DNA of 64,000 nucleotides from Lachnospiraceae bacterium (GTDB lineage: Bacteria > Bacillota > Clostridia > Lachnospirales > Lachnospiraceae): NCBI GenBank assembly GCA_017469935.1, contig JAFUFL010000066.1, positions 36,330 through 100,329 on the forward strand, in the 5' to 3' direction. Positions 1-64,000 of this stretch are shown one piece after another; position 1 is the stretch's first letter, and the number at the start of each line of letters is the position of its first letter. The position numbers and the translations under genes were made by a program. The notes under the pieces were generated by a model. That model worked only from the letters and a program-made list of their open reading frames with translations, did not search any database and was not told the origin of the DNA.

Positions 1-2533
1 ACAGATAATCGTAGCCGAGGATCACGCGCAGGACTCTGAGGGCCCCTGTATAGGCGAATCCTCTGCTGCCAAAGCTTCCCGCTCTGCAGACATACTGCAC
101 CTGTCCGGCGGTGGTAAAGCCTTCTTTGACCTTCACGGGCGTCAGGCTGTAAGCTGCGCCGTACTGCGAGAGGTCCTCCTCCGCAGTCCTTCCCGCAGGA
201 AGCGCCGCTGCCAGGGACGCCGTCTCGGCGGTAATCTGCGCGATGCTCTCCTCGTCCGCCGTGCAGTCCGTCATCAGGTGGTCCGCCCGGAAGATGTACT
301 GCGTCATCTCTTCGAGAATCGCGATCAGCTCATCCGCCTCTCCTTTTTCAAGAAGTCCGCAGACCTCATCCAGCTTGTGATAAGCTTCCAGACCGTTCAC
401 ATAGTCCATGATGAGCGAAGTCTCGGAGAATCCGGCCGACGCCCTGACCAGGGCGGTCGCGTGTCCGGAGGAAGGAAGGTCCGCGCGCATGGCGGCTCTC
501 TCCTCTTCGAGCACTTCCAGAATGCGGGCCTTGCTGTCCCACTTTGTCGCCGTAATGATCTCCTTCACGAGCCGGAAGGCATGGGCCAGATTGCTGTGCA
601 GGACTTTGCTCGTTACTTCTACGGTCAGTCTGTATTTTGACGGGTCCGCGTTCTGCGTGTAGGCGCTGATAGTGGCTCCGATCCCGCCGGTGTAGATGTT
701 GGTCTCCTGATCCAGCTGCGCGTAAGTGAAATTCTCCGTATCAAGAACGCCCAGGAGCGTCTTGAGGATTCCCAGATAGGGGAAGAACTTCTGCGGAAGC
801 TTTGAAACGTCGAACATAAAGGTCAGGTAATCGATTCCCGACGTATTAAGAGGGTGCGCGATCACCGGCGTCTCAAGTCGTCTGTCTCCTCCGAGCACTG
901 CGTGCGCCGTCTCGACTTTATTGACGAAAGGCTTGACCTCCCTGCTCAGGTCCTCCCTGCTCAGCATGGGGATCTTCTCCAGGTCTTCCTTGCTGTCCGG
1001 CGTCTCCTGCCACTTTCTCAGAGCTGTCAGTTCGTCGACGATCTTCTGCCGCTCCTCTTTTGTCAGGCTCTGCGCGTAGTTCTCCAACTTCTGCCGCAGC
1101 TGCTCACCCATCTTCTCCGTCAGTCCCACCTCGGGCGTCATCACTACGATCGCCTTGTGGGGGTTTTCCAGGAAGTGCTTTCGGATCAGCGCTTCAAAAT
1201 ATCCCTTGTCCATCTTCTCTCTCAGGGAAGCGAAGGCCTCTCCGAGCTCGAGGTTGATAAAGGGAGTCGCGTCGTCGTACAGCCATGTATCCAAGGCGCC
1301 CAGTCCGTAGACCAGTCCCTTGGGATAGAAGCCGTAATTGGCCTCTCTGTACTTGAACTCAAAGCGGTTGATGCTGGCAAGAAGCGCGCGCTGGTCCAGT
1401 CCCTCGTCGGCGATCTTTCTCAGCGTCTCCTCGATGGTTGCGATAAACTCTTCTTTCTTCTCGGGATCCGTGTATTTGGCCGTCACCGTGTAGCTGGGCT
1501 GGCGGATACCGAGTTCCAGAAGGGAGTAAACTTCTTCTCCGATTCCCTTGTCTCTGAGCGCTTTTTTGACCGGGGCGCCTTCCGCGTCGCAGAGCATGTA
1601 GTCGATGACCTTGAAGGCCAGGTCCAGCTCCGTATCCAGTCCGTCGGGCGCCAGGGCGACGTTCCAGGTCAGGTAGCTGCGCCCCTGCATTTCCTCCTCG
1701 GACTGCACGGAGTAGTGCTCCAGAGCCTCGGCCGGCTTCTCGAAAGGCGGCTCAAAGCCGATCTCCGAGTCGATCTCCAGCCTGTCAAAGTGCGACAGAT
1801 AGGCCTCGTCCAGATAGGTCAGCCTCTCCTCCATATCCATGTCGCCGTACAGGTAGATATAGCTGTTGGACGGATGATAATACCTTCTGTGGAAGTCCAG
1901 ATAGGCCTCATAAGTCAGGTCCGGAATATAGACCGGGTCGCCGCCGGACTCCACGGCATAAGTTGTGTGCGGATAGAGCGCACTGTAAATACTGCGCGCC
2001 AAAACATCGTCCGCCGAAGAGAGCGCCCCCTTCATCTCGTTGTAGACGACGCCGTTCACCGTGATGGGGCTGTCCGCGTCCTCCGCTTCGTAGTGCCAGC
2101 CCTCCTGGCGGAATATATTCTGCTCTTTATAGATATTGGGATAGAACACCGCGTCCAGATACACGTGCATCAGATTCTTGAAATCCGTGTCATTGCAGCT
2201 GGCCACCGGATACACCGTCTTGTCCGGATAGGTCATGGCGTTCAGGAAAGTGTTCAGGGATCCCTTCACAAGTTCCACAAAGGGATCCTTGACCGGGAAG
2301 TCTCTCGATCCGCACAGCACGGTGTGCTCAATGATATGCGCCACGCCGGTCGAATCTTCCGGGGGCGTTCGAAATGCGATATAGAAAACTTTGTTATCAT
2401 CTTCTGAGGGAAGAAGGGCCACTCTGGCGCCCGTCTTTTTGTGTCTCAGAAGAAGGCTGTCACAGCCGGTGTCCTTCAGGTACTGGTGCTGAAGGAGTTC
2501 ATATTTGTCAAGAATTTTCTTACTGACGTCCAT
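1..2533 (-). CDS. M16C family zinc metallopeptidase (PreP/Cym1-like), 3' end outside the window
   Basis: The reading frame starts with ATG at 2533 (GAGG just upstream) and stays open to the window edge, giving about 844 residues. Family members are usually near 970 residues, so roughly the last 120 are missing. The inverted zinc motif HxxEH (HIIEH) is at residues 66-70 in the context STGVAHIIEHTVLCGS, and a Glu-rich helix follows about 75 residues later, as in M16 peptidases. The M16C-associated middle region follows. The family degrades oligopeptides inside a clamshell chamber, and bacterial members are presumed cytoplasmic. A TATAAT sequence at 2583-2588 may be its -10. The plus strand opposite carries a long open frame that is only a shadow. 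Confidence 0.88.
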   Translation of the reverse strand, partial: MDVSKKILDKYELLQHQYLKDTGCDSLLLRHKKTGARVALLPSEDDNKVFYIAFRTPPEDSTGVAHIIEHTVLCGSRDFPVKDPFVELVKGSLNTFLNAMTYPDKTVYPVASCNDTDFKNLMHVYLDAVFYPNIYKEQNIFRQEGWHYEAEDADSPITVNGVVYNEMKGALSSADDVLARSIYSALYPHTTYAVESGGDPVYIPDLTYEAYLDFHRRYYHPSNSYIYLYGDMDMEERLTYLDEAYLSHFDRLEIDSEIGFEPPFEKPAEALEHYSVQSEEEMQGRSYLTWNVALAPDGLDTELDLAFKVIDYMLCDAEGAPVKKALRDKGIGEEVYSLLELGIRQPSYTVTAKYTDPEKKEEFIATIEETLRKIADEGLDQRALLASINRFEFKYREANYGFYPKGLVYGLGALDTWLYDDATPFINLELGEAFASLREKMDKGYFEALIRKHFLENPHKAIVVMTPEVGLTEKMGEQLRQKLENYAQSLTKEERQKIVDELTALRKWQETPDSKEDLEKIPMLSREDLSREVKPFVNKVETAHAVLGGDRRLETPVIAHPLNTSGIDYLTFMFDVSKLPQKFFPYLGILKTLLGVLDTENFTYAQLDQETNIYTGGIGATISAYTQNADPSKYRLTVEVTSKVLHSNLAHAFRLVKEIITATKWDSKARILEVLEEERAAMRADLPSSGHATALVRASAGFSETSLIMDYVNGLEAYHKLDEVCGLLEKGEADELIAILEEMTQYIFRADHLMTDCTADEESIAQITAETASLAAALPAGRTAEEDLSQYGAAYSLTPVKVKEGFTTAGQVQYVCRAGSFGSRGFAYTGALRVLRVILGYDYL

Positions 2534-2660
2534 AAAATCCTCACTGATCTACTGATTATTTGCCACTGTGTTCATATTTGCTATTATATAGCTTTCTTAT
2601 CAAAAAGATAGAGCGGATTTTGCGAGTGCCGGCCGCAAGCGGCGCAAAGTTTGCAGACAT

Positions 2661-2704
2661 AAAACAGCTCGGACTTATGCTTCCCACATAAGTCCGAGCT
2701 GTTT
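2661..2704 (-). terminator. Rho-independent terminator of tmRNA
   Basis: Perfect 18-bp inverted repeat (arms 2662-2679 and 2687-2704, 7-nt loop) directly after the 3' end of tmRNA on the minus strand. It ends in a short run of T (complement of 2661-2664). The T-run is short but the stem is very strong. Confidence 0.8.
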
Positions 2705-2709
2705 ATGAG

Positions 2710-3075
2710 TGGACCTGGCGGTAGTCGAAACCGCGTCCGAATCAAACTCGCAAAGCCTTCTACATGCTTATTCTGCTTTCTTACCTCAGCAGCCAGATAG
2801 CGGACGAACTGTTGCTGCTTGGTCTGGTAATAATCTTAATCAGGCTTCTTAACAGCTTGGTTTACCTGATGCAAGTGCCTCTTTTTAAGCCATAAGAGTA
2901 CGGCGCTTATATCCTATGACCTTGGCCGGATTAAATCCGGGGAGCCTTATAACTCAGGCTGCCTGAAGTTCAACGTTATTAGCGTTTATTTTTTTGGCTG
3001 TTTTTTTCGCAGGCTCAGCCGTCTGCGGCATGCTTCTCTTAACTACATCTAACCCGTCGAAACCATTACAGGCCC
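2710..3075 (-). ncRNA. ssrA: tmRNA (transfer-messenger RNA)
   Basis: Rescues stalled ribosomes together with SmpB, encoded just upstream. The 5' end GGGCCUG (3075-3069) pairs over 7 bp with CAGGUCC (2717-2711) to form the acceptor stem. The 5' T-loop-like segment UUUCGACGGG and the 3' T-arm GGUUUCGACUACC are present. The tag frame ends with TGA at 2956-2954. Reading back from it gives a tag near AKKINANNVELQAA (about 2998-2957), with the exact resume codon uncertain. The tag keeps the terminal Ala-Ala but has Gln before it rather than the usual Leu-Ala-Ala. After discriminator A (2710) the genome reads CTC, so the CCA end must be added after transcription. It has its own promoter and terminator. 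Confidence 0.93.
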
Positions 3076-3087
3076 GTGTTCTTTACT

Positions 3088-3116
3088 ATTATATACGTGA
3101 CAAATTATATTTTCAA
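3088..3116 (-). promoter_or_regulatory. Promoter of tmRNA
   Basis: -35 TTGAAA (3116-3111), 17-bp spacer, -10 TATAAT (3093-3088), ending 12 bp before the mature tmRNA 5' end. It lies between smpB and ssrA, so tmRNA can be made independently of the smpB transcript. Confidence 0.82.
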
Positions 3117-3129
3117 CTAAACTATTAGT

Positions 3130-3603
3130 TTAAATCTTAATCTGACTGTTCCTGAAATCTCTCTCCGTCTCCCGCTTCATGGCCTTCTTCCTGAGGTCAT
3201 CTCTCTTGTCGTAGAGCTTTTTGCCGCGGGCGAGGCCGATCTCTATTTTGACCCGGCCGTTTTTAAAGTAGACCTGCAAGGGCATGATGGTGTAACCCTT
3301 TGCCTGCACCTGGCCCGCCAGCTTCATGATTTCTCTCTTGTGCAGGAGCAGGCGCCTTTTCCTGAGAGGCTCGCGGTTGAAGATGTTGCCCTTCTCGTAG
3401 GGGCTGATATTCATGCCCTCTATGAAAGCCTCACCGCGATCGATGTTGACAAAGGCCTCTTTGATGCTGCACTTGCCCAGGCGAATGGATTTGACCTCGG
3501 TGCCGAACAGCTCGATCCCCGCCTCATACTTTTCTTCTATAAAATAGTCGTGGTAGGCTTTCTTGTTGTTTGCCACCAGCTTGATCGCATCTTTTCCGCT
3601 CAT
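3130..3603 (-). CDS. smpB: SsrA-binding protein SmpB
   Basis: 157 residues, the usual family length. SmpB binds the tRNA-like domain of tmRNA and places it in the A site of stalled ribosomes. Recognisable segments are NKKAYHDYFIEEKYEAGIEL at the N-terminus, the GTEVKSIR strand, the MHISPY-like motif (NISPYEKGN), and the basic C-terminal tail (KKLYDKRDDLRKKAMKRE) that enters the mRNA channel. The start codon overlaps the rnr stop by 4 bp, indicating translational coupling. The order rnr-smpB-ssrA is the standard Firmicute trans-translation cluster; RNase R degrades the nonstop mRNA. Confidence 0.97.
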   Translation of the reverse strand: MSGKDAIKLVANNKKAYHDYFIEEKYEAGIELFGTEVKSIRLGKCSIKEAFVNIDRGEAFIEGMNISPYEKGNIFNREPLRKRRLLLHKREIMKLAGQVQAKGYTIMPLQVYFKNGRVKIEIGLARGKKLYDKRDDLRKKAMKRETERDFRNSQIKI

Positions 3604-5888
3604 TTTCTTCCCTTTCTGCCTTTTCCCTTCTTACTGCTCATGTGCCTGCCGGCCTTACCGGATAGCACCCTGCCTGTGCGGTCCATAAAAGGACTTTTTT
3701 TGCGGGATTTGCTGTTCTTATTCTCCCGGTCACGATTCTCGCTGTGCGCAGCGTCTGACGGATCGGAAGAGATCTGCTCTCTCCCTGCTTCCGTCCCCTC
3801 AAAGGGCATGAAATCCACCGTTCTCCTCGCACAGTCCGCTCCCGCGACCCTGACCTTCATCTCCTGGCCGAGCATATAGGTCTTTCCCGTCCGCTCACCT
3901 ACCAGTATATACTTTTTTTCGTCATAATAGTAGAAATCATCTGTCAAGTCGCTGATTCGGATCATTCCTTCGACCGTGTCGGGCAGTTCCACGTAGATGC
4001 CCCAGCCGGTCACGCCGGATATGGTTCCCGTGTACGTCTCGCCGGTCTTCTCTTCCATGTACTGCGCTTTCTTGAGCTTGACGGTCTCGCGCTCCGCTTC
4101 CGCTGCGCGCTGCTCCATGGCCGAGCTCCTCGCCGCGGCCTCGGGCAGGTAAAGATTTAACCTGTCGACCGTCCTCTCATCCATTTCCCCTCGCAGCCAG
4201 TATTTGAGACCTCTGTGCACCAGAAGGTCGGGATACCTGCGAATGGGCGAAGTAAAGTGGCAGTAATAATTCAGGGCCAGCCCGAAATGCCCTTCGCACG
4301 CGGTGCCGTACTCCGCCTTCTGCATGCTGCGCAGGACGACTCTTGTCAGCATGGCTTCCTCGGGTCTGCCCTTCATCTTCTGCAGAAGGTGCCGGATCTG
4401 AGAGGGATGAACGTCGCTCTGTCCCGGTTTGAAAATATAGCCGAAGCCTTTTACCAGCTGCGCCAGCTCCTTCATTTTCTCAGCTGCCGGGACGCCGTGC
4501 ACGCGGTAGACGGCAGGGATCTCCAGGTAGGCGCAGTGCCTGGCCACCGTCTCGTTGGCCAGCAGCATGAAATCCTCAATGAGGTCCGTTGCGGCCGTTC
4601 TCTCCCGCAGGGAGATGTCGATCGGCCTGCCCGTCTCATCCAGAGTGATCTTCGCTTCCGGGAAATCGAAGTCAATGCTGCCGCGCTCTTCCCGCTTTCT
4701 CTTCAGAAGCGCTGCCAGCTTCTTCATCTTTCTGAGCATGGCCGCGATCTTTTTCGTCCTGCCCTTGGTCCCGCGGTAGCCCTGCCCGCTGAGTGACGCA
4801 GCGATCTCGCTCTCGTCGCCCTCCTCGTACAGGCGCATCACCCCGTTATAGGACAGGCGGGCATCCACGTGGAGGATCGATTCCGCGATCTCATAGTCGA
4901 TCACATCGCCGTTCTCATCAATCGTCATGAGGCAGCTCATGGCGAGCCTGTCCTCTCCCGCATTAAGGGAGCAGATTCCGTTGGAGAGCTTTCGGGGCAG
5001 CATCGGGATCACGCGGTCTGCCAGATAGACGCTGGTGCCTCTTCGGAATGCCTCTCTGTCCAGGGCGGAACCTTCCGTCACATACTCCGCCACGTCCGCG
5101 ATGTGGACGCCCAGCTTCCAGAGCTTTCCCTCTTTGACAAGAGAAATGGCGTCGTCGATGTCCTTGGTGTCTTCTCCGTCAATGGTGACGGTGGGAAGAG
5201 CTCTCAGGTCTTTCCTGTTTTGGCCTTTTATTTTGTCGCTCTCAGTATCGACGCGGTCCGGAAGCATCCCGGCCTCATCCATCACTTCCTGTGGGAACTC
5301 CGTCGGGATGTCAAAGCCCTTTACCAGCGAGAGTATGTCCACGCCCGGATCTGTCACGTGTCCCAGGATTTCCGAGACGGAACCGACGGGATTGGCGCCG
5401 TTTCCGCTGTAGACCGAGATCTGTGCGACCACTTTGTGTCCCTCGAGAGCGTCCCCTTTCCCCTCTGTCAAAATATCGACGTCAAAGGGAATCTTCGTAT
5501 TATCCGGGGTCACATACCCGCTTATGCTGAGTGTGACCATCCTGCCGATCTGCCTGCCGCCCACCTTTATGGCTTCCTTGAGGTAGGTCTGCTGCGCCGG
5601 TCTTCGCAGTGCATGGAAGGTGCCGACGACCTTCGTAATGCCGTGCTCGACGATCCTGACCACTTCCGCTTCGGCCCGGCGTCCGTGCCCGTTATCTCCG
5701 TGTCCGCTCTCGTCCATGCTGCCCTTTGTGATCCTTACCTCTACCACGTCTCCGTATACGGCTCCTCCCGTGCATCCCTGCGGGATGAAAAGATCTCTCT
5801 CGAATCCCTCTACGGTGACAAAGCCGAATCCTCTGGCGTTGCTGTCAAATTTTCCTGTGTAGATCTGTTCTTTCCTGTTTTTACTCAT
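3600..5888 (-). CDS. rnr: Ribonuclease R, 3'-5' exoribonuclease
   Basis: 762 residues. Domain order is cold-shock domains (residues 10 to about 200), the RNB catalytic domain, an S1 domain near 625-705, and a long Lys/Arg/Ser-rich tail. The RNB signature with its metal-binding aspartates is visible as DGEDTKDIDDAISL, followed by HIADVAEYV and the DLIEDFMLLAN region. It degrades structured RNA and acts on tmRNA-tagged messages. The ATG at 5888 follows AAAGGAGA at good spacing. It overlaps smpB by 4 bp and lies downstream of secG. Confidence 0.97.
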   Translation of the reverse strand: MSKNRKEQIYTGKFDSNARGFGFVTVEGFERDLFIPQGCTGGAVYGDVVEVRITKGSMDESGHGDNGHGRRAEAEVVRIVEHGITKVVGTFHALRRPAQQTYLKEAIKVGGRQIGRMVTLSISGYVTPDNTKIPFDVDILTEGKGDALEGHKVVAQISVYSGNGANPVGSVSEILGHVTDPGVDILSLVKGFDIPTEFPQEVMDEAGMLPDRVDTESDKIKGQNRKDLRALPTVTIDGEDTKDIDDAISLVKEGKLWKLGVHIADVAEYVTEGSALDREAFRRGTSVYLADRVIPMLPRKLSNGICSLNAGEDRLAMSCLMTIDENGDVIDYEIAESILHVDARLSYNGVMRLYEEGDESEIAASLSGQGYRGTKGRTKKIAAMLRKMKKLAALLKRKREERGSIDFDFPEAKITLDETGRPIDISLRERTAATDLIEDFMLLANETVARHCAYLEIPAVYRVHGVPAAEKMKELAQLVKGFGYIFKPGQSDVHPSQIRHLLQKMKGRPEEAMLTRVVLRSMQKAEYGTACEGHFGLALNYYCHFTSPIRRYPDLLVHRGLKYWLRGEMDERTVDRLNLYLPEAAARSSAMEQRAAEAERETVKLKKAQYMEEKTGETYTGTISGVTGWGIYVELPDTVEGMIRISDLTDDFYYYDEKKYILVGERTGKTYMLGQEMKVRVAGADCARRTVDFMPFEGTEAGREQISSDPSDAAHSENRDRENKNSKSRKKSPFMDRTGRVLSGKAGRHMSSKKGKGRKGRK

Positions 5889-5942
5889 ATTCTCCTTTAT
5901 AGTAAGGCGGCATCCTGTCTGCGCATGGCATTCTTGTGCAAT

Positions 5943-5978
5943 GAGAAAGGCACCCCCGCTTTCATTCGCAGGAGTGCC
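5943..5978 (-). terminator. Terminator-like hairpin after secG
   Basis: On the minus strand an 11-bp stem with two G-U pairs (arms 5978-5968 and 5959-5949), an 8-nt loop, and then TTTCTC. It lies between secG and rnr, so it probably attenuates rather than fully separates the two. Confidence 0.5.
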
Positions 5979-6024
5979 GATGATTACAAACAGTTCAGCT
6001 GCCGGTCCGCTTGCGCAAGGGACC

Positions 6025-6264
6025 TCAGAACAGCTGCATATTCAGAAGGATTGCCAGGATAAAGAAGGCAATGACCAGTCCGGTAGTGAATTTCTCAAGA
6101 AATCCTTCCATGGAGCGTCCCTTGTTCTTTCCCCAGTATGTCTCAGCTGCGCCGCTGATCGCGCCCAGTCCCTGAGATCTTCCTTCCTGCATAAGGATGA
6201 TTACCGTCATCACAATACTCACTGCTATAATTGCAATCGTCAAAATCCAGCGAAAAGCACTCAT
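6025..6264 (-). CDS. secG: Preprotein translocase subunit SecG
   Basis: 79 residues, two hydrophobic segments (about 8-27 and 57-76) joined by the conserved SecG stretch LMQEGRSQGLGAISGAAETYWGKN. SecG is the non-essential partner of SecYE in the plasma membrane. I chose ATG at 6264 because AAGGTGG lies 8 nt upstream; the longer frame would need a GTG at 6276 with almost no spacing. Its place upstream of rnr-smpB-ssrA is typical of Firmicutes. Confidence 0.93.
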   Translation of the reverse strand: MSAFRWILTIAIIAVSIVMTVIILMQEGRSQGLGAISGAAETYWGKNKGRSMEGFLEKFTTGLVIAFFILAILLNMQLF

Positions 6265-6407
6265 CTTCCATACCACCTTGTCAGAAACGATTTATTATCC
6301 ATGGCCCGCCCTGCGGGCTGTTATAGAAAAGCGCACTCTAATCCATGCGCCAAACATTGTTATACTATCACTTCCAAAAGCCAAAATCAAGCCTGTTTAC
6401 GCTTTTC

Positions 6408-7952
6408 TCACTCGAAATAGGCGTCAAAGATCTGTCCTGCCACCGGAACGGCGTAGCTGGAGCCCATTCCTTTTCCCTCGATCAGTACCGTCACACAGAT
6501 CTCCGGATCACTCGCGGGCGCAAATCCCGTGAACCAGGCATGGGAGCTCTTGTTGTTGTCGAACTCCGCGCTTCCCGTCTTTCCGGCCGGTTCGTAGTCT
6601 CTTTCTTTAAGTGAGCTTGCCGTTCCATCCGTAACTACGGAGCGCATCAGCTGCACCATCTGCGCGGCAACTTCCTCGGACATGAGGGAGCCGTATACTT
6701 CATTATTATAGATCCTGAGGGTGCGTCCCTTGGCGTCATGCAGTTCATCCGCCAGATGAGGCTTCATCAAAACGCCGCCGTTTGCCGCTGCCGCCGTGAT
6801 CATGTTGAGATGGAGCGGCGTCATGGCGGTGGTTCCCTGTCCGATGGACATCTGCATGATTCCCTCCGTGGAGAGCGTATCGGGCATGTTTATGGAACTG
6901 CGTACATAAGGAAGATCATAAGGGAGTTTGCTGTTAAACAGCAGAGACCGCAATGTTTCCGTCATTGAGTCGGTGCTGATCATGTTGACTCCTATGTTGG
7001 CAAAAGAGGAGTTGCACGAATGTGCAAACGACTCTTTCAGGTTGACCTTGCCGTGAACTTCGTAGTCGTAGCAGTGAATGGACTCTCCGCTCTGCTCGAA
7101 CACGCCGCTGCACTCGAAGCTGTACTCGTCTGCGGCCTCCGGGTATTCCTTAAGGAGATCGATGCAGTCTACGATCTTAAATGTGGATCCCGGCGGATAC
7201 AGTCCCTGCGTAACTCTGTTGAGCAGGGTTCCGGACTCGTTATCGGCAAGCAGGGAATCCCAGTTTTCCTCGATGTAATTAGGATCGAAATCCGGCTTGG
7301 AGACCATTGCCAGGATCCGTCCCGTCTTCACCTCCGTCACGATCACCGCCCCTTCGTAGCCTTCCATGGCTTCATAGCAGGCTTTCTGGATCTCAGGGTC
7401 AAGCGTTGTGATCAGGTTGTTGCCGGGATAGAGCCTGTCAACCGCATTTTCCTTGTTGTCATACCGGACTTTTTCCGACAGCGGAAGGTCGGAATGCAGA
7501 AGATCGTACTTGAAATACTCTTCAAGACCGCTTCCTCCCAGCAGGGAGTAGCCCACCACATGGGCGTACATACTTCCAAACGGGTAACTTCGGATCTGAA
7601 CGATATTGCCGCTGTCATCCATATCCGTCTGCGTGGAGGCCAAAAGAGTCTCCGCATCCGAGGCGTAAATGCCGCCCCTTCGGTTTCTCATCGCCAGCAG
7701 CTCGTCCCTGTGATTGTAGTCATTGTCGAAGAGCTCGACTTTGTTTTCGACCGCCGTCTGCGTGAAATAAAAGCACATCCAGCCGAACAGCATTGCAAAC
7801 AGGACCGCAAAAGAGAACATCTGCCTTCTGGCCGTCTTTTTCTCCTTTTCGAGCCTTTCCAGCGCGGGAGCTGCGGTGAACATTCCCTGGGAAGGATTAT
7901 AGTCCTGCTCCGGCTGCGGTGGAGGGTTGTTCTTTTTACGAAAAATAGACAT
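6408..7952 (-). CDS. Class B penicillin-binding protein (PbpA-like transpeptidase)
   Basis: 514 residues. One membrane anchor near residues 45-65, a short dimerisation region, then the transpeptidase domain. The three active-site motifs are visible: SxxK as STFK at 256-259, SxN as SCN near 313, and KTG as KTGSAE near 460. The compact size without PASTA domains resembles PbpA, which is encoded next to a RodA/FtsW glycosyltransferase in many Gram-positives. Here it starts 12 bp after the stop of such a gene. It cross-links peptidoglycan on the outer face of the membrane, and the pair probably forms one synthase. It is distinct from the dcw-cluster PBP at 58668-60701. Confidence 0.9.
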   Translation of the reverse strand: MSIFRKKNNPPPQPEQDYNPSQGMFTAAPALERLEKEKKTARRQMFSFAVLFAMLFGWMCFYFTQTAVENKVELFDNDYNHRDELLAMRNRRGGIYASDAETLLASTQTDMDDSGNIVQIRSYPFGSMYAHVVGYSLLGGSGLEEYFKYDLLHSDLPLSEKVRYDNKENAVDRLYPGNNLITTLDPEIQKACYEAMEGYEGAVIVTEVKTGRILAMVSKPDFDPNYIEENWDSLLADNESGTLLNRVTQGLYPPGSTFKIVDCIDLLKEYPEAADEYSFECSGVFEQSGESIHCYDYEVHGKVNLKESFAHSCNSSFANIGVNMISTDSMTETLRSLLFNSKLPYDLPYVRSSINMPDTLSTEGIMQMSIGQGTTAMTPLHLNMITAAAANGGVLMKPHLADELHDAKGRTLRIYNNEVYGSLMSEEVAAQMVQLMRSVVTDGTASSLKERDYEPAGKTGSAEFDNNKSSHAWFTGFAPASDPEICVTVLIEGKGMGSSYAVPVAGQIFDAYFE

Positions 7953-7964
7953 TGATTAACCCTT

Positions 7965-9461
7965 TCAGACATCAAAATGATTGGTGTTCTCATAGTCCCT
8001 GCCGGGATCGTAGATCGGAACGCCTTTGAAATCTCTGTAAAAGTCCTGGTCCCGGTCTCCCCCGCCGCCATAACTCTGTGTCTGTTCGCTGGATACGTTT
8101 CTGGCCCCGTAACCGCCGGCCGCCCCGGCGTGTTCCGCCTCATAGCGCTTCTCAAATCTCTCCATGCGCTCGTCCTGCAGCATAAAAATAGCTCCAATGG
8201 TGCTGAACAAGACAAACGTGGCCAGTACGCTGCTTCCTCCGTAACTGACCAGCGGCAGCGTCACTCCCGTAAGGGGAATGAACTTAACTTCCCCTCCGAT
8301 GGTCAGAAAAGCCTGGAAAATGAAAGCGATCGCCGCACCGAACGTATAAAGCCTGTAAAACTTACTGGAGTAGCTTCCGGCAAGCAAAAGGAAATCCGTA
8401 AAAATATTAAGGCACAGCAGGATCAGGCAGATTCCGAAAATAATGCCCATCTCCTCTATAATGGCTGCAAAAATAAAGTCCGATTCCACAAACGGAATGC
8501 TGGACGGCATTCCCTGCATCAGGCCGGCGCCGAACAGCCCTCCGAAGCTGATGGCAAAAAGCGCCTGTGTAATCTGGTACCCGCTGCCGTCAATGCTGCT
8601 CCAGGGATCCAGAAACACCTGCACGCGCACCCTGACATGGGCAAAAAGGAAATAACACAGGACAGCCGTGACCAGCCCGATCAGAACTCCTCCTAGCAGG
8701 ACCTCCCATTTTCCGGTAGACAGAAACAGGAGCGCCAGGTAGATCACAAAGAAGATGAGGGCGCTGCCGAGGTCTCTTGAGACTACAAGGATTCCGATAT
8801 GTACCAGTGCGGCCCCCGTCAGGAGTGCTATGTGCGACTTACTGTTCTCCTCGCACAGGGCGCTCGCCATGAAAAGGAGAAACAATATTTTGACAAATTC
8901 GCTGGGCTGAAAAGTCAGGCCCGCGATCGTAAAGCTCAGTTTTGATCCGTTTGTGATCGCCCCGAGAAGCAGAACCGCCGCGAGTGCTCCGATTCCCATG
9001 ATGCCGTAGAGATACGTCCCCTTGCGAAGAGCATCAAAATGACTGCGCAGGAGCGGAAACAGCAGCATGAAGAGCATGCCGGCCAGTGCAATGAGCAGCT
9101 GTTTCTGCGCCTTGTCGTGATTGATCCTCGAGATCATCACCAGTCCCGTGCTCAGCATCATCATGATATTGTTGACCATCAGCATATTGGCGCTCTTATA
9201 AAGAAACCTGTTAAGAAGCGCCGTTCCGATCACGATCACAAGCTGCAACAATCCGAATGTAAAGAGGTACTCATCCCCTGCTATGATTGCCATGGTGAGA
9301 TACGCATTGATCGTGAATACGCCTATGCAGAGCCGCTGCAGTGTCTCACAGGTGCGCCTCACATCCTTCCCGGAAGGAAGCGCCACGTAGGCGAGAAAGG
9401 TATAGAGTACCATGGATGCCGCGATCAGGTACTTGCTGTACGAGACTGCATATGCCTGCAT
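7965..9461 (-). CDS. FtsW/RodA/SpoVE (SEDS) family peptidoglycan glycosyltransferase
   Basis: 498 residues, about ten or eleven membrane segments. The SEDS signature is present: FQPSEFVKI, the RDLGSALIFF motif, and near the C-terminus PLTGVTLPLVSYGGSS. SEDS proteins polymerise lipid II with a class B PBP partner, which here is the next gene. The hydrophilic C-terminal tail of about 70 residues (Gly/Tyr/Arg/Asp-rich) is longer than usual. AAGGAGGTGA precedes the ATG. Motifs do not separate a RodA role from an FtsW role; the pairing with a short PBP favours RodA-like. Confidence 0.9.
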   Translation of the reverse strand: MQAYAVSYSKYLIAASMVLYTFLAYVALPSGKDVRRTCETLQRLCIGVFTINAYLTMAIIAGDEYLFTFGLLQLVIVIGTALLNRFLYKSANMLMVNNIMMMLSTGLVMISRINHDKAQKQLLIALAGMLFMLLFPLLRSHFDALRKGTYLYGIMGIGALAAVLLLGAITNGSKLSFTIAGLTFQPSEFVKILFLLFMASALCEENSKSHIALLTGAALVHIGILVVSRDLGSALIFFVIYLALLFLSTGKWEVLLGGVLIGLVTAVLCYFLFAHVRVRVQVFLDPWSSIDGSGYQITQALFAISFGGLFGAGLMQGMPSSIPFVESDFIFAAIIEEMGIIFGICLILLCLNIFTDFLLLAGSYSSKFYRLYTFGAAIAFIFQAFLTIGGEVKFIPLTGVTLPLVSYGGSSVLATFVLFSTIGAIFMLQDERMERFEKRYEAEHAGAAGGYGARNVSSEQTQSYGGGGDRDQDFYRDFKGVPIYDPGRDYENTNHFDV

Positions 9462-9500
9462 TCATTCACCTCCTTTTTTTGATATCACTCCTGATATCGG

Positions 9501-9521
9501 TAAAGGTTCGCTCCGCGAACC
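9501..9521 (-). terminator. Short hairpin after the U32 gene
   Basis: 7-bp perfect stem (9505-9511 with 9515-9521, 3-nt loop), followed on the minus strand by TTTA. A weak terminator candidate in the 84-bp gap between the U32 gene and the SEDS gene. The gap also holds two GATATC palindromes. Confidence 0.4.
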
Positions 9522-9545
9522 GTCTGCGGCGGAAGATTTCCCGGC

Positions 9546-11882
9546 TCAGAGCGCGCTCTTTCGGTAGTGTCCGGTGGTAAATACATTAGATTCCGTAAAC
9601 TCCCGAATCAGCGCCGAAGTTTCTCCGGCCGTTCCTCCCGACATATACCAGCGCAGGATCTCTTTCGTCTGCGCGCCGCTCTCCGTGGTAAAGCTGCAGA
9701 TCCATCCCGCCGCGCTCATGGCCGCAGGATCCTTTTTGCTGACAAAGCTGTGCAGAGAAAGCGGCTTGCTGTTGTAAATCACATTCGCGCAGTGGCCGCA
9801 CACGCAGCGCACCGGAAATTCCATTCCCATGCGGTCCCTCAGAGCAAAGAAAGCCTGCTCCCTGTGGGTGCACATTCCCGCCGTCTTCCTGACGCACCCC
9901 GCCGAGATCATCATCGGGATCCGGCCGTAAACGCTCAGGAGCTGTCGTCCTTCCGCGCCTTCAGTCAGAGGGATCATGTCTCTCGAAGACAGCTCCCATC
10001 CGAGGTTGACCATGTCGCAGTGCGCAAGAAGGAGATCTCTCGCTGCGGTGTTCCACTGATAGAGCGACCCGTCCCCGACGATCATACCGCGGTACCCGAT
10101 CTCTTCCAAAATAGTGAGCTCCTCGGGGTTTCTGGCCAGAACGCCGGCAAATCCCATGCCCGCCAGTATCCTGACGCTTTCTCTGCTGTCCACCCTGCAG
10201 ACATGCGGCAGGGCGATCAGGCAGCTTTTTCTCTCCTCCTTCGTGAGGGCCTCCATGATCTGCGGCGTCTCTTCCACAATGATCCTGGAGATGCCGCACT
10301 CTCTGGCGGCCCGCAGCTGCGCGGCCGTCGTGACCTGCGCCCAGACCTCGGGGAATTCCCCCGGCGCTCTGTGCTGTGCCGGTCTTTGCTTTTCTGTTGT
10401 ACGATCTTCGGCGGCGCTTTCTTCTGTCGTCCGGTCTCCGGCGGCGTAATCTGCCGTTGTGTGGTCTTCGGCGCCGTTATTTGCCATTGTACGGTCTTCG
10501 GCGGCACATTCTGCCGTTTTACCGCCCCGTGAGCGCGCAAGGAGTTCCTCCTCGAGCTTCAAAAGAGCCTCTCTGCGGAGCGCGTTGAGGGAAGCCACCG
10601 GCATAAAAATCTCGCCGTTTACTTCCACTACCAGTTTGTCAAATTCAAAGAGAGAGTCTCCGGTCTTTCGAAGACGTTTTTCGATCTCTTTTTCTTCCAT
10701 GGGCCGCTTCTGAGCGGTCTGTACGGCCTCTCCCTCTGTCGTAACAGTGACAGCCTGCCCGTTTCCGGACAGGTCCGGGGCCGACACGGTCAGCTTTGCC
10801 TTTTCTCCCGGAGTCAGTACGGCCGCCCCTATGATCTTTCTTTTGGGAAGTCCCGAGAGATACCTCTTCTCAATATCTGCAAGAATCCCCTCATCCGTGC
10901 CCGCATAGCCGGGCTTTGTGATGGTCAGGAGTTCTTTTCCGTTCCGCTTATAGTAATAGCCCGTACTCAGGTCCGTCCTCAGGTACAGAGACCTCAGACG
11001 GCGCATGTCTTCCGCATCGATTTTCCAGGGCTTCTTTCTGCCCTCTGCGTCCCATTTGACGTAATAGTCGATATATTTTCTGTAGAGCGCGGTGACGCCC
11101 GCCGCGTAATGAGGACTCTTCATTCTGCCCTCTATTTTGAACGAATCGATTCCCGCGTCGATGAGATCGGGGAGGATCTCGAGGACACAGAGGTCTCTCA
11201 TGGAGATCGGATACTGCTCCTTTCCCTTCCTCAGGCTGATCTCTTTTCCGTCCGCGTCCAGGATCGTATAGGGAAGCCGGCAGGTGCCCGCGCACCGGCC
11301 GCGGTTGCCGCTCCGGCCGCCGAGAAAGCTCGACATCAGGCACCTCCCCGAGTAGGAATAGCACATGGCGCCGTGGATAAAGCATTCGATTTCCACGGGT
11401 TCCTCTCTCTTTATGGTCCTGATCTCTTCCAGGGACAGTTCCCTGGCAGGTACGACTCTGCGGACGCCCAGTTTCTTGAGAAAGCGGACCGATTCAGGTG
11501 CCGCGCAGGACATCTGTGTCGAGGCGTGCAGCTCCAGTCCGGGACATCGGTCGTGAAGCGTGCGAACGACGCCCAGGTCCTGGACGATCACTCCGTCCAG
11601 TCCTTTCCGATAGAGGGACATGGCAAAATCGACCGTCTCCTCCAGTTCGCTCTCCTTGGTGAGCACGTTGAGGGTCAGATAGACTTTCTTACCGAAAATA
11701 TGCGCCTCTCTGATCGAGCGTATAATATCTTCCCGTGTGAAATTTTCCGCATATGCCCTGGCTCCGAATTTTTCTCCGCCAAGGTAGACGGCGTCCGCTC
11801 CCGCCGCCAGCGCTCCCAGAAACGCGTTTCTGCTGCCCGCCGGCGCGAGAAGTTCGACAAGCCCGTTTCTGCCGCTCCTCAT
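9546..11882 (-). CDS. U32 family protein with DUF3656 region (RlhA/TrhP-type RNA hydroxylation factor)
   Basis: 778 residues. The N-terminal U32 TIM-barrel opens with VELLAPAGS and GADAVYLGG. The U32 signature ECFIHGAMCYSYSGRCLMSS is near residues 163-182 with its conserved cysteines. A DUF3656-like insert follows, then a C-terminal half with further cysteines (CVCGHC) that could hold an Fe-S cluster. The family was annotated as collagenase-type peptidase, but characterised members (RlhA, TrhP) take part in prephenate-dependent hydroxylation of 23S rRNA or tRNA. The length and DUF3656 point to the RlhA group. Between the halves lies a low-complexity linker encoded by a 30-bp tandem repeat. 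Downstream of zapA, as in related genomes. Confidence 0.85.
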   Translation of the reverse strand: MRSGRNGLVELLAPAGSRNAFLGALAAGADAVYLGGEKFGARAYAENFTREDIIRSIREAHIFGKKVYLTLNVLTKESELEETVDFAMSLYRKGLDGVIVQDLGVVRTLHDRCPGLELHASTQMSCAAPESVRFLKKLGVRRVVPARELSLEEIRTIKREEPVEIECFIHGAMCYSYSGRCLMSSFLGGRSGNRGRCAGTCRLPYTILDADGKEISLRKGKEQYPISMRDLCVLEILPDLIDAGIDSFKIEGRMKSPHYAAGVTALYRKYIDYYVKWDAEGRKKPWKIDAEDMRRLRSLYLRTDLSTGYYYKRNGKELLTITKPGYAGTDEGILADIEKRYLSGLPKRKIIGAAVLTPGEKAKLTVSAPDLSGNGQAVTVTTEGEAVQTAQKRPMEEKEIEKRLRKTGDSLFEFDKLVVEVNGEIFMPVASLNALRREALLKLEEELLARSRGGKTAECAAEDRTMANNGAEDHTTADYAAGDRTTEESAAEDRTTEKQRPAQHRAPGEFPEVWAQVTTAAQLRAARECGISRIIVEETPQIMEALTKEERKSCLIALPHVCRVDSRESVRILAGMGFAGVLARNPEELTILEEIGYRGMIVGDGSLYQWNTAARDLLLAHCDMVNLGWELSSRDMIPLTEGAEGRQLLSVYGRIPMMISAGCVRKTAGMCTHREQAFFALRDRMGMEFPVRCVCGHCANVIYNSKPLSLHSFVSKKDPAAMSAAGWICSFTTESGAQTKEILRWYMSGGTAGETSALIREFTESNVFTTGHYRKSAL
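10395..10514. repeat. In-frame 30-bp tandem repeat (4 copies) inside the U32 gene
   Basis: Four consecutive, diverged 30-bp units at 10395, 10425, 10455 and 10485. Each encodes ten residues of the type AEDRTT followed by four variable residues. They form the hydrophilic linker between the DUF3656 region and the C-terminal half. Copy-number change would keep the frame. Confidence 0.85.
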
Positions 11883-11936
11883 CCGCTCTTCTCCTTATAG
11901 ACGTTTTTATTCCCGATTTCTTACAAGACATGTAAC

Positions 11937-11970
11937 TATTCAGCACCCCACGTCCCAAGGGTGCTGAATA
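11937..11970. repeat. Short palindromic copy (A) of the dispersed intergenic element
   Basis: Perfect 12-bp arms TATTCAGCACCC / GGGTGCTGAATA around a 10-nt loop containing CACGTCCCAA, between zapA and the U32 gene. The left end matches the left end of the 152-bp element at 16150 and the right end matches its right end, so this looks like the same element with the middle deleted. It may also work as a hairpin terminator. Confidence 0.75.
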
Positions 11971-11993
11971 ATTACCAAAATGGAGAGAGCAGC

Positions 11994-12338
11994 TCATTTC
12001 GGGCTGCTCTTTTTCTTTTTCTCAGCGCTCTGCAGTTTCATCTGCGCTGCGACAAGTTCGTGTTTGATATCATAGAGGTCATTCTCTTTTTTGTCAATAA
12101 TGCCCTGAAGCTCCTCATTTCTCGCCACCGCCTTAAAATAATCGTCCGCAATGTTGAGATTGAGAAGAAGATGTCTCATATCAACCGGAAGTTTCCCGAA
12201 TTCCGCGTCCGCGTTAAGTTCATCGATCTTACTGTTCAGGTAGTCGGCCACCTTGTGCAGGTACTCCTCGCTCTCGTACCCGCTCAGTGTATATGTCTTG
12301 CCTCCGATCACTACCTGTGCGTCTGTTTTTTCTGCCAT
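11994..12338 (-). CDS. zapA: Cell division protein ZapA
   Basis: 114 residues. The N-terminal globular head VVIGGKTYTLSGYESEEYLHKVADYLNSKI matches ZapA, followed by a coiled-coil helix ending in a basic KKKKSSPK tail. ZapA cross-links FtsZ filaments at the midcell ring. CAGGAGG precedes the ATG. It lies between ruvB and the U32 gene; ruvA-ruvB-zapA-U32 is a recurring Clostridia arrangement. Confidence 0.9.
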   Translation of the reverse strand: MAEKTDAQVVIGGKTYTLSGYESEEYLHKVADYLNSKIDELNADAEFGKLPVDMRHLLLNLNIADDYFKAVARNEELQGIIDKKENDLYDIKHELVAAQMKLQSAEKKKKSSPK

Positions 12339-12365
12339 TGTTGCCTCCTGTTTGTGCCTTATTTC

Positions 12366-13370
12366 TTACTCCTGCCCCTCATAAGGAATCCCCAGATGCG
12401 TGTAGGCCTCCTGCGTGGCCACCCTTCCTCTGGGCGTTCTGTTGATCAGTCCGTTCTGCAGAAGATACGGCTCCAAAAGGTCTTCGATCGTCCCCGGATC
12501 TTCTCCGATCGACGCGGCCAGAGTGTCCAGTCCCACCGGCCCGCCGCCGAATTTCTCGATCAGCGTCAGCAGAAAATTCCTGTCCGCCCTGTCCAGCCCG
12601 AGCTTGTCCACGTCCATCAGGTCCAGCGCCGTGCGCGCCACCTCCAGCGTGATCTTTCCGTCGTAGCGGACCTGCGCGTAGTCGCGGACGCGCTTCAGGA
12701 TCCTGTTGGCGAGTCGCGGCGTCCCGCGGCTTCTGCGGGCCAGCTCTCTGGCTCCCTCCTCGTCGATCTCGACGCGCAGCTTTTTCGCGCTGGCAAGGAC
12801 GATCTGCTTGAGCTCCTGCGTGTTGTAAAACTCCAGCCTGTGAATCTCACCGAACCGGTCCCTGAGCGGAGCCGATAAGAGTCCTGCTCTGGTCGTCGCG
12901 CCCACCAGCGTGAACTTGGGCAGATCCAGGCGGATGGACTTGGCCGCCGCCCCTTTGCCGATCAAAATATCGATGGCAAAATCCTCCATGGCCGGATACA
13001 GGACTTCCTCCACCTGCTTGTTCAGGCGGTGGATCTCATCCACGAACAAAATATCATTTTCCTTCAGCCCGTTCAGAATCGCCGCCATTTCTCCCGGCTT
13101 TTCAATGGCCGGTCCGCTGGTGACTCTCATATTGACGCCCATCTCGTTGGCGATGATTCCCGAGATCGTCGTCTTTCCGAGTCCGGGAGGTCCGTAGAAC
13201 AAAAGGTGATCCAGCGGCTCACCCCTTAACTTGGCCGCCTGAATGGAAATCCCGAGGCTCTCCTTGATCTTACTCTGTCCGATGTATTCGCTCAGCCGCC
13301 GGGGCCTTAAGGAGCCCTCAATGCGGCTGTCTTCTTCTGTGAAATTGGTTTCTATTGTTCTTCTCTGCAT
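12366..13370 (-). CDS. ruvB: Holliday junction branch migration ATPase RuvB
   Basis: 334 residues from the ATG at 13370, whose product begins MQRRTIETN like other RuvB proteins. An upstream in-frame ATG at 13409 would add 13 basic residues and is only 9 bp from the ruvA stop. Neither start has a clear ribosome site. Walker A is GPPGLGKTT, Walker B is LFVDEIHRL, then sensor 1 GATTRAG and the arginine-finger region SAPLRDRFG. The winged-helix C-terminal domain contains RTPRGR. RuvB forms hexamers that drive branch migration with RuvA. No ruvC is adjacent. Confidence 0.95.
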
Positions 13371-13418
13371 AAAATACCGATTCTTTTTCCGTCTTTGATT
13401 AAATGTCATTCTAAGGTG

Positions 13419-14093
13419 TTACAGGTACCGCAGCGCCGCTTTCAGGATGCTCTCTGTGTCTGTGAGTTCTTTCTGCTCCTTCTGCGCGTTCTCTTTACAT
13501 GTGCGGACCGCTTTTGCTGCTTCTGCACGTGAGTACCCGAGCGCTGTCAGCGCCTCGACCGCTTCTGCGGCGGCGTCATTCTGTCCGCTGTCTGCACCTG
13601 CTGCTCCTATTTCAGCCAGCGACACTCCTACGGCTCCTGCGCCCGCTCCGCCGGCTGTATTAGCAAGCATTTCCGCGTCCCGCATGCCTGCGACCTTGTC
13701 GCGAAGATCCAGGATCAGGCGCTCTGCTGTTCTCTTCCCCACGCCGGGAGCCCTGGAGATCATCTTGACGTCTCCCGCCATGATGGCAAACCGAAGATCA
13801 TCAGCAGTTCCCACTGACAGAAGGGCAAGTCCTCCCTTGGGACCAACTCCGCTCACAGTGATCAGAAGCTTAAAGAGCTCTAAATCATCCCTCGACATAA
13901 ATCCGTACAGTGCGATCTGGTCTTCTCTCAAATAGGTGTACGTGTAGACCATGACTTCCTCGTCGCGGTCTGCCGCCGCAAGTCTCTGTACGGTCTCTCC
14001 GGCGATTCTGACCTCATAGCCGACGCCGCCAACATCTATGACTGCCGCTCCGTCATAAACTGCGGCAACATATCCTCTTAAAAATGAAATCAT
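13419..14093 (-). CDS. ruvA: Holliday junction DNA helicase subunit RuvA
   Basis: 224 residues from ATG 14093 (MISFLRGYVA), preceded by AAGGAG; the open frame upstream is not conserved. Domain I is the OB-fold with DVGGVGYEV and the YTYTYLREDQIALYGF strand. Domain II has helix-hairpin-helix motifs (LLITVSGVGPKGGLALL and ISRAPGVGKRTAERLI). An Ala/Gly-rich linker leads to domain III (EAVEALTALGYSRAEAAKAV), which contacts RuvB. It binds four-way junctions. A good promoter lies just upstream at 14130-14158. Confidence 0.95.
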   Translation of the reverse strand: MISFLRGYVAAVYDGAAVIDVGGVGYEVRIAGETVQRLAAADRDEEVMVYTYTYLREDQIALYGFMSRDDLELFKLLITVSGVGPKGGLALLSVGTADDLRFAIMAGDVKMISRAPGVGKRTAERLILDLRDKVAGMRDAEMLANTAGGAGAGAVGVSLAEIGAAGADSGQNDAAAEAVEALTALGYSRAEAAKAVRTCKENAQKEQKELTDTESILKAALRYL

Positions 14094-14129
14094 TAAATGC
14101 AATGCTCCTTGAAACAAGTAGTGGCTTTC

Positions 14130-14158
14130 ATTATACATCCCCGGCAGACCTTTGACAA
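14130..14158 (-). promoter_or_regulatory. Promoter of ruvA-ruvB-zapA
   Basis: -35 TTGTCA (14158-14153), 17-bp spacer, -10 TATAAT (14135-14130), placing the start of transcription about 30 nt before the ruvA ATG. Confidence 0.8.
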
Positions 14159-14254
14159 ATTCAGGAATCGGGTGATTGTGATTGATTGTCAGCCTGTCAA
14201 TCCGGCGGTACTCCACTGTCAGAATCGCGACATAGCGACAAGAATGACGCCCAA

Positions 14255-14282
14255 GTGGTTGCGGAGCTCCCACCGCAACCAC
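14255..14282. other. Hairpin in the ruvA-leuD divergent intergenic region
   Basis: Perfect 10-bp inverted repeat (14255-14264 with 14273-14282, 8-nt loop) about 95 bp before the plus-strand dehydratase operon. No T-run follows and no T-box consensus is present. It could be an operator or leader hairpin. The rest of 14159-14377 shows an AT-rich AATATT inverted repeat near 14325-14346 and nothing else I can name. Confidence 0.5.
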
Positions 14283-14377
14283 TCCGCCGTCCCCTATGAC
14301 AATACTAAGTTCCAAAGTTTCCAATATTTCATTAATGTGTTAATATTAAGCAACAAATCTAAAAAAGGAGCACCACT

Positions 14378-14848
14378 ATGGGTAAAGTATTCCGATTTAA
14401 CAAAGATGTGGACACCGACCAGATCATCGCTTCCCAGTATCTTCTCTATCCTACTGTGGAAGAAATGAAAGCGCACACCTTCGAATCCCTGGATGCAAAT
14501 TTTGCATCTGAAGTAAAGCCGGGCGATTTCGTCGTCGCGGACAGCAATTTCGGCTGCGGCTCCTCCCGCGAGCAGGCTCCCGCCGTCCTCAAGGCACTGG
14601 GCGTCCGTGCCGTTCTGGCTCCTTCCTTCGCCAGGATCTTCTACAGAAATTCCATCAACATAGGACTTCCCGCTATCGTCTGTGACGGTCTCTATGACGC
14701 GGTCAGGACCGGAGACGAGATCGAACTGGATATGGAGAAAGGCATTGTAACCTTTGGCGAGCAGACTTTTTCCTGCACAAAGCTTCCTGTTCATCTTCAG
14801 AAAATTCTCGATCAGGGCGGCCTGATCAGTTCTCTCAACGAGATGTAA
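14378..14848 (+). CDS. leuD: Aconitase-family small subunit, LeuD type (pair 1)
   Basis: 156 residues. It carries the swivel domain of heterodimeric (iso)propylmalate/homoaconitate dehydratases: DVDTDQII, the substrate-loop motif YLLYP, then FGCGSSREQAP and FARIFYRNSINIGLP. In characterised archaeal enzymes the loop (YLVY versus YLRT) separates isopropylmalate from homoaconitate specificity; YLLY is closer to the former. AAAGGAG precedes the ATG. The partner large subunit follows after 33 bp. The order small-large is the reverse of the common leuC-leuD order. The true substrate (isopropylmalate, citramalate/methylmalate or another) cannot be settled from sequence alone. Confidence 0.85.
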   Translation: MGKVFRFNKDVDTDQIIASQYLLYPTVEEMKAHTFESLDANFASEVKPGDFVVADSNFGCGSSREQAPAVLKALGVRAVLAPSFARIFYRNSINIGLPAIVCDGLYDAVRTGDEIELDMEKGIVTFGEQTFSCTKLPVHLQKILDQGGLISSLNEM

Positions 14849-14881
14849 TCCTGTACGATTAATACTTTGGAGGATACCACT

Positions 14882-16132
14882 ATGGGAATGACAATAGCCG
14901 AAAAGATCATCGCGCGCGCCGCGGGCGTCGAGACCGTGCGCGCCGGTGAGATTCATACCGTCACGCTCGACTATCTGATGAGCAACGACGGAACAACTCA
15001 TCTCACTATTGATATGTACAATAAGCTTCGCAATCCGCGCATTGCGGACAAGAGCAAGCTCGTCTGGATCGTCGACCACAATGTGCCCTGCGACAGCCCC
15101 AAGACGGCGGCGTCACAGAAGAAGATGCGCGATTTTGCCAGAGAAAACGGAATCACGTTCTATGAAGGCGCGGGCGTATGTCACCAGATCATGTGCGAGA
15201 AGCATGTGGTGCCCGGCCAGCTCATCTTCGGAGCGGACAGCCACACCTGCGCATACGGCGCGCTGGGCGCCTTCGGAACCGGCGTCGGCTGCACGGATTA
15301 TCTCTACGGCATGGTGACGGGCGGCTCCTGGGTCATGGTGCCCGAGACGCTCCGCTTCAACCTGACCGGAAAGCTCGCCGATCGCGTGACTGCCAGAGAC
15401 CTGATTCTGACCATCATCGGCATGATTGGGGCAAACGGTGCCAACTACCACGCCATGGAATTTGTGGGCGACGGCATGAAGAACCTGACCATGAGCGACC
15501 GCATCTCCATCTGCAACCTCTGCGTGGAAGCAGGTGCCAAAACAGCGCTCATGGAAGTGGACGACATCACAATGGCTTACCTCGAGGAGCACGGCGGCAG
15601 AAAGCCGGCGGCCTGCTTTAAGAGCGACGACGACGCTGTCTTCGAAAAGACTTACGACATCGACCTCTCCACGATCGTCCCCGTAGTGGCAAAGCCCCAC
15701 TTTGTGGACAATCTGGCCCCCGTCGACGACGTCAAGGGCGTCAAGATCAACGAGGCCTTCCTCGGCTCCTGCAACAACGGCCGCATCGAGGACCTGCGCC
15801 TTGGCGCTTCCATCATCAAGGGACACAAAGTCGCCGACAAGGTGCGCTTCCTCGTCGTTCCTGCGAGCCAGGAGGTCTACAGACAGGCCCTTCGCGAAGG
15901 CCTTCTCGACATCTTCATGGAGGCCGGCGCCATGGTCATGAACCCCAACTGCAGCGTCTGCTGGGGAAGCTGCCAGGGCGTCATCGGCGCAGGCGAGGTT
16001 CTGATCAGCACCGGAACCCGCAACTTTAAGGGCCGCGCCGGCGACAAGAACTCCTTCGTCTACCTGGGAAGCGCCGCAACTGTCGCGGCATCCGCCATCG
16101 CGGGCGAGATCGTATCGCCTTATACCTATTGA
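14882..16132 (+). CDS. leuC: Aconitase-family large subunit, LeuC type (pair 1)
   Basis: 416 residues from ATG 14882 with GGAGG 7 nt upstream. Aconitase landmarks are HQIMCEKHVVPGQLIFGADSHTCAYGALGAFGTGVG and the 4Fe-4S ligands: one Cys in GSCNNGR and two in NCSVCWG near residue 360. The usual texts are GSCTNGR and PxCGPCLG, so the cluster region is divergent although the three cysteines remain. The central segment (IIGMIGANGANYHAMEFVGDG) resembles Clostridia LeuC. It forms a heterodimer with the preceding small subunit. A dispersed repeat element separates it from pair 2. Confidence 0.85.
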   Translation: MGMTIAEKIIARAAGVETVRAGEIHTVTLDYLMSNDGTTHLTIDMYNKLRNPRIADKSKLVWIVDHNVPCDSPKTAASQKKMRDFARENGITFYEGAGVCHQIMCEKHVVPGQLIFGADSHTCAYGALGAFGTGVGCTDYLYGMVTGGSWVMVPETLRFNLTGKLADRVTARDLILTIIGMIGANGANYHAMEFVGDGMKNLTMSDRISICNLCVEAGAKTALMEVDDITMAYLEEHGGRKPAACFKSDDDAVFEKTYDIDLSTIVPVVAKPHFVDNLAPVDDVKGVKINEAFLGSCNNGRIEDLRLGASIIKGHKVADKVRFLVVPASQEVYRQALREGLLDIFMEAGAMVMNPNCSVCWGSCQGVIGAGEVLISTGTRNFKGRAGDKNSFVYLGSAATVAASAIAGEIVSPYTY

Positions 16133-16149
16133 TCAGTTATTTAACTAAC

Positions 16150-16301
16150 TATTCAGCCCCCACGTCCCAAATGCTTCGCATTCGGGACTGTGGCGTCCAG
16201 AGGCGCTCCGCGCCTTGTCCGCCCCGGAAAAAAGATCAAAAACGTTCCGGTGAGCAAGCCCCCCGGACCTTATTTTGATCTTTTTCCCGGGGTGCTGAAT
16301 A
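16150..16301. repeat. Dispersed intergenic element, full-length copy (B)
   Basis: 152 bp between the two dehydratase pairs, bounded by near-perfect inverted ends TATTCAGC.CCC / GGGGTGCTGAATA. Inside are a first hairpin (GTCCC...GGGAC), a shared core reading GCGCCTTGTCCGCCCCGG, and a long stem GGAAAAAAGATCAAAA / TTTTGATCTTTTTCC (16226-16241 with 16273-16287) that encloses TCCGG...CCGGA. Copies are at 36954-37105 (full), 30053-30119 (right part) and 11937-11970 (ends only). It contains no reading frame of note. Confidence 0.85.
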
Positions 16302-16322
16302 ATTTAAGAATCGAGGTAAACA

Positions 16323-16817
16323 ATGGAACAATTTACAGGCAAAGTATGGCTGCTCGGCGACGATATCGACACGGATATCATCATTCCCACCGAGTACCTG
16401 GCCCTCAAGACAGTGAAAGACATGGCGCCTTACGGCTTCAGCCCCCTCAGACCGGAGCTGGCCGCTAAGATCCGGCCCGGCGACATCATCGTGGCCGGCA
16501 AGAACTTCGGCTGCGGCTCCTCCCGCGAGCAGGCGCCGGAGGTCATCAAGGCTCTCGGAGTCCGCGCGGTCATCGCGCGCTCCTACGCCAGGATCTTCTT
16601 CCGCAACGCGATCAACAACGGCCTTCTTCTCATCGAGAACGACACTCTCTGTAACGATGTCAAAGAAGGGGACGAGATCACGGTAAATGTCGGCGATTCC
16701 ATCGAGTACAAGGGCAAAACATACCCCATCTCCGCTCTCCCCGACAACCTTCTCGACATTCTCGAGGCCGGCGGCCTGGTCAAGGCGATGCAGAAGCTCA
16801 ACGGGATTATAAAGTAG
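16323..16817 (+). CDS. leuD: Aconitase-family small subunit, LeuD type (pair 2)
   Basis: 164 residues. Same fold as the pair 1 subunit: DIDTDIIIPTEYLALKT, NFGCGSSREQAPEVIKALGVRAVIA, YARIFFRNAINNGL. The substrate-loop motif is YLAL instead of YLLY, so the two pairs probably differ in substrate preference. GAGG lies just upstream of the ATG. It is followed after 11 bp by its large subunit. It may be an isopropylmalate isomerase or a relative acting on citramalate/methylmalate or dimethylmalate; I cannot decide. Confidence 0.83.
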   Translation: MEQFTGKVWLLGDDIDTDIIIPTEYLALKTVKDMAPYGFSPLRPELAAKIRPGDIIVAGKNFGCGSSREQAPEVIKALGVRAVIARSYARIFFRNAINNGLLLIENDTLCNDVKEGDEITVNVGDSIEYKGKTYPISALPDNLLDILEAGGLVKAMQKLNGIIK

Positions 16818-16828
16818 GAGGAAGGCAC

Positions 16829-18133
16829 ATGGGATCCACTTTAATCGAAAAAATATTTGCTCATAATATCGGTGCCGACTCCGTAAAAGCCGGCGATATC
16901 ATTACCGTGAATGTCGACCGCGTGATGATCCACGATATTTTCATTCCTTTTGTAAAAGACAAGTTCGAGGAGATGGGATTTACAAAGATCTGGGATCCGG
17001 ACAAGACGGTCCTGATCTACGACCACCTGGTACCGGCCAGCCAGCTGGATGATCCCCGCCATCACCACATCGGCGACGAGTTCTGCGACAAGTACGGGGT
17101 CAAAAACGTGCATCGCTCCGACGGCATCTGCCATCAGCTCATGACGGAGGCCGGCTATGTGAAGCCCGGCGATGTGGCCTTCGGCACGGACTCCCACACC
17201 GTCACCTACGGCTGCGTGGGCGCCTTCTCCACCGGAATCGGCTACACGGAGATGGCCAGCATTCTGGGCACCGGCAAGCTCTGGGTGCGCGTCCCCGAGA
17301 CCATCCGCGTCAACATCGAGGGAGAGCTTCCTGAGGGCGTCACGTCCAAGGACATCATCCTGACCATTATCGGCGACCTCCGGGCAGACGGCGCCACCTA
17401 CAAGTCCCTGGAATTTGCGGGCAGCACCGTGGACGCCATGTCTGTGGCGAGCCGCATGACCATGTCCAACATGACCGTTGAGTGCGGCGCCAAGTGCGGC
17501 CTCTTCTCTCCGGATGAAAAGACGGCGCAGTACTGCGGCCTGGACGGCCTGGACGATTTCCTCACGACCCTTCACGGCGACGAGGACGCCAACTATGCAC
17601 AGGTACTGAATTACAGGGCGGAAGATTTTGCCCCCGTAATGGCCTGCCCGTCTCAGGTCGACAAAATCAAGCCAGTCTCCCAGGTCATCGCGGAAGCTGC
17701 TTCCCTGGAAGAAGGAAGCGTTGTTCCCGGTGTCGGTCTCATCGAAGGAGGTTCCGTCCGCGTAGACCAGGTCTTCATCGGCTCCTGCACCAACGGGCGC
17801 CTCGAGGACCTGCAGGCAGCAGCCGCTGTCCTGAAGGGCAGACAGATTGCTCCTTTTGTCAAGCTGATCGTCACGCCTGCCAGCCGCAAGATCTACAGAG
17901 AAGCTCTCGCTGACGGCACGCTGGACATCCTCGCCGAGGCGGGCGCCATGATCACCACGCCCGGCTGCGGCCTCTGCTGCGGCAGAACCGGCGGCATCCT
18001 GACCGACAACGAAGTCGTGGTCGCCACCAACAACCGCAACTTCCTCGGCCGCATGGGCACCTCCAAGGTCAATATTTACCTGGCTTCGCCCATTACTGCT
18101 GCCAGGTGTGCGTTGGCAGGAAGAATAGTATAA
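16829..18133 (+). CDS. leuC: Aconitase-family large subunit, LeuC type (pair 2)
   Basis: 434 residues. GDVAFGTDSHTVTYGCVGAFSTGIGYTEMASILGTG matches the aconitase core. Iron-sulfur ligands are in GSCTNGR (canonical) and PGCGLCCG, followed by NNRNFLGRMG. Compared with pair 1, the mid-region (GDLRADGATYKSLEFAGSTV) is more divergent and the cluster motifs are more canonical. AGGAGGAA precedes the ATG. The operon ends at a bidirectional terminator shared with the convergent ilvC. Confidence 0.83.
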   Translation: MGSTLIEKIFAHNIGADSVKAGDIITVNVDRVMIHDIFIPFVKDKFEEMGFTKIWDPDKTVLIYDHLVPASQLDDPRHHHIGDEFCDKYGVKNVHRSDGICHQLMTEAGYVKPGDVAFGTDSHTVTYGCVGAFSTGIGYTEMASILGTGKLWVRVPETIRVNIEGELPEGVTSKDIILTIIGDLRADGATYKSLEFAGSTVDAMSVASRMTMSNMTVECGAKCGLFSPDEKTAQYCGLDGLDDFLTTLHGDEDANYAQVLNYRAEDFAPVMACPSQVDKIKPVSQVIAEAASLEEGSVVPGVGLIEGGSVRVDQVFIGSCTNGRLEDLQAAAAVLKGRQIAPFVKLIVTPASRKIYREALADGTLDILAEAGAMITTPGCGLCCGRTGGILTDNEVVVATNNRNFLGRMGTSKVNIYLASPITAARCALAGRIV

Positions 18134-18169
18134 CTCGGGAGGTTGTGACACACCACCCACATCTCAATC

Positions 18170-18204
18170 AAAAAAAGCAGAGGCCTCTCGACCTCTGCTT
18201 TTTT
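18170..18204. terminator. Bidirectional terminator between leuC (pair 2) and ilvC
   Basis: GCAGAGG / CCTCTGC stem (18177-18183 with 18192-18198) with six A before and six T after, so it can stop transcription on both strands. It lies between two convergent operons. Confidence 0.88.
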
Positions 18205-18220
18205 ATATTTGTGTGTTGCG

Positions 18221-18272
18221 CTGACACATTTTTTTCGAAAAAATGTGTCAGTAGATACGTCCCCGTGACACA
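18221..18272. repeat. GGGGACGTATC-type palindromic repeat, partial copy
   Basis: CTGACACA plus T-run / A-run plus TGTGTCAG inverted repeat (18221-18251), followed by TAGATACGTCCCC and GTGACACA. The right half matches the right arm of the palindrome at 52184-52247. The left outer arm is missing here. It overlaps or abuts the 3' end of ilvC. Confidence 0.75.
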
Positions 18273-18274
18273 AA

Positions 18275-19411
<1,137 letters not shown>

Positions 19412-19933
19412 TCAGACCAGCTTGTCGAGATAAATAACGTTCTTGGTACCTCTTCCAAGGCCTGCGACGCCGGTTCTGGCCAGTTCCAGAATCTCATAGC
19501 CGCTGACAAGTTTCAGGAACGCGTCCACCTTGCCGGAGTTGCCGGTAATCTCGATCATCAGGCTCTCGTTGGAAACATCGATGATATTGCCCCTGAAAAT
19601 ATTGGTGAGAGCGATCACGTTCTCTCTCTGGTCCGCGTTTGCCCTGACCTTGATCATGGCCAGCTCGCGGAAAACGCTCTCATCCGGCTTAAGTTCATGG
19701 ATATCCCGGACATCCACAAGCTTCATGACCTGCTTCTCGATCTGCTCCATGATGTCGTTGTCGCCGGAAGTCACCACCGTGATCCTCGTGATCGTGGGCT
19801 CTGCGGTGACGCCCGCCGTAATGCTCTCGATGTTATATCCTCTTCTGGAGAACAGTCCGGCAATGCGGCTCAGTACGCCGGAATTATTGTCGGCGAGAAT
19901 CTGGAACACCTTTATGTTGTTCGCTTCACTCAT
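19412..19933 (-). CDS. ilvN: Acetolactate synthase small (regulatory) subunit, copy 1
   Basis: 173 residues taken from ATG 19933 (MSEANNIKVF), which has AAGGG upstream; an in-frame ATG at 19951 lacks a ribosome site. N-terminal ACT domain ILADNNSGVLSRIAGLFSRRGYNIESI followed by the ALS small-subunit C-terminal domain ending in LELARTGVAGLGRG. It binds valine and activates the catalytic subunit. It has its own consensus promoter and precedes ilvC. A second, different small subunit lies just upstream. Confidence 0.94.
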   Translation of the reverse strand: MSEANNIKVFQILADNNSGVLSRIAGLFSRRGYNIESITAGVTAEPTITRITVVTSGDNDIMEQIEKQVMKLVDVRDIHELKPDESVFRELAMIKVRANADQRENVIALTNIFRGNIIDVSNESLMIEITGNSGKVDAFLKLVSGYEILELARTGVAGLGRGTKNVIYLDKLV

Positions 19934-20011
19934 TTCATCTTTTCCCTTCATTTGATGAATTCATTTCATTCATCCGATGAATATTTTTAATGTTTTTGCC
20001 AAATTGCAACT

Positions 20012-20040
20012 ATTATAACGCTCCGCCAGTGTCAAGTCAA
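20012..20040 (-). promoter_or_regulatory. Promoter of ilvN-ilvC
   Basis: -35 TTGACT (20040-20035), 17-bp spacer, -10 TATAAT (20017-20012), in the gap between the two small-subunit genes. The roughly 70-nt leader contains ATTCATC/GATGAAT inverted repeats near 19945-19980. Confidence 0.82.
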
Positions 20041-20060
20041 ACCCAAATAGACGCAGACTG

Positions 20061-20549
20061 TTATTTGCCCTGCTCGCTGCACTTGAGAAGGGCCAGAGTG
20101 CCGGTCCTCGCGATCTCGATGATGCTGACCGTGCGCAGCGTGTCCAGAAAGATCTGGACCCTCTCGGGCGTGTCGCACATCTGGATGGTCATCATAGTCT
20201 TGGACATATCCACTATTTTGGCCCCCATGATATCGCAGTTCTCCATGATATCCTTGCGGTTCGTGCGGTTGTAGCGCACCTTCACGAGCATGAGTTCGCG
20301 GTTGATGCTCTCCGTCTCGTCGAAAGTCTTGACCTTGATCACATCGAGCTTCTTGTTGAGCTGCTTCTCGATCTGCTCGAGAGTCCTGCGGTCTCCGCTG
20401 GAGACGATCACCATATTGGAGACGTTCTTGTCCTCGGTCTCTCCCACGGCAAGGGAGTCGATATTAAAGCATCTGCGCCAGAACAGCCCCGCGACCTTAC
20501 ACAGCACACCGGACCGGTTCTCGACCAGAACAGAATAAATTCTCTTCAT
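20061..20549 (-). CDS. ilvH: Acetolactate synthase small (regulatory) subunit, copy 2
   Basis: 162 residues. ACT domain YSVLVENRSGVLCKVAGLFWRRCFNIDSLAVGETE and C-terminal domain ending IIEIARTGTLALL. It is clearly homologous to copy 1 but strongly diverged, so this is an old duplication. It sits directly downstream of ilvB and is probably its primary partner. The short gap to ilvB (81 bp) has no promoter I can see. Confidence 0.92.
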   Translation of the reverse strand: MKRIYSVLVENRSGVLCKVAGLFWRRCFNIDSLAVGETEDKNVSNMVIVSSGDRRTLEQIEKQLNKKLDVIKVKTFDETESINRELMLVKVRYNRTNRKDIMENCDIMGAKIVDMSKTMMTIQMCDTPERVQIFLDTLRTVSIIEIARTGTLALLKCSEQGK

Positions 20550-20630
20550 AACTGATTCCTCTTTCTGTTATCCGCCAAAAAATCGCATGATCCACGCCTG
20601 CTTTGCACCAAAACAGAGCACAGCGCCGGA

Positions 20631-22295
20631 TCAGACCACCAGCTTCGGGTCGATGATCACTTCAAGGAGTGTCGACTCGTCATCGGAAAGGAACTTCTCG
20701 ATTCCGCTGTCCATGTCTTCCACGGCCGCGATCTGCTGGTAGCGGATCCCGTAAGCTTCCGCGAGCTTTCTGAAATCCGGGATCGAGTCTCCCAGGTCGA
20801 TGACCGAATAGCGGTCCTGATAGGTAAAATGCTGATACTGGCGGACCAGTCCCAGAACGTTGTTGCGAAGCACGACGATCTTGACCGGCACGTTGTACTG
20901 CTTCATGGTGGCAAGTTCCATCATGGTCATCTGGAAGCCGCCGTCTCCGCATACCGCCACGACCTGGCGGTCGGGCGCTCCGAGCTTGGCGCCCAGCGCG
21001 GCCGGGACCGAATAGCCCATGGTTCCCATTCCGCCGCTCGTCAGGAACCGGCTGTTCTCCTTGATCACACAGTTGGCGCAGGACCACAGCTGGTTCTGGC
21101 CGACGTCCGCGACGTAAATCGCGTCGTCCTTCATGGCTCTGGACAGGCGCTTGATGAAGATCTCCGGATTGACCATGAGCGCGTTGATCTCCTGCTCCGT
21201 AAGCGTGGAGGAGTACATGTGGCGCTTCCTTCTGGATGCGTTCTGTGTGTCATCCTTGTAGCCGTCCAGCTTGTCGATCCAGAGCGAATAGTCCGCGTTG
21301 ATCTCCGCTTTGTTGAACTCCATGAAGACATGCGCGATATCGCCTACCAGAGGAATTGTGGGGCCCGCGTTCTTGCCGATCTCTGCCGGATCGACGTCAA
21401 TATGGACCAGGACTTTATTCTCCGTGATCAGATCGGGCTGGCTGATCGTGCGGTCCGCGACGCGCGCGCCCACCATGATGATCATATCCGAATCATTCAT
21501 GGCTCTGTTTCCGTACGCCTGCCCGTTATTTCCGACCATTCCGTAGAAAAGGAAGTGGTTGGTGGGAAGCACGCCAAGTCCCATCATGGTGCACACGACC
21601 GGAATGTCGTTGTTCTCGACAAATGTGCGCACCTGCTGCTTCGCGCCCTTGCTCAGGTGCACGCCGCCGCCGACGCAGATGATCGGCCTTTTGGCCTTCT
21701 GCAGTTCCTTGATCACTTTTTTGATCTGAACGGCGTGGCCGGTGACAGTGGGCTTGTAAGTGCGGATGCTGACCGTCTCGGGGTAGGAAAACTTGCGGAT
21801 CTCCGCCTTCTGAATATCGATCGGGATATCGATCAGGACAGGGCCTTTTCGTCCTGTGCCGGCGATATGGAAGGCTTCCTTAATGATCCTCGGAATATCC
21901 GAGGCCTTGCGCACGATATAGCTGAACTTGACGAAGGATTCGCAGGCGCCGGACACGTCGACCTCCTGGAACACATCGCTTCCCATCAGGGACGAGTCCA
22001 CCTGTCCCGTGATGCAGACGAGCGGAATGCTGTCCGCAAAGGCCGTGGCGATTCCCGTGATCAGGTTCGTCGCGCCGGGGCCGCTGGTAGCAACAGCGAC
22101 GCCCACTTTCCCGGTGATCCTGGCATATCCGCTGGCCTCATGAGCCGCGTTCTGCTCCTGCCTGACAAGGATCGTCTTGATATTCGTGTCAAGAATACTG
22201 TTGAAAAAAGGACAGATCGCCACTCCGGGATACCCGAAGACGTATTCGACTCCCTCGAGTTCGAGACATTTCACAATTGCATCTGCTGCTATCAT
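20631..22295 (-). CDS. ilvB: Acetolactate synthase catalytic subunit
   Basis: 554 residues. Thiamine-diphosphate enzyme: N-terminal pyrimidine domain with the catalytic Glu in LVRQEQNAAHEASGYAR, central FAD/Rossmann-like domain, and C-terminal ThDP motif GDGGFQMTMMELATMKQ ending in NN. GYPGVAICPFFNSIL replaces the usual GYPGGAVLPIYDAL, a mild divergence. It condenses pyruvate to acetolactate or with 2-oxobutyrate to acetohydroxybutyrate. The window also encodes threonine dehydratase (35696-36922), which supplies 2-oxobutyrate. GGGAGGATGATAG precedes the ATG. No T-box or leader peptide is visible upstream. Confidence 0.95.
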   Translation of the reverse strand: MIAADAIVKCLELEGVEYVFGYPGVAICPFFNSILDTNIKTILVRQEQNAAHEASGYARITGKVGVAVATSGPGATNLITGIATAFADSIPLVCITGQVDSSLMGSDVFQEVDVSGACESFVKFSYIVRKASDIPRIIKEAFHIAGTGRKGPVLIDIPIDIQKAEIRKFSYPETVSIRTYKPTVTGHAVQIKKVIKELQKAKRPIICVGGGVHLSKGAKQQVRTFVENNDIPVVCTMMGLGVLPTNHFLFYGMVGNNGQAYGNRAMNDSDMIIMVGARVADRTISQPDLITENKVLVHIDVDPAEIGKNAGPTIPLVGDIAHVFMEFNKAEINADYSLWIDKLDGYKDDTQNASRRKRHMYSSTLTEQEINALMVNPEIFIKRLSRAMKDDAIYVADVGQNQLWSCANCVIKENSRFLTSGGMGTMGYSVPAALGAKLGAPDRQVVAVCGDGGFQMTMMELATMKQYNVPVKIVVLRNNVLGLVRQYQHFTYQDRYSVIDLGDSIPDFRKLAEAYGIRYQQIAAVEDMDSGIEKFLSDDESTLLEVIIDPKLVV

Positions 22296-22332
22296 CTATC
22301 ATCCTCCCGATGCCTGTTTCACATCGCACAAA

Positions 22333-22356
22333 TGCCTGCAGCCTGCGCTGCAGGCA
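22333..22356. terminator. Hairpin between tyrS and ilvB
   Basis: Perfect 10-bp inverted repeat TGCCTGCAGC / GCTGCAGGCA with 4-nt loop. On the minus strand only TTT follows, so termination would be weak. It lies 38 bp before the ilvB start, in its 5' leader if the operon is transcribed from further upstream. Confidence 0.4.
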
Positions 22357-22378
22357 CTGTATTATTTTCCATGGTTGG

Positions 22379-22426
22379 CTGAGTGAGCCGCTGCGCCGCG
22401 CGCGGGCCGCCGTAAGGCAGCTTTCT
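22379..22426. repeat. GC-rich repeat downstream of tyrS (copy 1 of 2)
   Basis: Shares about 25 of 28 core positions (GAGCCGCxGCGCCGCGxGCGGGC) with the sequence at 23806-23853 in the same orientation. The two copies bracket tyrS. They are hairpin-prone and contain no reading frame. Confidence 0.6.
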
Positions 22427-22451
22427 GCTCGTCGCGCACATATACTCCGTT

Positions 22452-23693
22452 TCAGCTCTTCACCAGTTTGAAGCTCTTCTTTCCTCTCTTGACGAGCTTT
22501 CCGTCTTTGAGCTCATCCTTTGTAAAGACCGCCTTGAAATCCTGGACCTTTTCGCCGTCCACGGTTACGCCGCCCTGAATGACATCGCGGCGCGCATCGC
22601 CTCTGGACTTCTCAAGGCCGGCTTTTACGAGGATGGTCAAAATATCGACTTCCCCGTTCTCACTAAAATCCTCCGCCGCGAGAACTGCGGTGGGGACGTT
22701 GTCCATGCTGCCGGGCGTAGCCGCGCTGAACAGCGCTTCCGCGCCCGCCTTGGCCTTTGCCGCCTCATCGCTGCCGTGTACCAGTGTGGTCAGCTCCTGC
22801 GCCAGGATCTCCTTGGCCGTGTTGAGCTGCGCGCCCTCCCACTTGTCCATCTCGTCGATCTGCTCGAGGGGAAGGAAAGTCATCATGCGCAGGCACTTTA
22901 GAACGTCTGCGTCGCCGATATTTCTCCAGTACTGATAGAAATCGTAAGGAGAAGTTTTGTCGGGATCCAGCCAGACGGCGCCCTTCGCTGTTTTGCCCAT
23001 CTTCTTTCCTTCCGAGTTGAGAAGGAGCGTGATGGTCATGGCGTAGGCGTCCTTGCCCAGCTTCTTGCGGATCAGCTCGGTGCCGGCCAGCATGTTGCTC
23101 CACTGGTCATCGCCGCCGAACTGCATGTTGCAGCCGTAGGTCTTGTACAGGTTATAGAAGTCGAAGGCCTGCATGACCATGTAGTTGAACTCGAGGAAGC
23201 TAAGGCCTCTCTCCAGTCTCTGCTCGTAGCATCTTGCGCGGAGCATCTCGTTTACACTGAAATGAGAGCCGATATCTCTCAGGAACTCGATGTAGTTGAG
23301 GTCCCTGAGCCAGTCCGCGTTGTTGACCATCATGGCCTTGCCCTCGCCGAACTCGATGAAGCGGCTCATCTGTTTCTTGAAGCATTCACAGTTGTGGTCG
23401 ATCTGCTCGACGGTCATCATGGAGCGAAGATCCGTGCGGCCGGAAGGGTCGCCGATCATGCCTGTGCCGCCGCCTACGAGTGCCACGGGCTTGTTGCCTG
23501 CTTCCTGCAGTCTCTTCATGAGAAGCAGGGCCATGAAGTGGCCGACGTGCAGGGAATCCGCAGTGGGATCAAAGCCGATGTAGAAAGTGGCTTTGCCGGC
23601 GTTGATCAGGTCTCTGATCTCGTCGGGATCCGTAAGCTGGGCCAGAAGGCCTCTTGCCTGCAGTTCCTCGTAGATTTTCATGTTCTTTTCCAT
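22452..23693 (-). CDS. tyrS: Tyrosyl-tRNA synthetase
   Basis: 413 residues. Class I synthetase: HIGH-like HVGH in PTADSLHVGHFMALL, GGGTGMIGDPSGR, the tyrosine pocket FLEFNYMVMQAFDF, GGDDQWSN, and KMSKS-like GKKMGKT. The C-terminal S4 RNA-binding domain covers about residues 345-405 (GDARRDVIQGGVTVDGEKV). It charges tRNA-Tyr. AGGAGA precedes the ATG. No T-box is present in the 195 bp upstream, where many Firmicutes regulate this gene. Two copies of a GC-rich repeat flank it. Confidence 0.96.
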   Translation of the reverse strand: MEKNMKIYEELQARGLLAQLTDPDEIRDLINAGKATFYIGFDPTADSLHVGHFMALLLMKRLQEAGNKPVALVGGGTGMIGDPSGRTDLRSMMTVEQIDHNCECFKKQMSRFIEFGEGKAMMVNNADWLRDLNYIEFLRDIGSHFSVNEMLRARCYEQRLERGLSFLEFNYMVMQAFDFYNLYKTYGCNMQFGGDDQWSNMLAGTELIRKKLGKDAYAMTITLLLNSEGKKMGKTAKGAVWLDPDKTSPYDFYQYWRNIGDADVLKCLRMMTFLPLEQIDEMDKWEGAQLNTAKEILAQELTTLVHGSDEAAKAKAGAEALFSAATPGSMDNVPTAVLAAEDFSENGEVDILTILVKAGLEKSRGDARRDVIQGGVTVDGEKVQDFKAVFTKDELKDGKLVKRGKKSFKLVKS

Positions 23694-23805
23694 TTCTTCT
23701 TGTCTCCTGTCTGATATATATTAGCAACCAGCGCCCTAATCCCCCAGACGCATGGAGGCCGCCCGGTGCTGATATGTATTACTTTCAATATGGTAATTGT
23801 TCAAG

Positions 23806-23853
23806 GCTCGCAGAGCGAGCCGCCGCGCCGCGTGCGGGCTGTCCGATGGACAG
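23806..23853. repeat. GC-rich repeat upstream of tyrS (copy 2 of 2)
   Basis: Begins with the hairpin GGCTCGC AGA GCGAGCC and continues GCCGCGCCGCGTGCGGGCTG, matching the copy at 22379. It lies between plsY and tyrS. The remaining 23694-23805 segment holds no gene or recognisable leader. Confidence 0.6.
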
Positions 23854-23889
23854 CATCTTCCTTACCACACGCGTGTGCATCGTGAATGG

Positions 23890-24570
23890 TTATTTCTTGT
23901 CGCCAAGATCCAGCTTCTCGGAATTGGCCTTGAAGAGATAAGTCTTTCTCTCGGTGCCGCTCAGCAGTCTTCCGATGTTGGCCCTGTGTCTGTAATAGGC
24001 CATAAATGTCAGGAAGAACTGGATCACATACATCTCGATCAGAGTCGCCTGGGTGGCGGGGGCGAACATCCCCATCTGTCCCTCGATGATCAACTGGATA
24101 AATGTGCCGCCGTAGACCATAAGAGAGCCCAGAGACACAAATGTCGTTGTCAGATAGGGAATAAAGAACAGCAGGATGGACGAAGGGATGAAGCTCCAGT
24201 GATAGCCGAACGCAAAACCGGCCATGACGGCAACACCCTTTCCTCCCTTAAAGTTCATGTAGAACGGGAAGTCGTGGCCCAGCACAACGCCCATGAAAGC
24301 CCAGGATTTAAGCAGATAGACAGATTCAGGGTGTGACTTTCCGAAGATCGCGCCGACTAAGAGCAGTGCGATCAGGCTCTTGAGCATATCTCCGACAAAG
24401 ACCAGAAGACCGGCCTTTGTTCCCAGAACGCGGATCGCGTTTGTCGTTCCGGCATTTCCGCTTCCGTATTCGCGGATATCGATCCCCTTCATTTTGCCGA
24501 GGATATAAGCGGTCTGAAAGTTACCAAATAAATAACCGATTGCAAGACATAAAAACCTGAGTCCGATCAT
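23890..24570 (-). CDS. plsY: Acyl-phosphate:glycerol-3-phosphate acyltransferase PlsY
   Basis: 226 residues from ATG 24570 with GGAGG 7 nt upstream (a GTG precedes it immediately). Polytopic membrane protein. Conserved PlsY segments: GNFQTAYILGK, REYGSGNAGTTNAIRVLG and the FKGGKGVAVMAG glycine-rich loop. It transfers an acyl group from acyl-phosphate, the PlsX product (plsX is at 42615-43667), to glycerol-3-phosphate, the first step of phospholipid synthesis. Downstream of der, as in many Firmicutes. Confidence 0.95.
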   Translation of the reverse strand: MIGLRFLCLAIGYLFGNFQTAYILGKMKGIDIREYGSGNAGTTNAIRVLGTKAGLLVFVGDMLKSLIALLLVGAIFGKSHPESVYLLKSWAFMGVVLGHDFPFYMNFKGGKGVAVMAGFAFGYHWSFIPSSILLFFIPYLTTTFVSLGSLMVYGGTFIQLIIEGQMGMFAPATQATLIEMYVIQFFLTFMAYYRHRANIGRLLSGTERKTYLFKANSEKLDLGDKK

Positions 24571-24608
24571 CACAATACCTCCTTATAACGGATTGATAAT
24601 GTTTTCCT

Positions 24609-25949
24609 TTACTTTTTGTCTTCGCTTCGTTCACGCACGATAAACTTGAGCGGCGTTCCCCTGAATCCGAACGCATCCCGGATCCTGTTCTCGAGATAGC
24701 GCAGATAAGAGAAATGCATGAGCTCCTTCGAATTGACAAAGAGCACAAACGTCGGCGGCTTGACGCCGACCTGTGTCGAGTAGCGGATCTTGAGCATATG
24801 CCCCTTGTCGCTGGGCGGCTGCTGCATGACGCAGGCCTCATTGATGATCTCGTTGAGAACGCCCGTCTGGATGCGCATGTTCTGGTTGGCGCTCACAAGG
24901 TCGATCTCGTCGTAGAGCTTGGGCAGCCTCTGCCCTGTCTGTGCGGAGATAAAGATGATCTCCGCATAAGAGAGGAAGGACAGCACGGAGCGGATCTTGT
25001 CGGTGAATTTCTTTACGGAGTGATTATCTTTCTCTACGAGGTCCCACTTGTTGACCGCGACGATGACGGCTTTGCCCCTCTCATGGGCGATTCCGGCGAT
25101 CTTGGCGTCCTGTTCGGTGATGCCCTCCTGCGCGTCGATCACGAGAACCGTGATATCCGCCCTCTCCACGGCGCCCACCGTCCGGACGATCATGTACCTC
25201 TCCAGGTCCTCTTTGATCTTGTTCTTGCGCCGCAGTCCGGCCGTGTCGATGAAGACGTATTCCTTGCCGTCATGCCGCACTCTCGTGTCGATGGCGTCTC
25301 TCGTCGTTCCGGCTATGTCGGAGACGATCACCCGGTTCTCTCCGATCAGCCTGTTCACGATGGAAGATTTGCCGACATTGGGCTTACCCACGACCGCGAC
25401 ATAGACCGCGTCATCGTCGACTTCTTCTCCGGTTCCCGCCTTGAAGTATTTGACCACCTCATCGAGCATGTCTCCGATTCCGGTCCTGTTTGCCGCGGAG
25501 ATCGGATAGGGATCTCCGATCCCCAGGTTGTAGAACTCATATACGTCCGCGATCTGCTTGGTGGGGTTGTCCGTCTTGTTGACGCACAGCACTACCGGCT
25601 TGTGCGCCCTGCGCAGCATATCCGCCACTCTCAGGTCCGAGTCCACCAGTCCCGTCTTCAGATCCACCATGAAGATGATCACATCCGCCATGTCGATCGC
25701 GATCTGGGCCTGCTCCCTCATCTGGGAGAGAATGACGTCGGAGGAGTCCGGCTCAATGCCTCCCGTATCGATCAGTGTAAAATCATAGTTCAGCCAGCTG
25801 CAGTCCGCGTAGATCCGGTCTCTGGTGACGCCCGGCGTATCCTCCGTTATGGAGATCTTTCTTCCCGCCAGAACATTGAAGAGCGTCGACTTTCCCACGT
25901 TGGGTCTACCGACCACCGCAACAATAGGCTTGTTTTTTCGTTTACTCAT
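24609..25949 (-). CDS. der: Ribosome-associated double GTPase Der (EngA)
   Basis: 446 residues. Two tandem G domains: GRPNVGKSTLFN ... DTGGIEP ... NKTD (about 11-125) and GKPNVGKSSIVNR ... DTAGLRR ... NKWD (about 180-300), then the KH-like C-terminal domain (RYSTQVGVKPPTFVLFVN). It acts in 50S subunit assembly. Its promoter is at 25986-26014. Confidence 0.97.
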   Translation of the reverse strand: MSKRKNKPIVAVVGRPNVGKSTLFNVLAGRKISITEDTPGVTRDRIYADCSWLNYDFTLIDTGGIEPDSSDVILSQMREQAQIAIDMADVIIFMVDLKTGLVDSDLRVADMLRRAHKPVVLCVNKTDNPTKQIADVYEFYNLGIGDPYPISAANRTGIGDMLDEVVKYFKAGTGEEVDDDAVYVAVVGKPNVGKSSIVNRLIGENRVIVSDIAGTTRDAIDTRVRHDGKEYVFIDTAGLRRKNKIKEDLERYMIVRTVGAVERADITVLVIDAQEGITEQDAKIAGIAHERGKAVIVAVNKWDLVEKDNHSVKKFTDKIRSVLSFLSYAEIIFISAQTGQRLPKLYDEIDLVSANQNMRIQTGVLNEIINEACVMQQPPSDKGHMLKIRYSTQVGVKPPTFVLFVNSKELMHFSYLRYLENRIRDAFGFRGTPLKFIVRERSEDKK

Positions 25950-25985
25950 TCTATACCTTTCTGTTAAGAATCCATATGTCTCTCT

Positions 25986-26014
25986 ATTTTATCCAATATA
26001 ACTCTCAATGTAAA
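25986..26014 (-). promoter_or_regulatory. Promoter of der
   Basis: -35 TTTACA (26014-26009), 17-bp spacer, -10 TAAAAT (25991-25986), about 37 bp before the der ATG, in the divergent gap with the PRPP synthetase gene. Confidence 0.7.
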
Positions 26015-26120
26015 GAAAGCATTTTACTTGTATTTCTTGACTTCTGCCAGTAGAATGATACTGGAATAAAGTAAATGATACTTCTTGTTTACCAAAATAT
26101 TCACACACGAAGGAGATTTC

Positions 26121-27356
26121 ATGGCTACAGATCACGTCCTGCATGACAAACTTGAACAGACCAGCAATCCCGTTGCGCCTCTGGCATTGATCGTTCTTCC
26201 CTCCGCAGAGGAGTTCGGCGAGAAGATCAATGGCTGGATTCACTATTTCCGTTCGGGCGACCACAACGAACATCGCGAAGATCCCGCCTATGAGGGATAC
26301 TACGAAGAAGACTACCGGCTTTCTCACGCACTCCCCCGCTTCTCTACGGGTGAGGGAAAGGCCGTTCTTCAGGATTCCGTAAGAGGCAAGGATGTCTTTA
26401 TTCTCGTGGACATCACCAACTACTCCATCACTTATCAGATGAACGGTTTTACCAACCACATGTCTCCCGACGACCATTTCCAGGATCTCAAGAGAGTGAT
26501 TTCCGCCATCAACGGCAAGGCTCACCGGATCAATGTCATCATGCCTTTCCTCTATGAAGGTCGCCAGCACAAGAGAAGCGGCAGAGAATCCCTCGACGCA
26601 GCGATCATGTACCAGGAGCTCTGCGATCTGGGCATCAAGAATTTCATTACCTTTGACGCCCACGATCCCCGCATTCAGAACGTCAATCCCCTCGTTGATT
26701 TCAATAATTTCACATCGCCGTACCAGTTCCTCAAGTCCCTGATGCGCTCCGTTCCGGACCTGATCGTGGACAAGGACCACATCGTCGTGATCTCCCCCGA
26801 CGAGGGAGCCCTCGACAGGACGGTCTATTTTGCCAACGTCATCGGCGCGGACACGGGTATGTTCTATAAAAGAAGAGACTACTCCGTGATCGTGAACGGC
26901 AAGAACCCGATCGTCGCGCACGAATTCCTGGGCACGGACCTCAACGGCAAGGATGCGATCATCATCGACGACATGATCTCCTCCGGCGGCTCCATTCTGG
27001 ACACGTCCCGCCAGCTCAAAGAGAAGATGCACGCCAAGCGTGTCTTCCTGTGCACCACGTTCGGCCTGTTCACGGACGGACTCGACGTTTTTGATGAGGC
27101 CTATGCCAAGGGCTATTTTGACAAGCTCGTCACCACAAACCTCACCTATCAGCCTGCGGACCTCGCGGACAGGCCCTGGTTCGAGCCCGCGGACATGAGC
27201 AAATACGCGGCCATGATCATCGATTTTATCAACCACGATACCAGTCTCTCCAACATGCGTACTTCCACCGAGAAGATCCACGGCATCATCGAGAAGATCA
27301 ACCGCAACGAGCAGAGCGAATTCGAGCAGATGCAGTTCGAGCAGACGGAATTCTGA
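26121..27356 (+). CDS. prs: Ribose-phosphate pyrophosphokinase, long variant
   Basis: 411 residues from ATG 26121 (AAGGAG 6 nt upstream). It makes PRPP from ribose 5-phosphate and ATP. The PRPP-binding loop DAIIIDDMISSGGSI is near residue 285, and FLYEGRQHKRSGRESLDAAI and FDAHDPRIQN match the catalytic flexible loop and active-site histidine regions. Typical Prs proteins are about 315 residues. This one has an extended N-terminal region and a C-terminal extension ending in a repeated FEQ(M/T)(Q/E)F motif. Monocistronic with a strong terminator. Confidence 0.93.
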   Translation: MATDHVLHDKLEQTSNPVAPLALIVLPSAEEFGEKINGWIHYFRSGDHNEHREDPAYEGYYEEDYRLSHALPRFSTGEGKAVLQDSVRGKDVFILVDITNYSITYQMNGFTNHMSPDDHFQDLKRVISAINGKAHRINVIMPFLYEGRQHKRSGRESLDAAIMYQELCDLGIKNFITFDAHDPRIQNVNPLVDFNNFTSPYQFLKSLMRSVPDLIVDKDHIVVISPDEGALDRTVYFANVIGADTGMFYKRRDYSVIVNGKNPIVAHEFLGTDLNGKDAIIIDDMISSGGSILDTSRQLKEKMHAKRVFLCTTFGLFTDGLDVFDEAYAKGYFDKLVTTNLTYQPADLADRPWFEPADMSKYAAMIIDFINHDTSLSNMRTSTEKIHGIIEKINRNEQSEFEQMQFEQTEF

Positions 27357-27380
27357 TCTCAACTGAATAAGAGCATTATA

Positions 27381-27422
27381 AAAACCCTTCTTCAGTGGAA
27401 TATCCACCGAAGAAGGGTTTTT
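27381..27422. terminator. Bidirectional terminator after prs and yraN
   Basis: AAACCCTTCTTC / GAAGAAGGGTTT stem continuing through an A-C mismatch into GTGGA/TCCAC, with four A before and five T after. It separates convergent prs (+) and yraN (-). Confidence 0.9.
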
Positions 27423-27437
27423 CTCTCCGCGCCGGTA

Positions 27438-27911
27438 TTACCACACTCTCCAGTGCGGCTTCGCGCGCCCATAGGGAACATACGAAAACGCGTCCCGGAT
27501 CCAGCGGATCTCCGCGCTGCTATCTTCTGCCGGAAGTTCCGCCTGTTCCTCCGTTCTTTCGTCCGCCTCCGGCCGCTCCTGCGGACCTGCCGCGATGGCG
27601 ATCACATCAAACCGGATGCTGGTCGCAAAAGGATCGATCCCTTTCTCATGCATATAGAAATCCGCGCATCGGCAGATTCTCTTCTGCTTGGCCGCGCCGA
27701 CGGCTTCTTCGCCGCCTCCGCTCTTCTTTCCTCTCCTGCGCGCCTTCACTTCCGCGAAGATCAGCGTCTCGCCCTGCCGCCCGATAATGTCGATCTCGGC
27801 CTCTCTGGACCTGAAATTTCTCTCGAGAACGGTGACGCCCCGTTCCTGCAGGTATCCGGCCGCAAGATCTTCCATCTCGCTCCCGGTTTTTCTCCGATTC
27901 TCTCTGCTCAC
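27438..27911 (-). CDS. yraN: YraN family (UPF0102) nuclease-like protein
   Basis: 157 residues with a GTG start whose GTGA overlaps the rnhB stop. It has a restriction-endonuclease-like fold: GSEMEDLAAGYLQERG, ERNFRSREAEIDIIGRQG and LIFAEVKARR give the E/D-x(n)-ExK catalytic pattern. A 30-residue acidic insert (ERPEADERTEEQAELPAEDS) near the C-terminus is unusual for this family. The function is unknown in vivo; it is conserved beside rnhB. Confidence 0.88.
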   Translation of the reverse strand: MSRENRRKTGSEMEDLAAGYLQERGVTVLERNFRSREAEIDIIGRQGETLIFAEVKARRRGKKSGGGEEAVGAAKQKRICRCADFYMHEKGIDPFATSIRFDVIAIAAGPQERPEADERTEEQAELPAEDSSAEIRWIRDAFSYVPYGRAKPHWRVW

Positions 27912-28585
27912 TCTTGCACGATCCTCGTAATAAAAGATCTCCTGTGAATCGGACAGGGCCCGAATTCCCGGATCGCGTCCATGTGCTCCCTGGTCCCGTA
28001 CCCTTTATGCTTCGCGAAGCCGTACTCCGGGTACTTTTCGTCCATCTCCTCCATGATCCTGTCCCTGGTCACCTTGGCCAAAACAGAGGCCGCCGCAATG
28101 GAAATGCACGTGGCGTCTCCCTTGATCACGGGCACCTGCGGGATCCGGATCCCGGGGATCGTCACGGCGTCATTGATGAGTACCGTGGGCGGAACCTTCA
28201 GCTGACTGATCGCCAGGCGCATGGCCTCATAAGTCGCCTGCAGAATATTGATCTCATCGATCCGGGCGGAATCCACAAGCCCCACCGACCAGGCGAGTGC
28301 CTCCTCCTTGATCTGATCAAAGAGCATGTCTCTCTTTTTGGCCGATAGTTTCTTGGAGTCATTGAGGTACAGTATGTCGTGGTCCGCGGGCAGAATACAC
28401 GCTCCGGCGGCCACCGGTCCTGCCAGCGGTCCCCTGCCGGCCTCGTCAATGCCGGCGATCACAAGCACGTCCGAGTCCGATACAGATGAGCCAAGAGCTT
28501 CCCTGACAAGCCCGTTCTCGAACTCCCGCATTCCCCTGATCCGTTCTTTCTCCAGTTCCAGTTTGATCTTCTGTTTCTCAGTCAT
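27908..28585 (-). CDS. rnhB: Ribonuclease HII
   Basis: 225 residues from ATG 28585, preceded by GAGGGTGAG and 13 bp after the lepB stop; the longer frame would overlap lepB. The first catalytic Asp-Glu is in IAGIDEAGRGPLAGPV. LNDSKKLSAKKR and AAASVLAKVTRDRIMEEMDEKYPEYGFAKHKGYGT match RNase HII motifs. It cleaves RNA in RNA-DNA hybrids and excises misincorporated ribonucleotides. The first 30 residues form a charged helix before the core. Confidence 0.95.
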   Translation of the reverse strand: MTEKQKIKLELEKERIRGMREFENGLVREALGSSVSDSDVLVIAGIDEAGRGPLAGPVAAGACILPADHDILYLNDSKKLSAKKRDMLFDQIKEEALAWSVGLVDSARIDEINILQATYEAMRLAISQLKVPPTVLINDAVTIPGIRIPQVPVIKGDATCISIAAASVLAKVTRDRIMEEMDEKYPEYGFAKHKGYGTREHMDAIREFGPCPIHRRSFITRIVQE

Positions 28586-28598
28586 CTCACCCTCGCTG

Positions 28599-29150
28599 TC
28601 ACTTATCCGTAAGCAGCCCGAACTGGTCAAACGGATACAGGCGCAGCCACGCTCTTCCTATGATAATGGACCGCGGCACATTTCCGACCTCGTTGTAGCG
28701 GCTGTCCAGGCTGACCTCTCTGTTGTCTCCAAGGACAAAATATTCATCGTCCCCGAGCACGATCTGCCCGGTGCGCTCCTGCGGCCGCGTCTCGCCGTAC
28801 CCGTAATTTTCTTCGAGAGCCTTCCCGTCAATCAGGATCGTGCCGTCATCGGCGATCTCTACGGTCTCTCCGGGCATTCCGATGATCCTTTTTATGTAGT
28901 ACTCACCGGCCGGTCCATGGGGAAAGACGACGATTTCAAATCGCTTCGGCTCCCGGAAGCGGTACGTGATCTTGTCCGTGATCAGCTGGTTTCCGTCCTC
29001 CAGCGTCGGCACCATGGAAGTTCCGATGACCTCCGTCCGCTGTCCGACATACCGCACAATGAGAAAAGAGAGAAGAAGTACGGCCGCGATATAAAGAATA
29101 TTCGAGATGATCTCCTTTATCTTCCCGTTTTTGTTCTCATTTTCTTTCAC
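28599..29150 (-). CDS. lepB: Signal peptidase I
   Basis: 183 residues. One N-terminal membrane segment (about 15-35). The catalytic serine is in VIGTSMVPTL and the catalytic lysine in YYIKRIIGMPGE. Box E reads LGDNREVSLDSRYNEVG, close to the usual GDNRxxSxDSR. It cleaves Sec and Tat signal peptides on the outer face of the membrane. It overlaps the rbgA 3' end by 14 bp. Part of the conserved rplS-rbgA-lepB-rnhB block. Confidence 0.95.
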   Translation of the reverse strand: MKENENKNGKIKEIISNILYIAAVLLLSFLIVRYVGQRTEVIGTSMVPTLEDGNQLITDKITYRFREPKRFEIVVFPHGPAGEYYIKRIIGMPGETVEIADDGTILIDGKALEENYGYGETRPQERTGQIVLGDDEYFVLGDNREVSLDSRYNEVGNVPRSIIIGRAWLRLYPFDQFGLLTDK

Positions 29151-30021
29151 TTTCGTCCCCTCCCTGCGGCGGCATTTCCAGCGAGATCCTTCCGGTCTTT
29201 CCGTTTCGGAAATCGTCCAGGACCAGCTTGGAAGCTCTCTGGTAGTCCGCTTCTCCGCCGGCCTTCAAGAGGTTGCGCGCCAGCGCGATCTTCGTCAAAA
29301 GCTGTGCGTTGTCCATGGGAAGCTCCCAGGTCTCACCCTCCGGCGCATACCGGCCGGTCAGCAGAGACGGGTACTCGCGCTGCAAAAAATTGAGCAGTTC
29401 CAGGGACAGCTCCTGCTCCTCCAGAAGTTCCTGGCGGATGGCTCCCGTCAGCGCCAGGTTGACGCCGACCTGCCGGTCCTCGAACTTGGGCCACAGAATG
29501 CCGGGCGTGTCGAGGAGCTCGAGGTTCTTGTTGAGGCGGATCCACTGCTTGCCGCGCGTCACGCCGGGCTTGTTCCCCGTCTTGGCGCTGGCCTTCCCCG
29601 CGAAGGAATTGATAAATGTGGATTTGCCCACATTGGGGATCCCCACGACCATGGCCCTGAGAGGACGTCCGACTATGCCTCTGCGCTTGTCCCTCTCTCT
29701 TTTGGCAGCACACGCCTTTTCCACGTACGCCTTGATCTTTTCGTTTGCTTTTCGGGTCCGCGCGTCCATGGCGATCACCATGAAGCCCTTGTCCTCGAAA
29801 TATTTCTGGAACAGAGCGGTCCTTGCGGGATCCGCCATGTCTGCCTTGGTCATCAGAAGGATTCGGGCTTTGTTTCCGCACAGCGAGTCTATGTCCGGAT
29901 TGCGGCTGCTCAGCGGGATCCTCGCGTCAGCGAGCTCGATCACCAGATCGACAAGTCCGATATTTTCCTGCATCATCCTGCGGGCCTTTGTCATATGCCC
30001 CGGATACCACTGATAATCCAT
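29137..30021 (-). CDS. rbgA: Ribosome biogenesis GTPase RbgA (YlqF)
   Basis: 294 residues. Circularly permuted GTPase with G-motif order G4-G5-G1-G2-G3: MTKAD near residue 60, then GIPNVGKSTFINSFAG, then DTPGILWP. The N-terminal YPGHMTKARRMMQEN is typical. It is needed for late 50S assembly in Bacillus. An imperfect copy of the dispersed element lies between it and rplS. Confidence 0.95.
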   Translation of the reverse strand: MDYQWYPGHMTKARRMMQENIGLVDLVIELADARIPLSSRNPDIDSLCGNKARILLMTKADMADPARTALFQKYFEDKGFMVIAMDARTRKANEKIKAYVEKACAAKRERDKRRGIVGRPLRAMVVGIPNVGKSTFINSFAGKASAKTGNKPGVTRGKQWIRLNKNLELLDTPGILWPKFEDRQVGVNLALTGAIRQELLEEQELSLELLNFLQREYPSLLTGRYAPEGETWELPMDNAQLLTKIALARNLLKAGGEADYQRASKLVLDDFRNGKTGRISLEMPPQGGDESERK

Positions 30022-30052
30022 CCGGTGTCCTCCTTTTCTTAATTTCCATAAT

Positions 30053-30119
30053 ACTCAAAAACGTTCCGGCGCGCGAGCTCGCCGCCCCTTATTTTGAGTT
30101 TTTTCCAAGGTGCTGAATG
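30053..30119. repeat. Dispersed intergenic element, right-hand part (copy C)
   Basis: ACTCAAAA / TTTTGAGT stem (30053-30060 with 30082-30089) around ACGTTCCGGCGCGCGAGC...CTTAT, then TTTTTCC and GGTGCTGAAT at the right end. The outer left half is absent. Compared with copies B and D, the paired positions differ on both sides of the stem so that pairing is kept. Confidence 0.75.
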
Positions 30120-30124
30120 AATAA

Positions 30125-30156
30125 CAAAATGCCGCACTGCTTTCACAGCGCGGCAT
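30125..30156 (-). terminator. Terminator after rplS
   Basis: Stem ATGCCGCGCTG / CAGTGCGGCAT on the minus strand (one G-U), 6-nt loop, followed by TTTTGTT. It ends the rplS transcript before the dispersed element and rbgA. Confidence 0.8.
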
Positions 30157-30178
30157 ACCATAAATCTCGCTTTAATGA

Positions 30179-30532
30179 TCAGCGGTCGTTCAGAGCCTTT
30201 ACCTTGGCCTTCTTGCCGCTCAGGCTGCGGAGGTAGTTGAGCTTCGCTCTTCTGACCTTACCACGTCTCACAACGTCAACCTTCTCGACGTTGGGGCTGT
30301 GCAGAGGCCATGTCTTCTCAACACCGATTCCGCTGGATTCCTTGCGGACAGTGAAAGTGGTTCTGGGGCCGCCGCCCTGGATCTTGAGAACTGTACCCTC
30401 GAAGATCTGGATTCTCTCGCGGTTACCCTCTTTGATTCTGTTGTGTACACGTACTGTGTCACCGACGCTGAACTGAGGAGCATTCTCCTTCAGCTGTTCT
30501 TTTTCGAGTTCTTTGATGATTTCGTAGTTCAT
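30179..30532 (-). CDS. rplS: 50S ribosomal protein L19
   Basis: 117 residues from ATG 30532 (AAGGAG upstream). [37 protein letters not shown] and the C-terminal [24 protein letters not shown] are characteristic. L19 sits at the 30S-50S interface. It has its own promoter and a leader of about 100 nt. Confidence 0.98.
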
Positions 30533-30632
30533 TTTTAATCTCCTTATACTGGGGACGTTCTTGCCGTTATGCACCGCCTTACGGGCCGCAGCAGAGGACC
30601 GTCTACGATTTTGGACATGTTGTCAACGCAAC
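30533..30632 (-). promoter_or_regulatory. 5' leader of rplS, possible L19-type leader RNA
   Basis: About 100 nt between the predicted transcription start and the rplS ATG. It contains an ATGTTG/CAACAT hairpin near 30614-30631 and a GC-rich stem-prone segment further on. Firmicute rplS genes often carry an autoregulatory leader. I infer this from position and structure potential only, not from a consensus match. Confidence 0.35.
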
Positions 30633-30638
30633 ATTAGT

Positions 30639-30667
30639 ACTTTACCACAAGGAAAGCAGATATGCAA
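30639..30667 (-). promoter_or_regulatory. Promoter of rplS
   Basis: -35 TTGCAT (30667-30662), 17-bp spacer, -10 TAAAGT (30644-30639) with the extended TGG just before it. It lies in the trmD-rplS gap and reaches the trmD stop region. Confidence 0.6.
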
Positions 30668-30670
30668 GCC

Positions 30671-31405
30671 CTAATGTCCGCCCTTTCGCTTTCCTTTTTT
30701 CTCTGCCTCCGGATGCTCTTCCATGTATTTCTCATACAGATCCGGCCTTCTCTCTTTTGTCCTCTTAAGGGACTGCTCCCTCCGCCACTGGTCCACTTTG
30801 GCGTGGTCTCCCGACAGAAGGACGGCGGGAACCGCCTTGTCCCTCCATACCTCGGGGCGCGAATACTGCGGGTACTCCAGCAGTCCGTTCATAAAGGAAT
30901 CCGTGTCCGCCGACACGCCGTTCCCGAGCACTCCCGGGATCAGCCTCGAGACCGTGTCGATGACGACCATGGCCGGCAGCTCACCGCCTGTCAAAACATA
31001 GTCCCCGATCGAGATCTCGTCCGTCACGACTTCCTCGAGCACCCTCTCGTCGATGCCCTCGTAGTGGCCGCAGAGAATGATCAGGTTCTCCTCCTGCGCC
31101 AGCTCCTTGGCTTTCTCCTGGGTGAAAATACTGCCCTGCGGCGTCATGTAGACAACTCTCGCCGGTTTCTCAAGGCCGCTCTGCACCGCCATGCAGGCAT
31201 CATAGACAGGCTGCGCCTGCATCAGCATGCCGGCTCCGCCGCCGTACGTGTAATCGTCCACTTTTTTGTGCTTATTCGCGGCATAGTCCCGAATGTTGAC
31301 CGCACTCAGACTTACGAGCCCCTTCTGCATCGCCCTTCCGGTTATGCTCGTGCTCAGTCCCTGCTCGATCATCTCCGGAAACAGCGTCAAAACATAGAAA
31401 TTCAT
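30671..31405 (-). CDS. trmD: tRNA (guanine-N1)-methyltransferase
   Basis: 244 residues. SPOUT-fold methyltransferase making m1G37. The trefoil-knot SAM site is visible as [33 protein letters not shown] and [23 protein letters not shown] is also typical. The start codon shares one base with the rimM stop. The C-terminus is extended by a basic tail. Confidence 0.97.
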
Positions 31406-31917
31406 CAGAGATTCTCCAGTCCGGGAAGAAGGTGGACCTTCATCGTTCCCTCTTCAAGATTTACATCGAGGATACATTCCGGGATCGCCGGGATCAGAAT
31501 ACTCTTTCCGCTCTCGCTCCGGACGTCATAGACATTGTTGGCTCCAGTCTCGATCACGTCCTTGATCTCGCCCAGCTCCCTTCCGTCATCCGCAGTGACC
31601 TTGAGTCCCAGAAGATCCGGGATAAAATATTCCCCTTCCTCCAGTTCGATCGCGTCCTCTCTGGGGATCAGGAGCTCCGCTCCCTTGAGTCTCTCCACAT
31701 CTTCGATCCTGTCCATCTCTTCAAAGCCCAGGATCACGAATTTTTTGAAGAATTTGACGCTTCGGATCTTAAGTGTCCTCTCCTCGCGTCCCGTATCCAT
31801 TATGACCTGCTTCAGGTCCAGAAATCTCCTCGGCTCGTCGGTCGTGGGGAAGACCTTGACCTCGCCGCGAAGTCCGTGTGTGCCGGCGATCACGCCTACT
31901 CTGAATCTTTCTACCAT
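31405..31917 (-). CDS. rimM: Ribosome maturation factor RimM
   Basis: 170 residues from ATG 31917 (AAAGGAT upstream); the longer frame upstream is not conserved. N-terminal beta-barrel [28 protein letters not shown] and PRC-barrel [37 protein letters not shown]. It assists assembly of the 30S head with S19. The upstream 150 bp contain an apparent terminator hairpin and 17-bp repeats, so rimM-trmD may be partly uncoupled from rpsP-khpA. Confidence 0.96.
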
Positions 31918-32003
31918 TTTAATCCTTTTCACGAAAACCCTGCCCTGCACAGGGAATAGTCCCTTTGCGGTATAATTCCTTTTGCGGCAGAGTCCCTTTT
32001 CGA

Positions 32004-32035
32004 CAAAAGAAGCGGCAGCGAGTACCCGCTGCCGC
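32004..32035 (-). terminator. Operon-internal hairpin between khpA and rimM
   Basis: Perfect 9-bp stem GCGGCAGCG / CGCTGCCGC with 6-nt loop, followed on the minus strand by TTCTTTTG. It is a plausible attenuator. After it come three diverged 17-bp direct repeats (about 31954-32004) of the form CCGCAAAAGG before rimM. Confidence 0.6.
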
Positions 32036-32069
32036 CGCATAATAAGCTTTAAGCTATTCAATCGGCTGC

Positions 32070-32297
32070 TCAGTCGATGTCCACATCCACTCTGATATCC
32101 TCTCTGGAGGCTGCAGCCTTGACGACAGAACGGATCGCTTTAGCGATTCTGCCCTGTTTGCCAATGACTTTGCCCATGTCAGAAGGTGCGACATGAAGCT
32201 GGATCCGGATGTTCTTGCCCTCCTGCGTCTGCGTGACGACAACTTCATCGGGATGATCGACAAGCGCCTTGGCGATCAATTCAACTAATTCTCTCAT
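32070..32297 (-). CDS. khpA: KH-domain RNA-binding protein KhpA (YlqC)
   Basis: 75 residues, a single type II KH domain with the GxxG loop GKQG in MGKVIGKQGRIAKAIRSVVKAAA. KhpA works with KhpB in Gram-positive cell-length control and RNA binding. It lies in its usual place between rpsP and rimM. Confidence 0.93.
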   Translation of the reverse strand: MRELVELIAKALVDHPDEVVVTQTQEGKNIRIQLHVAPSDMGKVIGKQGRIAKAIRSVVKAAASREDIRVDVDID

Positions 32298-32352
32298 AAA
32301 TTTTCCTTCCGACTGTCAGGTCCGAACTTAGCGATCATGCAATCGATCACAA

Positions 32353-32595
32353 TTATTTAACTCCGGCCTGCTTGAACAGCTTCTTAACAACAGTAGTGGG
32401 CTGAGCGCCGTTGGCGATCCACTTCTTAGCTGCTTCCGCATCAACCTTAACCTCTGCGGGATTTGTGTTGGGGTTGTAGGTTCCGATCTCCTCGATCGCT
32501 TTGCCGCTCCTGGGAGTGGATGCCTCAGCTACCACGATCCTGTACATCGGTACCTTCTTCTCACCGATTCTCTTCAATCTGATCTTAACTGCCAT
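32353..32595 (-). CDS. rpsP: 30S ribosomal protein S16
   Basis: 80 residues from ATG 32595 ([23 protein letters not shown]) with AAGGAGG upstream. The longer frame adds an unconserved N-terminus. Part of the ffh-rpsP-khpA-rimM-trmD-rplS block. The 128-bp gap to ffh contains a GTGTCC/GGACAC hairpin and no gene. Confidence 0.98.
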
Positions 32596-32723
32596 GACTT
32601 TGATTTCCTCCTTAAGAAAATGATTGCTTTGTTTGGTGTGTCCTGTGGCCGTCATAGTGCCGGACACGATATTTTGAACAGAATGACTTCTGATTCATAC
32701 TTGTGTTGTGACGGATCGGGAAC

Positions 32724-34136
32724 TCAGAAGGGGAATCCCCCTTTTCCTCCCATGCCGCCCATACCGCCGAATCCTCCCATGCCGCCCATGCCGCCGAAAG
32801 GATTTGCGTTTCTGCGCCTCTTTCCCTTCTTGCCGCCGGCCTGTTTCATCAGCTTGGACATCTGGTTGAACTGCTTGATAAAGCGGTTGACCTCCGCGAT
32901 GTCGTTGCCGGAGCCCTTGGCGATCCTGTACTTGCGCTGGGGCGTCAGGAGCTTGGGATTCATGCGCTCTTCCGGGGTCATGCTCAGGACGATCGCCTCC
33001 GTGCGCTTGAGCTGTTTGTCATCGATGACGCTCTCGAGCTGGTCCTTCTTAAGCCCCAGTCCGGGAAGCATTCCCAGGACACTTGAAAGGCCGCCCATTT
33101 TCCTCATCTGCTTGAGGCTGTTGAGGTAATCGTTGAAGTCGAACTTGCCTTTCTTGAGGTGGGAGACCATATCCCGGCTCTCCTGCTCATCCTGCTTGTC
33201 CAGCGTCTGCTGCGCCTTGTCGATGAGAGTGAGCACGTCGCCCATGCCCAGGATTCGTCCCGCCATACGGTCGGGGTAAAACTGTTCGAGGTCTGTCAGC
33301 TTCTCGCCCATACCTACGTACAGAATGGGCTTGCCTGTGACCGCCTTGATCGACAGCGCCGCACCGCCTCGGGTGTCGCCGTCCATCTTGGAAAGGATCA
33401 CGCCGTCCACGCCGACCTTCTCGTCGAAAGTCTTGGCGACGTTGACCGCTTCCTGACCGGTCATGGCGTCAACTACCAGGATGGTCTGGTGTACCGTGAC
33501 TGCCTTCTTGATGTCCTCGAGCTCTTTCATCATCGCCTCGTCGATCTGCAGACGTCCTGCCGTATCGAGGATGACGAGATTTTCTTTGTTCTTAGTCGCG
33601 TGTTCGATCGCTGCCTTGGCAATGTCGGCGGGTTTGTGCCTGTCACCCATGGTGAAGACTTCGACGCCCTGCTTTTCTCCGTTGACCTGCAGCTGTTTAA
33701 TAGCTGCCGGGCGGTAGATGTCGAGTGCGACCAGAAGGGGCTTCTTGCCTTTCTGCTTAAACTTGCCGGCGATCTTGGCGGCCGTCGTGGTCTTACCTGC
33801 ACCTTGCAGACCGACCATCATGACGACTGTCATCTGTTTGCCGGGCTGCAGCTCGAGCTCCGTGGTCTCGCTTCCCATCAGCTCGGTCATCTCTTCGTTT
33901 ACGATCTTGATGACCATCTGTGCGGGATTGAGGCCGCTCATGACCTCTTCGCCGACTGCCCTCTCCTGTACGGAGTTAACAAACTGTTTGACAACCTTGA
34001 AGTTTACATCCGCTTCAAGAAGCGCCATCTTGACTTCGCGCATGGCGGCCTTGACATCGCTCTCGGTGAGCTTACCCTTGCCGCTCAGTTTGCTGAATAT
34101 GCTGTTTAGCTTTTCTGTTAAGCTGTCAAATGCCAT
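32724..34136 (-). CDS. ffh: Signal recognition particle GTPase Ffh
   Basis: 470 residues. N domain, G domain (GLQGAGKTTTAAKIA, DTAGRLQID, SKMDGDTRGGAALS) and the Met-rich M domain that holds the signal peptide and SRP RNA. The C-terminus is a glycine-methionine tail of repeated GGM units after a basic KKGKRRR segment. It targets nascent membrane proteins to FtsY, encoded at 37111-38025. The upstream ylxM gene is the standard partner. Confidence 0.97.
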   Translation of the reverse strand: MAFDSLTEKLNSIFSKLSGKGKLTESDVKAAMREVKMALLEADVNFKVVKQFVNSVQERAVGEEVMSGLNPAQMVIKIVNEEMTELMGSETTELELQPGKQMTVVMMVGLQGAGKTTTAAKIAGKFKQKGKKPLLVALDIYRPAAIKQLQVNGEKQGVEVFTMGDRHKPADIAKAAIEHATKNKENLVILDTAGRLQIDEAMMKELEDIKKAVTVHQTILVVDAMTGQEAVNVAKTFDEKVGVDGVILSKMDGDTRGGAALSIKAVTGKPILYVGMGEKLTDLEQFYPDRMAGRILGMGDVLTLIDKAQQTLDKQDEQESRDMVSHLKKGKFDFNDYLNSLKQMRKMGGLSSVLGMLPGLGLKKDQLESVIDDKQLKRTEAIVLSMTPEERMNPKLLTPQRKYRIAKGSGNDIAEVNRFIKQFNQMSKLMKQAGGKKGKRRRNANPFGGMGGMGGFGGMGGMGGKGGFPF

Positions 34137-34178
34137 ATAGACGTTCCTTTTTGTGGTGTGCGCAGCCGCTGGGTCTGA

Positions 34179-34523
34179 TCAGGATTCCAGATCCGAACAG
34201 ATTTCTTCCGCAATTCCCAGCAGTACGGACGCCTGCGTCCGGGGAATCTCTCCCGAAGAAGCCATCGTCCGCAATTTCTCGGCGGATTCCCTGATCCTGC
34301 CAAAACGCCTGATCATTCCGAGCTTCTTCTCGTACTCCCGCATGATCGCTGTACATCTTCTCACAAGATCATGCACCGCCTGCTTGCTGACGCCTTCCGC
34401 CTCAGCGACTTCATTCAATGATAAATTGTCATAGACGACCTTCTCGTAGATCTTCTGCTGATGCCCGGTGAGAAGCGAGCCGTAAAAGTCATACAGAAGG
34501 CCCTGTTCAACGATCTTTTCCAT
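34179..34523 (-). CDS. ylxM: YlxM/p13-like helix-turn-helix protein
   Basis: 114 residues from ATG 34523. LYDFYGSLLTGHQQKIYEKVVYDNLSLNEVAEAEGVSKQAVHDLVRRC is the sigma-factor-like helix-turn-helix of the YlxM family, reported in streptococci to modulate SRP. The start codon lies only 10 nt after a TAATAT -10 box, so the message would have almost no leader. The family alignment favours this start over a downstream one. Confidence 0.9.
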   Translation of the reverse strand: MEKIVEQGLLYDFYGSLLTGHQQKIYEKVVYDNLSLNEVAEAEGVSKQAVHDLVRRCTAIMREYEKKLGMIRRFGRIRESAEKLRTMASSGEIPRTQASVLLGIAEEICSDLES

Positions 34524-34533
34524 CACCTGACCT

Positions 34534-34562
34534 ATATTACATTCACGGCGGGCAGGTGTCAA
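34534..34562 (-). promoter_or_regulatory. Promoter of ylxM-ffh
   Basis: -35 TTGACA (34562-34557), 17-bp spacer, -10 TAATAT (34539-34534). The predicted start of transcription falls about 4 nt before the ylxM ATG. Confidence 0.82.
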
Positions 34563-34586
34563 GTGTTTTTTCTTTACCCCGTGAAT

Positions 34587-35636
34587 TCATTCACTCACAC
34601 TAACACTCAAATCCAGCGCCACATCCCCTTCAATGCCGCTCACAGTTCCCTTCACACTGTACTGCCAGCACCTGAAATTATACGGGAAATACAGATAATC
34701 CCCGTAATCCGCGATCCACTTGTCGAATGTCTCCAGTTCATTCATATTAAGGAGCATATGAAATCCGGCTGTATTCGAGTAGATCACGGGCTGATACCCG
34801 GCCTTTTGGACCGTGCTGCAGAAAGCCTTGACGCCCTGCGTCCATTCTTCTCTGGTGTGGCCGCTGAGCGAGCTCGAGTTGTCGGGGATCTGCACGCGCA
34901 CCGCAATGGGCGCCCCCATCTCCTGCTGCGTCATTCCCAGATGCTCCAGGACAAAATTCGCGATCTTCTCCGCGTCTTCTTCCCCGGCCGCGTCCAGGTC
35001 CACATAGCACCCGGTCCGGATCCCGACGGATTTGGCGCCGCTCATGTTCTCTTCGAACATCTCGTCCGCCTCCAGTTCTCCGTCACCGTTTCGGACTGCA
35101 GCCCGGATCATGGCGAACGCGATCCTGTCCTCGGAGACTTTCTCCCAGTCAATCTCCCCGTTAAGGGAGGAGACATCGATGCCTCTGTTTACTTTGACCC
35201 CGGGATTATCTCCGATGTATTCCATCCCTCCGTCCGTGGTGAGCTTGAAATCCGTCGCGGAAAAAGGATTCTTCTGCAGATTTCTGTCAACGGGATAAAA
35301 ATAGTACCGCCCCTCCCACATGACTACCAGATCGCCCGGGAACAGGTCGCGGAGCATGGAGATCGTACTGTTGCCCGACTCAAAGGAGGACTGTATATCG
35401 AGAAGGATCCGATTGCGTTCCTGTTCGGAAGCTTCATATTTAATCTTCTCGATCTGTCCGTCCGTGTAGACCGTCCCCTCGATCCTGGTCTCGTTTCGCA
35501 GCCTTTCAAGGCGCACAAACAGGATTACCGTCATGGCCAGGGAGGCCATCGTGATCAGGCACATAAAAAGGATGTTCAAAAAATAGAACACCTTTCTGTG
35601 GTTCGAATTGTTTTTATCAGTTTCCCTTTTTTCCAT
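34587..35636 (-). CDS. Membrane-anchored GH25 (lysozyme)-like protein, catalytic pair lost
   Basis: 349 residues. Short cytoplasmic N-terminus, one membrane segment (about 17-41), a coiled stalk, then a GH25-like barrel from about residue 150: RGIDVSSLNGEIDW, FAMIRAA, VIYSNTAGF, FDKWIADYGDYLYFPYNFRCWQYS. The first GH25 aspartate (D154) is present. The DxE pair, normally in a strand like LDIE, reads VRVQ (R247, Q249), so muramidase activity is doubtful. It could be a wall-binding or scaffold protein. It lies upstream of ylxM on the same strand. Confidence 0.78.
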   Translation of the reverse strand: MEKRETDKNNSNHRKVFYFLNILFMCLITMASLAMTVILFVRLERLRNETRIEGTVYTDGQIEKIKYEASEQERNRILLDIQSSFESGNSTISMLRDLFPGDLVVMWEGRYYFYPVDRNLQKNPFSATDFKLTTDGGMEYIGDNPGVKVNRGIDVSSLNGEIDWEKVSEDRIAFAMIRAAVRNGDGELEADEMFEENMSGAKSVGIRTGCYVDLDAAGEEDAEKIANFVLEHLGMTQQEMGAPIAVRVQIPDNSSSLSGHTREEWTQGVKAFCSTVQKAGYQPVIYSNTAGFHMLLNMNELETFDKWIADYGDYLYFPYNFRCWQYSVKGTVSGIEGDVALDLSVSVSE

Positions 35637-35695
35637 TACAATACTCCAGGAAATCTATCCGAACGATGCAGGAATATCCCTGTAAAACCTTTCCG

Positions 35696-36922
35696 TCAAA
35701 TACTCACCGCCGCCTGTCTGACCGCATAGCCTTTGTCCGAAAGCGCCTTGATGATCTGATTCTTGTGCTCCGTGCCGAATGCTTCCAGTGTGATTCGAAG
35801 TTCCACGGCCGCGTTCCGGTTGATGGATACAAACTGATTGTGCTCGAGCTTTATGACATTTCCGCCCACTTCGGCGATAATGCCCGAAACTCTGTGGAGT
35901 TCGCCCGGCTTGTCGGGAAGAAGCACGGAGACCGTGAAGATCCTGTCTCTCATGATGAGTCCCTGCTGCACAACGCTGGACATGGTGATCACGTCCATGT
36001 TGCCGCCGCTCAGGATGGATACCACTTTTTTGCCCTTGCAGTCCAGCTGTTTGAGCGCCGCCACTGTCAGAAGGCCGGAATTCTCGACGATCATCTTGTG
36101 ATTCTCCACCATATCCAGGAAGGAGACGACCAGGTCCGAATCCGGCACGGTGATCACGCCGTCGAGATTCTTCTGCAGGTAGGGGAAGATCTGCGTTCCG
36201 GGCGTCTTGACAGCGGTGCCGTCCGCAATGGTGTTGATCTGCGGAAGCGTCACCACTTCACCTGCCTCCAGGGATGCCTTGAGGCAGGCCGCTCCCTCGG
36301 GCTCTACGGCGTATACTTTCGCGTTGGGCCTGAGCATCTTCATGAGCGTGGAGACGCCTGTCGCCAGCCCGCCTCCGCCTACCGGCACCAGGATGATGTC
36401 GACGAGGGGCAGGTCCTTGATGATCTCCATGGCGATCGTGCCCTGACCGGTGGCAACGTCGGGATCGTCGAAGGGATGAATAAAGGTATATCCGTGTTCT
36501 TCGGCCAGCTTATAAGCGTGGTCACAGGCCTCGTCATAGACGTCGCCGTGCAGAACGACCTCGGCTCCCAGCGCTTTGGTCCGGTTCACCTTGATCAGAG
36601 GCGTTGTAGTGGGCATTACGATCACCGCCTTGGCGCCGAACTGTTTGGCCGCATAGGCGACGCCCTGCGCGTGGTTGCCGGCGGAAGCCGTGATCAGGCC
36701 CCGGTCTCTCTCCTCCTTGCTCAGCGTGCTGATCTTGTAGTAAGCGCCGCGAACCTTGTAGGCACCGGTCCTCTGTCGGTTCTCCGGCTTAAGATAGACC
36801 TTTCCCCCGGTCCTCTCGCTGAAATAATCCGAATAGATCAGCGTTGTATCCAGTGTGACTTTCGATACGGCTTCGCAGGCCTCCTCGAATTTCTCCAGCG
36901 TCAGTTTCTCTTCTGGTCCCAT
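35696..36922 (-). CDS. ilvA: Threonine ammonia-lyase with C-terminal ACT domain
   Basis: 408 residues. Fold-type II PLP enzyme: the PLP lysine is in RTGAYKVRGA (usual RTGSFKIRGA), the phosphate-binding loop is VGGGGLATG, and SAGNHAQGVA is canonical. A single ACT domain (VLLPDKPGELHRVSGIIAEVGGNVIKLEHN) ends the protein, the shorter TdcB-like layout rather than the two-ACT IlvA. It makes 2-oxobutyrate from threonine, the isoleucine precursor that the acetolactate synthase at 20631-22295 uses. A full copy of the dispersed element lies just upstream. Confidence 0.94.
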   Translation of the reverse strand: MGPEEKLTLEKFEEACEAVSKVTLDTTLIYSDYFSERTGGKVYLKPENRQRTGAYKVRGAYYKISTLSKEERDRGLITASAGNHAQGVAYAAKQFGAKAVIVMPTTTPLIKVNRTKALGAEVVLHGDVYDEACDHAYKLAEEHGYTFIHPFDDPDVATGQGTIAMEIIKDLPLVDIILVPVGGGGLATGVSTLMKMLRPNAKVYAVEPEGAACLKASLEAGEVVTLPQINTIADGTAVKTPGTQIFPYLQKNLDGVITVPDSDLVVSFLDMVENHKMIVENSGLLTVAALKQLDCKGKKVVSILSGGNMDVITMSSVVQQGLIMRDRIFTVSVLLPDKPGELHRVSGIIAEVGGNVIKLEHNQFVSINRNAAVELRITLEAFGTEHKNQIIKALSDKGYAVRQAAVSI

Positions 36923-36953
36923 GTTCTAAAATCCTTTCCTTTCCGGGGTGCTG

Positions 36954-37105
36954 TTTTCAGCACCTTCCGTCCCGACTGCTGCGCAGCCGGGACGAAAGCG
37001 TACAGAGTCGCTTCGCGCCTTGTCCGCCCCGGAAAAACGCCCCAAAACGGTCCGCGGAGCAAGCTCCCCCTCCCTTATTCGGGTCGTTTTTCCGGGGTGC
37101 TGTAT
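36954..37105. repeat. Dispersed intergenic element, full-length copy (D)
   Basis: 152 bp between ftsY and ilvA. Ends TTTTCAGCACC and GGGGTGCTGTA; first hairpin GTCCCGACTGC / GCAGCCGGGAC; shared core GCGCCTTGTCCGCCCCGG; long stem GGAAAAACG.CCC / GGG.CGTTTTTCC (37031-37043 with 37081-37093) enclosing ACGGTCCG...GAGCAAGC. It is collinear with copy B over the whole length. The stem bases differ from B on both sides while pairing is kept. Confidence 0.85.
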
Positions 37106-37110
37106 TAATA

Positions 37111-38025
37111 TCAATAGAAAATCGCATCCACAAACTGGTCGGGATTAAACTTCTGCAGATCCTCAATTGCCTCTCCGACGCCGATGAACTTGACCGGAAT
37201 GCCCAGTTCCGCCTGGACCGCGATCGCGATGCCGCCCTTGGCCGTGCCGTCCATCTTGGTGAGCACGATGCCCGTCAGATTCGTGACACTGGCGAATTCC
37301 CGCGCCTGGAAGATTGCGTTCTGGCCTGTCGTTCCATCCAGGACGACCCAGTTCTCCCTGTAGCACCCGGGATACTCCCTCGTGATGATCCGGTCGATCT
37401 TCTCCAGTTCCTTCATGAGATTCTTCTTGTTGTGAAGGCGCCCGGCCGTATCAATAAGAAGAATATCTGTCTTTCTCGCCTTGGCGGCCTGCACCGCGTC
37501 ATAGACGACGGCGGCAGGGTCCGAGCCTTCCGCGGCACCGATGATATCGACGCCCGCTCTCTTGGCCCACTCAGTGAGCTGCTCATTGGCCGCCGCGCGG
37601 AAGGTATCCGCACTGGCGATCAGCACTCTTTTGCCCTGTTTGCGGTAGTTGGCCGCGAGCTTTCCGACGGAGGTGGTCTTTCCCACGCCGTTCACGCCGA
37701 TCACAAGGATCACCGCCGGTCCCTTCTCGAAATCGTAGGCGTCCTTACTCTGTTTCATCTTGTTTCTGATCCCCAGGATCAGTTCCTGACGGCAGTCGGG
37801 GCAGTATTTGATCCGCTCCTCCTTCACCTTCTGCCGGAGATCATCCAGCAGCTCCTCCGTCGTCTGAACGCCGATATCTCCCATGATCATGGTCTCTTCC
37901 AGTTCCTCGAGGAATTCCTCGCTGACCTTTTCATACCCGTAAGTATTGAAAATGATATCCATGTTGTCGGAGATGTTCGCTTTTGTTTTGCTAAGGCCCT
38001 TTTTGAGCCGTTCAAAAAAACCCAT
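37111..38025 (-). CDS. ftsY: Signal recognition particle receptor FtsY
   Basis: 304 residues from ATG 38025 (MGFFERLKKGL, GAAGAGGTGA upstream). SRP-type NG domains: GVNGVGKTTSVGKLAANYR, DTFRAAANEQL, DTAGRLHNKKNLM and TKMDGTAKGG. It lacks the long acidic N-terminal region of the enterobacterial protein, as in other Firmicutes. Partner of Ffh. It follows smc by 68 bp containing a GC-rich hairpin. Confidence 0.97.
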   Translation of the reverse strand: MGFFERLKKGLSKTKANISDNMDIIFNTYGYEKVSEEFLEELEETMIMGDIGVQTTEELLDDLRQKVKEERIKYCPDCRQELILGIRNKMKQSKDAYDFEKGPAVILVIGVNGVGKTTSVGKLAANYRKQGKRVLIASADTFRAAANEQLTEWAKRAGVDIIGAAEGSDPAAVVYDAVQAAKARKTDILLIDTAGRLHNKKNLMKELEKIDRIITREYPGCYRENWVVLDGTTGQNAIFQAREFASVTNLTGIVLTKMDGTAKGGIAIAVQAELGIPVKFIGVGEAIEDLQKFNPDQFVDAIFY

Positions 38026-38093
38026 AGTCACCTCTTCCTTTGTGGTCACCCAAGTCAAAGCCCCTGTGCGGGCCGCAGCACCCGCTTACGATC

Positions 38094-41000
38094 TCAGGAG
38101 ACGAGTTCCTCCTCATCGATCAGGTCCACGCTCACCAGCGCGGAGACGCCCTTCTCCTGCATCGTGATTCCGTACAGCCGGTCTGCTTCCTGCATGGTCC
38201 CTCTTCTGTGCGTGATCACTATGAACTGTGTGTGCTCCGTGAGTTTGTGCAGATACTCCGCAAAGCGCACGACATTGCTCTCATCCAGGGCCGCTTCGAT
38301 CTCGTCGAGCAGGCAGAACGGCGAAGGCTTCAGATTCTGGATCGCGAACAAAAGAGCGATCGCCGTCAGCGCCTTCTCTCCTCCGGAGAGAGCGTTCATG
38401 TTCTGCAATTTTTTGCCCGGAGGCTGTGCGATGACGCGGACGCCCGCCTCCAGGATGTCCCGGTCTTCCATCAGCTCCAGGCGCCCTTTTCCGCCGCCGA
38501 ACATGAGCTTAAAGACCTTGTCGAATTCCGCCTGGATCCTGCTGAACTGCTCCTGGAACTGTTTGCGCATGGCAGTATCCAGCTCCTCGATGATTTTCTC
38601 CAGGCTGGCGGCGGCCTGTATGAGGTCGTCGTGCTGGGTCTTGAGGAAAGTATACCGCTCCATGAGTTCCCGGTACTCCTCGATCGCGTCCACATTGACG
38701 CTGCCGAGGGCTTTGATCCTCGCTTTGATCTCGGCGATTTCCTTCTTCAGGACGGCGATGTCCGTAAACTGCTCGTCCCTCAGCTTCATCGCGTCGCTCA
38801 GCGTGATCTCATACTCCGTCCACATGTAGGCGACCCGGTTGTCCACGTCTTCCTGGAGCCGCTCGTGGCGGTTGTGGAGCCTTACGCTCTCCTTGTCGAG
38901 GGCGTGAATCTGTTCGGAGAGAGATTCCCTGGAGGCGATCATCTCCTGCATTGCCTTTTTGAGCTTTTCTCTCTCTTCGTTCTTGTCGCTGAGTTCTTTT
39001 CTTCCGTCGTCCTGGGCGTCCTGCGAGTCGGACAGCTGGCCGCGCAGCGCGCGGATCCTCTCCGCTCCCGTCGCGATCACACTGTCGCCCCGGGTGATGG
39101 CCGTCTCGATCTCTTCCAGTTCTCTGCCTCGTCTTATGAGGTCTTCCTGAATGCGGTCCAGATCCTTTTGTTCGAAGGACTGCCGCTGGAGAATCTTTTC
39201 GATCTCCATGTCCCACTTGGCCAGGACCTGGGTCGCTTCGCCCTCCTCTTTGCGCAGTGCGGTGAGCTTCTGCTCCAGTTCGCTGACGGCGTCATTCATT
39301 TTCCGTTCCCCGTCCGCAGAGGATGCCAGCCTCTCTTCGGCGTCCCTCCGGTCCGCCTCGAGATCCTTCTTCTGCTGCTCGATGAGCCCTTTCTCTCTGG
39401 CCATCTCTTCTGCGCTTCCGGCCGCCTCTTTTTTCTTCTCCTGCTGGCTGGCAATGCTCATTCGGACCGTGTTCTGCCGAAGGAAAGCATCCTGCTGCGC
39501 CTGCCGGTTTTCTTCCAGCTCTTTTCGCAGGCTCGTTCTCCCCGACTTTATGTCCTCGATGGCCTGCTCGTGCTGCTGCATCTGCGTTTCATACTCTTTG
39601 ACGCGCTGCTGCAGTTCCGCCATCTCGCGCCGTCTTCCGAGGAGATTGCTGCTGTTTTTGAAGGCGCCGCCGCTGATCGCGCCGCCGGGCATGAACAGCT
39701 CGCCTTCCAGAGTCACCATTCTCACGCTGTGGCTGTATTTCTTGTTGACGGCCGCCGCGTGGTCAAATCCGTCCACGATCACGATGCGCCCCAGAAGAGA
39801 CGCCGCCACGGGGCGGTACCTGTCGTCACAGCGCACAAGGGAGTCCGCCAGTCCGATCACGCCGGGCTCCTGCAATATTTTGGTATTCTTAAATTCCTGC
39901 GGTCTGCCCAGATCGTTCAGGGGCAGGAAGGTCGCTCTTCCCGCTTTCTCCCGCTTGAGGAGCTCGATCATGCGCCTGGCCGTCTGCGCGTCCTCCGTGA
40001 CGATATTCTGGATGTTGCCGCCCAGCGCCACTTCGATGGCAGTCTCATATTTCTTATCGGTCTTGAGAAGATCCGCCACGACACCGATGACGCCTTTTTC
40101 GGAGGATCGGTTCTGCATGACCTTCCTGACGCTTCCGCCGAATCCTTCGTACCGCTCGGTCAGGTTGACCAGGGCATCCAGACGGGATTTTTCCTGGTGG
40201 TAGCGGAGCTGGCTCTCGCGCAGCTGCTCGTCCTCATCTCCCAGCCTTTTCTTCATGCCGGAAATGGTGGTCTCGATCTCCTTCTGCCGCTCCTGCAGCG
40301 CCTTTATGGAAGCCGCGATCTCCCCGAACTGCCTGCGCAGGTCCGTGATGATCTGTGCCTGCTCGGTCTCGTTGGACTGGGCCTGTTCGATCCCGACCGA
40401 CAGCTCCTGCATCCTGCGCTCGTTCTCCTCCTGGCGCGCGGAGATACTGGCAATATTCGACTTGATCGTGGCGCGCTCACTCAGGATCCTGAGGATCTCA
40501 TTCTTGCCCAGGTCCACCTGCCTGGAATAGCGGATGATCTGGTCCGCGCAGGCTGCGGCGTTCTCTTTTGCCCCCAGCTGCTCCCTCCGGAGCTGTTCGA
40601 GCTTCTCGTCGATTTCGCCCTTTCTTGTGAGGATCTCTTTCTCTTCCCCGCGGCTCTTCTCTATTTCGGCCGATACGGCCTCTTTTCTGCTCCTGAAGTG
40701 CTCCGCATTTCCGGTCGCCGCACGGACCTGTTCCTCGATGACCTTGATCTCGCCCTCGATCTTCTCTCTGACAACGCTGGCACTCGTAATCCTGCCGCGG
40801 ATTGCCTCGATCTCGCTCTCAAGTCCGCTCAGCCGCGCCTGTCCGCTCTCATACTCCTCGCCGGTTCTGGCCTGGGCCTCCCTGGCCTGTTCGAGGTCCC
40901 TTTCTATGGTCTCCTCGCTCTCTTTTACCTTTTCCAGTTCCGCGATATTCTTCCGGTTCTCCAGAAGGAACAGGTTGACATCCCTGGCTTTGAGGGCGTC

Positions 41001-41657
41001 GCGCTCTTTGAAGAACACCTTCGCCTTCTCCGACTGCCGCTCCAGTGTGGGAATCTGCTTTTCGAGCTCTGCCAAAATATCGTTGATCCTGACAAGATTC
41101 TCCTTCTCGCTGGCGAGCTTCTTGAGAGTCATGTCCTTGCGCCTCTTGAACTTGACGATGCCTACCGCCTCGTCAAAGAGCTCTCTGCGGTCCTCGGGCT
41201 TATCGCTCAGGATCTTGTCGATCTGTCCCTGCCCGATGATGGAGTAGCCTTCCTTACCGATTCCGGTGTCATAAAAGAGCTCATTGATGTCCCTGAGCCT
41301 GCAGGGCGTACCGTTCATCAGATACTCCGTGTCGCCGCTCCGGTAGATCCTTCTGGCCACGGTCACTTCCTTATAATCCGTGGGAAGCTTGTGGTCGGAA
41401 TTGTCCAGAGTGATGGCCACATACGCGTACCCCATCGGTTTTCTTGCCTCTGTGCCGGCGAAGATGACGTCCTGCATGGAGGACCCTCTGAGCTGTTTGA
41501 CCTTCTGCTCGCCCAGTACCCAGCGCACCGCGTCCGCGACATTGCTCTTCCCGCTTCCGTTGGGGCCGACGATGCCCGTGATCCCGTTGTGGAAATCAAA
41601 TCGGATCTTGTTGGCAAAAGATTTAAAGCCTTGTATTTCAATACATTTCAGGTACAT
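38094..41657 (-). CDS. smc: Chromosome segregation ATPase SMC
   Basis: 1187 residues from ATG 41657 (MYLKCIEIQGFKSFANK, AAAAGG upstream). N-terminal head with Walker A GPNGSGKSNVADAVRW; two long antiparallel coiled coils; hinge near residues 515-645; C-terminal head with signature LSGGEKALTAIALLFAI and Walker B FCLLDEIEAALDESNV. It compacts and resolves the chromosome with ScpAB, which are not encoded here. Its antisense strand contains a very long open frame that is a shadow. Confidence 0.98.
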   Translation of the reverse strand: MYLKCIEIQGFKSFANKIRFDFHNGITGIVGPNGSGKSNVADAVRWVLGEQKVKQLRGSSMQDVIFAGTEARKPMGYAYVAITLDNSDHKLPTDYKEVTVARRIYRSGDTEYLMNGTPCRLRDINELFYDTGIGKEGYSIIGQGQIDKILSDKPEDRRELFDEAVGIVKFKRRKDMTLKKLASEKENLVRINDILAELEKQIPTLERQSEKAKVFFKERDALKARDVNLFLLENRKNIAELEKVKESEETIERDLEQAREAQARTGEEYESGQARLSGLESEIEAIRGRITSASVVREKIEGEIKVIEEQVRAATGNAEHFRSRKEAVSAEIEKSRGEEKEILTRKGEIDEKLEQLRREQLGAKENAAACADQIIRYSRQVDLGKNEILRILSERATIKSNIASISARQEENERRMQELSVGIEQAQSNETEQAQIITDLRRQFGEIAASIKALQERQKEIETTISGMKKRLGDEDEQLRESQLRYHQEKSRLDALVNLTERYEGFGGSVRKVMQNRSSEKGVIGVVADLLKTDKKYETAIEVALGGNIQNIVTEDAQTARRMIELLKREKAGRATFLPLNDLGRPQEFKNTKILQEPGVIGLADSLVRCDDRYRPVAASLLGRIVIVDGFDHAAAVNKKYSHSVRMVTLEGELFMPGGAISGGAFKNSSNLLGRRREMAELQQRVKEYETQMQQHEQAIEDIKSGRTSLRKELEENRQAQQDAFLRQNTVRMSIASQQEKKKEAAGSAEEMAREKGLIEQQKKDLEADRRDAEERLASSADGERKMNDAVSELEQKLTALRKEEGEATQVLAKWDMEIEKILQRQSFEQKDLDRIQEDLIRRGRELEEIETAITRGDSVIATGAERIRALRGQLSDSQDAQDDGRKELSDKNEEREKLKKAMQEMIASRESLSEQIHALDKESVRLHNRHERLQEDVDNRVAYMWTEYEITLSDAMKLRDEQFTDIAVLKKEIAEIKARIKALGSVNVDAIEEYRELMERYTFLKTQHDDLIQAAASLEKIIEELDTAMRKQFQEQFSRIQAEFDKVFKLMFGGGKGRLELMEDRDILEAGVRVIAQPPGKKLQNMNALSGGEKALTAIALLFAIQNLKPSPFCLLDEIEAALDESNVVRFAEYLHKLTEHTQFIVITHRRGTMQEADRLYGITMQEKGVSALVSVDLIDEEELVS

Positions 41658-41673
41658 TGATGCCTTTTCCCAC

Positions 41674-42366
41674 TTAAGTTTCTTGCTTCCGAATCTTCCT
41701 GATTCCGGCGTAGGCTGCATGCTGCTCCGCCGCCTTTTTGGAACGGCCTTCTCCCGTACCGAGAAGATCATCCCCTACAAATACGCCGACCCTGTAGGTC
41801 TTGTTGTGCTCGGGTCCGCTCTCTTCAAGAATCTCGTAGCGCAGCGCTCTTCCCTTTCCCTGCGCCCATTCCTGAAGCATGGTTTTGGAATCATAGAAGA
41901 ACACTCTGTCTCTGTCCGATAAAATAAACTGCATGATAAAACGACGCGGCGGCTCGATCTCGCCGCAGTCAAGGTACATGGCCCCGATCACGGCTTCCAC
42001 CACGTCGCAGAGAATCGATTCTTTGTCTCTTCCCCCGCCGGCTTCCTCGCCTTTTCCCAGACGCAGGAATTCAGGGATCCCCAGGTGCCTTGCACAGTCC
42101 GCCAGAGACGGCTCGCACACCAGGCTGGCGCGCAGTTTCGTCAGCTCTCCCTCTCTCTTATCGGGGTATTCTTTATACAGAAAAGCGCTGGAGACCATCT
42201 CAAGAACAGCGTCTCCGAGAAACTCCAGCCTTTCATAATCTTTATATCGATGTATCTTCTGTTCATTGGCAAAGGACGTATGGGTCAGAGCGCATTCCAG
42301 AAGATACCTGTCTCTGAAATGATAACCTATACGTCCTTCGAGAACTTCGAGTGAAGCATTCCTCAT
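41674..42366 (-). CDS. rnc: Ribonuclease III
   Basis: 230 residues. Signature ERLEFLGDAVLEMVSS with the catalytic acidic residues, a second acidic cluster around DVVEAVIGAMYLD, and a double-stranded RNA-binding domain (SKTMLQEWAQGKGRALRYEILEESGPEHNKTYRVGVFV ... GRSKKAAEQHAAYAGI). It processes rRNA and double-stranded RNA. The ATG overlaps the acpP stop by 4 bp. Confidence 0.97.
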   Translation of the reverse strand: MRNASLEVLEGRIGYHFRDRYLLECALTHTSFANEQKIHRYKDYERLEFLGDAVLEMVSSAFLYKEYPDKREGELTKLRASLVCEPSLADCARHLGIPEFLRLGKGEEAGGGRDKESILCDVVEAVIGAMYLDCGEIEPPRRFIMQFILSDRDRVFFYDSKTMLQEWAQGKGRALRYEILEESGPEHNKTYRVGVFVGDDLLGTGEGRSKKAAEQHAAYAGIRKIRKQET

Positions 42367-42602
42367 CCTTCGGTTGCTCCCTTGATCAGGGCCAACGCCT
42401 CTCCTACGGTGGTCACCTTCGCAGCGACTTCTGTGTCAACCTTAATGTCGTATTCATCCTCGATTCCCATGATGATGGAGGCGATATCCAGGGAATCTGC
42501 GCCGAGATCATCGTCAAATGTCGTTTCCATTGTGATTTCGTCAGGATCAATACCGAGTACATCCGCAATAATTGCTCTCAGTTTCTTGAAATCTTCGTCC
42601 AT
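42363..42602 (-). CDS. acpP: Acyl carrier protein
   Basis: 79 residues, acidic. The 4'-phosphopantetheine serine is in GADSLDIAS. It carries acyl chains for fatty-acid and phospholipid synthesis. It lies between plsX and rnc, the common Firmicute order, with a 12-bp gap from plsX. Confidence 0.97.
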   Translation of the reverse strand: MDEDFKKLRAIIADVLGIDPDEITMETTFDDDLGADSLDIASIIMGIEDEYDIKVDTEVAAKVTTVGEALALIKGATEG

Positions 42603-42614
42603 ATTATGTCTCCT

Positions 42615-43667
42615 TTAGTTCTCTGTTTTTTTCGCTGCCGTTTTCCTGGCGGCCGCCAGCTCATCAAGTTTCATTTCACTGCGGAAAAGGTCATTGATCT
42701 TCTTTTCCTTAAAGGTAATGCACTGTTCCAGTGCATGCTGAATCTCCGCCGCCTTGGAATTGCCGTGCGTCTTTACGACAAGGCCCTTGAGCCCGAGCAT
42801 GGGGGCTCCTCCGTATTCTGTGGCATCGAAGGTCTTAATCATCCCTTTGAGCGCGGGTTTGATCATGAGTGCCCCGATCTTACTGATCAGGCTTGACATG
42901 AGCGCGCCCTTGAGCTCATGAAGGATCACGCCTGCGACTCCCTCATACGTTTTCAAAATAGCATTGCCTGTAAAAGCATCCGTCACCGCGACATCCACGA
43001 CTCCCTGAGGTATATCTCTCGATTCGATATTCCCCACGAAATTGATGTCCGGGCATTCCTTGAGCAGCTGATGAGCTTCCTTTGCAAGCGCGTTGCCCTT
43101 CTCTTCTTCCGTCCCCACATTGACAAGCCCCACTCGAGGCTTCTCGATGCCTGTCATGTTGCGCATATAGATCGAACCCATCTGCGCAAACTGCAGGAGC
43201 ATGGAGGCTCTGGGATCCATGTTGGCGCCGCAGTCAATGAGCAGCACCGGTCCCTTGGCCGACGGAATGAGCGGTGCGAGCGGAGGCCTCTCAATCCCCT
43301 TGATTCTTCCCACCAGAAGCTGTCCTCCCGCGAGCGCTGCTCCTGTACTGCCGGCTGTTACAAACGCATCGCACTCTCCGTCCTTGACCAGGCGAAGTCC
43401 CTTCACGATCGAAGAGTCCTTCTTGGTGCGAATCGCATCGACCGGGGGTTCCGCCATCTCGATCACTTCCGTGCAGTCCAGGATCGTAACCCTGTCCGCC
43501 GGATACGTAAGCTTGTCAAGCTCCGCCTTAACGACCGCTTCCCGTCCTGCCAGCGTCACTTTCAAATTGGGACAGGCATTCAGGGCATTTACGGTACCCT
43601 TGATAATCTCTGCGGGCGCGTTGTCACCGCCCATTGCATCTACAGCAACATGTACAAATTCACTCAT
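42615..43667 (-). CDS. plsX: Phosphate acyltransferase PlsX
   Basis: 350 residues. VAVDAMGGDNAPAEIIKG at the N-terminus, AFVTAGSTGAALAGG and DCGANMDPR are conserved PlsX motifs. It converts acyl-ACP to acyl-phosphate, the substrate of PlsY (23890-24570). The C-terminus has a Lys/Ala-rich tail. It has its own promoter after the rpmF terminator. Confidence 0.96.
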   Translation of the reverse strand: MSEFVHVAVDAMGGDNAPAEIIKGTVNALNACPNLKVTLAGREAVVKAELDKLTYPADRVTILDCTEVIEMAEPPVDAIRTKKDSSIVKGLRLVKDGECDAFVTAGSTGAALAGGQLLVGRIKGIERPPLAPLIPSAKGPVLLIDCGANMDPRASMLLQFAQMGSIYMRNMTGIEKPRVGLVNVGTEEEKGNALAKEAHQLLKECPDINFVGNIESRDIPQGVVDVAVTDAFTGNAILKTYEGVAGVILHELKGALMSSLISKIGALMIKPALKGMIKTFDATEYGGAPMLGLKGLVVKTHGNSKAAEIQHALEQCITFKEKKINDLFRSEMKLDELAAARKTAAKKTEN

Positions 43668-43724
43668 AATACTTCCTGATTCAGCTCAGACCTGAGTCTG
43701 CATACAAAACAATGTTACGACCTT

Positions 43725-43753
43725 AATATACTAAAAGGACTGTTAGAATGCAA
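43725..43753 (-). promoter_or_regulatory. Promoter of plsX-acpP-rnc
   Basis: -35 TTGCAT (43753-43748), 17-bp spacer, -10 TATATT (43730-43725), about 50 bp before plsX. I do not see a convincing FapR palindrome, although TTAGTATATTAA overlaps the -10. Confidence 0.65.
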
Positions 43754-43830
43754 GTAGAGGCGTTTATGTTCCATTCTCTTACACCGGCGCCTCTTATATG
43801 TCCCGCGGTCCGAAATATCCTTCCGGGCAA

Positions 43831-43862
43831 AATAATAAGCGGATGCCTCTCGGCATCCGCTT
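43831..43862 (-). terminator. Terminator after rpmF
   Basis: Perfect 11-bp stem AAGCGGATGCC / GGCATCCGCTT with a 4-nt loop and ATTATTTT behind it on the minus strand. Confidence 0.88.
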
Positions 43863-43889
43863 AACTGATTACTCTAAATCAATTTCCAA

Positions 43890-44072
43890 TTAGTCCTCGA
43901 CTTCAATCACGGTCTTCTTATTATAGGAGCCGCAATTTCTGCACACTCTGTGGGGCATCGTAAGAGTCCCACACTTGCTGCACTTTACAAGAGTCGGAGC
44001 AGTCATCTTCCAGTTTGCTCTTCTCTTATCTCTATGACTTCTGGATGATTTATTCTTAGGGCAGATAGACAT
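43890..44072 (-). CDS. rpmF: 50S ribosomal protein L32
   Basis: 60 residues. MSICPKNKSSRSHRDKRRANWKM followed by a zinc ribbon CSKCGTLTMPHRVCRNCG with four cysteines, the zinc-binding form of L32. AAGGAGGTG precedes the ATG. The usual DUF177/YceD gene between ackA and rpmF is absent here. Confidence 0.96.
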   Translation of the reverse strand: MSICPKNKSSRSHRDKRRANWKMTAPTLVKCSKCGTLTMPHRVCRNCGSYNKKTVIEVED

Positions 44073-44112
44073 CGTTACACCTCCTTACCGCTGAAGTAGT
44101 CACACAAATGGT

Positions 44113-44141
44113 ATTATACTTACGGTAAATCTCTTTGTCAA
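44113..44141 (-). promoter_or_regulatory. Promoter of rpmF
   Basis: Perfect consensus: -35 TTGACA (44141-44136), 17-bp spacer, -10 TATAAT (44118-44113), about 40 bp before the rpmF ATG. Confidence 0.92.
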
Positions 44142-44195
44142 CAATTTTTTCGTCGACTTTCGTCCTTCCTCAGGGCTTTCCCTCAGTAAGGTCAA

Positions 44196-45398
44196 TTACT
44201 TTGCGAGAGCGTATGTCTCACGCGCGATCGCCAGCTCTTCGTTGGTTGCGATGGAGTAAACAAGTACCTTGCTGTCGTCTGTGGAGATCTTGTGGATGTC
44301 CTCTCTCTTGGCGTTCTCTTCTGCGTCGCAGGTGATGCCCAGATAGCCGAGGTAACCCATGATCATCTCACGAACGAAGGGGCTGTTCTCGCCGATTCCG
44401 GCCGTGAAGGCGATCACATCGACGCCGTTCATGGCAGCTGTGTAGGAACCGATGTACTTCGCCACTCTGTAGCAGAAAGCATCAACGGCGAGCTTTGCAT
44501 ACTTGTTGCCGCTCTTGTAGCCGTTCTCGAGATCACGGAAGTCGCTGGAGAGCTCATCGGACAGAGCGAAAACGCCGGACTTCTTGTTGAGGATGTTGAC
44601 TACCTGTGCAGCGGTGAGGCCTTCCTTGCCTGCGATGAAGTCTACGATCGCGGGATCGAGGTCGCCGCTTCTGGTTCCCATGATCAGGCCTTCCAAAGGA
44701 GTAAGACCCATGGAAGTGTCAACGCACTTGCCGTTCATGACTGCGGAAATGCTGGCGCCGTTGCCCAGGTGGCAGACGATGGTCTTGCAGGCGTCGTAAG
44801 ACTTGCCGGCGACCTTGGCTGCTTCCTTGGATACGAAGGAGTGGCTTGTGCCGTGGAAGCCGTATCTTCTGACCTTGTAATCTCTGTAGTACTTCAGAGG
44901 AAGGGCATACATATACGCCTTCTCGGGCATTGTCTGATGGAAAGCCGTATCAAAGACCGCTACCATGGGCGTGCCGGGCATAAGAGCCTTGCAGGCGTCG
45001 ATGCCGATCAGGTTTGCGGGATTGTGCAGAGGAGCCAGATCAGAAACTTCCTTGATGGCCTCGATGACTTCGTCTGTGATAACGACGGAAGATGTGAACT
45101 TCTCGCCGCCGTGGACGATTCTGTGTCCGACAGCGCCGATCTCGCTCAGGGACTTCAGAACGCCGGTCTTCTCATTGGTAAGAGCGTCAAGGACAAGGCT
45201 GACTGCCTTGTTGTGATCGGGCATGGGAATCTCGTTGACTTCCTTGCCTGTGTTGTCTGCCTTATTCTCATAAGTGATGCAGGATCCGTCCATGCCGATT
45301 CTCTCGCACAGACCCTTGGCCAGAAGCTTCTCGGACTCTGCATTGATGACCTGGAACTTCAGTGAAGAACTACCGCAGTTGATTACCAAAATATTCAT
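44196..45398 (-). CDS. ackA: Acetate kinase
   Basis: 400 residues. ASKHA fold: MNILVINCGSSSLKFQ phosphate-binding loop at the N-terminus, AVGHRIVHGGE, FDTAFHQTMP, RYGFHGTSH and FTAGIGENSP. It interconverts acetyl-phosphate and acetate with ATP formation, the end step of acetate fermentation. No pta is adjacent. It is followed by rpmF with its own promoter. Confidence 0.97.
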   Translation of the reverse strand: MNILVINCGSSSLKFQVINAESEKLLAKGLCERIGMDGSCITYENKADNTGKEVNEIPMPDHNKAVSLVLDALTNEKTGVLKSLSEIGAVGHRIVHGGEKFTSSVVITDEVIEAIKEVSDLAPLHNPANLIGIDACKALMPGTPMVAVFDTAFHQTMPEKAYMYALPLKYYRDYKVRRYGFHGTSHSFVSKEAAKVAGKSYDACKTIVCHLGNGASISAVMNGKCVDTSMGLTPLEGLIMGTRSGDLDPAIVDFIAGKEGLTAAQVVNILNKKSGVFALSDELSSDFRDLENGYKSGNKYAKLAVDAFCYRVAKYIGSYTAAMNGVDVIAFTAGIGENSPFVREMIMGYLGYLGITCDAEENAKREDIHKISTDDSKVLVYSIATNEELAIARETYALAK

Positions 45399-45461
45399 TC
45401 TTTTTTACTCTCCGTTTCTATTAAACTTACCCCGGCTGACGCCTTATGTTATCTGTTCTTT

Positions 45462-45489
45462 ATTATACACTTAATTTGAAAGGGAACAA
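45462..45489 (-). promoter_or_regulatory. Promoter of ackA
   Basis: -10 TATAAT (45467-45462) with TTGTTC (45489-45484) 16 bp upstream. Confidence 0.6.
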
Positions 45490-45627
45490 GAACTGCCCTT
45501 TTTTTGAACAAAACTTCTGAAGCTTTCATGGAACTTTTATTACCGATATGAAATAATGACTTTTGAAAGGCCGCGCCGGGCTTACCCGCATGCCGCCAAA
45601 AAAGAGAAAAGGAGCCCAGGCTTCGCA

Positions 45628-46794
45628 ATGATGAAAGTAACAGGCATAATAGCAGAATGCAACCCCCTCCACGAGGGACATAAATATCTGATCGATGAGG
45701 TCCGCAGGCAGTGCGGCGCCGACTATATCGTAGTGGCGCTCAGCGGAGACTACGTGCAGCGCGGCGCGCCCGCCATCCTCTCCCGGGAGGCCAGGACTTC
45801 GCAGCTTCTGCGGGCGGGCGCCGACCTTGTCGTTGAGCTCCCCCTCTATGTATCCTGCTCCGGCGCGGACTATTTTGCCAGAGGAGCCGCGGCCCTCATG
45901 GAGAGTCTTGGCGTCGTGACGGACCTCGCTTTCGGGTCCGAGTCCGGCGACCTCGAAGGTCTTACAGAAACCGCCTCCGCCCTCGCCGGTGAACCGGAAG
46001 AGTTCCGCAGAGGCCTTCGGGAAGGACTGCGGGAAGGGCTCACCTACGCGCAGGCGCTGGCCGCGGCCGTGCAGGACATCGATCTGCCTGCCACACCCAA
46101 CGACCTTCTGGGGACCCACTACCTGCAGGCGCTGATCCGAAGCGGCAGCGCGATCCGCGCCTACGCGATTAAGCGCACCGACTGCCGGTCCGCATCAGAG
46201 ATCCGGGAACAGATGATCTCCTGCCGTCAGAGCGGCGATCCCTGCCTGTGCCGGGACGATTTCTCCGATCTCCTCCTGCACGCGCTCTGCAGGGCCGGTT
46301 CCGCAGCTGATCTCGCGGACTGCCTCGACGTCTCCCCGGACCTGGCCTCCAGGATCATGAACGAGCTCCCCTTCTACCGGAGCTACACCCAGTTCTGCGC
46401 CCGCGTCAAGACGCGCAATTACACGTACACCCGGATCTCCCGGGCGCTGCTCCACATTCTGCTGGGAATGACGGCAGACGCCATGGAGCGCTTTGATGCG
46501 GAACACGGATTGTGCGGCTGGATCCGCCCCATCGGTTTTCGGAAAAGCGCCGCTCCGCTCATCCGGAGCATAACCGCTTCCTGCACGGTTCCTTACCTGG
46601 ATAAGCTCGCAAGGGCCCCCGAAGTGCTGCCCGCAGATCTTTATGCCCTGCTCGAGCAGGAGCTGCAGGCGGAGTTTCTGTATGACCTGATGGCCGCGCG
46701 CAGAAGCGCCGCAACTAAAAAGGACGCCTCCGTCGAAGGCGTCCCTTACGGTATGCGCAAGCCCCTGATCACGCAAGGCCGAGCGCAAGACTGA
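45628..46794 (+). CDS. tmcAL: tRNA(Met) cytidine acetate ligase TmcAL
   Basis: 388 residues from ATG 45628 (an ATG three bases later is equally possible; the AAGGAG is 13 nt away). MMKVTGIIAECNPLHEGHKYLI contains the HxGH nucleotidyltransferase motif (HEGH), followed by VVALSGDYVQRGAPAI and FGSESGD. In Bacillus TmcAL uses acetate and ATP to form N4-acetylcytidine at the wobble base of elongator tRNA-Met. It is divergent from ackA. Its 3' end runs into the convergent feoAB gene and contains that gene's terminator. Confidence 0.92.
   Translation: MMKVTGIIAECNPLHEGHKYLIDEVRRQCGADYIVVALSGDYVQRGAPAILSREARTSQLLRAGADLVVELPLYVSCSGADYFARGAAALMESLGVVTDLAFGSESGDLEGLTETASALAGEPEEFRRGLREGLREGLTYAQALAAAVQDIDLPATPNDLLGTHYLQALIRSGSAIRAYAIKRTDCRSASEIREQMISCRQSGDPCLCRDDFSDLLLHALCRAGSAADLADCLDVSPDLASRIMNELPFYRSYTQFCARVKTRNYTYTRISRALLHILLGMTADAMERFDAEHGLCGWIRPIGFRKSAAPLIRSITASCTVPYLDKLARAPEVLPADLYALLEQELQAEFLYDLMAARRSAATKKDASVEGVPYGMRKPLITQGRAQD
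46717..46744 (-). terminator. Terminator of feoAB, inside the tmcAL coding region
   Basis: 8-bp stem GGACGCCT / AGGCGTCC (46722-46729 with 46737-46744), followed on the minus strand by TTTTTAG. It lies wholly within the last codons of tmcAL. Confidence 0.8.
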
Positions 46795-49168
46795 TCAGTC
46801 TCACTATAAAGGCGGCGATCCAGGCCACAAGGCACTGCTCCGCCACGATTCCCAGAGCCCACTTTCCTCCCAGCTCTCTTTTGAACGAGGAGACGGCCGC
46901 CACGCAGGGCGTATACAGCAGGCAGAAGACAAGAAGTCCCACCGCTGCCGACGGGGACATCGCTGCCTGCAGGCCGGCTATGGAGCCGAACAGGACGGAA
47001 AGCGTGGAGACGACGCTCTCTTTTGCCATAAATCCGGCGATCAGGGCGACGCAGATCCTCCAGTCCGCAAATCCCAGAGGCTTAAGGAGCGGCGTCAGAA
47101 CGCCGGCCACTGCCGCGAGTATGCTGTCCTTGGAGTCCGACACCATGTTCAGCCTCAGGCTGAACGTCTGCAGAAACCAGATCAGGAGTGTGGCGATGAA
47201 AATAACGGAAAACGCCCTCTCTACGAAGTCCTTCGCCTTATCCCACAGAAGCCTCGCCACATTGGCGGGCGTGGGCATGCGATAGTTGGGCAGTTCCATG
47301 ACAAAGGGCATCGCTTCTCCCTTGAACAGGAATTTTCTTGTCACAAAAGCCATCACCAGTCCGCACAGAATTCCCAGTACATACATGGAAATATAGACCA
47401 GCGCCGCCTTTCCGCCAAAGAACGCCGCCGCGAACAGTCCGTAGATCGGCATCTTGGCGTTGCAGCTCATATAAGGCGTCAGCAGGATCGTCATCTTCCG
47501 GTCTCTCTCGGAGGGAAGGGTCCTCGTGGCCATGACGCCCGGCACTGTGCAGCCGAATCCCATCAGCATGGGGACAATACTTCTGCCGGACAGGCCGATT
47601 CTTCTAAGCGGCTTGTCCATGACGAACGCGATCCTCGCCATGTAGCCGCTGTCCTCCAGAATTGAAAGGAAGAAGAACAGCACGACGATCAGAGGCAGGA
47701 AGCTCAGGACGCTCCCCACGCCGTTAAATATTCCTTTGATGATCAGGGAGTGCAGGACCTCGTTCACGCCAAAGGCCGTCAGTGCGGCGTCGGCTTTGTC
47801 GGTGAGCAGCCCGATTCCCGCCTCTAAAAGTCCCTGCAGCCAGGCGCCGATGACATTAAAGGTCAGGAAAAAGATCGCCAGCATGATCCCTATGAAACAG
47901 GGGATGGCCGTATATTTTCCCGTGAGGACTTTGTCCAGTTCAATACTTCTCTTTCTCTCTATGCTCTCATGGGGCTTTACAACTGTCGCGTCGCAGACCT
48001 TTTGAATAAAGGTATATCTCATGTCCGCGATGGCTGCGGCGCGGTCCAGCCCTCTCTCTTTTTCCATCTGAAGGATCAGGTGCTCGCAGGCCTCCTTCTC
48101 GTTCTGATCGAGCCCCAGCGCGTCGATCACTCTCTGATCTCCCTCGATCACCTTCGTCGCCGCAAATCGCACCGGAACGTCAACTGCGGCGCAGTGGTCC
48201 TCGATCAGGTGCATGATCGAGTGAATACAGCGGTGCACGGCTCCGCCGTGGTCTTCCGGTCCGCAGAAATCCTGCCTTCCGGGTTTCTCCTGATAGCGGG
48301 CCACATGGATGGCGTGGTCGATCAGCTCGTCAATGCCCTCGTTGGAGGCCGCCGCGATCGGGACGACAGGGATGCCCATCATCTCTTCCATCTTGTTGAT
48401 TCGGATACTGCCCCCGTTGCCGCGCATCTCGTCCATCATGTTGACCGCCAGGACCATGGGAATGCCGATCTCCATCAGCTGCATGGTCAGATACAGGTTC
48501 CGCTCGATGTTGGTGGCGTCCACGATGTTGATGATGCCCTTGGGGCGTTCCTGTAAGATAAACTGCCTGGTGACGATCTCCTCACTCGTGTAGGGGGACA
48601 TGGAATATATGCCCGGAAGGTCCGTGACAAGGGTATTCTCGATGCCGCGGATCATGCCGTCCTTTCTGTCTACGGTCACGCCCGGGAAATTTCCCACATG
48701 CTGATTGGCTCCGGTGAGCTGGTTGAAGAGCGTCGTCTTGCCGCTGTTCTGGTTTCCCGCCAGCGCGAATGTCAGCTGCGTGCCCTCCGGCAGCGGATGC
48801 TCCGTGGCGGTGTCGTGGTAGCGGCCGCCCTCGCCCAGGCCGGGATGCTCGACATGGTTGTGGATCCGATTCTTCTCCGCGCCCGCCGCTTCGCTTTTTT
48901 TGCTTCCCTGCGTCTCACTCTCCGCGGTTTCGATCTCCTTTTCCGTCGCCGCGCTGACCTCGATCTTATCCGCGTCCGCGATCCTCAGCGTAAGGTCATA
49001 TCCGTGGATCATCAGCTGCACGGGATCTCCCATCGGCGCGTATTTCACTACCTTGACCACCGTTCCCGGGATCACGCCCATATCCAGAAAGTGCTGCCGC
49101 AGGGCGCCGGTTCCGCCCACTTCGGTCACTATGGCGCTCTCGCCGATCTTCATATCTTTGATTGTCAT
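46769..49168 (-). CDS. feoB: Ferrous iron transporter, FeoA-FeoB fusion
   Basis: 799 residues from ATG 49168 (a TTG 12 nt upstream is less likely). Residues 1-75 are a FeoA SH3-like domain (GTGALRQHFLDMGVIPGTVVKVVKYAPMGDPVQLMI). After a charged linker with a His-rich stretch comes the FeoB G domain (AGNQNSGKTTLFNQL, VDRKDG, DLPGIYSMSPYT, NMMDE), then a helical spacer and about eight to ten membrane segments including the gate motifs near GFGCTVPGVMATR and LTPYMSCNAKMPIY. It imports Fe(II). FeoA and FeoB are usually separate. The promoter is at 49207-49235. The gene overlaps the tmcAL 3' end by 26 bp, tail to tail. Confidence 0.95.
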   Translation of the reverse strand: MTIKDMKIGESAIVTEVGGTGALRQHFLDMGVIPGTVVKVVKYAPMGDPVQLMIHGYDLTLRIADADKIEVSAATEKEIETAESETQGSKKSEAAGAEKNRIHNHVEHPGLGEGGRYHDTATEHPLPEGTQLTFALAGNQNSGKTTLFNQLTGANQHVGNFPGVTVDRKDGMIRGIENTLVTDLPGIYSMSPYTSEEIVTRQFILQERPKGIINIVDATNIERNLYLTMQLMEIGIPMVLAVNMMDEMRGNGGSIRINKMEEMMGIPVVPIAAASNEGIDELIDHAIHVARYQEKPGRQDFCGPEDHGGAVHRCIHSIMHLIEDHCAAVDVPVRFAATKVIEGDQRVIDALGLDQNEKEACEHLILQMEKERGLDRAAAIADMRYTFIQKVCDATVVKPHESIERKRSIELDKVLTGKYTAIPCFIGIMLAIFFLTFNVIGAWLQGLLEAGIGLLTDKADAALTAFGVNEVLHSLIIKGIFNGVGSVLSFLPLIVVLFFFLSILEDSGYMARIAFVMDKPLRRIGLSGRSIVPMLMGFGCTVPGVMATRTLPSERDRKMTILLTPYMSCNAKMPIYGLFAAAFFGGKAALVYISMYVLGILCGLVMAFVTRKFLFKGEAMPFVMELPNYRMPTPANVARLLWDKAKDFVERAFSVIFIATLLIWFLQTFSLRLNMVSDSKDSILAAVAGVLTPLLKPLGFADWRICVALIAGFMAKESVVSTLSVLFGSIAGLQAAMSPSAAVGLLVFCLLYTPCVAAVSSFKRELGGKWALGIVAEQCLVAWIAAFIVRLISLALGLA

Positions 49169-49206
49169 TGCGTTTCCCAACCCTTCATTATTTCTTGGCT
49201 TTTTCC

Positions 49207-49235
49207 ATTATAGTCAAGTGAGTTCGGTTTGTCTA
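49207..49235 (-). promoter_or_regulatory. Promoter of feoAB
   Basis: -35 TAGACA (49235-49230), 17-bp spacer, -10 TATAAT (49212-49207). No clear Fur or DtxR-family palindrome is visible around it. The remainder up to 49397 has no gene. Confidence 0.75.
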
Positions 49236-49397
49236 ATTGGATCATTAATATTCTGCTTTTTTTGCGTTTTCCATGTATTTTTTTCTGCGGACGCCAAAAA
49301 AGAGACCGCCGCTCCGGGAAACGATCCTTGTCAGGAACTCTCCCGAAGTGACGACCTCTTTCTCTGCTCAGACTGCCGTGTCTTGCCTTTCTCAGTT

Positions 49398-51275
49398 TCA
49401 GCTCTTCTGCTGCGCTTTTACCATTTTCTCGTATATTTCAAAGTTCTCCTGGTCAAAACAGCACATGACCACATGCATCACATAGTCCTTATTAGCCTTG
49501 AACCATTTACCGACCGTCTCCATGGCGATCTTTGCCGCCTCCTCCTTGGGATAGCCGTAAACACCCGTGGAGATGTTCGGGAAAATGATGCTGTGAGCGC
49601 CTTTCGACCTGGCCAGATCAAGCGAATTTGTGTAGCAGGACGCAAGGAGTTTGGGGTCATCCTCATCTCCGTCATAAATAGGTCCTACGGTGTGGATGAT
49701 GTACTTGGCGGGAAGATTGTAAGCGCCTGTGATCTTGGCTTCGCCCGTGTGGCAGCCGTCCAGGGTCCTGCACTCTTCTAAAAGTCCCGGTCCCGCCGCC
49801 GCGTGAATGGCGCCGTCGACGCCGCCGCCGCCCAGAAGAGAAACATTCGCCGCATTGACGATGCAGTCCGCCTTCATTTTCGTGATGTCGCCCCTTGTCA
49901 CCAAAATGCCGCTTCGGGACGCTCTGACCACTCTCTCCTCCGCCTTGAAGATGGTATCGATCACCTTTCTCTCAAGGAAAATCGGCTTTTTATCCGGATT
50001 GAGCACTATACCGGCGATATTCTCCGGCGCTTTGGGGGCCGCGCCGTTTCCGGGCATGAACTGCTCGAGCGCCTGGCGGATCGTCGCTCCCATGGCGGGA
50101 TCTCCCTTAGATGCCCCGGTCTTATACATCTGTTCGCTCGTGTAAGCCACCTGCCACATCTTGCCGTCCTTTGTGGAGATCAGTTTCATCCGGAGTCCTC
50201 TCATCGGAGCCTTGTTTCCCGCCTGCGGCGCGCTGAAGGGCTGCACCGGGAACAGAATGCTGCCGCCTCCGTGCATGGCGGCTCTGACCGCCTCCAGGCA
50301 TCGGGCGAACTTTTCGTTCGTCCTGTCCGCGGAAAACTCTTCCAGTCTCTTTTCAATCTCCTCACTTCCCGCAAAGCTCAATTTTTGAGCCTGTGCTCCG
50401 GGCCTTTCCGGCCTGAGGGCATTCTGCCAGGCTTTCATTCTGGCGGGATCGCTCTCTCTGGCCTTCTTGTCCGCCTCGAGCTTGTCATCAAATCGGTCGA
50501 GCACGCCGCGAAGGTCATTCGGAAGGCGGTCCCTGGCTTCCTTCTTAAGGTTCTCGGGCACCCCGTAAAAAGCCTCCGCCATGCTGCCCGCGATACAGGC
50601 CAGCGTGTCGCTGTCACCGCCCAGGGACACGGCGTTTCGGATCACGTCCTCAAAGCTCTCTCCTTCCAGAAACGCGATGATCGCTTCCGGAACCGTCTGC
50701 TGGCAGGTTTCCACGTGGTGGTAATCGGGACGAATCTGGTCGCAGGTCCTGTCGAGGTCATAGCCGAAGGTCTTCGAGACCGTCGCCTTGATCTCCTCCT
50801 TGGAAGCTCCGTGGAGCGCCATAAAGATTACGGACGCCGTCGCCTGCGCACCTTTCACCCCCTCGGGATGATTGTGGGACACCTCCGCCGTCACGGCCGC
50901 GACACGGAGCATCTTCCGAAGGTCCTCCTGGCAGAGCCAGGCTGCCGCCGATACGCGCATGGCACTCCCGTTTCCGAAGCTGTTATAGGGCTTTGGATTA
51001 CTCTTGTGCAGCCACATGCTGAATTTCGCGCCGTATCCGGCAAAAGGATACCGGTCGCCGTATTTCTTCATAGCCGTCACGAGAGCCTTTTTCATTGTCT
51101 CTTCGTCGGCGTCCACCCCGCAGTTCATAAGCGCTTCCGCCACGGCCAGCGTCAGGACGCTGTCGTCCGTGAACTCCGATCTCTCCGAGAAGAGGTCAAA
51201 ATCCTTAGTCTTGATATTATTTCTGTCGAACTCATAAGGGCTTCCGATTATATCTCCCAAAATAGCACCGTACAT
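49398..51275 (-). CDS. ADP-ribosylglycohydrolase / SseB-like / macrodomain fusion
   Basis: 625 residues in three modules. Residues 1-265 form an ADP-ribosylhydrolase (DraG/ARH) domain with metal-binding EFTDDS (34-39) and GGDSDT (219-224). Residues about 300-445 resemble an SseB-type domain (ILFPVQPF, KLISTKDGKMWQVAYTSEQMYKTG, IAGIVLNPDKKPIFL). Residues 455-620 are a MacroD-type macrodomain: GDITKMKADCIVNAANVSLLGGGGVDGAI, LPAKYIIHTVGP, FPNISTGVYGYP. Both end domains are known families that hydrolyse ADP-ribose bonds or bind ADP-ribose. No ADP-ribosyltransferase or sirtuin is encoded in the window. Probably cytoplasmic. Confidence 0.85.
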   Translation of the reverse strand: MYGAILGDIIGSPYEFDRNNIKTKDFDLFSERSEFTDDSVLTLAVAEALMNCGVDADEETMKKALVTAMKKYGDRYPFAGYGAKFSMWLHKSNPKPYNSFGNGSAMRVSAAAWLCQEDLRKMLRVAAVTAEVSHNHPEGVKGAQATASVIFMALHGASKEEIKATVSKTFGYDLDRTCDQIRPDYHHVETCQQTVPEAIIAFLEGESFEDVIRNAVSLGGDSDTLACIAGSMAEAFYGVPENLKKEARDRLPNDLRGVLDRFDDKLEADKKARESDPARMKAWQNALRPERPGAQAQKLSFAGSEEIEKRLEEFSADRTNEKFARCLEAVRAAMHGGGSILFPVQPFSAPQAGNKAPMRGLRMKLISTKDGKMWQVAYTSEQMYKTGASKGDPAMGATIRQALEQFMPGNGAAPKAPENIAGIVLNPDKKPIFLERKVIDTIFKAEERVVRASRSGILVTRGDITKMKADCIVNAANVSLLGGGGVDGAIHAAAGPGLLEECRTLDGCHTGEAKITGAYNLPAKYIIHTVGPIYDGDEDDPKLLASCYTNSLDLARSKGAHSIIFPNISTGVYGYPKEEAAKIAMETVGKWFKANKDYVMHVVMCCFDQENFEIYEKMVKAQQKS

Positions 51276-51334
51276 CCGTTAATTCCTCTCTTTCCGTGTG
51301 CGCCGGGCACGCGCAGTCATCACTTTTTTGGCTC

Positions 51335-52171
51335 TCATAGATTATAGTAATTATTCAGGACATGATACCGGATCGCTTCCGCCACTCCGTCATGCTCGTT
51401 GTCCGACGTCTGAAAGTCCGCCGCTTCCAATACTTCCGGGGCCGAATTTCCCATGGCGACCGAAATTCCCGCCGCGTTCATGAGCCCCAGATCGTTGTTG
51501 CCGTCCCCCATGGCCATCACTTCTTCCCTGCGCAGTCCCAGCAGCGCCGCAAGGCTGAGCAGAGCTTCTCCCTTGTCCGCGTCCTTCGACGTGACCTCAA
51601 GGTCCGTCGGCCAGGGATAGATGATTCGGACCCCTTCAATCGTCTTTACTCTTTCAAGGATCTCCTCCCTCACTGCGGGAGTCGGACACATGATTGACAG
51701 ATTCTCGATTCCGCGCTGGCTCTCTCTGAGGTTCCCATACAGGTCCTCCACCTGTACGCGGCTCTTCTCCAGGTACGGCAGGATCGGCGTCTTCTCAAAT
51801 TTCTTCCATAAAAGCCGGTGCGTGTCCTCGTCGTGATACCCATAGCCTTCCGTGAAGTACTCCCGGATGATTCCTTCTCCCTCGGCTGCCCTCAGCGTTT
51901 TCTCCGCCGTCGCTTTCGACATACACCTCTCCCGGATCGCGATCCCGCTCTTTCGGTCTGTTGTCACCGCCCCGTTGGATGTGATGATAAACCTGATGAA
52001 ATCCAATTCCAGGACCTGCCTCGGAATTCCCGCAAACGGCCTGCCGGTCACCGGCACAATATAGATGCCGTTTTCGGCAGCTTTTTCCAGTGCGGTCCTG
52101 TTTCCGGCCGTCACCTCTTTCTGCCTTGTCAGCAGAGTGCCGTCCAGATCCAGCCCTATCATTCTGATCAT
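51335..52171 (-). CDS. HAD superfamily Cof-type phosphatase
   Basis: 278 residues from ATG 52171 (GGGGGAT upstream). HAD motif I LDLDGTLL, motif II TSNGA, motif III Lys in SKDADKGEAL, motif IV AMGDGNNDLGLM, with the IIB cap of the Cof/YbjI group. Such proteins dephosphorylate sugar phosphates or cofactors; the substrate cannot be told. The 5' leader contains a long palindrome and the promoter is divergent from that of the FtsK-like gene. Confidence 0.9.
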   Translation of the reverse strand: MIRMIGLDLDGTLLTRQKEVTAGNRTALEKAAENGIYIVPVTGRPFAGIPRQVLELDFIRFIITSNGAVTTDRKSGIAIRERCMSKATAEKTLRAAEGEGIIREYFTEGYGYHDEDTHRLLWKKFEKTPILPYLEKSRVQVEDLYGNLRESQRGIENLSIMCPTPAVREEILERVKTIEGVRIIYPWPTDLEVTSKDADKGEALLSLAALLGLRREEVMAMGDGNNDLGLMNAAGISVAMGNSAPEVLEAADFQTSDNEHDGVAEAIRYHVLNNYYNL

Positions 52172-52183
52172 AGATCCCCCTTT

Positions 52184-52247
52184 TGTGTCACGGGGACGTA
52201 TCCGCTGACACATTTTGTGTGTCAGCGGATACGTCCCCATTGACACA
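52184..52247. repeat. GGGGACGTATC-type palindromic repeat, full copy
   Basis: Perfect 21-bp inverted repeat (52192-52212 with 52218-52238, loop TTTTG), extended after a small internal loop by TGTGTCA / TGACACA. One arm contains GGGGACGTATCCGCTGACAC. It lies between the promoter and start codon of the HAD gene. A partial copy is at 18221-18272. Confidence 0.88.
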
Positions 52248-52255
52248 CTTCGATT

Positions 52256-52261
52256 ATTATA
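52256..52261 (-). promoter_or_regulatory. Extended -10 promoter of the HAD gene
   Basis: TGG followed by TATAAT on the minus strand (TATAAT 52261-52256). No good -35 is visible. The start of transcription would fall right at the edge of the palindromic repeat. Confidence 0.6.
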
Positions 52262-52279
52262 CCACGCCGTTTGCAAACA

Positions 52280-52288
52280 TGATATAAT
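52280..52288 (+). promoter_or_regulatory. Extended -10 promoter of the FtsK-like gene
   Basis: TGA followed by TATAAT (52283-52288), back to back with the HAD promoter. A perfect GTTTGCAAAC palindrome (52270-52279) lies between the two -10 boxes and could be an operator. The 90-nt leader has a GCAGGC/GCCTGC hairpin. Confidence 0.6.
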
Positions 52289-52378
52289 CCAATTACTGAC
52301 GCCCCAGCATAGAGCAAGCCGGCGCCGCCCTGCAGGCATCCCGCCTGCCCGGGTAAACTACTGAAGTAAGAGGTAAGA

Positions 52379-53569
52379 ATGGCAGTTTTTACACTTCCCA
52401 AGGTCAGGGACCTGCTGAGATATCATACAAGATGGAATGACCAGGCCCTTAATCCCTACATTGAGGACCTGATCGACTTATGGGCCGAAAATGATATATA
52501 CGGAACCCTGGACGTATGCATGCAGGGTCCCATGCTGACCCGCTTCGGCATCAAGCCGGATGACATGAAGAGCGCCAGCCGCATCATGAATCTTGAAAAG
52601 GCCTACCGCTATATGTTCCGCCGCAAGGACATAAGGGTCTACAGGAGCGACGGACGCATCTACATCGATGTGCCCTGGCAGCGCGACCCGGTATGGCTCG
52701 GGGACCTTCTGACCAGCAGAGAATTCGAGTCCTCCCAGGGACTCCCCCTTGCCATCGGTATGAATATATACCGCGAATGTATCATGCACGAACTGACGGA
52801 GGTTCCTCATCTTCTGGTCGGCGGCAATCCCAGCAGCGGTCTCGATGAGTTTCTTGTGGGACTCCTCCTCAGCATTCTGGTTCACCAGTCGCCGGACGAG
52901 ATTGAGCTCTTTCTCTGCTCTTCGGGAAATCTGGGCTTTGATGATTACGCGGTGCTCCCGTACTGCCACGTCATCAGCTCTGTCCGCAATACCATGGCCA
53001 TGCTCTCGGAAATGAGCAGAGAGATCGACAGGCGCAGCCGTCTGCTGATAGATTCCCGCTGCCGCAACATCTTCCAATACAATGAGCGGGGAGGAAATCT
53101 GCGCCACAGAGTCATCATGATCACCGAATATCACAGACTCTTTACCTCCAACAAGCAGGCCGCCATGGCTTATATCCTGCGCATAGCGGAGCTGGCCGGT
53201 CCCTGCGGCATCCACCTGATCCTGGCCTCTTCCGACCCGGCCTGCCTGCGCGGACTGAGCGAGAGTTTCCCGGCAAGAGTCTGCCTCAAGGTGAGCACTC
53301 CTCAGGATTCCCAGGCCTTACTAAACCAGAAGGGCGGCGAATCCCTTCCCCGCAAGGGTTCGCTCTATTACCTGGACGGCATCGACCCGGATCCCCAGTA
53401 TCTTCAGTGCGGCTTTGTCACGCAGCGCGAGGTTCGAAGTGTCCTCGAAGTGCTCGGGAGCAATTATGTCAACATCCGCAAGCGGTCGATTTTTGAGGAG
53501 ATCGAGGACGACGATCCCGAGGATGGTCACGAGAGCTCCGGCAGGAAAAAATTCAAGCTCCCGTTTTGA
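52379..53569 (+). CDS. FtsK/SpoIIIE-like protein with degenerate nucleotide-binding motifs
   Basis: 396 residues; AGAGG is 6 nt before the ATG. It aligns by eye with the alpha-beta motor region of FtsK/SpoIIIE: QGPMLTRFGIKPDDMKSASRIMNLEKAYRYMF (49-80) resembles the beta domain, VPWQRDPVWLGDLLTSREF the entry to the alpha domain, and HELTEVPHLLVGGNPSSGLDEFL (137-159) the Walker A segment. Where active motors have GATGSGKS this has GGNPSSGLDE, without the Lys and Ser/Thr. The Walker B region reads VIMITEYHRLF (245-255), and GIHLILASSDP (277-287) matches GIHLILATQRP. There are no membrane segments and no gamma winged-helix domain; the C-terminus is acidic then basic. Likely a non-hydrolysing relative of unknown role. 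Confidence 0.75.
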   Translation: MAVFTLPKVRDLLRYHTRWNDQALNPYIEDLIDLWAENDIYGTLDVCMQGPMLTRFGIKPDDMKSASRIMNLEKAYRYMFRRKDIRVYRSDGRIYIDVPWQRDPVWLGDLLTSREFESSQGLPLAIGMNIYRECIMHELTEVPHLLVGGNPSSGLDEFLVGLLLSILVHQSPDEIELFLCSSGNLGFDDYAVLPYCHVISSVRNTMAMLSEMSREIDRRSRLLIDSRCRNIFQYNERGGNLRHRVIMITEYHRLFTSNKQAAMAYILRIAELAGPCGIHLILASSDPACLRGLSESFPARVCLKVSTPQDSQALLNQKGGESLPRKGSLYYLDGIDPDPQYLQCGFVTQREVRSVLEVLGSNYVNIRKRSIFEEIEDDDPEDGHESSGRKKFKLPF

Positions 53570-53620
53570 CGCGCACATGTGCGGGGTACTTTTCTGACTG
53601 ATCTGGTCAACATCTTGAAT

Positions 53621-53650
53621 GGTGGATAATGTGGATTAATTTGTGGAAAA
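53621..53650. promoter_or_regulatory. Cluster of three DnaA-box-like 9-mers
   Basis: GGTGGATAA, TGTGGATTA and TGTGGAAAA at 53621, 53630 and 53642 each match TGTGGATAA at 8 of 9 positions, in the same orientation. A weaker TATCCCCA follows at 53671. They lie in the AT-rich 244-bp gap between the FtsK-like gene and tRNA-Ala. No dnaA or dnaN is nearby. The rest of the gap holds no gene apart from the tRNA terminator. Confidence 0.4.
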
Positions 53651-53750
53651 CATTCTAAAAATACAAAAGATATCCCCAAATTGTCTAACTTTTGACCAAA
53701 TCAGTCTACAGTTGCAGGGTTTACAGCAAAGCACTTGCAGGTGCATATAC

Positions 53751-53803
53751 AAAAAACAGAGGGCGCTGCACTCGCTGATTGATCAGCAAGTGCAGCGCCC
53801 TCT
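53751..53803 (-). terminator. Terminator after tRNA-Ala
   Basis: 15-bp perfect stem (53758-53772 with 53789-53803) with an inner CTGAT/ATCAG hairpin in the loop and a run of six T on the minus strand (53756-53751). Confidence 0.88.
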
Positions 53804-53814
53804 TATTAATTTAG

Positions 53815-53887
53815 TGGAGATAGCGGGATTCGAACCCGTGACCTCTGCGTTGCGAACGCAGCGCTCTCCCAGCTGAGCTATATCCCC
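53815..53887 (-). tRNA. tRNA-Ala, anticodon CGC
   Basis: 73 nt. Acceptor GGGGATA pairs with TATCTCC, D-arm GCTCAGCTGGGAGAGC, anticodon stem CTGCG/CGCAG with loop TTCGCAA (anticodon CGC, codon GCG), T-arm CGGGTTCGAATCCCG. The discriminator is A and the next bases are CTA, so CCA is not encoded. It has a consensus promoter and a strong terminator. Confidence 0.96.
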
Positions 53888-53906
53888 AAAAGCAGGCTGC
53901 CCGATT

Positions 53907-53935
53907 ATTATATTCGGACAGCCGCTGATTGTCAA
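53907..53935 (-). promoter_or_regulatory. Promoter of tRNA-Ala
   Basis: Perfect consensus TTGACA (53935-53930), 17-bp spacer, TATAAT (53912-53907), 20 bp before the tRNA. The same bases can form a GGCTGTCCGA / TCGGGCAGCC hairpin that would lie at the end of the ftsZ transcript. Confidence 0.88.
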
Positions 53936-53958
53936 GTATTAAGATCCAGATTCTTCGA

Positions 53959-55137
53959 TCACTTTCTGGGCTGTCTGAGGAAAGAAGGAATATCCAGGTT
54001 CTCCTGCTTTACAGTGCTCTTCGGAGCGCTTGTACTCACAGGTCTTGTTCCGTTTCCGGTGCGGGTTCCCTGAGACTGAGTGCCTCTGCCCTTCGGAGCG
54101 GTTCCCTGATAGTTCCCCTTAAAGGTCTGGCTGTTTCCCTTGCGCACGTTGGTGTTGTCGAACCGATAGCTGGAGGGAACGGAATCCTTGCTTCCGATAC
54201 CGGTCGCAATGACTGTGACGTCACAGGAATCCGTATTGCTGTCATCATACATGGCGCCGAAGATGATGTTGACATCGTCGCCTGCCTGATCCTGCACATA
54301 GCTTGCAGCGTCAGATGCATCTGCCAGGGAGATATCTCCGGAGATGTTGATGATGACATCGGTAGCGCCGCTGACAGTGGTCTCCAGAAGAGGAGATTCG
54401 ACCGCCATCTTCACAGCGTCTGTAGCCTTGGTCTCGCCCTTGCCGTATCCGATACCGATATGTGCCACGCCCTTGTCTCTCATGACCGTCTGCACATCCG
54501 CGAAGTCCAGATTGATGATGGAGGGAACATTGATCAGGTCCGTGATACCCTGTACGGACTGCTGAAGAACTTCATCCGCCTTCTTGAGGGCCTCGGGCAA
54601 AGTAGTCCTGCGGTCCATGATCTCGAGGAGTCTGTCATTAGGGATGACGATCAGTGTATCGACGTTCTCCTTAATGTTCTCGATTCCCACAAGAGCTCTC
54701 TGCATGCGGCTCTTAGCCTCAAAGCTGAAAGGCTTTGTTACGACGCCGACGGTAAGGATGCCCATTTCCTTGGCGATTCTTGCAACAACGGGAGCTGCGC
54801 CGGTTCCGGTACCGCCGCCCATGCCGCAGGTAACGAAGACCATATCCGCGCCCTTGAGAGCCTGGGAGATCTCGTCAGCACTCTCTTCCGCCGCCTTCTG
54901 ACCAACCTCCGGATTTGCGCCTGCACCAAGTCCCTTTGTCAGCTTCTCACCGATCTGCAGGAGTCTGGGTGCTCTGCAAAGATTCAGAGCCTGAACATCC
55001 GTGTTGACACCGATGAATTCAACACCTATAACATCTACATCTACCATTCGGTTAACAGCGTTGTTGCCTGCACCGCCAACGCCAACGACTATAATCTTGC
55101 AAGCCGGTTCCGTATCATTTGTCTTGATTTCCAGCAC
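53959..55137 (-). CDS. ftsZ: Cell division GTPase FtsZ
   Basis: 392 residues from a GTG at 55137 (product [11 protein letters not shown]) with GGAGGGG 7 nt upstream; the longer ATG frame adds an unconserved hydrophobic leader. Tubulin-type GTP-binding signature [16 protein letters not shown]-terminal [15 protein letters not shown], and the conserved C-terminal peptide [12 protein letters not shown] that binds FtsA/SepF-type tethers. A Gly/Thr/Arg-rich linker separates the two. Last gene of the dcw cluster, with its own promoter. No ftsA or sepF in the window. Confidence 0.98.
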
Positions 55138-55179
55138 GGTTGGCCCCTCCTTATTGAAAAAATAATATTCACGTAAATA

Positions 55180-55208
55180 ATAATACAATTGAACCTTGAA
55201 ATAATCAA
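55180..55208 (-). promoter_or_regulatory. Promoter of ftsZ
   Basis: -35 TTGATT (55208-55203), 17-bp spacer, -10 TATTAT (55185-55180) in the AT-rich 96-bp gap between divIB and ftsZ. Confidence 0.65.
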
Positions 55209-55233
55209 TGGATGTTTAGAATTTTTTACAAAA

Positions 55234-56415
55234 TTATTTCAAGATGATGTTTTGATCCGATGATGTATAATTTGTCATGTTGATCGTTCCGCTCCTGCCC
55301 TCCAGGTAAGGCATGATCTGCGCGATCTTCGATATTTTGAGCTCGAAATCGGTTCTTCCCAGCATTACTTTGATCTCATCCATGTACATGACGATACTGC
55401 CCGACTTGGTGAGAACGACGCAGTCCGTCCTGATCCCAAACTTCCTGAGAGTCTGCAGGACTTCCAGAACCATTCCCAGACCCGCTTCGTTGTCGGAAGC
55501 CATCTTTGACCCGATCTCCGCCTCCGTGACGGAGAGTCCCGTCACAAAAGTTGCATTCTTGACCGTGAGCGGGGATTTTTCCAATACGATCCCGTCCGCC
55601 GAAAAATAGAGCTTCTTGCCGGCGTACGGTATAAAACCGGCTATGTCCATATCCTTGACCGTGATCGTGATCGTATCGTAAGAGTTTAGAGTGACCTTTA
55701 CACTCTCCTCGAAAGGGATCCTGGGTGCCTTCGGCGTCATGTACAGCAGGGTGAGAAACACGGTGTTATGCATCAGCTGTGAGTCATCGCTGATCACCTT
55801 CTCCGCGATCTCTTCACTGGTATACAGGGAATTTCCTCTGACGTGCACGGTTCGCACCGTGCAGGTAAAGTAGATGGCGGTTATACAAGCCGCAGCCACC
55901 AGCACAAGGAAGGTAAACAGGTTTAATCCCATCCCGCCTTCATCGGACTCCTCTTCGTCGTCCTCGTCAAGGTCGTCATCCTCGTCAAGGTCGTCATCCT
56001 CGTCAAAGTCGTCATCCTCGTCAAAGTCGTCGTCCTCGTCAAGGTCATCATCCTCGTCAAGGTCGTCGTCCTCGTCAAGGTCATCGTCCTCGTCATCAAA
56101 GTCGTCATCCTCGAAGTCGTCCTCGTCGACATCGTCGTCTTCGCCGATGTCGCCGTCCTCTTCGGAGGCGTCGTTTTTCAGATTTTCTTCCCCGCCGGAG
56201 CTTTTCGTCTCATCCGGCTTTTCCGCTGCTTTCCTGACAGCTTCATCCGCTGCTTTCCCGACAGCTTCGTCTGCCGCTTTCCCGACAGCTTCGTCTGCCG
56301 CTTTCCCGACAGCTTCATCCGCCGCTTTCCCAACAGCTTCATCCGCCGCTTTCCCGACAGCTTCGTCCTGCCCGGTCACGTTCCATTTTCCGGGATCGTC
56401 TGTTGCCTGTACCAT
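55234..56415 (-). CDS. divIB: Cell division protein DivIB/FtsQ with repetitive cytoplasmic domain
   Basis: 393 residues. The cytoplasmic N-terminus (1-161) has six DEAVGKAA-type octapeptides (17-64) and then a very acidic tract (85-158) made largely of DEDDD(L/F) hexapeptides. One membrane segment (about 164-186) and the extracytoplasmic POTRA/FtsQ region follow (VRTVHVRGNSLYTSEEIAEKV). DivIB/FtsQ works with FtsL and DivIC in the divisome. The cytoplasmic part is usually short. The start lies 3 bp after the ftsW stop. Confidence 0.88.
   Translation of the reverse strand: MVQATDDPGKWNVTGQDEAVGKAADEAVGKAADEAVGKAADEAVGKAADEAVGKAADEAVRKAAEKPDETKSSGGEENLKNDASEEDGDIGEDDDVDEDDFEDDDFDDEDDDLDEDDDLDEDDDLDEDDDFDEDDDFDEDDDLDEDDDLDEDDEEESDEGGMGLNLFTFLVLVAAACITAIYFTCTVRTVHVRGNSLYTSEEIAEKVISDDSQLMHNTVFLTLLYMTPKAPRIPFEESVKVTLNSYDTITITVKDMDIAGFIPYAGKKLYFSADGIVLEKSPLTVKNATFVTGLSVTEAEIGSKMASDNEAGLGMVLEVLQTLRKFGIRTDCVVLTKSGSIVMYMDEIKVMLGRTDFELKISKIAQIMPYLEGRSGTINMTNYTSSDQNIILK
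55961..56086. repeat. 18-bp tandem repeat encoding the acidic tract of DivIB
   Basis: Seven 18-bp units in register from 55961 to 56086, differing at one to three positions, continuing in degenerate form to about 56130. On the minus strand each encodes six residues, DEDDD with Leu or Phe. Confidence 0.93.
56225..56368. repeat. 24-bp tandem repeat encoding DEAVGKAA in DivIB
   Basis: Six 24-bp units at 56225, 56249, 56273, 56297, 56321 and 56345, differing at one to four positions. In-frame copy-number change is possible. Confidence 0.93.
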
Positions 56416-56418
56416 AAA

Positions 56419-57609
56419 TCAGGATTCCTCCAGCCTGGCGAGTTCTTCTCTCCTCATGCCGCGCGATACACTCAGGACTATTCCGACTTCAATCAGCAAA
56501 AAGACGACCGAAGAGCCTCCATAACTGATGAACGGAAGCGTAACACCTGTATTCGGAATCGTATTCGTTACAACAGCAATATTCAGTATGACCTGTACGG
56601 CGATATGAGAGATCACTCCGACCACGAGCATGGCGCCGTAAAAGTCATCCGCGCTGTTGGCGATCATCATAAACCGCCACAGAAGGAGGATGAACATCAG
56701 CATAATGCTGATCGCGCCGAACAGACCGAGCTCCTCGCAGATAATGGAGAAGATCATATCGTTCTGCGCTTCGGGAATAAAGCCCAGTTTCTGCATACTT
56801 TGGCCCAGTCCCTTGCCGAACATTCCGCCCGAGCCGATCGCATAGAGTGCCTGGATCGTCTGGTATCCCTTTCCTCCTGCATAAGCCTGCGGGTCGAGCC
56901 ACGCCAGCACCCTCTCTCCTCTGAAATCAAGAGAATTAGTATCTGCGGAATTTACAGTATACCAGACCAGTGCGACCGCGACAACCAATACGACCGCCGC
57001 GATCAAAATAAATTTTCCGTAATCCGGACACGCCACAAACAACATTCCGAAAACTATGGCGATAACAATGATCGCCGAACTGAGATTGTCCGTGATCTTC
57101 CAGAGCATAACGCCTACCGCGACGGCCGGAACCATCGGCACTATAAATCCTCTCACCGTCCCCAGAGCTTTTCGGCCCAGTTTCTCAATGAACATCGCAC
57201 TGAATATGATGAGGCCGATCTTGGCGACCTCCGCAGGCTGCAGCTGTATGGGGAGCAGCGGAATATCGAGCCATCTCTTTGCGCCGTTTACCTCTTTTCC
57301 GAACGGAATGATGAGAAGGATCAGTCCGACGGATACCACATAGGCCAAAACAGAGAACTTCTTCAGAAGTGTGTACGGGAACAGGGAGACCCCCACCATG
57401 AGGAAAAGACCGAACAGCGTGAAGATCATTTGCTTCTTGAGATAATAGGCGGCGTCATTATACTGCGCCATGGATTCATAAGAGCTGGTCGAATACAGCA
57501 TGACCAGACCGAAAGAGAGCAGAAACAGCACAATAAAAATGAGGCTGTAATCCGCAAGCCCTCTCCTCTCTCCGATCCTATCTTTCACGAAAGTGACAAT
57601 ACCAGACAT
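56419..57609 (-). CDS. ftsW: FtsW/SpoVE (SEDS) peptidoglycan glycosyltransferase
   Basis: 396 residues, about ten membrane segments. SEDS motifs: IQLQPAEVAKI, a degenerate DNLSSAIIVIAI in place of the usual DxGxA segment, and PNTGVTLPFISYGGSSVVFLL near the C-terminus. Position in the dcw cluster between mraY and divIB supports FtsW/SpoVE, the divisome polymerase paired with the class B PBP at 58668-60701. It is the second SEDS protein in the window. Confidence 0.93.
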   Translation of the reverse strand: MSGIVTFVKDRIGERRGLADYSLIFIVLFLLSFGLVMLYSTSSYESMAQYNDAAYYLKKQMIFTLFGLFLMVGVSLFPYTLLKKFSVLAYVVSVGLILLIIPFGKEVNGAKRWLDIPLLPIQLQPAEVAKIGLIIFSAMFIEKLGRKALGTVRGFIVPMVPAVAVGVMLWKITDNLSSAIIVIAIVFGMLFVACPDYGKFILIAAVVLVVAVALVWYTVNSADTNSLDFRGERVLAWLDPQAYAGGKGYQTIQALYAIGSGGMFGKGLGQSMQKLGFIPEAQNDMIFSIICEELGLFGAISIMLMFILLLWRFMMIANSADDFYGAMLVVGVISHIAVQVILNIAVVTNTIPNTGVTLPFISYGGSSVVFLLIEVGIVLSVSRGMRREELARLEES

Positions 57610-57626
57610 TCTTTACCTTAAATCCT

Positions 57627-58601
57627 TTACCACAAGCCAAGGAGCGCCACCGCGCCCAGGATCACCGTGACAATAGTAAACACGGCCACGACTTTTACCT
57701 CCGACCATCCTCCCAGCTCATAGTGATGGTGGATCGGGGCCATTCGGAACACTCTCTTTCCATGGGTCATCTTAAAGTAGCCGACCTGAATGATGACCGA
57801 GAGAACCTCGATAAAATAGATGAACCCGACGATGGGAATGAACAGAGGCATCCGAAGCATATAAGCCATGCCCGTCACAAAACCTCCGAGAGCCAGCGAG
57901 CCCGTATCGCCCATGAATACTTTGGCGGGGTGCGCATTATAAATGAGAAATCCCAGAAGAGCACCGATCATGGCACCGCCGGACGCCGCCGCGCCGGAGC
58001 CCGAAAACGCCGCCGCGATCGTAAAAAACAGCGCCACCGCCACGGTGACGCAGCTCGAAAGTCCGTCAACGCCGTCCGTAAAATTAGTCCCGTTGACCGT
58101 GGCCACCGCCACGAACAGAAGTGCCGGGATATTCAGAAATTTCAGGTCCAGAGCGGTCCCCGCCATAAAAGGTACTTTCATGGAAAGATCGATTGAGTGG
58201 AATCTCGTCACATACAGCGCAAACAGAAGCGCAATCACGATCTGCAGCGCCATCTTCTGCTTAGGGCTGAGGCCGTCCGATTTCTTCTTGACGACTTTGA
58301 GGTAGTCATCGATAAAGCCGACCACGCCGAATCCCGCCGTCAGGAACAGAACCGGGATCACTTCCGGGCATTTCGGCGCCATGCACAGGCTTGCGGCAGC
58401 CAGCCCGAGAATGATCATGATTCCTCCCATGTTAGGCGTGCCGGTCTTCTTCAGATGGCTCTGCGGGCCGTCCGTCCTCTCCGTCTGTCCGGCTTTCACC
58501 CTGCGCAGGAACGGAATGAGAAAATGGCCCGAAACGGCACTGACCGCAAAAGCGATCAGCAAAGGCACCACGATCACAGCATATTTCATTCCAGTCTGCA
58601 T
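57627..58601 (-). CDS. mraY: Phospho-N-acetylmuramoyl-pentapeptide transferase
   Basis: 324 residues from ATG 58601 (AAAGGA 11 nt upstream); other in-frame ATGs at 58631 and 58589 are possible. Motifs: KKTGTPNMGG, DDYLKV, the NGTNFTDGVDGL catalytic loop, FMGDTGSLALGG and the MAPIHHHYELGGWSE histidine segment. It makes lipid I in the plasma membrane. The usual neighbours murF and murD are missing. Confidence 0.96.
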   Translation of the reverse strand: MQTGMKYAVIVVPLLIAFAVSAVSGHFLIPFLRRVKAGQTERTDGPQSHLKKTGTPNMGGIMIILGLAAASLCMAPKCPEVIPVLFLTAGFGVVGFIDDYLKVVKKKSDGLSPKQKMALQIVIALLFALYVTRFHSIDLSMKVPFMAGTALDLKFLNIPALLFVAVATVNGTNFTDGVDGLSSCVTVAVALFFTIAAAFSGSGAAASGGAMIGALLGFLIYNAHPAKVFMGDTGSLALGGFVTGMAYMLRMPLFIPIVGFIYFIEVLSVIIQVGYFKMTHGKRVFRMAPIHHHYELGGWSEVKVVAVFTIVTVILGAVALLGLW

Positions 58602-58667
58602 AAACAAACACATCCTTTCAGTAAATGTCAAAGCTCCGCACCCGGCGCTTCGCAGAGCCCCCGGCGT

Positions 58668-60701
58668 CTACCAGGTTTCTTTCTCCCACTTGTCCGGAGA
58701 CTCGTCACCGGTATAGGTGACGGCAAGGCCCAGTTCTTCAAGTTCCTCTCTCTCGTCATCCGTGACCGGCTCCGACATATAAATATTCAGGTAAGGCAGG
58801 ACTTCCTGCATAATACTTCTGACAACAACGGTCGCAAAAGTAGCATCGTCCTGGTTCTCAAAGTTCGGTCTGTCAATGACCACATAGACGACGATCTGCG
58901 GATCCTCGGCGGGCGCATAGCCCATAAAGGATACGATATACTCGTCGTTGCCGCGGGGAAGCGTCTCCGCCGTCCCCGTCTTGCCTCCAATCCTGTAGCC
59001 GGCCGGTCTCGCCGTCTCGCCGGTACCGTATCTTCCCTCGACGACCTGGACCGTATACTCCCGGATCAGTTCGCTGGTCTCCTCGGAGATTGTCTTCTTG
59101 AGGACCCTGGGCTCAATGGTCCTGAGCGTTGTTCCGCTGGGACTGGTGATCTTCTTGACCACATGGGGCTCATAGTAGTTGCCCCCATTGATCAAAGAGC
59201 AGAATCCGGCTGCCATCTGGATCATCGTGGCGTCAAAGTTCTGCCCGAACGCATTTGTTGCCAGCATGGAATCCGTCATCGTGGAATCCGAGACAAAACT
59301 GTCCGTTCTCGCCTCGTCCGCCAAATCGATCCCTGTCCGGAGTCCGAAATTGAAGACATTCTGAAACTTGGTAAAGTTCTCTTTTCCCTCGCTCATGGCC
59401 ATTTCCATGAGCGCCACGTTGCAGGATCTTTCGACCGCCTGCCCGACGGTGACAAGTCCGTCTCCCTCGCGGTTGTGGCATTTGATCTCAAATCCGTCCA
59501 CATATTTGAAACCATTGCAGTAGAACGTCTCATCCTTGTCGACGGTCCCCGTCTCCAGCCCCGTTGCCACCGTGAACGGCTTGGCCGTGGATCCCGGTTC
59601 AAAATATTGACTGACGCAGAAATTGCTCCACAGCGCATTGAGATATCTGGGTTTGTCTTCATCGGACATCACGAGAAGATCCGTATAAGTCAGATAGCTG
59701 TCCATCGGCTCATCGTTGGCGTCCAGTTTGGGCATGCCTTCCAAGGCTGCCAGGTCAGAAGGCTGATTGAGGTCAAAAAAGGGAGTTCCCGCCATTGCAA
59801 GAATTTCTCCGCTGTTGACATCCATGACTATGCAGGCCGCGTGATTACTGCCGTTTCCGGGATGATCCACATTTTCGTACTCATCGTCATGCTTCTTGAG
59901 ATATTTCTGCACGATGCTCTGAATGTTGGCGTCCAGGGTAAGAACCAGATTGTTTCCGTCTTTTGGCTCGATCATGGTCTGCTCCATGCTCAGAGTCTCA
60001 TCCAGATAGCCGTATTTTCTTCCGACAACGCCGTTGAGCGTCTCGTTGTAATACTCTTCCAGACCGCCCGTTCCCACGTTTCCGGATCCCGAGAATCCGA
60101 TCACATGGCAGGCCAGGTCCGAGTGGGGGTAGATCCGGCTGTAGCCGCTCTCAAACCAGATTCCCTTGATGTTGTCATATTTGCGGTCCGCCGGGGCGAC
60201 CCTTTTTTCCCTTTCCATCTTGATCCCGGCTTCAACCTTGTCCAGATATGCCTTTCTGTCCTGATAGGAAAGGTTCTTCATCGCTATGTAATACTGCGAC
60301 GACGGGTGGTTGGTTATATACTCTCTGATCCTGCCCCTGTTGATCCCCAGACCCTCCAGGGCGTCAAGCGTGGGCTCCAGGTAAGCATCCTTCTCCAGGA
60401 TCTGCTTGGAGTCGACGATTACATTGTAAACAAGCTGGCTGTCCGCCAGCACCGTCCCCTTGCAGTCCATTATCTTCCCCCGCTTGTAGGGGATGGTCTG
60501 GTTCTCGTAGGCCTGCTGTGATAATACCTGCATCGTGTAGGCTTGTCCGTTATCCCGGTTAATGAGGAAAAGTCTGATCCCTAATCCGACAAAAGCCAGC
60601 AGTACTAATGCACATAGTACCACCAGCTTTCTCTGCATGCTAATAGTGAACCTCTTCAATCCTCCACGGGTGTTTTTTCCTTTAACTACCCTTTTGCTCA
60701 C
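58668..60701 (-). CDS. Division-type class B penicillin-binding protein (FtsI/SpoVD)
   Basis: 677 residues. N-terminal basic stretch and one membrane segment (about 22-46), dimerisation domain beginning RGKIMDCKGTVLA, transpeptidase domain with STAK (371-374), SCN near 429 and GKTGTAE near 565. No PASTA domain, although SpoVD and PBP2x often carry them. The C-terminal 25 residues are acidic. It is the cross-linking partner of the FtsW in this cluster. The name FtsI or SpoVD is left open. Confidence 0.92.
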   Translation of the reverse strand: MSKRVVKGKNTRGGLKRFTISMQRKLVVLCALVLLAFVGLGIRLFLINRDNGQAYTMQVLSQQAYENQTIPYKRGKIMDCKGTVLADSQLVYNVIVDSKQILEKDAYLEPTLDALEGLGINRGRIREYITNHPSSQYYIAMKNLSYQDRKAYLDKVEAGIKMEREKRVAPADRKYDNIKGIWFESGYSRIYPHSDLACHVIGFSGSGNVGTGGLEEYYNETLNGVVGRKYGYLDETLSMEQTMIEPKDGNNLVLTLDANIQSIVQKYLKKHDDEYENVDHPGNGSNHAACIVMDVNSGEILAMAGTPFFDLNQPSDLAALEGMPKLDANDEPMDSYLTYTDLLVMSDEDKPRYLNALWSNFCVSQYFEPGSTAKPFTVATGLETGTVDKDETFYCNGFKYVDGFEIKCHNREGDGLVTVGQAVERSCNVALMEMAMSEGKENFTKFQNVFNFGLRTGIDLADEARTDSFVSDSTMTDSMLATNAFGQNFDATMIQMAAGFCSLINGGNYYEPHVVKKITSPSGTTLRTIEPRVLKKTISEETSELIREYTVQVVEGRYGTGETARPAGYRIGGKTGTAETLPRGNDEYIVSFMGYAPAEDPQIVVYVVIDRPNFENQDDATFATVVVRSIMQEVLPYLNIYMSEPVTDDEREELEELGLAVTYTGDESPDKWEKETW

Positions 60702-60712
60702 TTTATATCCTT

Positions 60713-60752
60713 ACAAATTCACAAATTAAATACACAAATCAAATTCACAAAT
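60713..60752. repeat. ACAAAT direct repeats before the FtsI/SpoVD gene
   Basis: Four ACAAAT hexamers at 60713, 60721, 60734 and 60747 (spacing 8, 13, 13) in the AT-rich 80-bp gap between the FtsL-like gene and the PBP gene. Confidence 0.6.
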
Positions 60753-60781
60753 CTGTGTCAGTTCAGCTGCCGTGACGCCGG

Positions 60782-61303
60782 TCAGTCTATATCGGCGATC
60801 TGATGGACCGTATCGCCTTTGGTATCTGAGTATACCACAATCTGGTCCTGAGAGGCATACTGCATTCCGAATTCGTCGATCGCAATTCTCCGGATTTCCT
60901 CCAGGTCAATATCGCCGGCGATCTCATTGTAGACCTCGTTGTTGGAGGATCTGAGCTCGGCCAGCTCCGATTCAAGGGTGACGATCTGGCTGTTGGTCTC
61001 CGAAATATCCGAGAGAAGTTTGATATAACCGATCAGGCACAAAGTCAAAGCTGCCATAAGGCATGCCATGAAAGCCGCATATTTGCGGTTCATGTGCATC
61101 GCTTTCTCTCTTCCTCTTCTTGCGGCCAGACGGACATCTTTGCTGCTGCGGTGCTGCTCTTCCTGCGAGCGCTCCGCCCAGAAATCGTCAGGCGCGGCCG
61201 ATCCGCTGATGTAACTCTGGCGGCCTCCCGCTGACGGCTCACTATATTTCACATTTCCACGGCTGTTTCTGCTCCGCCCCGGTCTCTGTGTCGCTTTGAT
61301 CAT
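60782..61303 (-). CDS. ftsL: FtsL-like divisome protein
   Basis: 173 residues. A polar, basic N-terminus of about 70 residues, one membrane segment (about 73-95, YAAFMACLMAALTLCLIGYIKLL), then a short coiled coil (ETNSQIVTLESELAELRSSNNEVYNEI) and a compact tail. Sequence identity in this family is low; the call rests on topology and the position between rsmH and the division PBP. The cytoplasmic part is longer than usual. Confidence 0.8.
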   Translation of the reverse strand: MIKATQRPGRSRNSRGNVKYSEPSAGGRQSYISGSAAPDDFWAERSQEEQHRSSKDVRLAARRGREKAMHMNRKYAAFMACLMAALTLCLIGYIKLLSDISETNSQIVTLESELAELRSSNNEVYNEIAGDIDLEEIRRIAIDEFGMQYASQDQIVVYSDTKGDTVHQIADID

Positions 61304-61355
61304 CCTTGACTCCTGCCTCCTTGTAGGTAATTCCGTACTCGTATGTATTTATGTG

Positions 61356-62297
61356 TTATATTTCTCCTCGCTCAAAAACTCTGAGTTTCGCGCTCGCCGA
61401 GCGCCTGTTTACTTCCAGTTCGTGCGCGGACGGCGCGATCGCCTTGCGCGTCACGACGGTTCCCTTCGACTTCTTCCCGCAGACGCACACCGGAAACTCC
61501 GGCGGACATGTACAGGGCTTTTCGGCTCTCCGGAAGGCGTTCTTGACGATCCTGTCCTCAAGCGAATGGAACGTGATCACACACAGCCTTCCTCCGGGCG
61601 CCAGAAGATCGATCATCGTGTCCAGAGAATCTCTCAGGACGTCCAGCTCCCTGTTGCAGGCTATGCGGATCGCCTGAAAAGTCCTCTTGTCCGGGTTGCC
61701 GCCCTTCTCCCTCATCTTGGCGGGAATAGAAGCTCTTACGATCTCGCTCAGGTCACCTGTCGTCTCGAGAGGCCTGACCGCGCGCCTCTTCACAATGTTG
61801 GCGGCGATCCTGGCCGCGCACTTCTCTTCCCCATATTCCCTTAGAATCCTTGTGAGTTCCTCCGCGGAATAGGTGTTGACGATCTCCTTGGCCGTGAGAG
61901 AACTGCTCCGGTCCATTCTCATGTCGAGGGGCGCATCCGTTCTGTAGGTAAAGCCTCTCTCCGGGTTGTCCAGCTGATAGGAAGACACTCCCAGATCCAG
62001 AAGTATGCCGTTTACCTTTCGGATCGAGAGATCCGAGAGCACGCCGGCTATATTTTCATAATTGTCGTGCACGATCGTCACCGCGTCACCGAACTGCGCG
62101 AGCCTTTCGCCCGCGGCCGCGATGGCATCCGTGTCCTGGTCGATTCCGATCAGGCGGCCGCCCTCTGTCAGTCTCTCCAGAATATGATAGGAATGTCCTC
62201 CGCCTCCGAGCGTCCCGTCGACGTAGATTCCGTCCGGCCTGATTGCCAGATTATCCAGTACTTCCTCCAGAAGCACCGAAGTGTGCTCAAATTTCAA
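61356..62297 (-). CDS. rsmH: 16S rRNA m4C1402 methyltransferase RsmH (MraW)
   Basis: 313 residues. [13 protein letters not shown] at the N-terminus, SAM motif [28 protein letters not shown], and the C-terminal [16 protein letters not shown]. It methylates C1402 of 16S rRNA. It overlaps mraZ by 11 bp, as is common. Confidence 0.97.
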
Positions 62298-62718
62298 ATC
62301 CGTTCCCCAGCATTTCTTCTGCTATGTCGTTGATCTCTTCGGTGGACATGGACTCCTCCCAGGACTCCTTGCTCCAGATCTCGATCCTGGATCCGACGCC
62401 CACGAGAATCACGTCCTTGTTGATCCCGGCTGCCTCCCTGAGGTTTCCGGGGATCAGAACGCGCCCCTGCTTGTCCGGCTCCACTTCATTGGCCCCGGAT
62501 AGAAAGAAGCGCACAAGCTGCCTCTGTTTTTTCACATTGTAAGGGAGGTCGCTCAGGCGGGAGACAAACTTCTCCCAGTCTTCCATCGCATAAATGCACA
62601 GACAGGGATCAAGGCTTCGCGTGATCACGAACCTCTCTCCCAGAGCCTCTCTGAACTTGGACGGTATGATCAGTCTCCCTTTCGGATCCAGGGAATGACC
62701 ATATTCTCCCATGAACAT
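62287..62718 (-). CDS. mraZ: Transcriptional regulator MraZ
   Basis: 143 residues from ATG 62718 with GGAGG upstream. Two SpoVT/AbrB-like halves, each with a DxGR-type motif: [17 protein letters not shown] and [17 protein letters not shown]. MraZ represses the dcw cluster through direct repeats upstream, which are visible at 62719-62748. Confidence 0.97.
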
Positions 62719-62748
62719 GTTGCACTTTCCTCCACTTTGCACCACTTT
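62719..62748 (-). promoter_or_regulatory. MraZ box: three 10-bp direct repeats
   Basis: AAAGTGGTGC, AAAGTGGAGG and AAAGTGCAAC in tandem with exact 10-bp period on the minus strand, immediately before the mraZ ATG. The spacing and AAAGTG core match MraZ-binding repeats described in Firmicutes and Mycoplasma. The middle unit doubles as the ribosome-binding site. Confidence 0.85.
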
Positions 62749-62756
62749 TCTTCACA

Positions 62757-62785
62757 ATCATACCAACTGGCACGGGCTTTTTCAA
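62757..62785 (-). promoter_or_regulatory. Promoter of the mraZ division cluster
   Basis: -35 TTGAAA (62785-62780), 17-bp spacer, -10 TATGAT (62762-62757) with extended TGG. The start of transcription falls at the first MraZ repeat. The remaining 62786-62930 segment before lgt has two weak hairpins and no gene. Confidence 0.78.
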
Positions 62786-62930
62786 TAGTCCGCTGGAAAT
62801 TTGGCGTACACAAAATAGAGGGCACCTTGTCAGTCCCATTTCATAATCGAAACCCGCCCCATGTTACAAAGCGGGATATTTCTCAGTTAAGGCTCTCAAA
62901 ATGAGCCTCTGCACAGGCCGCTGCGCCCCG

Positions 62931-63824
62931 TCACTTGGCAGTATCCTCCACTGCTCTCTCCTTCCGGCCCAGCCTGCTCCGGATGACCAGATTGGCCGCG
63001 ATCGCCGCAATTGCCATCACGATTCCGAGCACCATGGACACCGGTATCTTCGTTCCCGTGATATAGAGCTGGTCCGTCCGGATCGACTCGATCCAGGCTC
63101 TTCCGATTCCATATCCGGCAAAATAGAGAAGTGCGATCTCTCCGTCAAACTTCTTGTGCTCCCGATACAGAAGCAGCAGCACAAGCAGCGCCAGATTCCA
63201 CATTCCTTCATATAAAAATGTGGGATGCACCTGTATATAATTCGTCCCTTCCGTCATGTGCGCTGCGATCAGCGGAGAAATGTCCCGCTCTCTCACCATA
63301 CTCACCGGAATTCTCATAGCCAGAAGGCCGTTCGTATATTCACCGAAAACTTCCCGATTGAAGAAATTTCCCCACCGGCCCAGGATCTGCCCCACCAGGA
63401 GGCCGTAGATCACCGTGTCGAGAATGAGCGGAAACTTCTGCTTTTTCAACTTGCAGTAGACATACAGCGTAATGGCCCCGGCGATAATGCCGCCGTATAT
63501 AGCCAGTCCGCCGCCGCGTATATTCAGGATCTGAATGGGATCATTCTTATAAAAGTCCCACATGAAGATCACATAATAGATTCTTGCCCCTAAGATAGAA
63601 AAGATAATGAGAGGAGCCGCCAGATCCCAGATCACATCCGGATCCAGCCCCGACTTCTTCGCAATCCTGGCGGCCAGAACAAGGCCCAGCATCATACCGA
63701 TTGCGATCACGATGCCGTAAAGAGCAATCCCGAAATTGCCGATCATGATGGTCTTGGGGACATTCCTCAGATAAATTCCCAGATTCGGAAAAGCAATATC
63801 CATTTCTCCCATCATATCCGCCAT
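62931..63824 (-). CDS. lgt: Prolipoprotein diacylglyceryl transferase
   Basis: 297 residues, about seven membrane segments. The Lgt signature GRWGNFFNREVFG is near residue 150, with HPTFLYEGMWN and YGIGRAWIESIRTDQL further on. It attaches diacylglycerol to the lipobox cysteine of prolipoproteins. Several in-frame ATGs within the first eight codons make the exact start uncertain. It lies upstream of mraZ on the same strand. Confidence 0.96.
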   Translation of the reverse strand: MADMMGEMDIAFPNLGIYLRNVPKTIMIGNFGIALYGIVIAIGMMLGLVLAARIAKKSGLDPDVIWDLAAPLIIFSILGARIYYVIFMWDFYKNDPIQILNIRGGGLAIYGGIIAGAITLYVYCKLKKQKFPLILDTVIYGLLVGQILGRWGNFFNREVFGEYTNGLLAMRIPVSMVRERDISPLIAAHMTEGTNYIQVHPTFLYEGMWNLALLVLLLLYREHKKFDGEIALLYFAGYGIGRAWIESIRTDQLYITGTKIPVSMVLGIVMAIAAIAANLVIRSRLGRKERAVEDTAK

Positions 63825-63917
63825 ATTTCTAACCAGACTCCTTCTGTTTTTAGTATTTCTGTTGGCAACACTTTAACTTGACGTATTTATGCGCTTCTTG
63901 ATTGTCCAGGGATTGCT

Positions 63918-63943
63918 CTATATACTGTCATAACAGTATATAG
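63918..63943. promoter_or_regulatory. Operator-like palindrome upstream of lgt
   Basis: Perfect inverted repeat CTATATACTGT / ACAGTATATAG with a 4-nt centre, about 95 bp before the lgt start and directly after a terminator. No regulator gene is visible nearby. Confidence 0.55.
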
Positions 63944-63944
63944 A

Positions 63945-63997
63945 AAGAAAAAGTCCCAGGGCACCCTAATACCGACCAAAGTATCCTGCCCCGGGAC
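63945..63997 (-). terminator. Terminator of a gene or RNA beyond the right edge
   Basis: 11-bp stem with one mismatch (63953-63963 with 63987-63997), a 23-nt loop, and TTTTTCTTTC on the minus strand. It would end a minus-strand transcript that starts outside the window. Confidence 0.7.
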
Positions 63998-64000
63998 TGG

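What the first reader, a model, noticed from the sequence alone, without database searches (positions are those of the whole stretch)
52379..53569. FtsK/SpoIIIE-like protein with a dead Walker A motif
The sequence shows the FtsK alpha-beta layout (beta-domain-like residues 49-80, MPHLL-like EVPHLLVGG, GIHLILASSDP). The P-loop reads GGNPSSGLDE where active motors have a Lys and Ser/Thr, and the Walker B Asp is Thr. There are no membrane helices and no DNA-reading gamma domain. FtsK hexamers need ATP hydrolysis, so I infer a pseudo-motor: a DNA-bound scaffold, an adaptor for a true FtsK, or a subunit in a mixed ring. It is a separate plus-strand gene with its own promoter, next to the division cluster.
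Basis: partly seen in the sequence, partly recalled or inferred. Interest (0 to 1): 0.78.

Follow-up and report, generated by a model that had tools for sequence, protein, structure and literature searches.

The report
Conserved motor-dead FtsK paralogue
One group of Lachnospiraceae bacteria carries, besides its normal DNA-pumping protein FtsK, a shortened copy whose engine parts are gone but which is carefully preserved, so it probably does a non-motor job such as holding other proteins.

Summary
Window 52379-53569 (+) encodes a 396-aa protein with an FtsK alpha-beta fold by sequence profile (PDB FtsK E 4e-29; hhalign probability 100) and no Walker A lysine. It is not a decaying copy. Orthologues occur in 34 of 62 genomes of the genus, 377-411 aa. 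In 34 of 34 the Walker A Lys and Walker B Asp are gone; the arginine finger is gone in 33. The separate FtsK of the same genomes is intact at these sites in 33 of 33 found (none found in one draft). dN/dS is 0.02-0.28 in 20 pairs, within the range of neighbouring genes. Bearers lie on one side of the FtsK tree except one nested incomplete genome. Two profile searches beyond the genus (397 and 299 genomes, own included) listed no orthologue. Adjacency to ftsZ is clade-specific: within 0.6 kb in 13 of 34. I read it as a stand-alone FtsK pseudo-ATPase, most likely a non-motor scaffold or adaptor with a conserved C-terminal docking peptide. The partner is unknown; a co-divergence signal with FtsK rests mainly on four genomes. 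A mixed ring with FtsK is less likely, as the trans-acting arginine is lost too.

The parts
52379..53569 (+). Pseudo-FtsK gene, 396 aa: alpha plus RecA-like beta domain, no membrane part, no gamma
   Evidence: hhalign to the 60 FtsK motors of the genus: probability 100, E 3.5e-44, 363 columns
52379..52678 (+). N-terminus and alpha domain (residues 1-100); GPxxTR kept from FtsK; new near-invariants W19, P26, Y27, D97, W100
52820..52849 (+). Dead Walker A, residues 148-157 GGNPSSGLDE
   Evidence: Lys in 0 of 34 orthologues against 60 of 60 FtsK
53111..53128 (+). Former Walker B, residues 245-250 VIMITE; Asp lost in 34 of 34, Glu kept in 31 of 34 (Asp in 3)
53198..53200 (+). Former arginine-finger position (R620 of P. 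aeruginosa FtsK), Gly274 here
   Evidence: Arg in 1 of 34
53228..53260 (+). Remodelled DNA loop II region (residues 284-294), 3 residues shorter than FtsK; another Arg (R291 here) conserved in 30 of 34
53486..53506 (+). Conserved C-terminal peptide after a variable linker (SIFEEIE here; SIF[DE]E[IL] in 14 of 34, [ILF][WL][DEQ][KRM]LF type in the other 20)
52280..52288 (+). Possible extended -10 (TGATATAAT), read by eye
   Evidence: not listed by the scan
52368..52373 (+). Shine-Dalgarno-like AAGAGG, read by eye
53959..55188 (-). ftsZ, convergent neighbour (context)

Best explanation
This is a stand-alone FtsK pseudo-ATPase: an FtsK alpha-beta module without membrane part or gamma domain, whose nucleotide site is gone and whose DNA loops are changed, kept by selection in one clade of Lachnospiraceae. 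Shown: the residue losses, their conservation, purifying selection and coexistence with an intact FtsK. Inferred: it cannot hydrolyse ATP or pump DNA. Inferred with less certainty: it works as a protein-binding scaffold or adaptor, with the conserved core as the body and the short C-terminal peptide on a variable linker as a docking tail. FtsK itself is the first partner to test.
For: Fold. Residues: with residue roles from PMC7321959 (passages); Walker A Lys 0/34, Walker B Asp 0/34, arginine finger 1/34, Q631 0/34, R661 0/34 (Lys in 2), while the FtsK of the same genomes keeps K472, D595, E596, R620, Q631 and R632 in 33/33. Selection: dN/dS 0.065 for the window against its 95% relative, beside 0.044 ftsZ, 0.075 ADP-ribosylglycohydrolase-macro, 0.116 HAD, 0.031 pbp2 and 0.313 HIGH nucleotidyltransferase; 0.02-0.28 over 20 pairs, and no protein change in the 21st. 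Distribution: 34 of 62 genus genomes; bearers on one side of the FtsK tree except one nested incomplete genome. Only 27 of 163 FtsK-conserved columns are kept, while 16 new near-invariant positions arose. C-terminal peptide of one of two types in 34 of 34. Partner lead: distances PSEUDO~FtsK keep partial r 0.69 after FtsZ and SMC (n 28), against 0.21 PSEUDO~U32 and 0.02 FtsK~U32.
Against: No structure, binding or expression data. The co-divergence signal falls to 0.50 without G353, G301, G354 and G357 (FtsK~U32 then 0.45), and with G334 and G346 also out to 0.42, below FtsK~U32 at 0.64. In those reduced sets PSEUDO~FtsZ given SMC is higher still (0.75, 0.77), though only 0.11 in the full set. 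In one search, with seven genomes out, HAD~FtsK (0.71) exceeds PSEUDO~FtsK (0.55). The C-terminal tail did not pass a test for unusual amphipathicity (1 of 34 below 0.05). No operon partner common to the loci was seen; in L067, L068 and L075 a HAD_2 gene follows on the same strand. In ten orthologues (L066-L075) the changes are milder (K to R, D to E), so residual nucleotide binding cannot be excluded there.
Confidence: 0.6

Rival explanations
1. Subunit or brake of FtsK: it enters the FtsK hexamer, or caps it through the alpha ring, and slows or gates the motor.
For: The alpha-domain core is kept (G362 34, P363 34, T366 33, R367 34 of 34) and R380 is R/K in 32 of 34; co-divergence with FtsK.
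Against: The trans-acting arginine finger is lost (33/34), loop II is shortened, and 136 of 163 FtsK-conserved columns are not kept, so it is unlikely to support a neighbour's ATP site; the co-divergence rests mainly on four genomes.
Confidence: 0.2
2. Nucleotide-binding switch: the pocket still binds ATP or ADP without hydrolysis and the protein signals by conformational change.
For: The first Gly of the P-loop (31/34) and the Walker B Glu (31/34) are largely kept; ten orthologues have GRT and EE at the motifs. EccC ATPase3 domains with little activity still bind ATP (PMC6954902, passages).
Against: The window's own motif has Leu-Asp for Lys-Ser and Thr for the Walker B Asp; ten members also lack three residues of the P-loop.
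Confidence: 0.1
3. DNA-bound scaffold without motor activity.
For: FtsK ancestry; basic residues at the R632 column in 16 of 34 and at the K643 column in 19 of 34 (next to an alignment gap), and another Arg, R291 here, in 30 of 34 within the loop II region.
Against: The window protein has D, S, P and Q at the R632, K643, K657 and R661 columns; R661 is lost in 34/34 (Lys in 2). K657 is not informative, as the active FtsKs here lack it too. Net charge over the shared region averages -4.7 in 34 pseudo-FtsKs against +1.2 in 56 FtsKs.
Confidence: 0.08
4. Degenerate domain of a type VII secretion ATPase (EssC/EccC).
For: NCBIfam EssC matches at 5.9e-13; such domains are known to be degenerate (PMC11154593, passages).
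Against: The FtsK model scores better (2.9e-20), the alignment to FtsK runs through the alpha domain, it is a short free protein, and I saw no secretion genes among the neighbours identified.
Confidence: 0.02
5. A decaying FtsK copy without function.
For: Active-site loss.
Against: 34 intact frames (own included); dN/dS 0.02-0.28 in 20 pairs of 21 computed, the 21st having no protein change.
Confidence: 0.01

Closest known systems
FtsK / SpoIIIE DNA translocase, alpha-beta motor (P. aeruginosa FtsK, PDB 2iuu, 6t8b)
   Same: alpha and RecA-like beta domain in one chain; about 30% identical to the own genome's FtsK
   Different: no Walker A Lys, no Walker B Asp, no arginine finger, DNA loops changed, no gamma, no membrane part
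Degenerate FtsK-type domains of EccC/EssC in type VII secretion (DUF, D2, D3)
   Same: FtsK-type ATPase fold with lost cis and trans elements; proposed regulatory or substrate-binding roles (PMC11154593, PMC6954902, PMC4925161; passages read)
   Different: those are domains of a large membrane ATPase; this is a free protein with an FtsK alpha domain
Short FtsK-like protein of G079 (L085), 363 aa, other genus
   Same: alpha-beta only, similar length; in one tree it falls outside the canonical FtsKs, as the pseudo-FtsKs do (support 82 for the canonical side)
   Different: intact GATGSGKS and DE; only 27% identical; both branches are long, so the grouping is unsure

Membership tests
FtsK/SpoIIIE translocase | FtsK_SpoIIIE Pfam domain above the curated cut-off | tested here: met
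   60.9 vs 24 bits
FtsK/SpoIIIE translocase | FtsK alpha domain | tested here: inconclusive
   Pfam 19.2 bits, cut-off 22.9; but hhalign aligns residues 3-366 to FtsK at probability 100
FtsK/SpoIIIE translocase | Walker A GxxGxGK[ST] | tested here: not met
   Lys in 0 of 34
FtsK/SpoIIIE translocase | Walker B hhhhDE | tested here: not met
   Asp in 0 of 34; Glu kept in 31
FtsK/SpoIIIE translocase | Arginine finger R620 | tested here: not met
   Arg in 1 of 34
FtsK/SpoIIIE translocase | DNA loop I basic residue R661 | tested here: not met
   Arg in 0 of 34, Lys in 2
FtsK/SpoIIIE translocase | DNA loop II basic residues R632 and K643 | tested here: inconclusive
   three residues shorter; R632 column Arg 5 and Lys 11, K643 column Arg 14 and Lys 5 of 34; Asp and Ser in the window protein; alignment uncertain there
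FtsK/SpoIIIE translocase | Membrane domain and gamma domain | tested here: not met
   no gamma match; highest 19-residue hydropathy 1.41
FtsK/SpoIIIE translocase | ATP hydrolysis, hexamer, DNA translocation | not testable with these tools
   needs protein
EssC/EccC type VII ATPase | Full-length multi-domain protein above the NCBIfam cut-off | tested here: not met
   47.4 vs 778.4 bits

The most novel reading that the evidence does not exclude
A clade of Lachnospiraceae evolved a dedicated, soluble pseudo-FtsK that binds the true FtsK (or the divisome) and regulates chromosome translocation at division: the first stand-alone pseudo-subunit of an FtsK-type motor.
Probability: 0.25. Interest if true: 0.8.

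Novelty: new variant of a known kind. Interest (0 to 1): 0.55.

Why it matters
Degenerate FtsK-type domains are known inside type VII secretion ATPases, but four literature searches (open-access library only; two empty, the other two seen as listings plus passages of one paper) showed me no free FtsK paralogue of this kind. If it binds FtsK, it would be a natural regulator of what PMC7321959 calls the fastest known translocase, and a ready-made tool to ask which parts of the alpha-beta ring carry non-motor functions. If it binds something else, it shows how a motor fold is turned into a scaffold.

Tried and rejected
Decaying pseudogene: rejected by selection. Type VII secretion origin: disfavoured. 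Mobile-element origin: no close relative in phages or plasmids; the best matches of all 187 and 383 records are under 60% identity, the ten listed of each being 24-30%. C-terminal membrane anchor: the tail resembles short amphipathic anchors (recalled), but only 1 of 34 tails beat its shuffles at 0.05, so not claimed. Division-cluster gene: adjacency is not general. Origin by duplication of the genus FtsK: the tree puts the 11 pseudo-FtsK rows sampled on a long stem (support 100) outside the canonical FtsKs, which can be long-branch attraction; left open. G344 fragment: at first taken for a cut pseudo-FtsK; by its position and 190-aa frame it fits the end of G344's FtsK (reasoning, no call). 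Rows dropped: L086 (a secretion-ATPase-like hit) and L085 from all orthologue counts; L087 and L088 gave no match. Distance tests: G356 left out (partial FtsZ); also G306 (no FtsK found), G304 (short FtsK), G347 (near-copy of G355), and G310 and G358 (only weak U32 matches), leaving 28 of 34. A third control, RNase R, was searched but found in only 12 of 30 genomes and not used.

Full report
Observation. The ORF at 52379-53569 (+) encodes 396 residues. It matches Pfam FtsK_SpoIIIE above the cut-off and FtsK_alpha below it, and its best solved relative is P. aeruginosa FtsK, E 4e-29. A profile of 34 orthologues aligned to a profile of 60 FtsK motors of the genus gives probability 100 and E 3.5e-44 over 363 columns.

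The active site. I placed P. aeruginosa numbering on the alignment. Roles of R620, R632, K643, K657, R661, K377 and R380 are from PMC7321959 (passages read). In the 34 pseudo-FtsK rows (window plus L052-L084) the Walker A Lys is never present (Leu 17, Arg 13, Ile 2, Ala 1, Thr 1) and the Walker B Asp is never present (Thr 17, Glu 10, Ser 3, Gly 3, Asn 1). The Walker B Glu is kept in 31 (Asp in 3). R620 is kept in 1, Q631 in 0, and R661 in 0 (Lys in 2). Loop II is three residues shorter in all 34. The R632 column holds Arg 5 and Lys 11, the K643 column Arg 14 and Lys 5, with the alignment uncertain beside the gap; the window protein has Asp and Ser there. K657 is not informative, because the active FtsKs here do not keep it either. 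Ten rows, L066-L075, have a three-residue deletion in the P-loop followed by GRT. Net charge over the shared region averages -4.7 in the 34 rows and +1.2 in 56 FtsKs (4 of 60 too short to use).

The true FtsK. The own genome has a separate FtsK, a 1112-aa frame with alpha, beta and gamma matches. FtsK was found in 33 of the 34 bearers, all with the Lys, Asp, Glu and arginine finger intact; G306, a 73% complete draft, gave none.

Distribution. In the genus, 34 of 62 genomes carry the orthologue, at 30-95% identity. Frames run from 377 to 411 aa with the start codon that I chose as nearest to the match. On a tree of 60 FtsK motors the bearers need two changes: one branch (support 93/93) parts 26 rows without the gene from the bearers, and G323, 79% complete and without the gene, lies among the bearers. 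The midpoint root of that tree falls inside the bearers; with other genera added, the 7 bearers sampled group together (drawing). In genome contigs 9 loci were found, all titled Lachnospiraceae MAGs. A single-sequence search of 299 family genomes and profile searches of 397 family genomes and 299 phylum genomes (own genome included in each) list nothing between the own gene (625 bits) and other FtsK-like matches (208 bits or less, most with frames over 700 aa). Those listings are cut, but in score order, and only some first-look candidates were scored per genome (up to 4, up to 6), so rare distant members could be missed.

Selection. Nei-Gojobori dN/dS for the window against its closest relative is 0.065; five neighbours in the same pair give 0.031-0.313. 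Over 21 chosen pairs, 20 give 0.02-0.28, highest in the L082-L084 group, and one pair has no protein change; synonymous sites are near saturation in the wider pairs. The gene is clearly maintained.

What is conserved. Of 163 columns at least 95% conserved in FtsK, 27 are kept in at least 90% of pseudo-FtsKs. These include GPxxTR of the alpha domain, P460, L463, G466, E596, G623, H625, D659-S660 and Q692. Sixteen positions are newly near-invariant, such as W19, P26, Y27, D97, W100, D103, G108, M128 and F297. The C-terminus ends in a short peptide of one of two types in 34 of 34, after a variable linker. I read this as a docking tail (inference).

Context. Neighbour identities are from Pfam: HIGH nucleotidyltransferase (the name TmcAL is recalled), ADP-ribosylglycohydrolase-macro, HAD hydrolase, FtsZ, FtsW-type, glycosyltransferase 4 (MraY, recalled) and a penicillin-binding protein; the DivIB label of 55234-56415 has no Pfam match and is recalled. 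The HAD match is found in 31 of 33 fetched loci and the nucleotidyltransferase in 25 of 33, some loci ending at contig ends; orthology of the HAD and glycohydrolase hits in distant loci is not proven. ftsZ lies within 0.6 kb in 13 of 34, 4-21 kb away in 6, and on another contig in 15 (from the coordinates). In four genomes without the gene (G325, G320, G337, G311) the nucleotidyltransferase and ftsZ are linked and the stretch between them has no match to the pseudo-FtsK profile.

Partner lead. Pairwise distances of pseudo-FtsK and FtsK correlate (r 0.895, n 28) and keep partial r 0.69 after FtsZ and SMC, against 0.21 for pseudo-FtsK~U32 and 0.02 for FtsK~U32. Without G353, G301, G354 and G357 the values are 0.50, 0.26 and 0.45; with G334 and G346 also out, 0.42, 0.46 and 0.64. 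Pseudo-FtsK~FtsZ given SMC is 0.11 in the full set but 0.75 and 0.77 in the two reduced sets. An earlier run with HAD and the nucleotidyltransferase as controls gave pseudo-FtsK~FtsK the top partial value in the full set (0.84) and without the four (0.69), but with seven genomes out HAD~FtsK (0.71) exceeded it (0.55). This is a lead, not evidence of binding.

Reading. A free FtsK alpha-beta pseudo-ATPase is shown as far as sequence can show it. A scaffold or adaptor role is inferred. A mixed working ring is less likely because cis and trans elements are both lost. The nearest known parallel is the degenerate FtsK-type domains of EccC/EssC, for which a structure and lack of ATP binding are reported (PMC11154593, passages) and substrate-peptide binding in a sister domain (PMC6954902, passages). 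It works like those in being a non-motor FtsK fold, but it is not a member of that family.

Noticed in passing
window 55234-56415 (-), ORF between ftsZ and ftsW (DivIB by recall; no Pfam match at 1e-5): N-terminal part consists of repeated KAADEAVG units and a long run of Asp/Glu-rich repeats before a hydrophobic segment.
   Followed up: no
window 53758-53803 (-) and 53814-53887 (-): A 20-pair terminator-like hairpin follows a tRNA-Ala (CGC) gene that has a 12-of-12 TTGACA-17-TATAAT match at 53935-53907.
   Followed up: no
L140, L141, L142 (G353, G301, G354) and L091 (G357): The only FtsK found in these genomes is on a very long branch (1.6-1.8 changes per column), while SMC distances are not unusual; possible replacement or acceleration, in step with the most diverged pseudo-FtsKs.
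   Followed up: partly
window 3600-5888 (-): RNase R-like (RNB) protein beside the tmRNA gene: a match at E 1e-40 or better in 12 of 30 bearer genomes, only the window's nearer relatives.
   Followed up: no
L085:7827-8918 (+): A 363-aa alpha-beta-only FtsK-like protein with intact motifs in another genus of the family, next to HTH-HD and Schlafen-group-3 helicase genes, perhaps a mobile or defence region.
   Followed up: partly
G000:C72:32786-32875 (L003): A third, sub-cut-off FtsK_SpoIIIE match (22.5 bits, 547-aa frame) in the own genome.
   Followed up: no
window 49398-51275 (-): ADP-ribosylglycohydrolase fused to a macro domain, near the pseudo-FtsK in the window's closer relatives.
   Followed up: no
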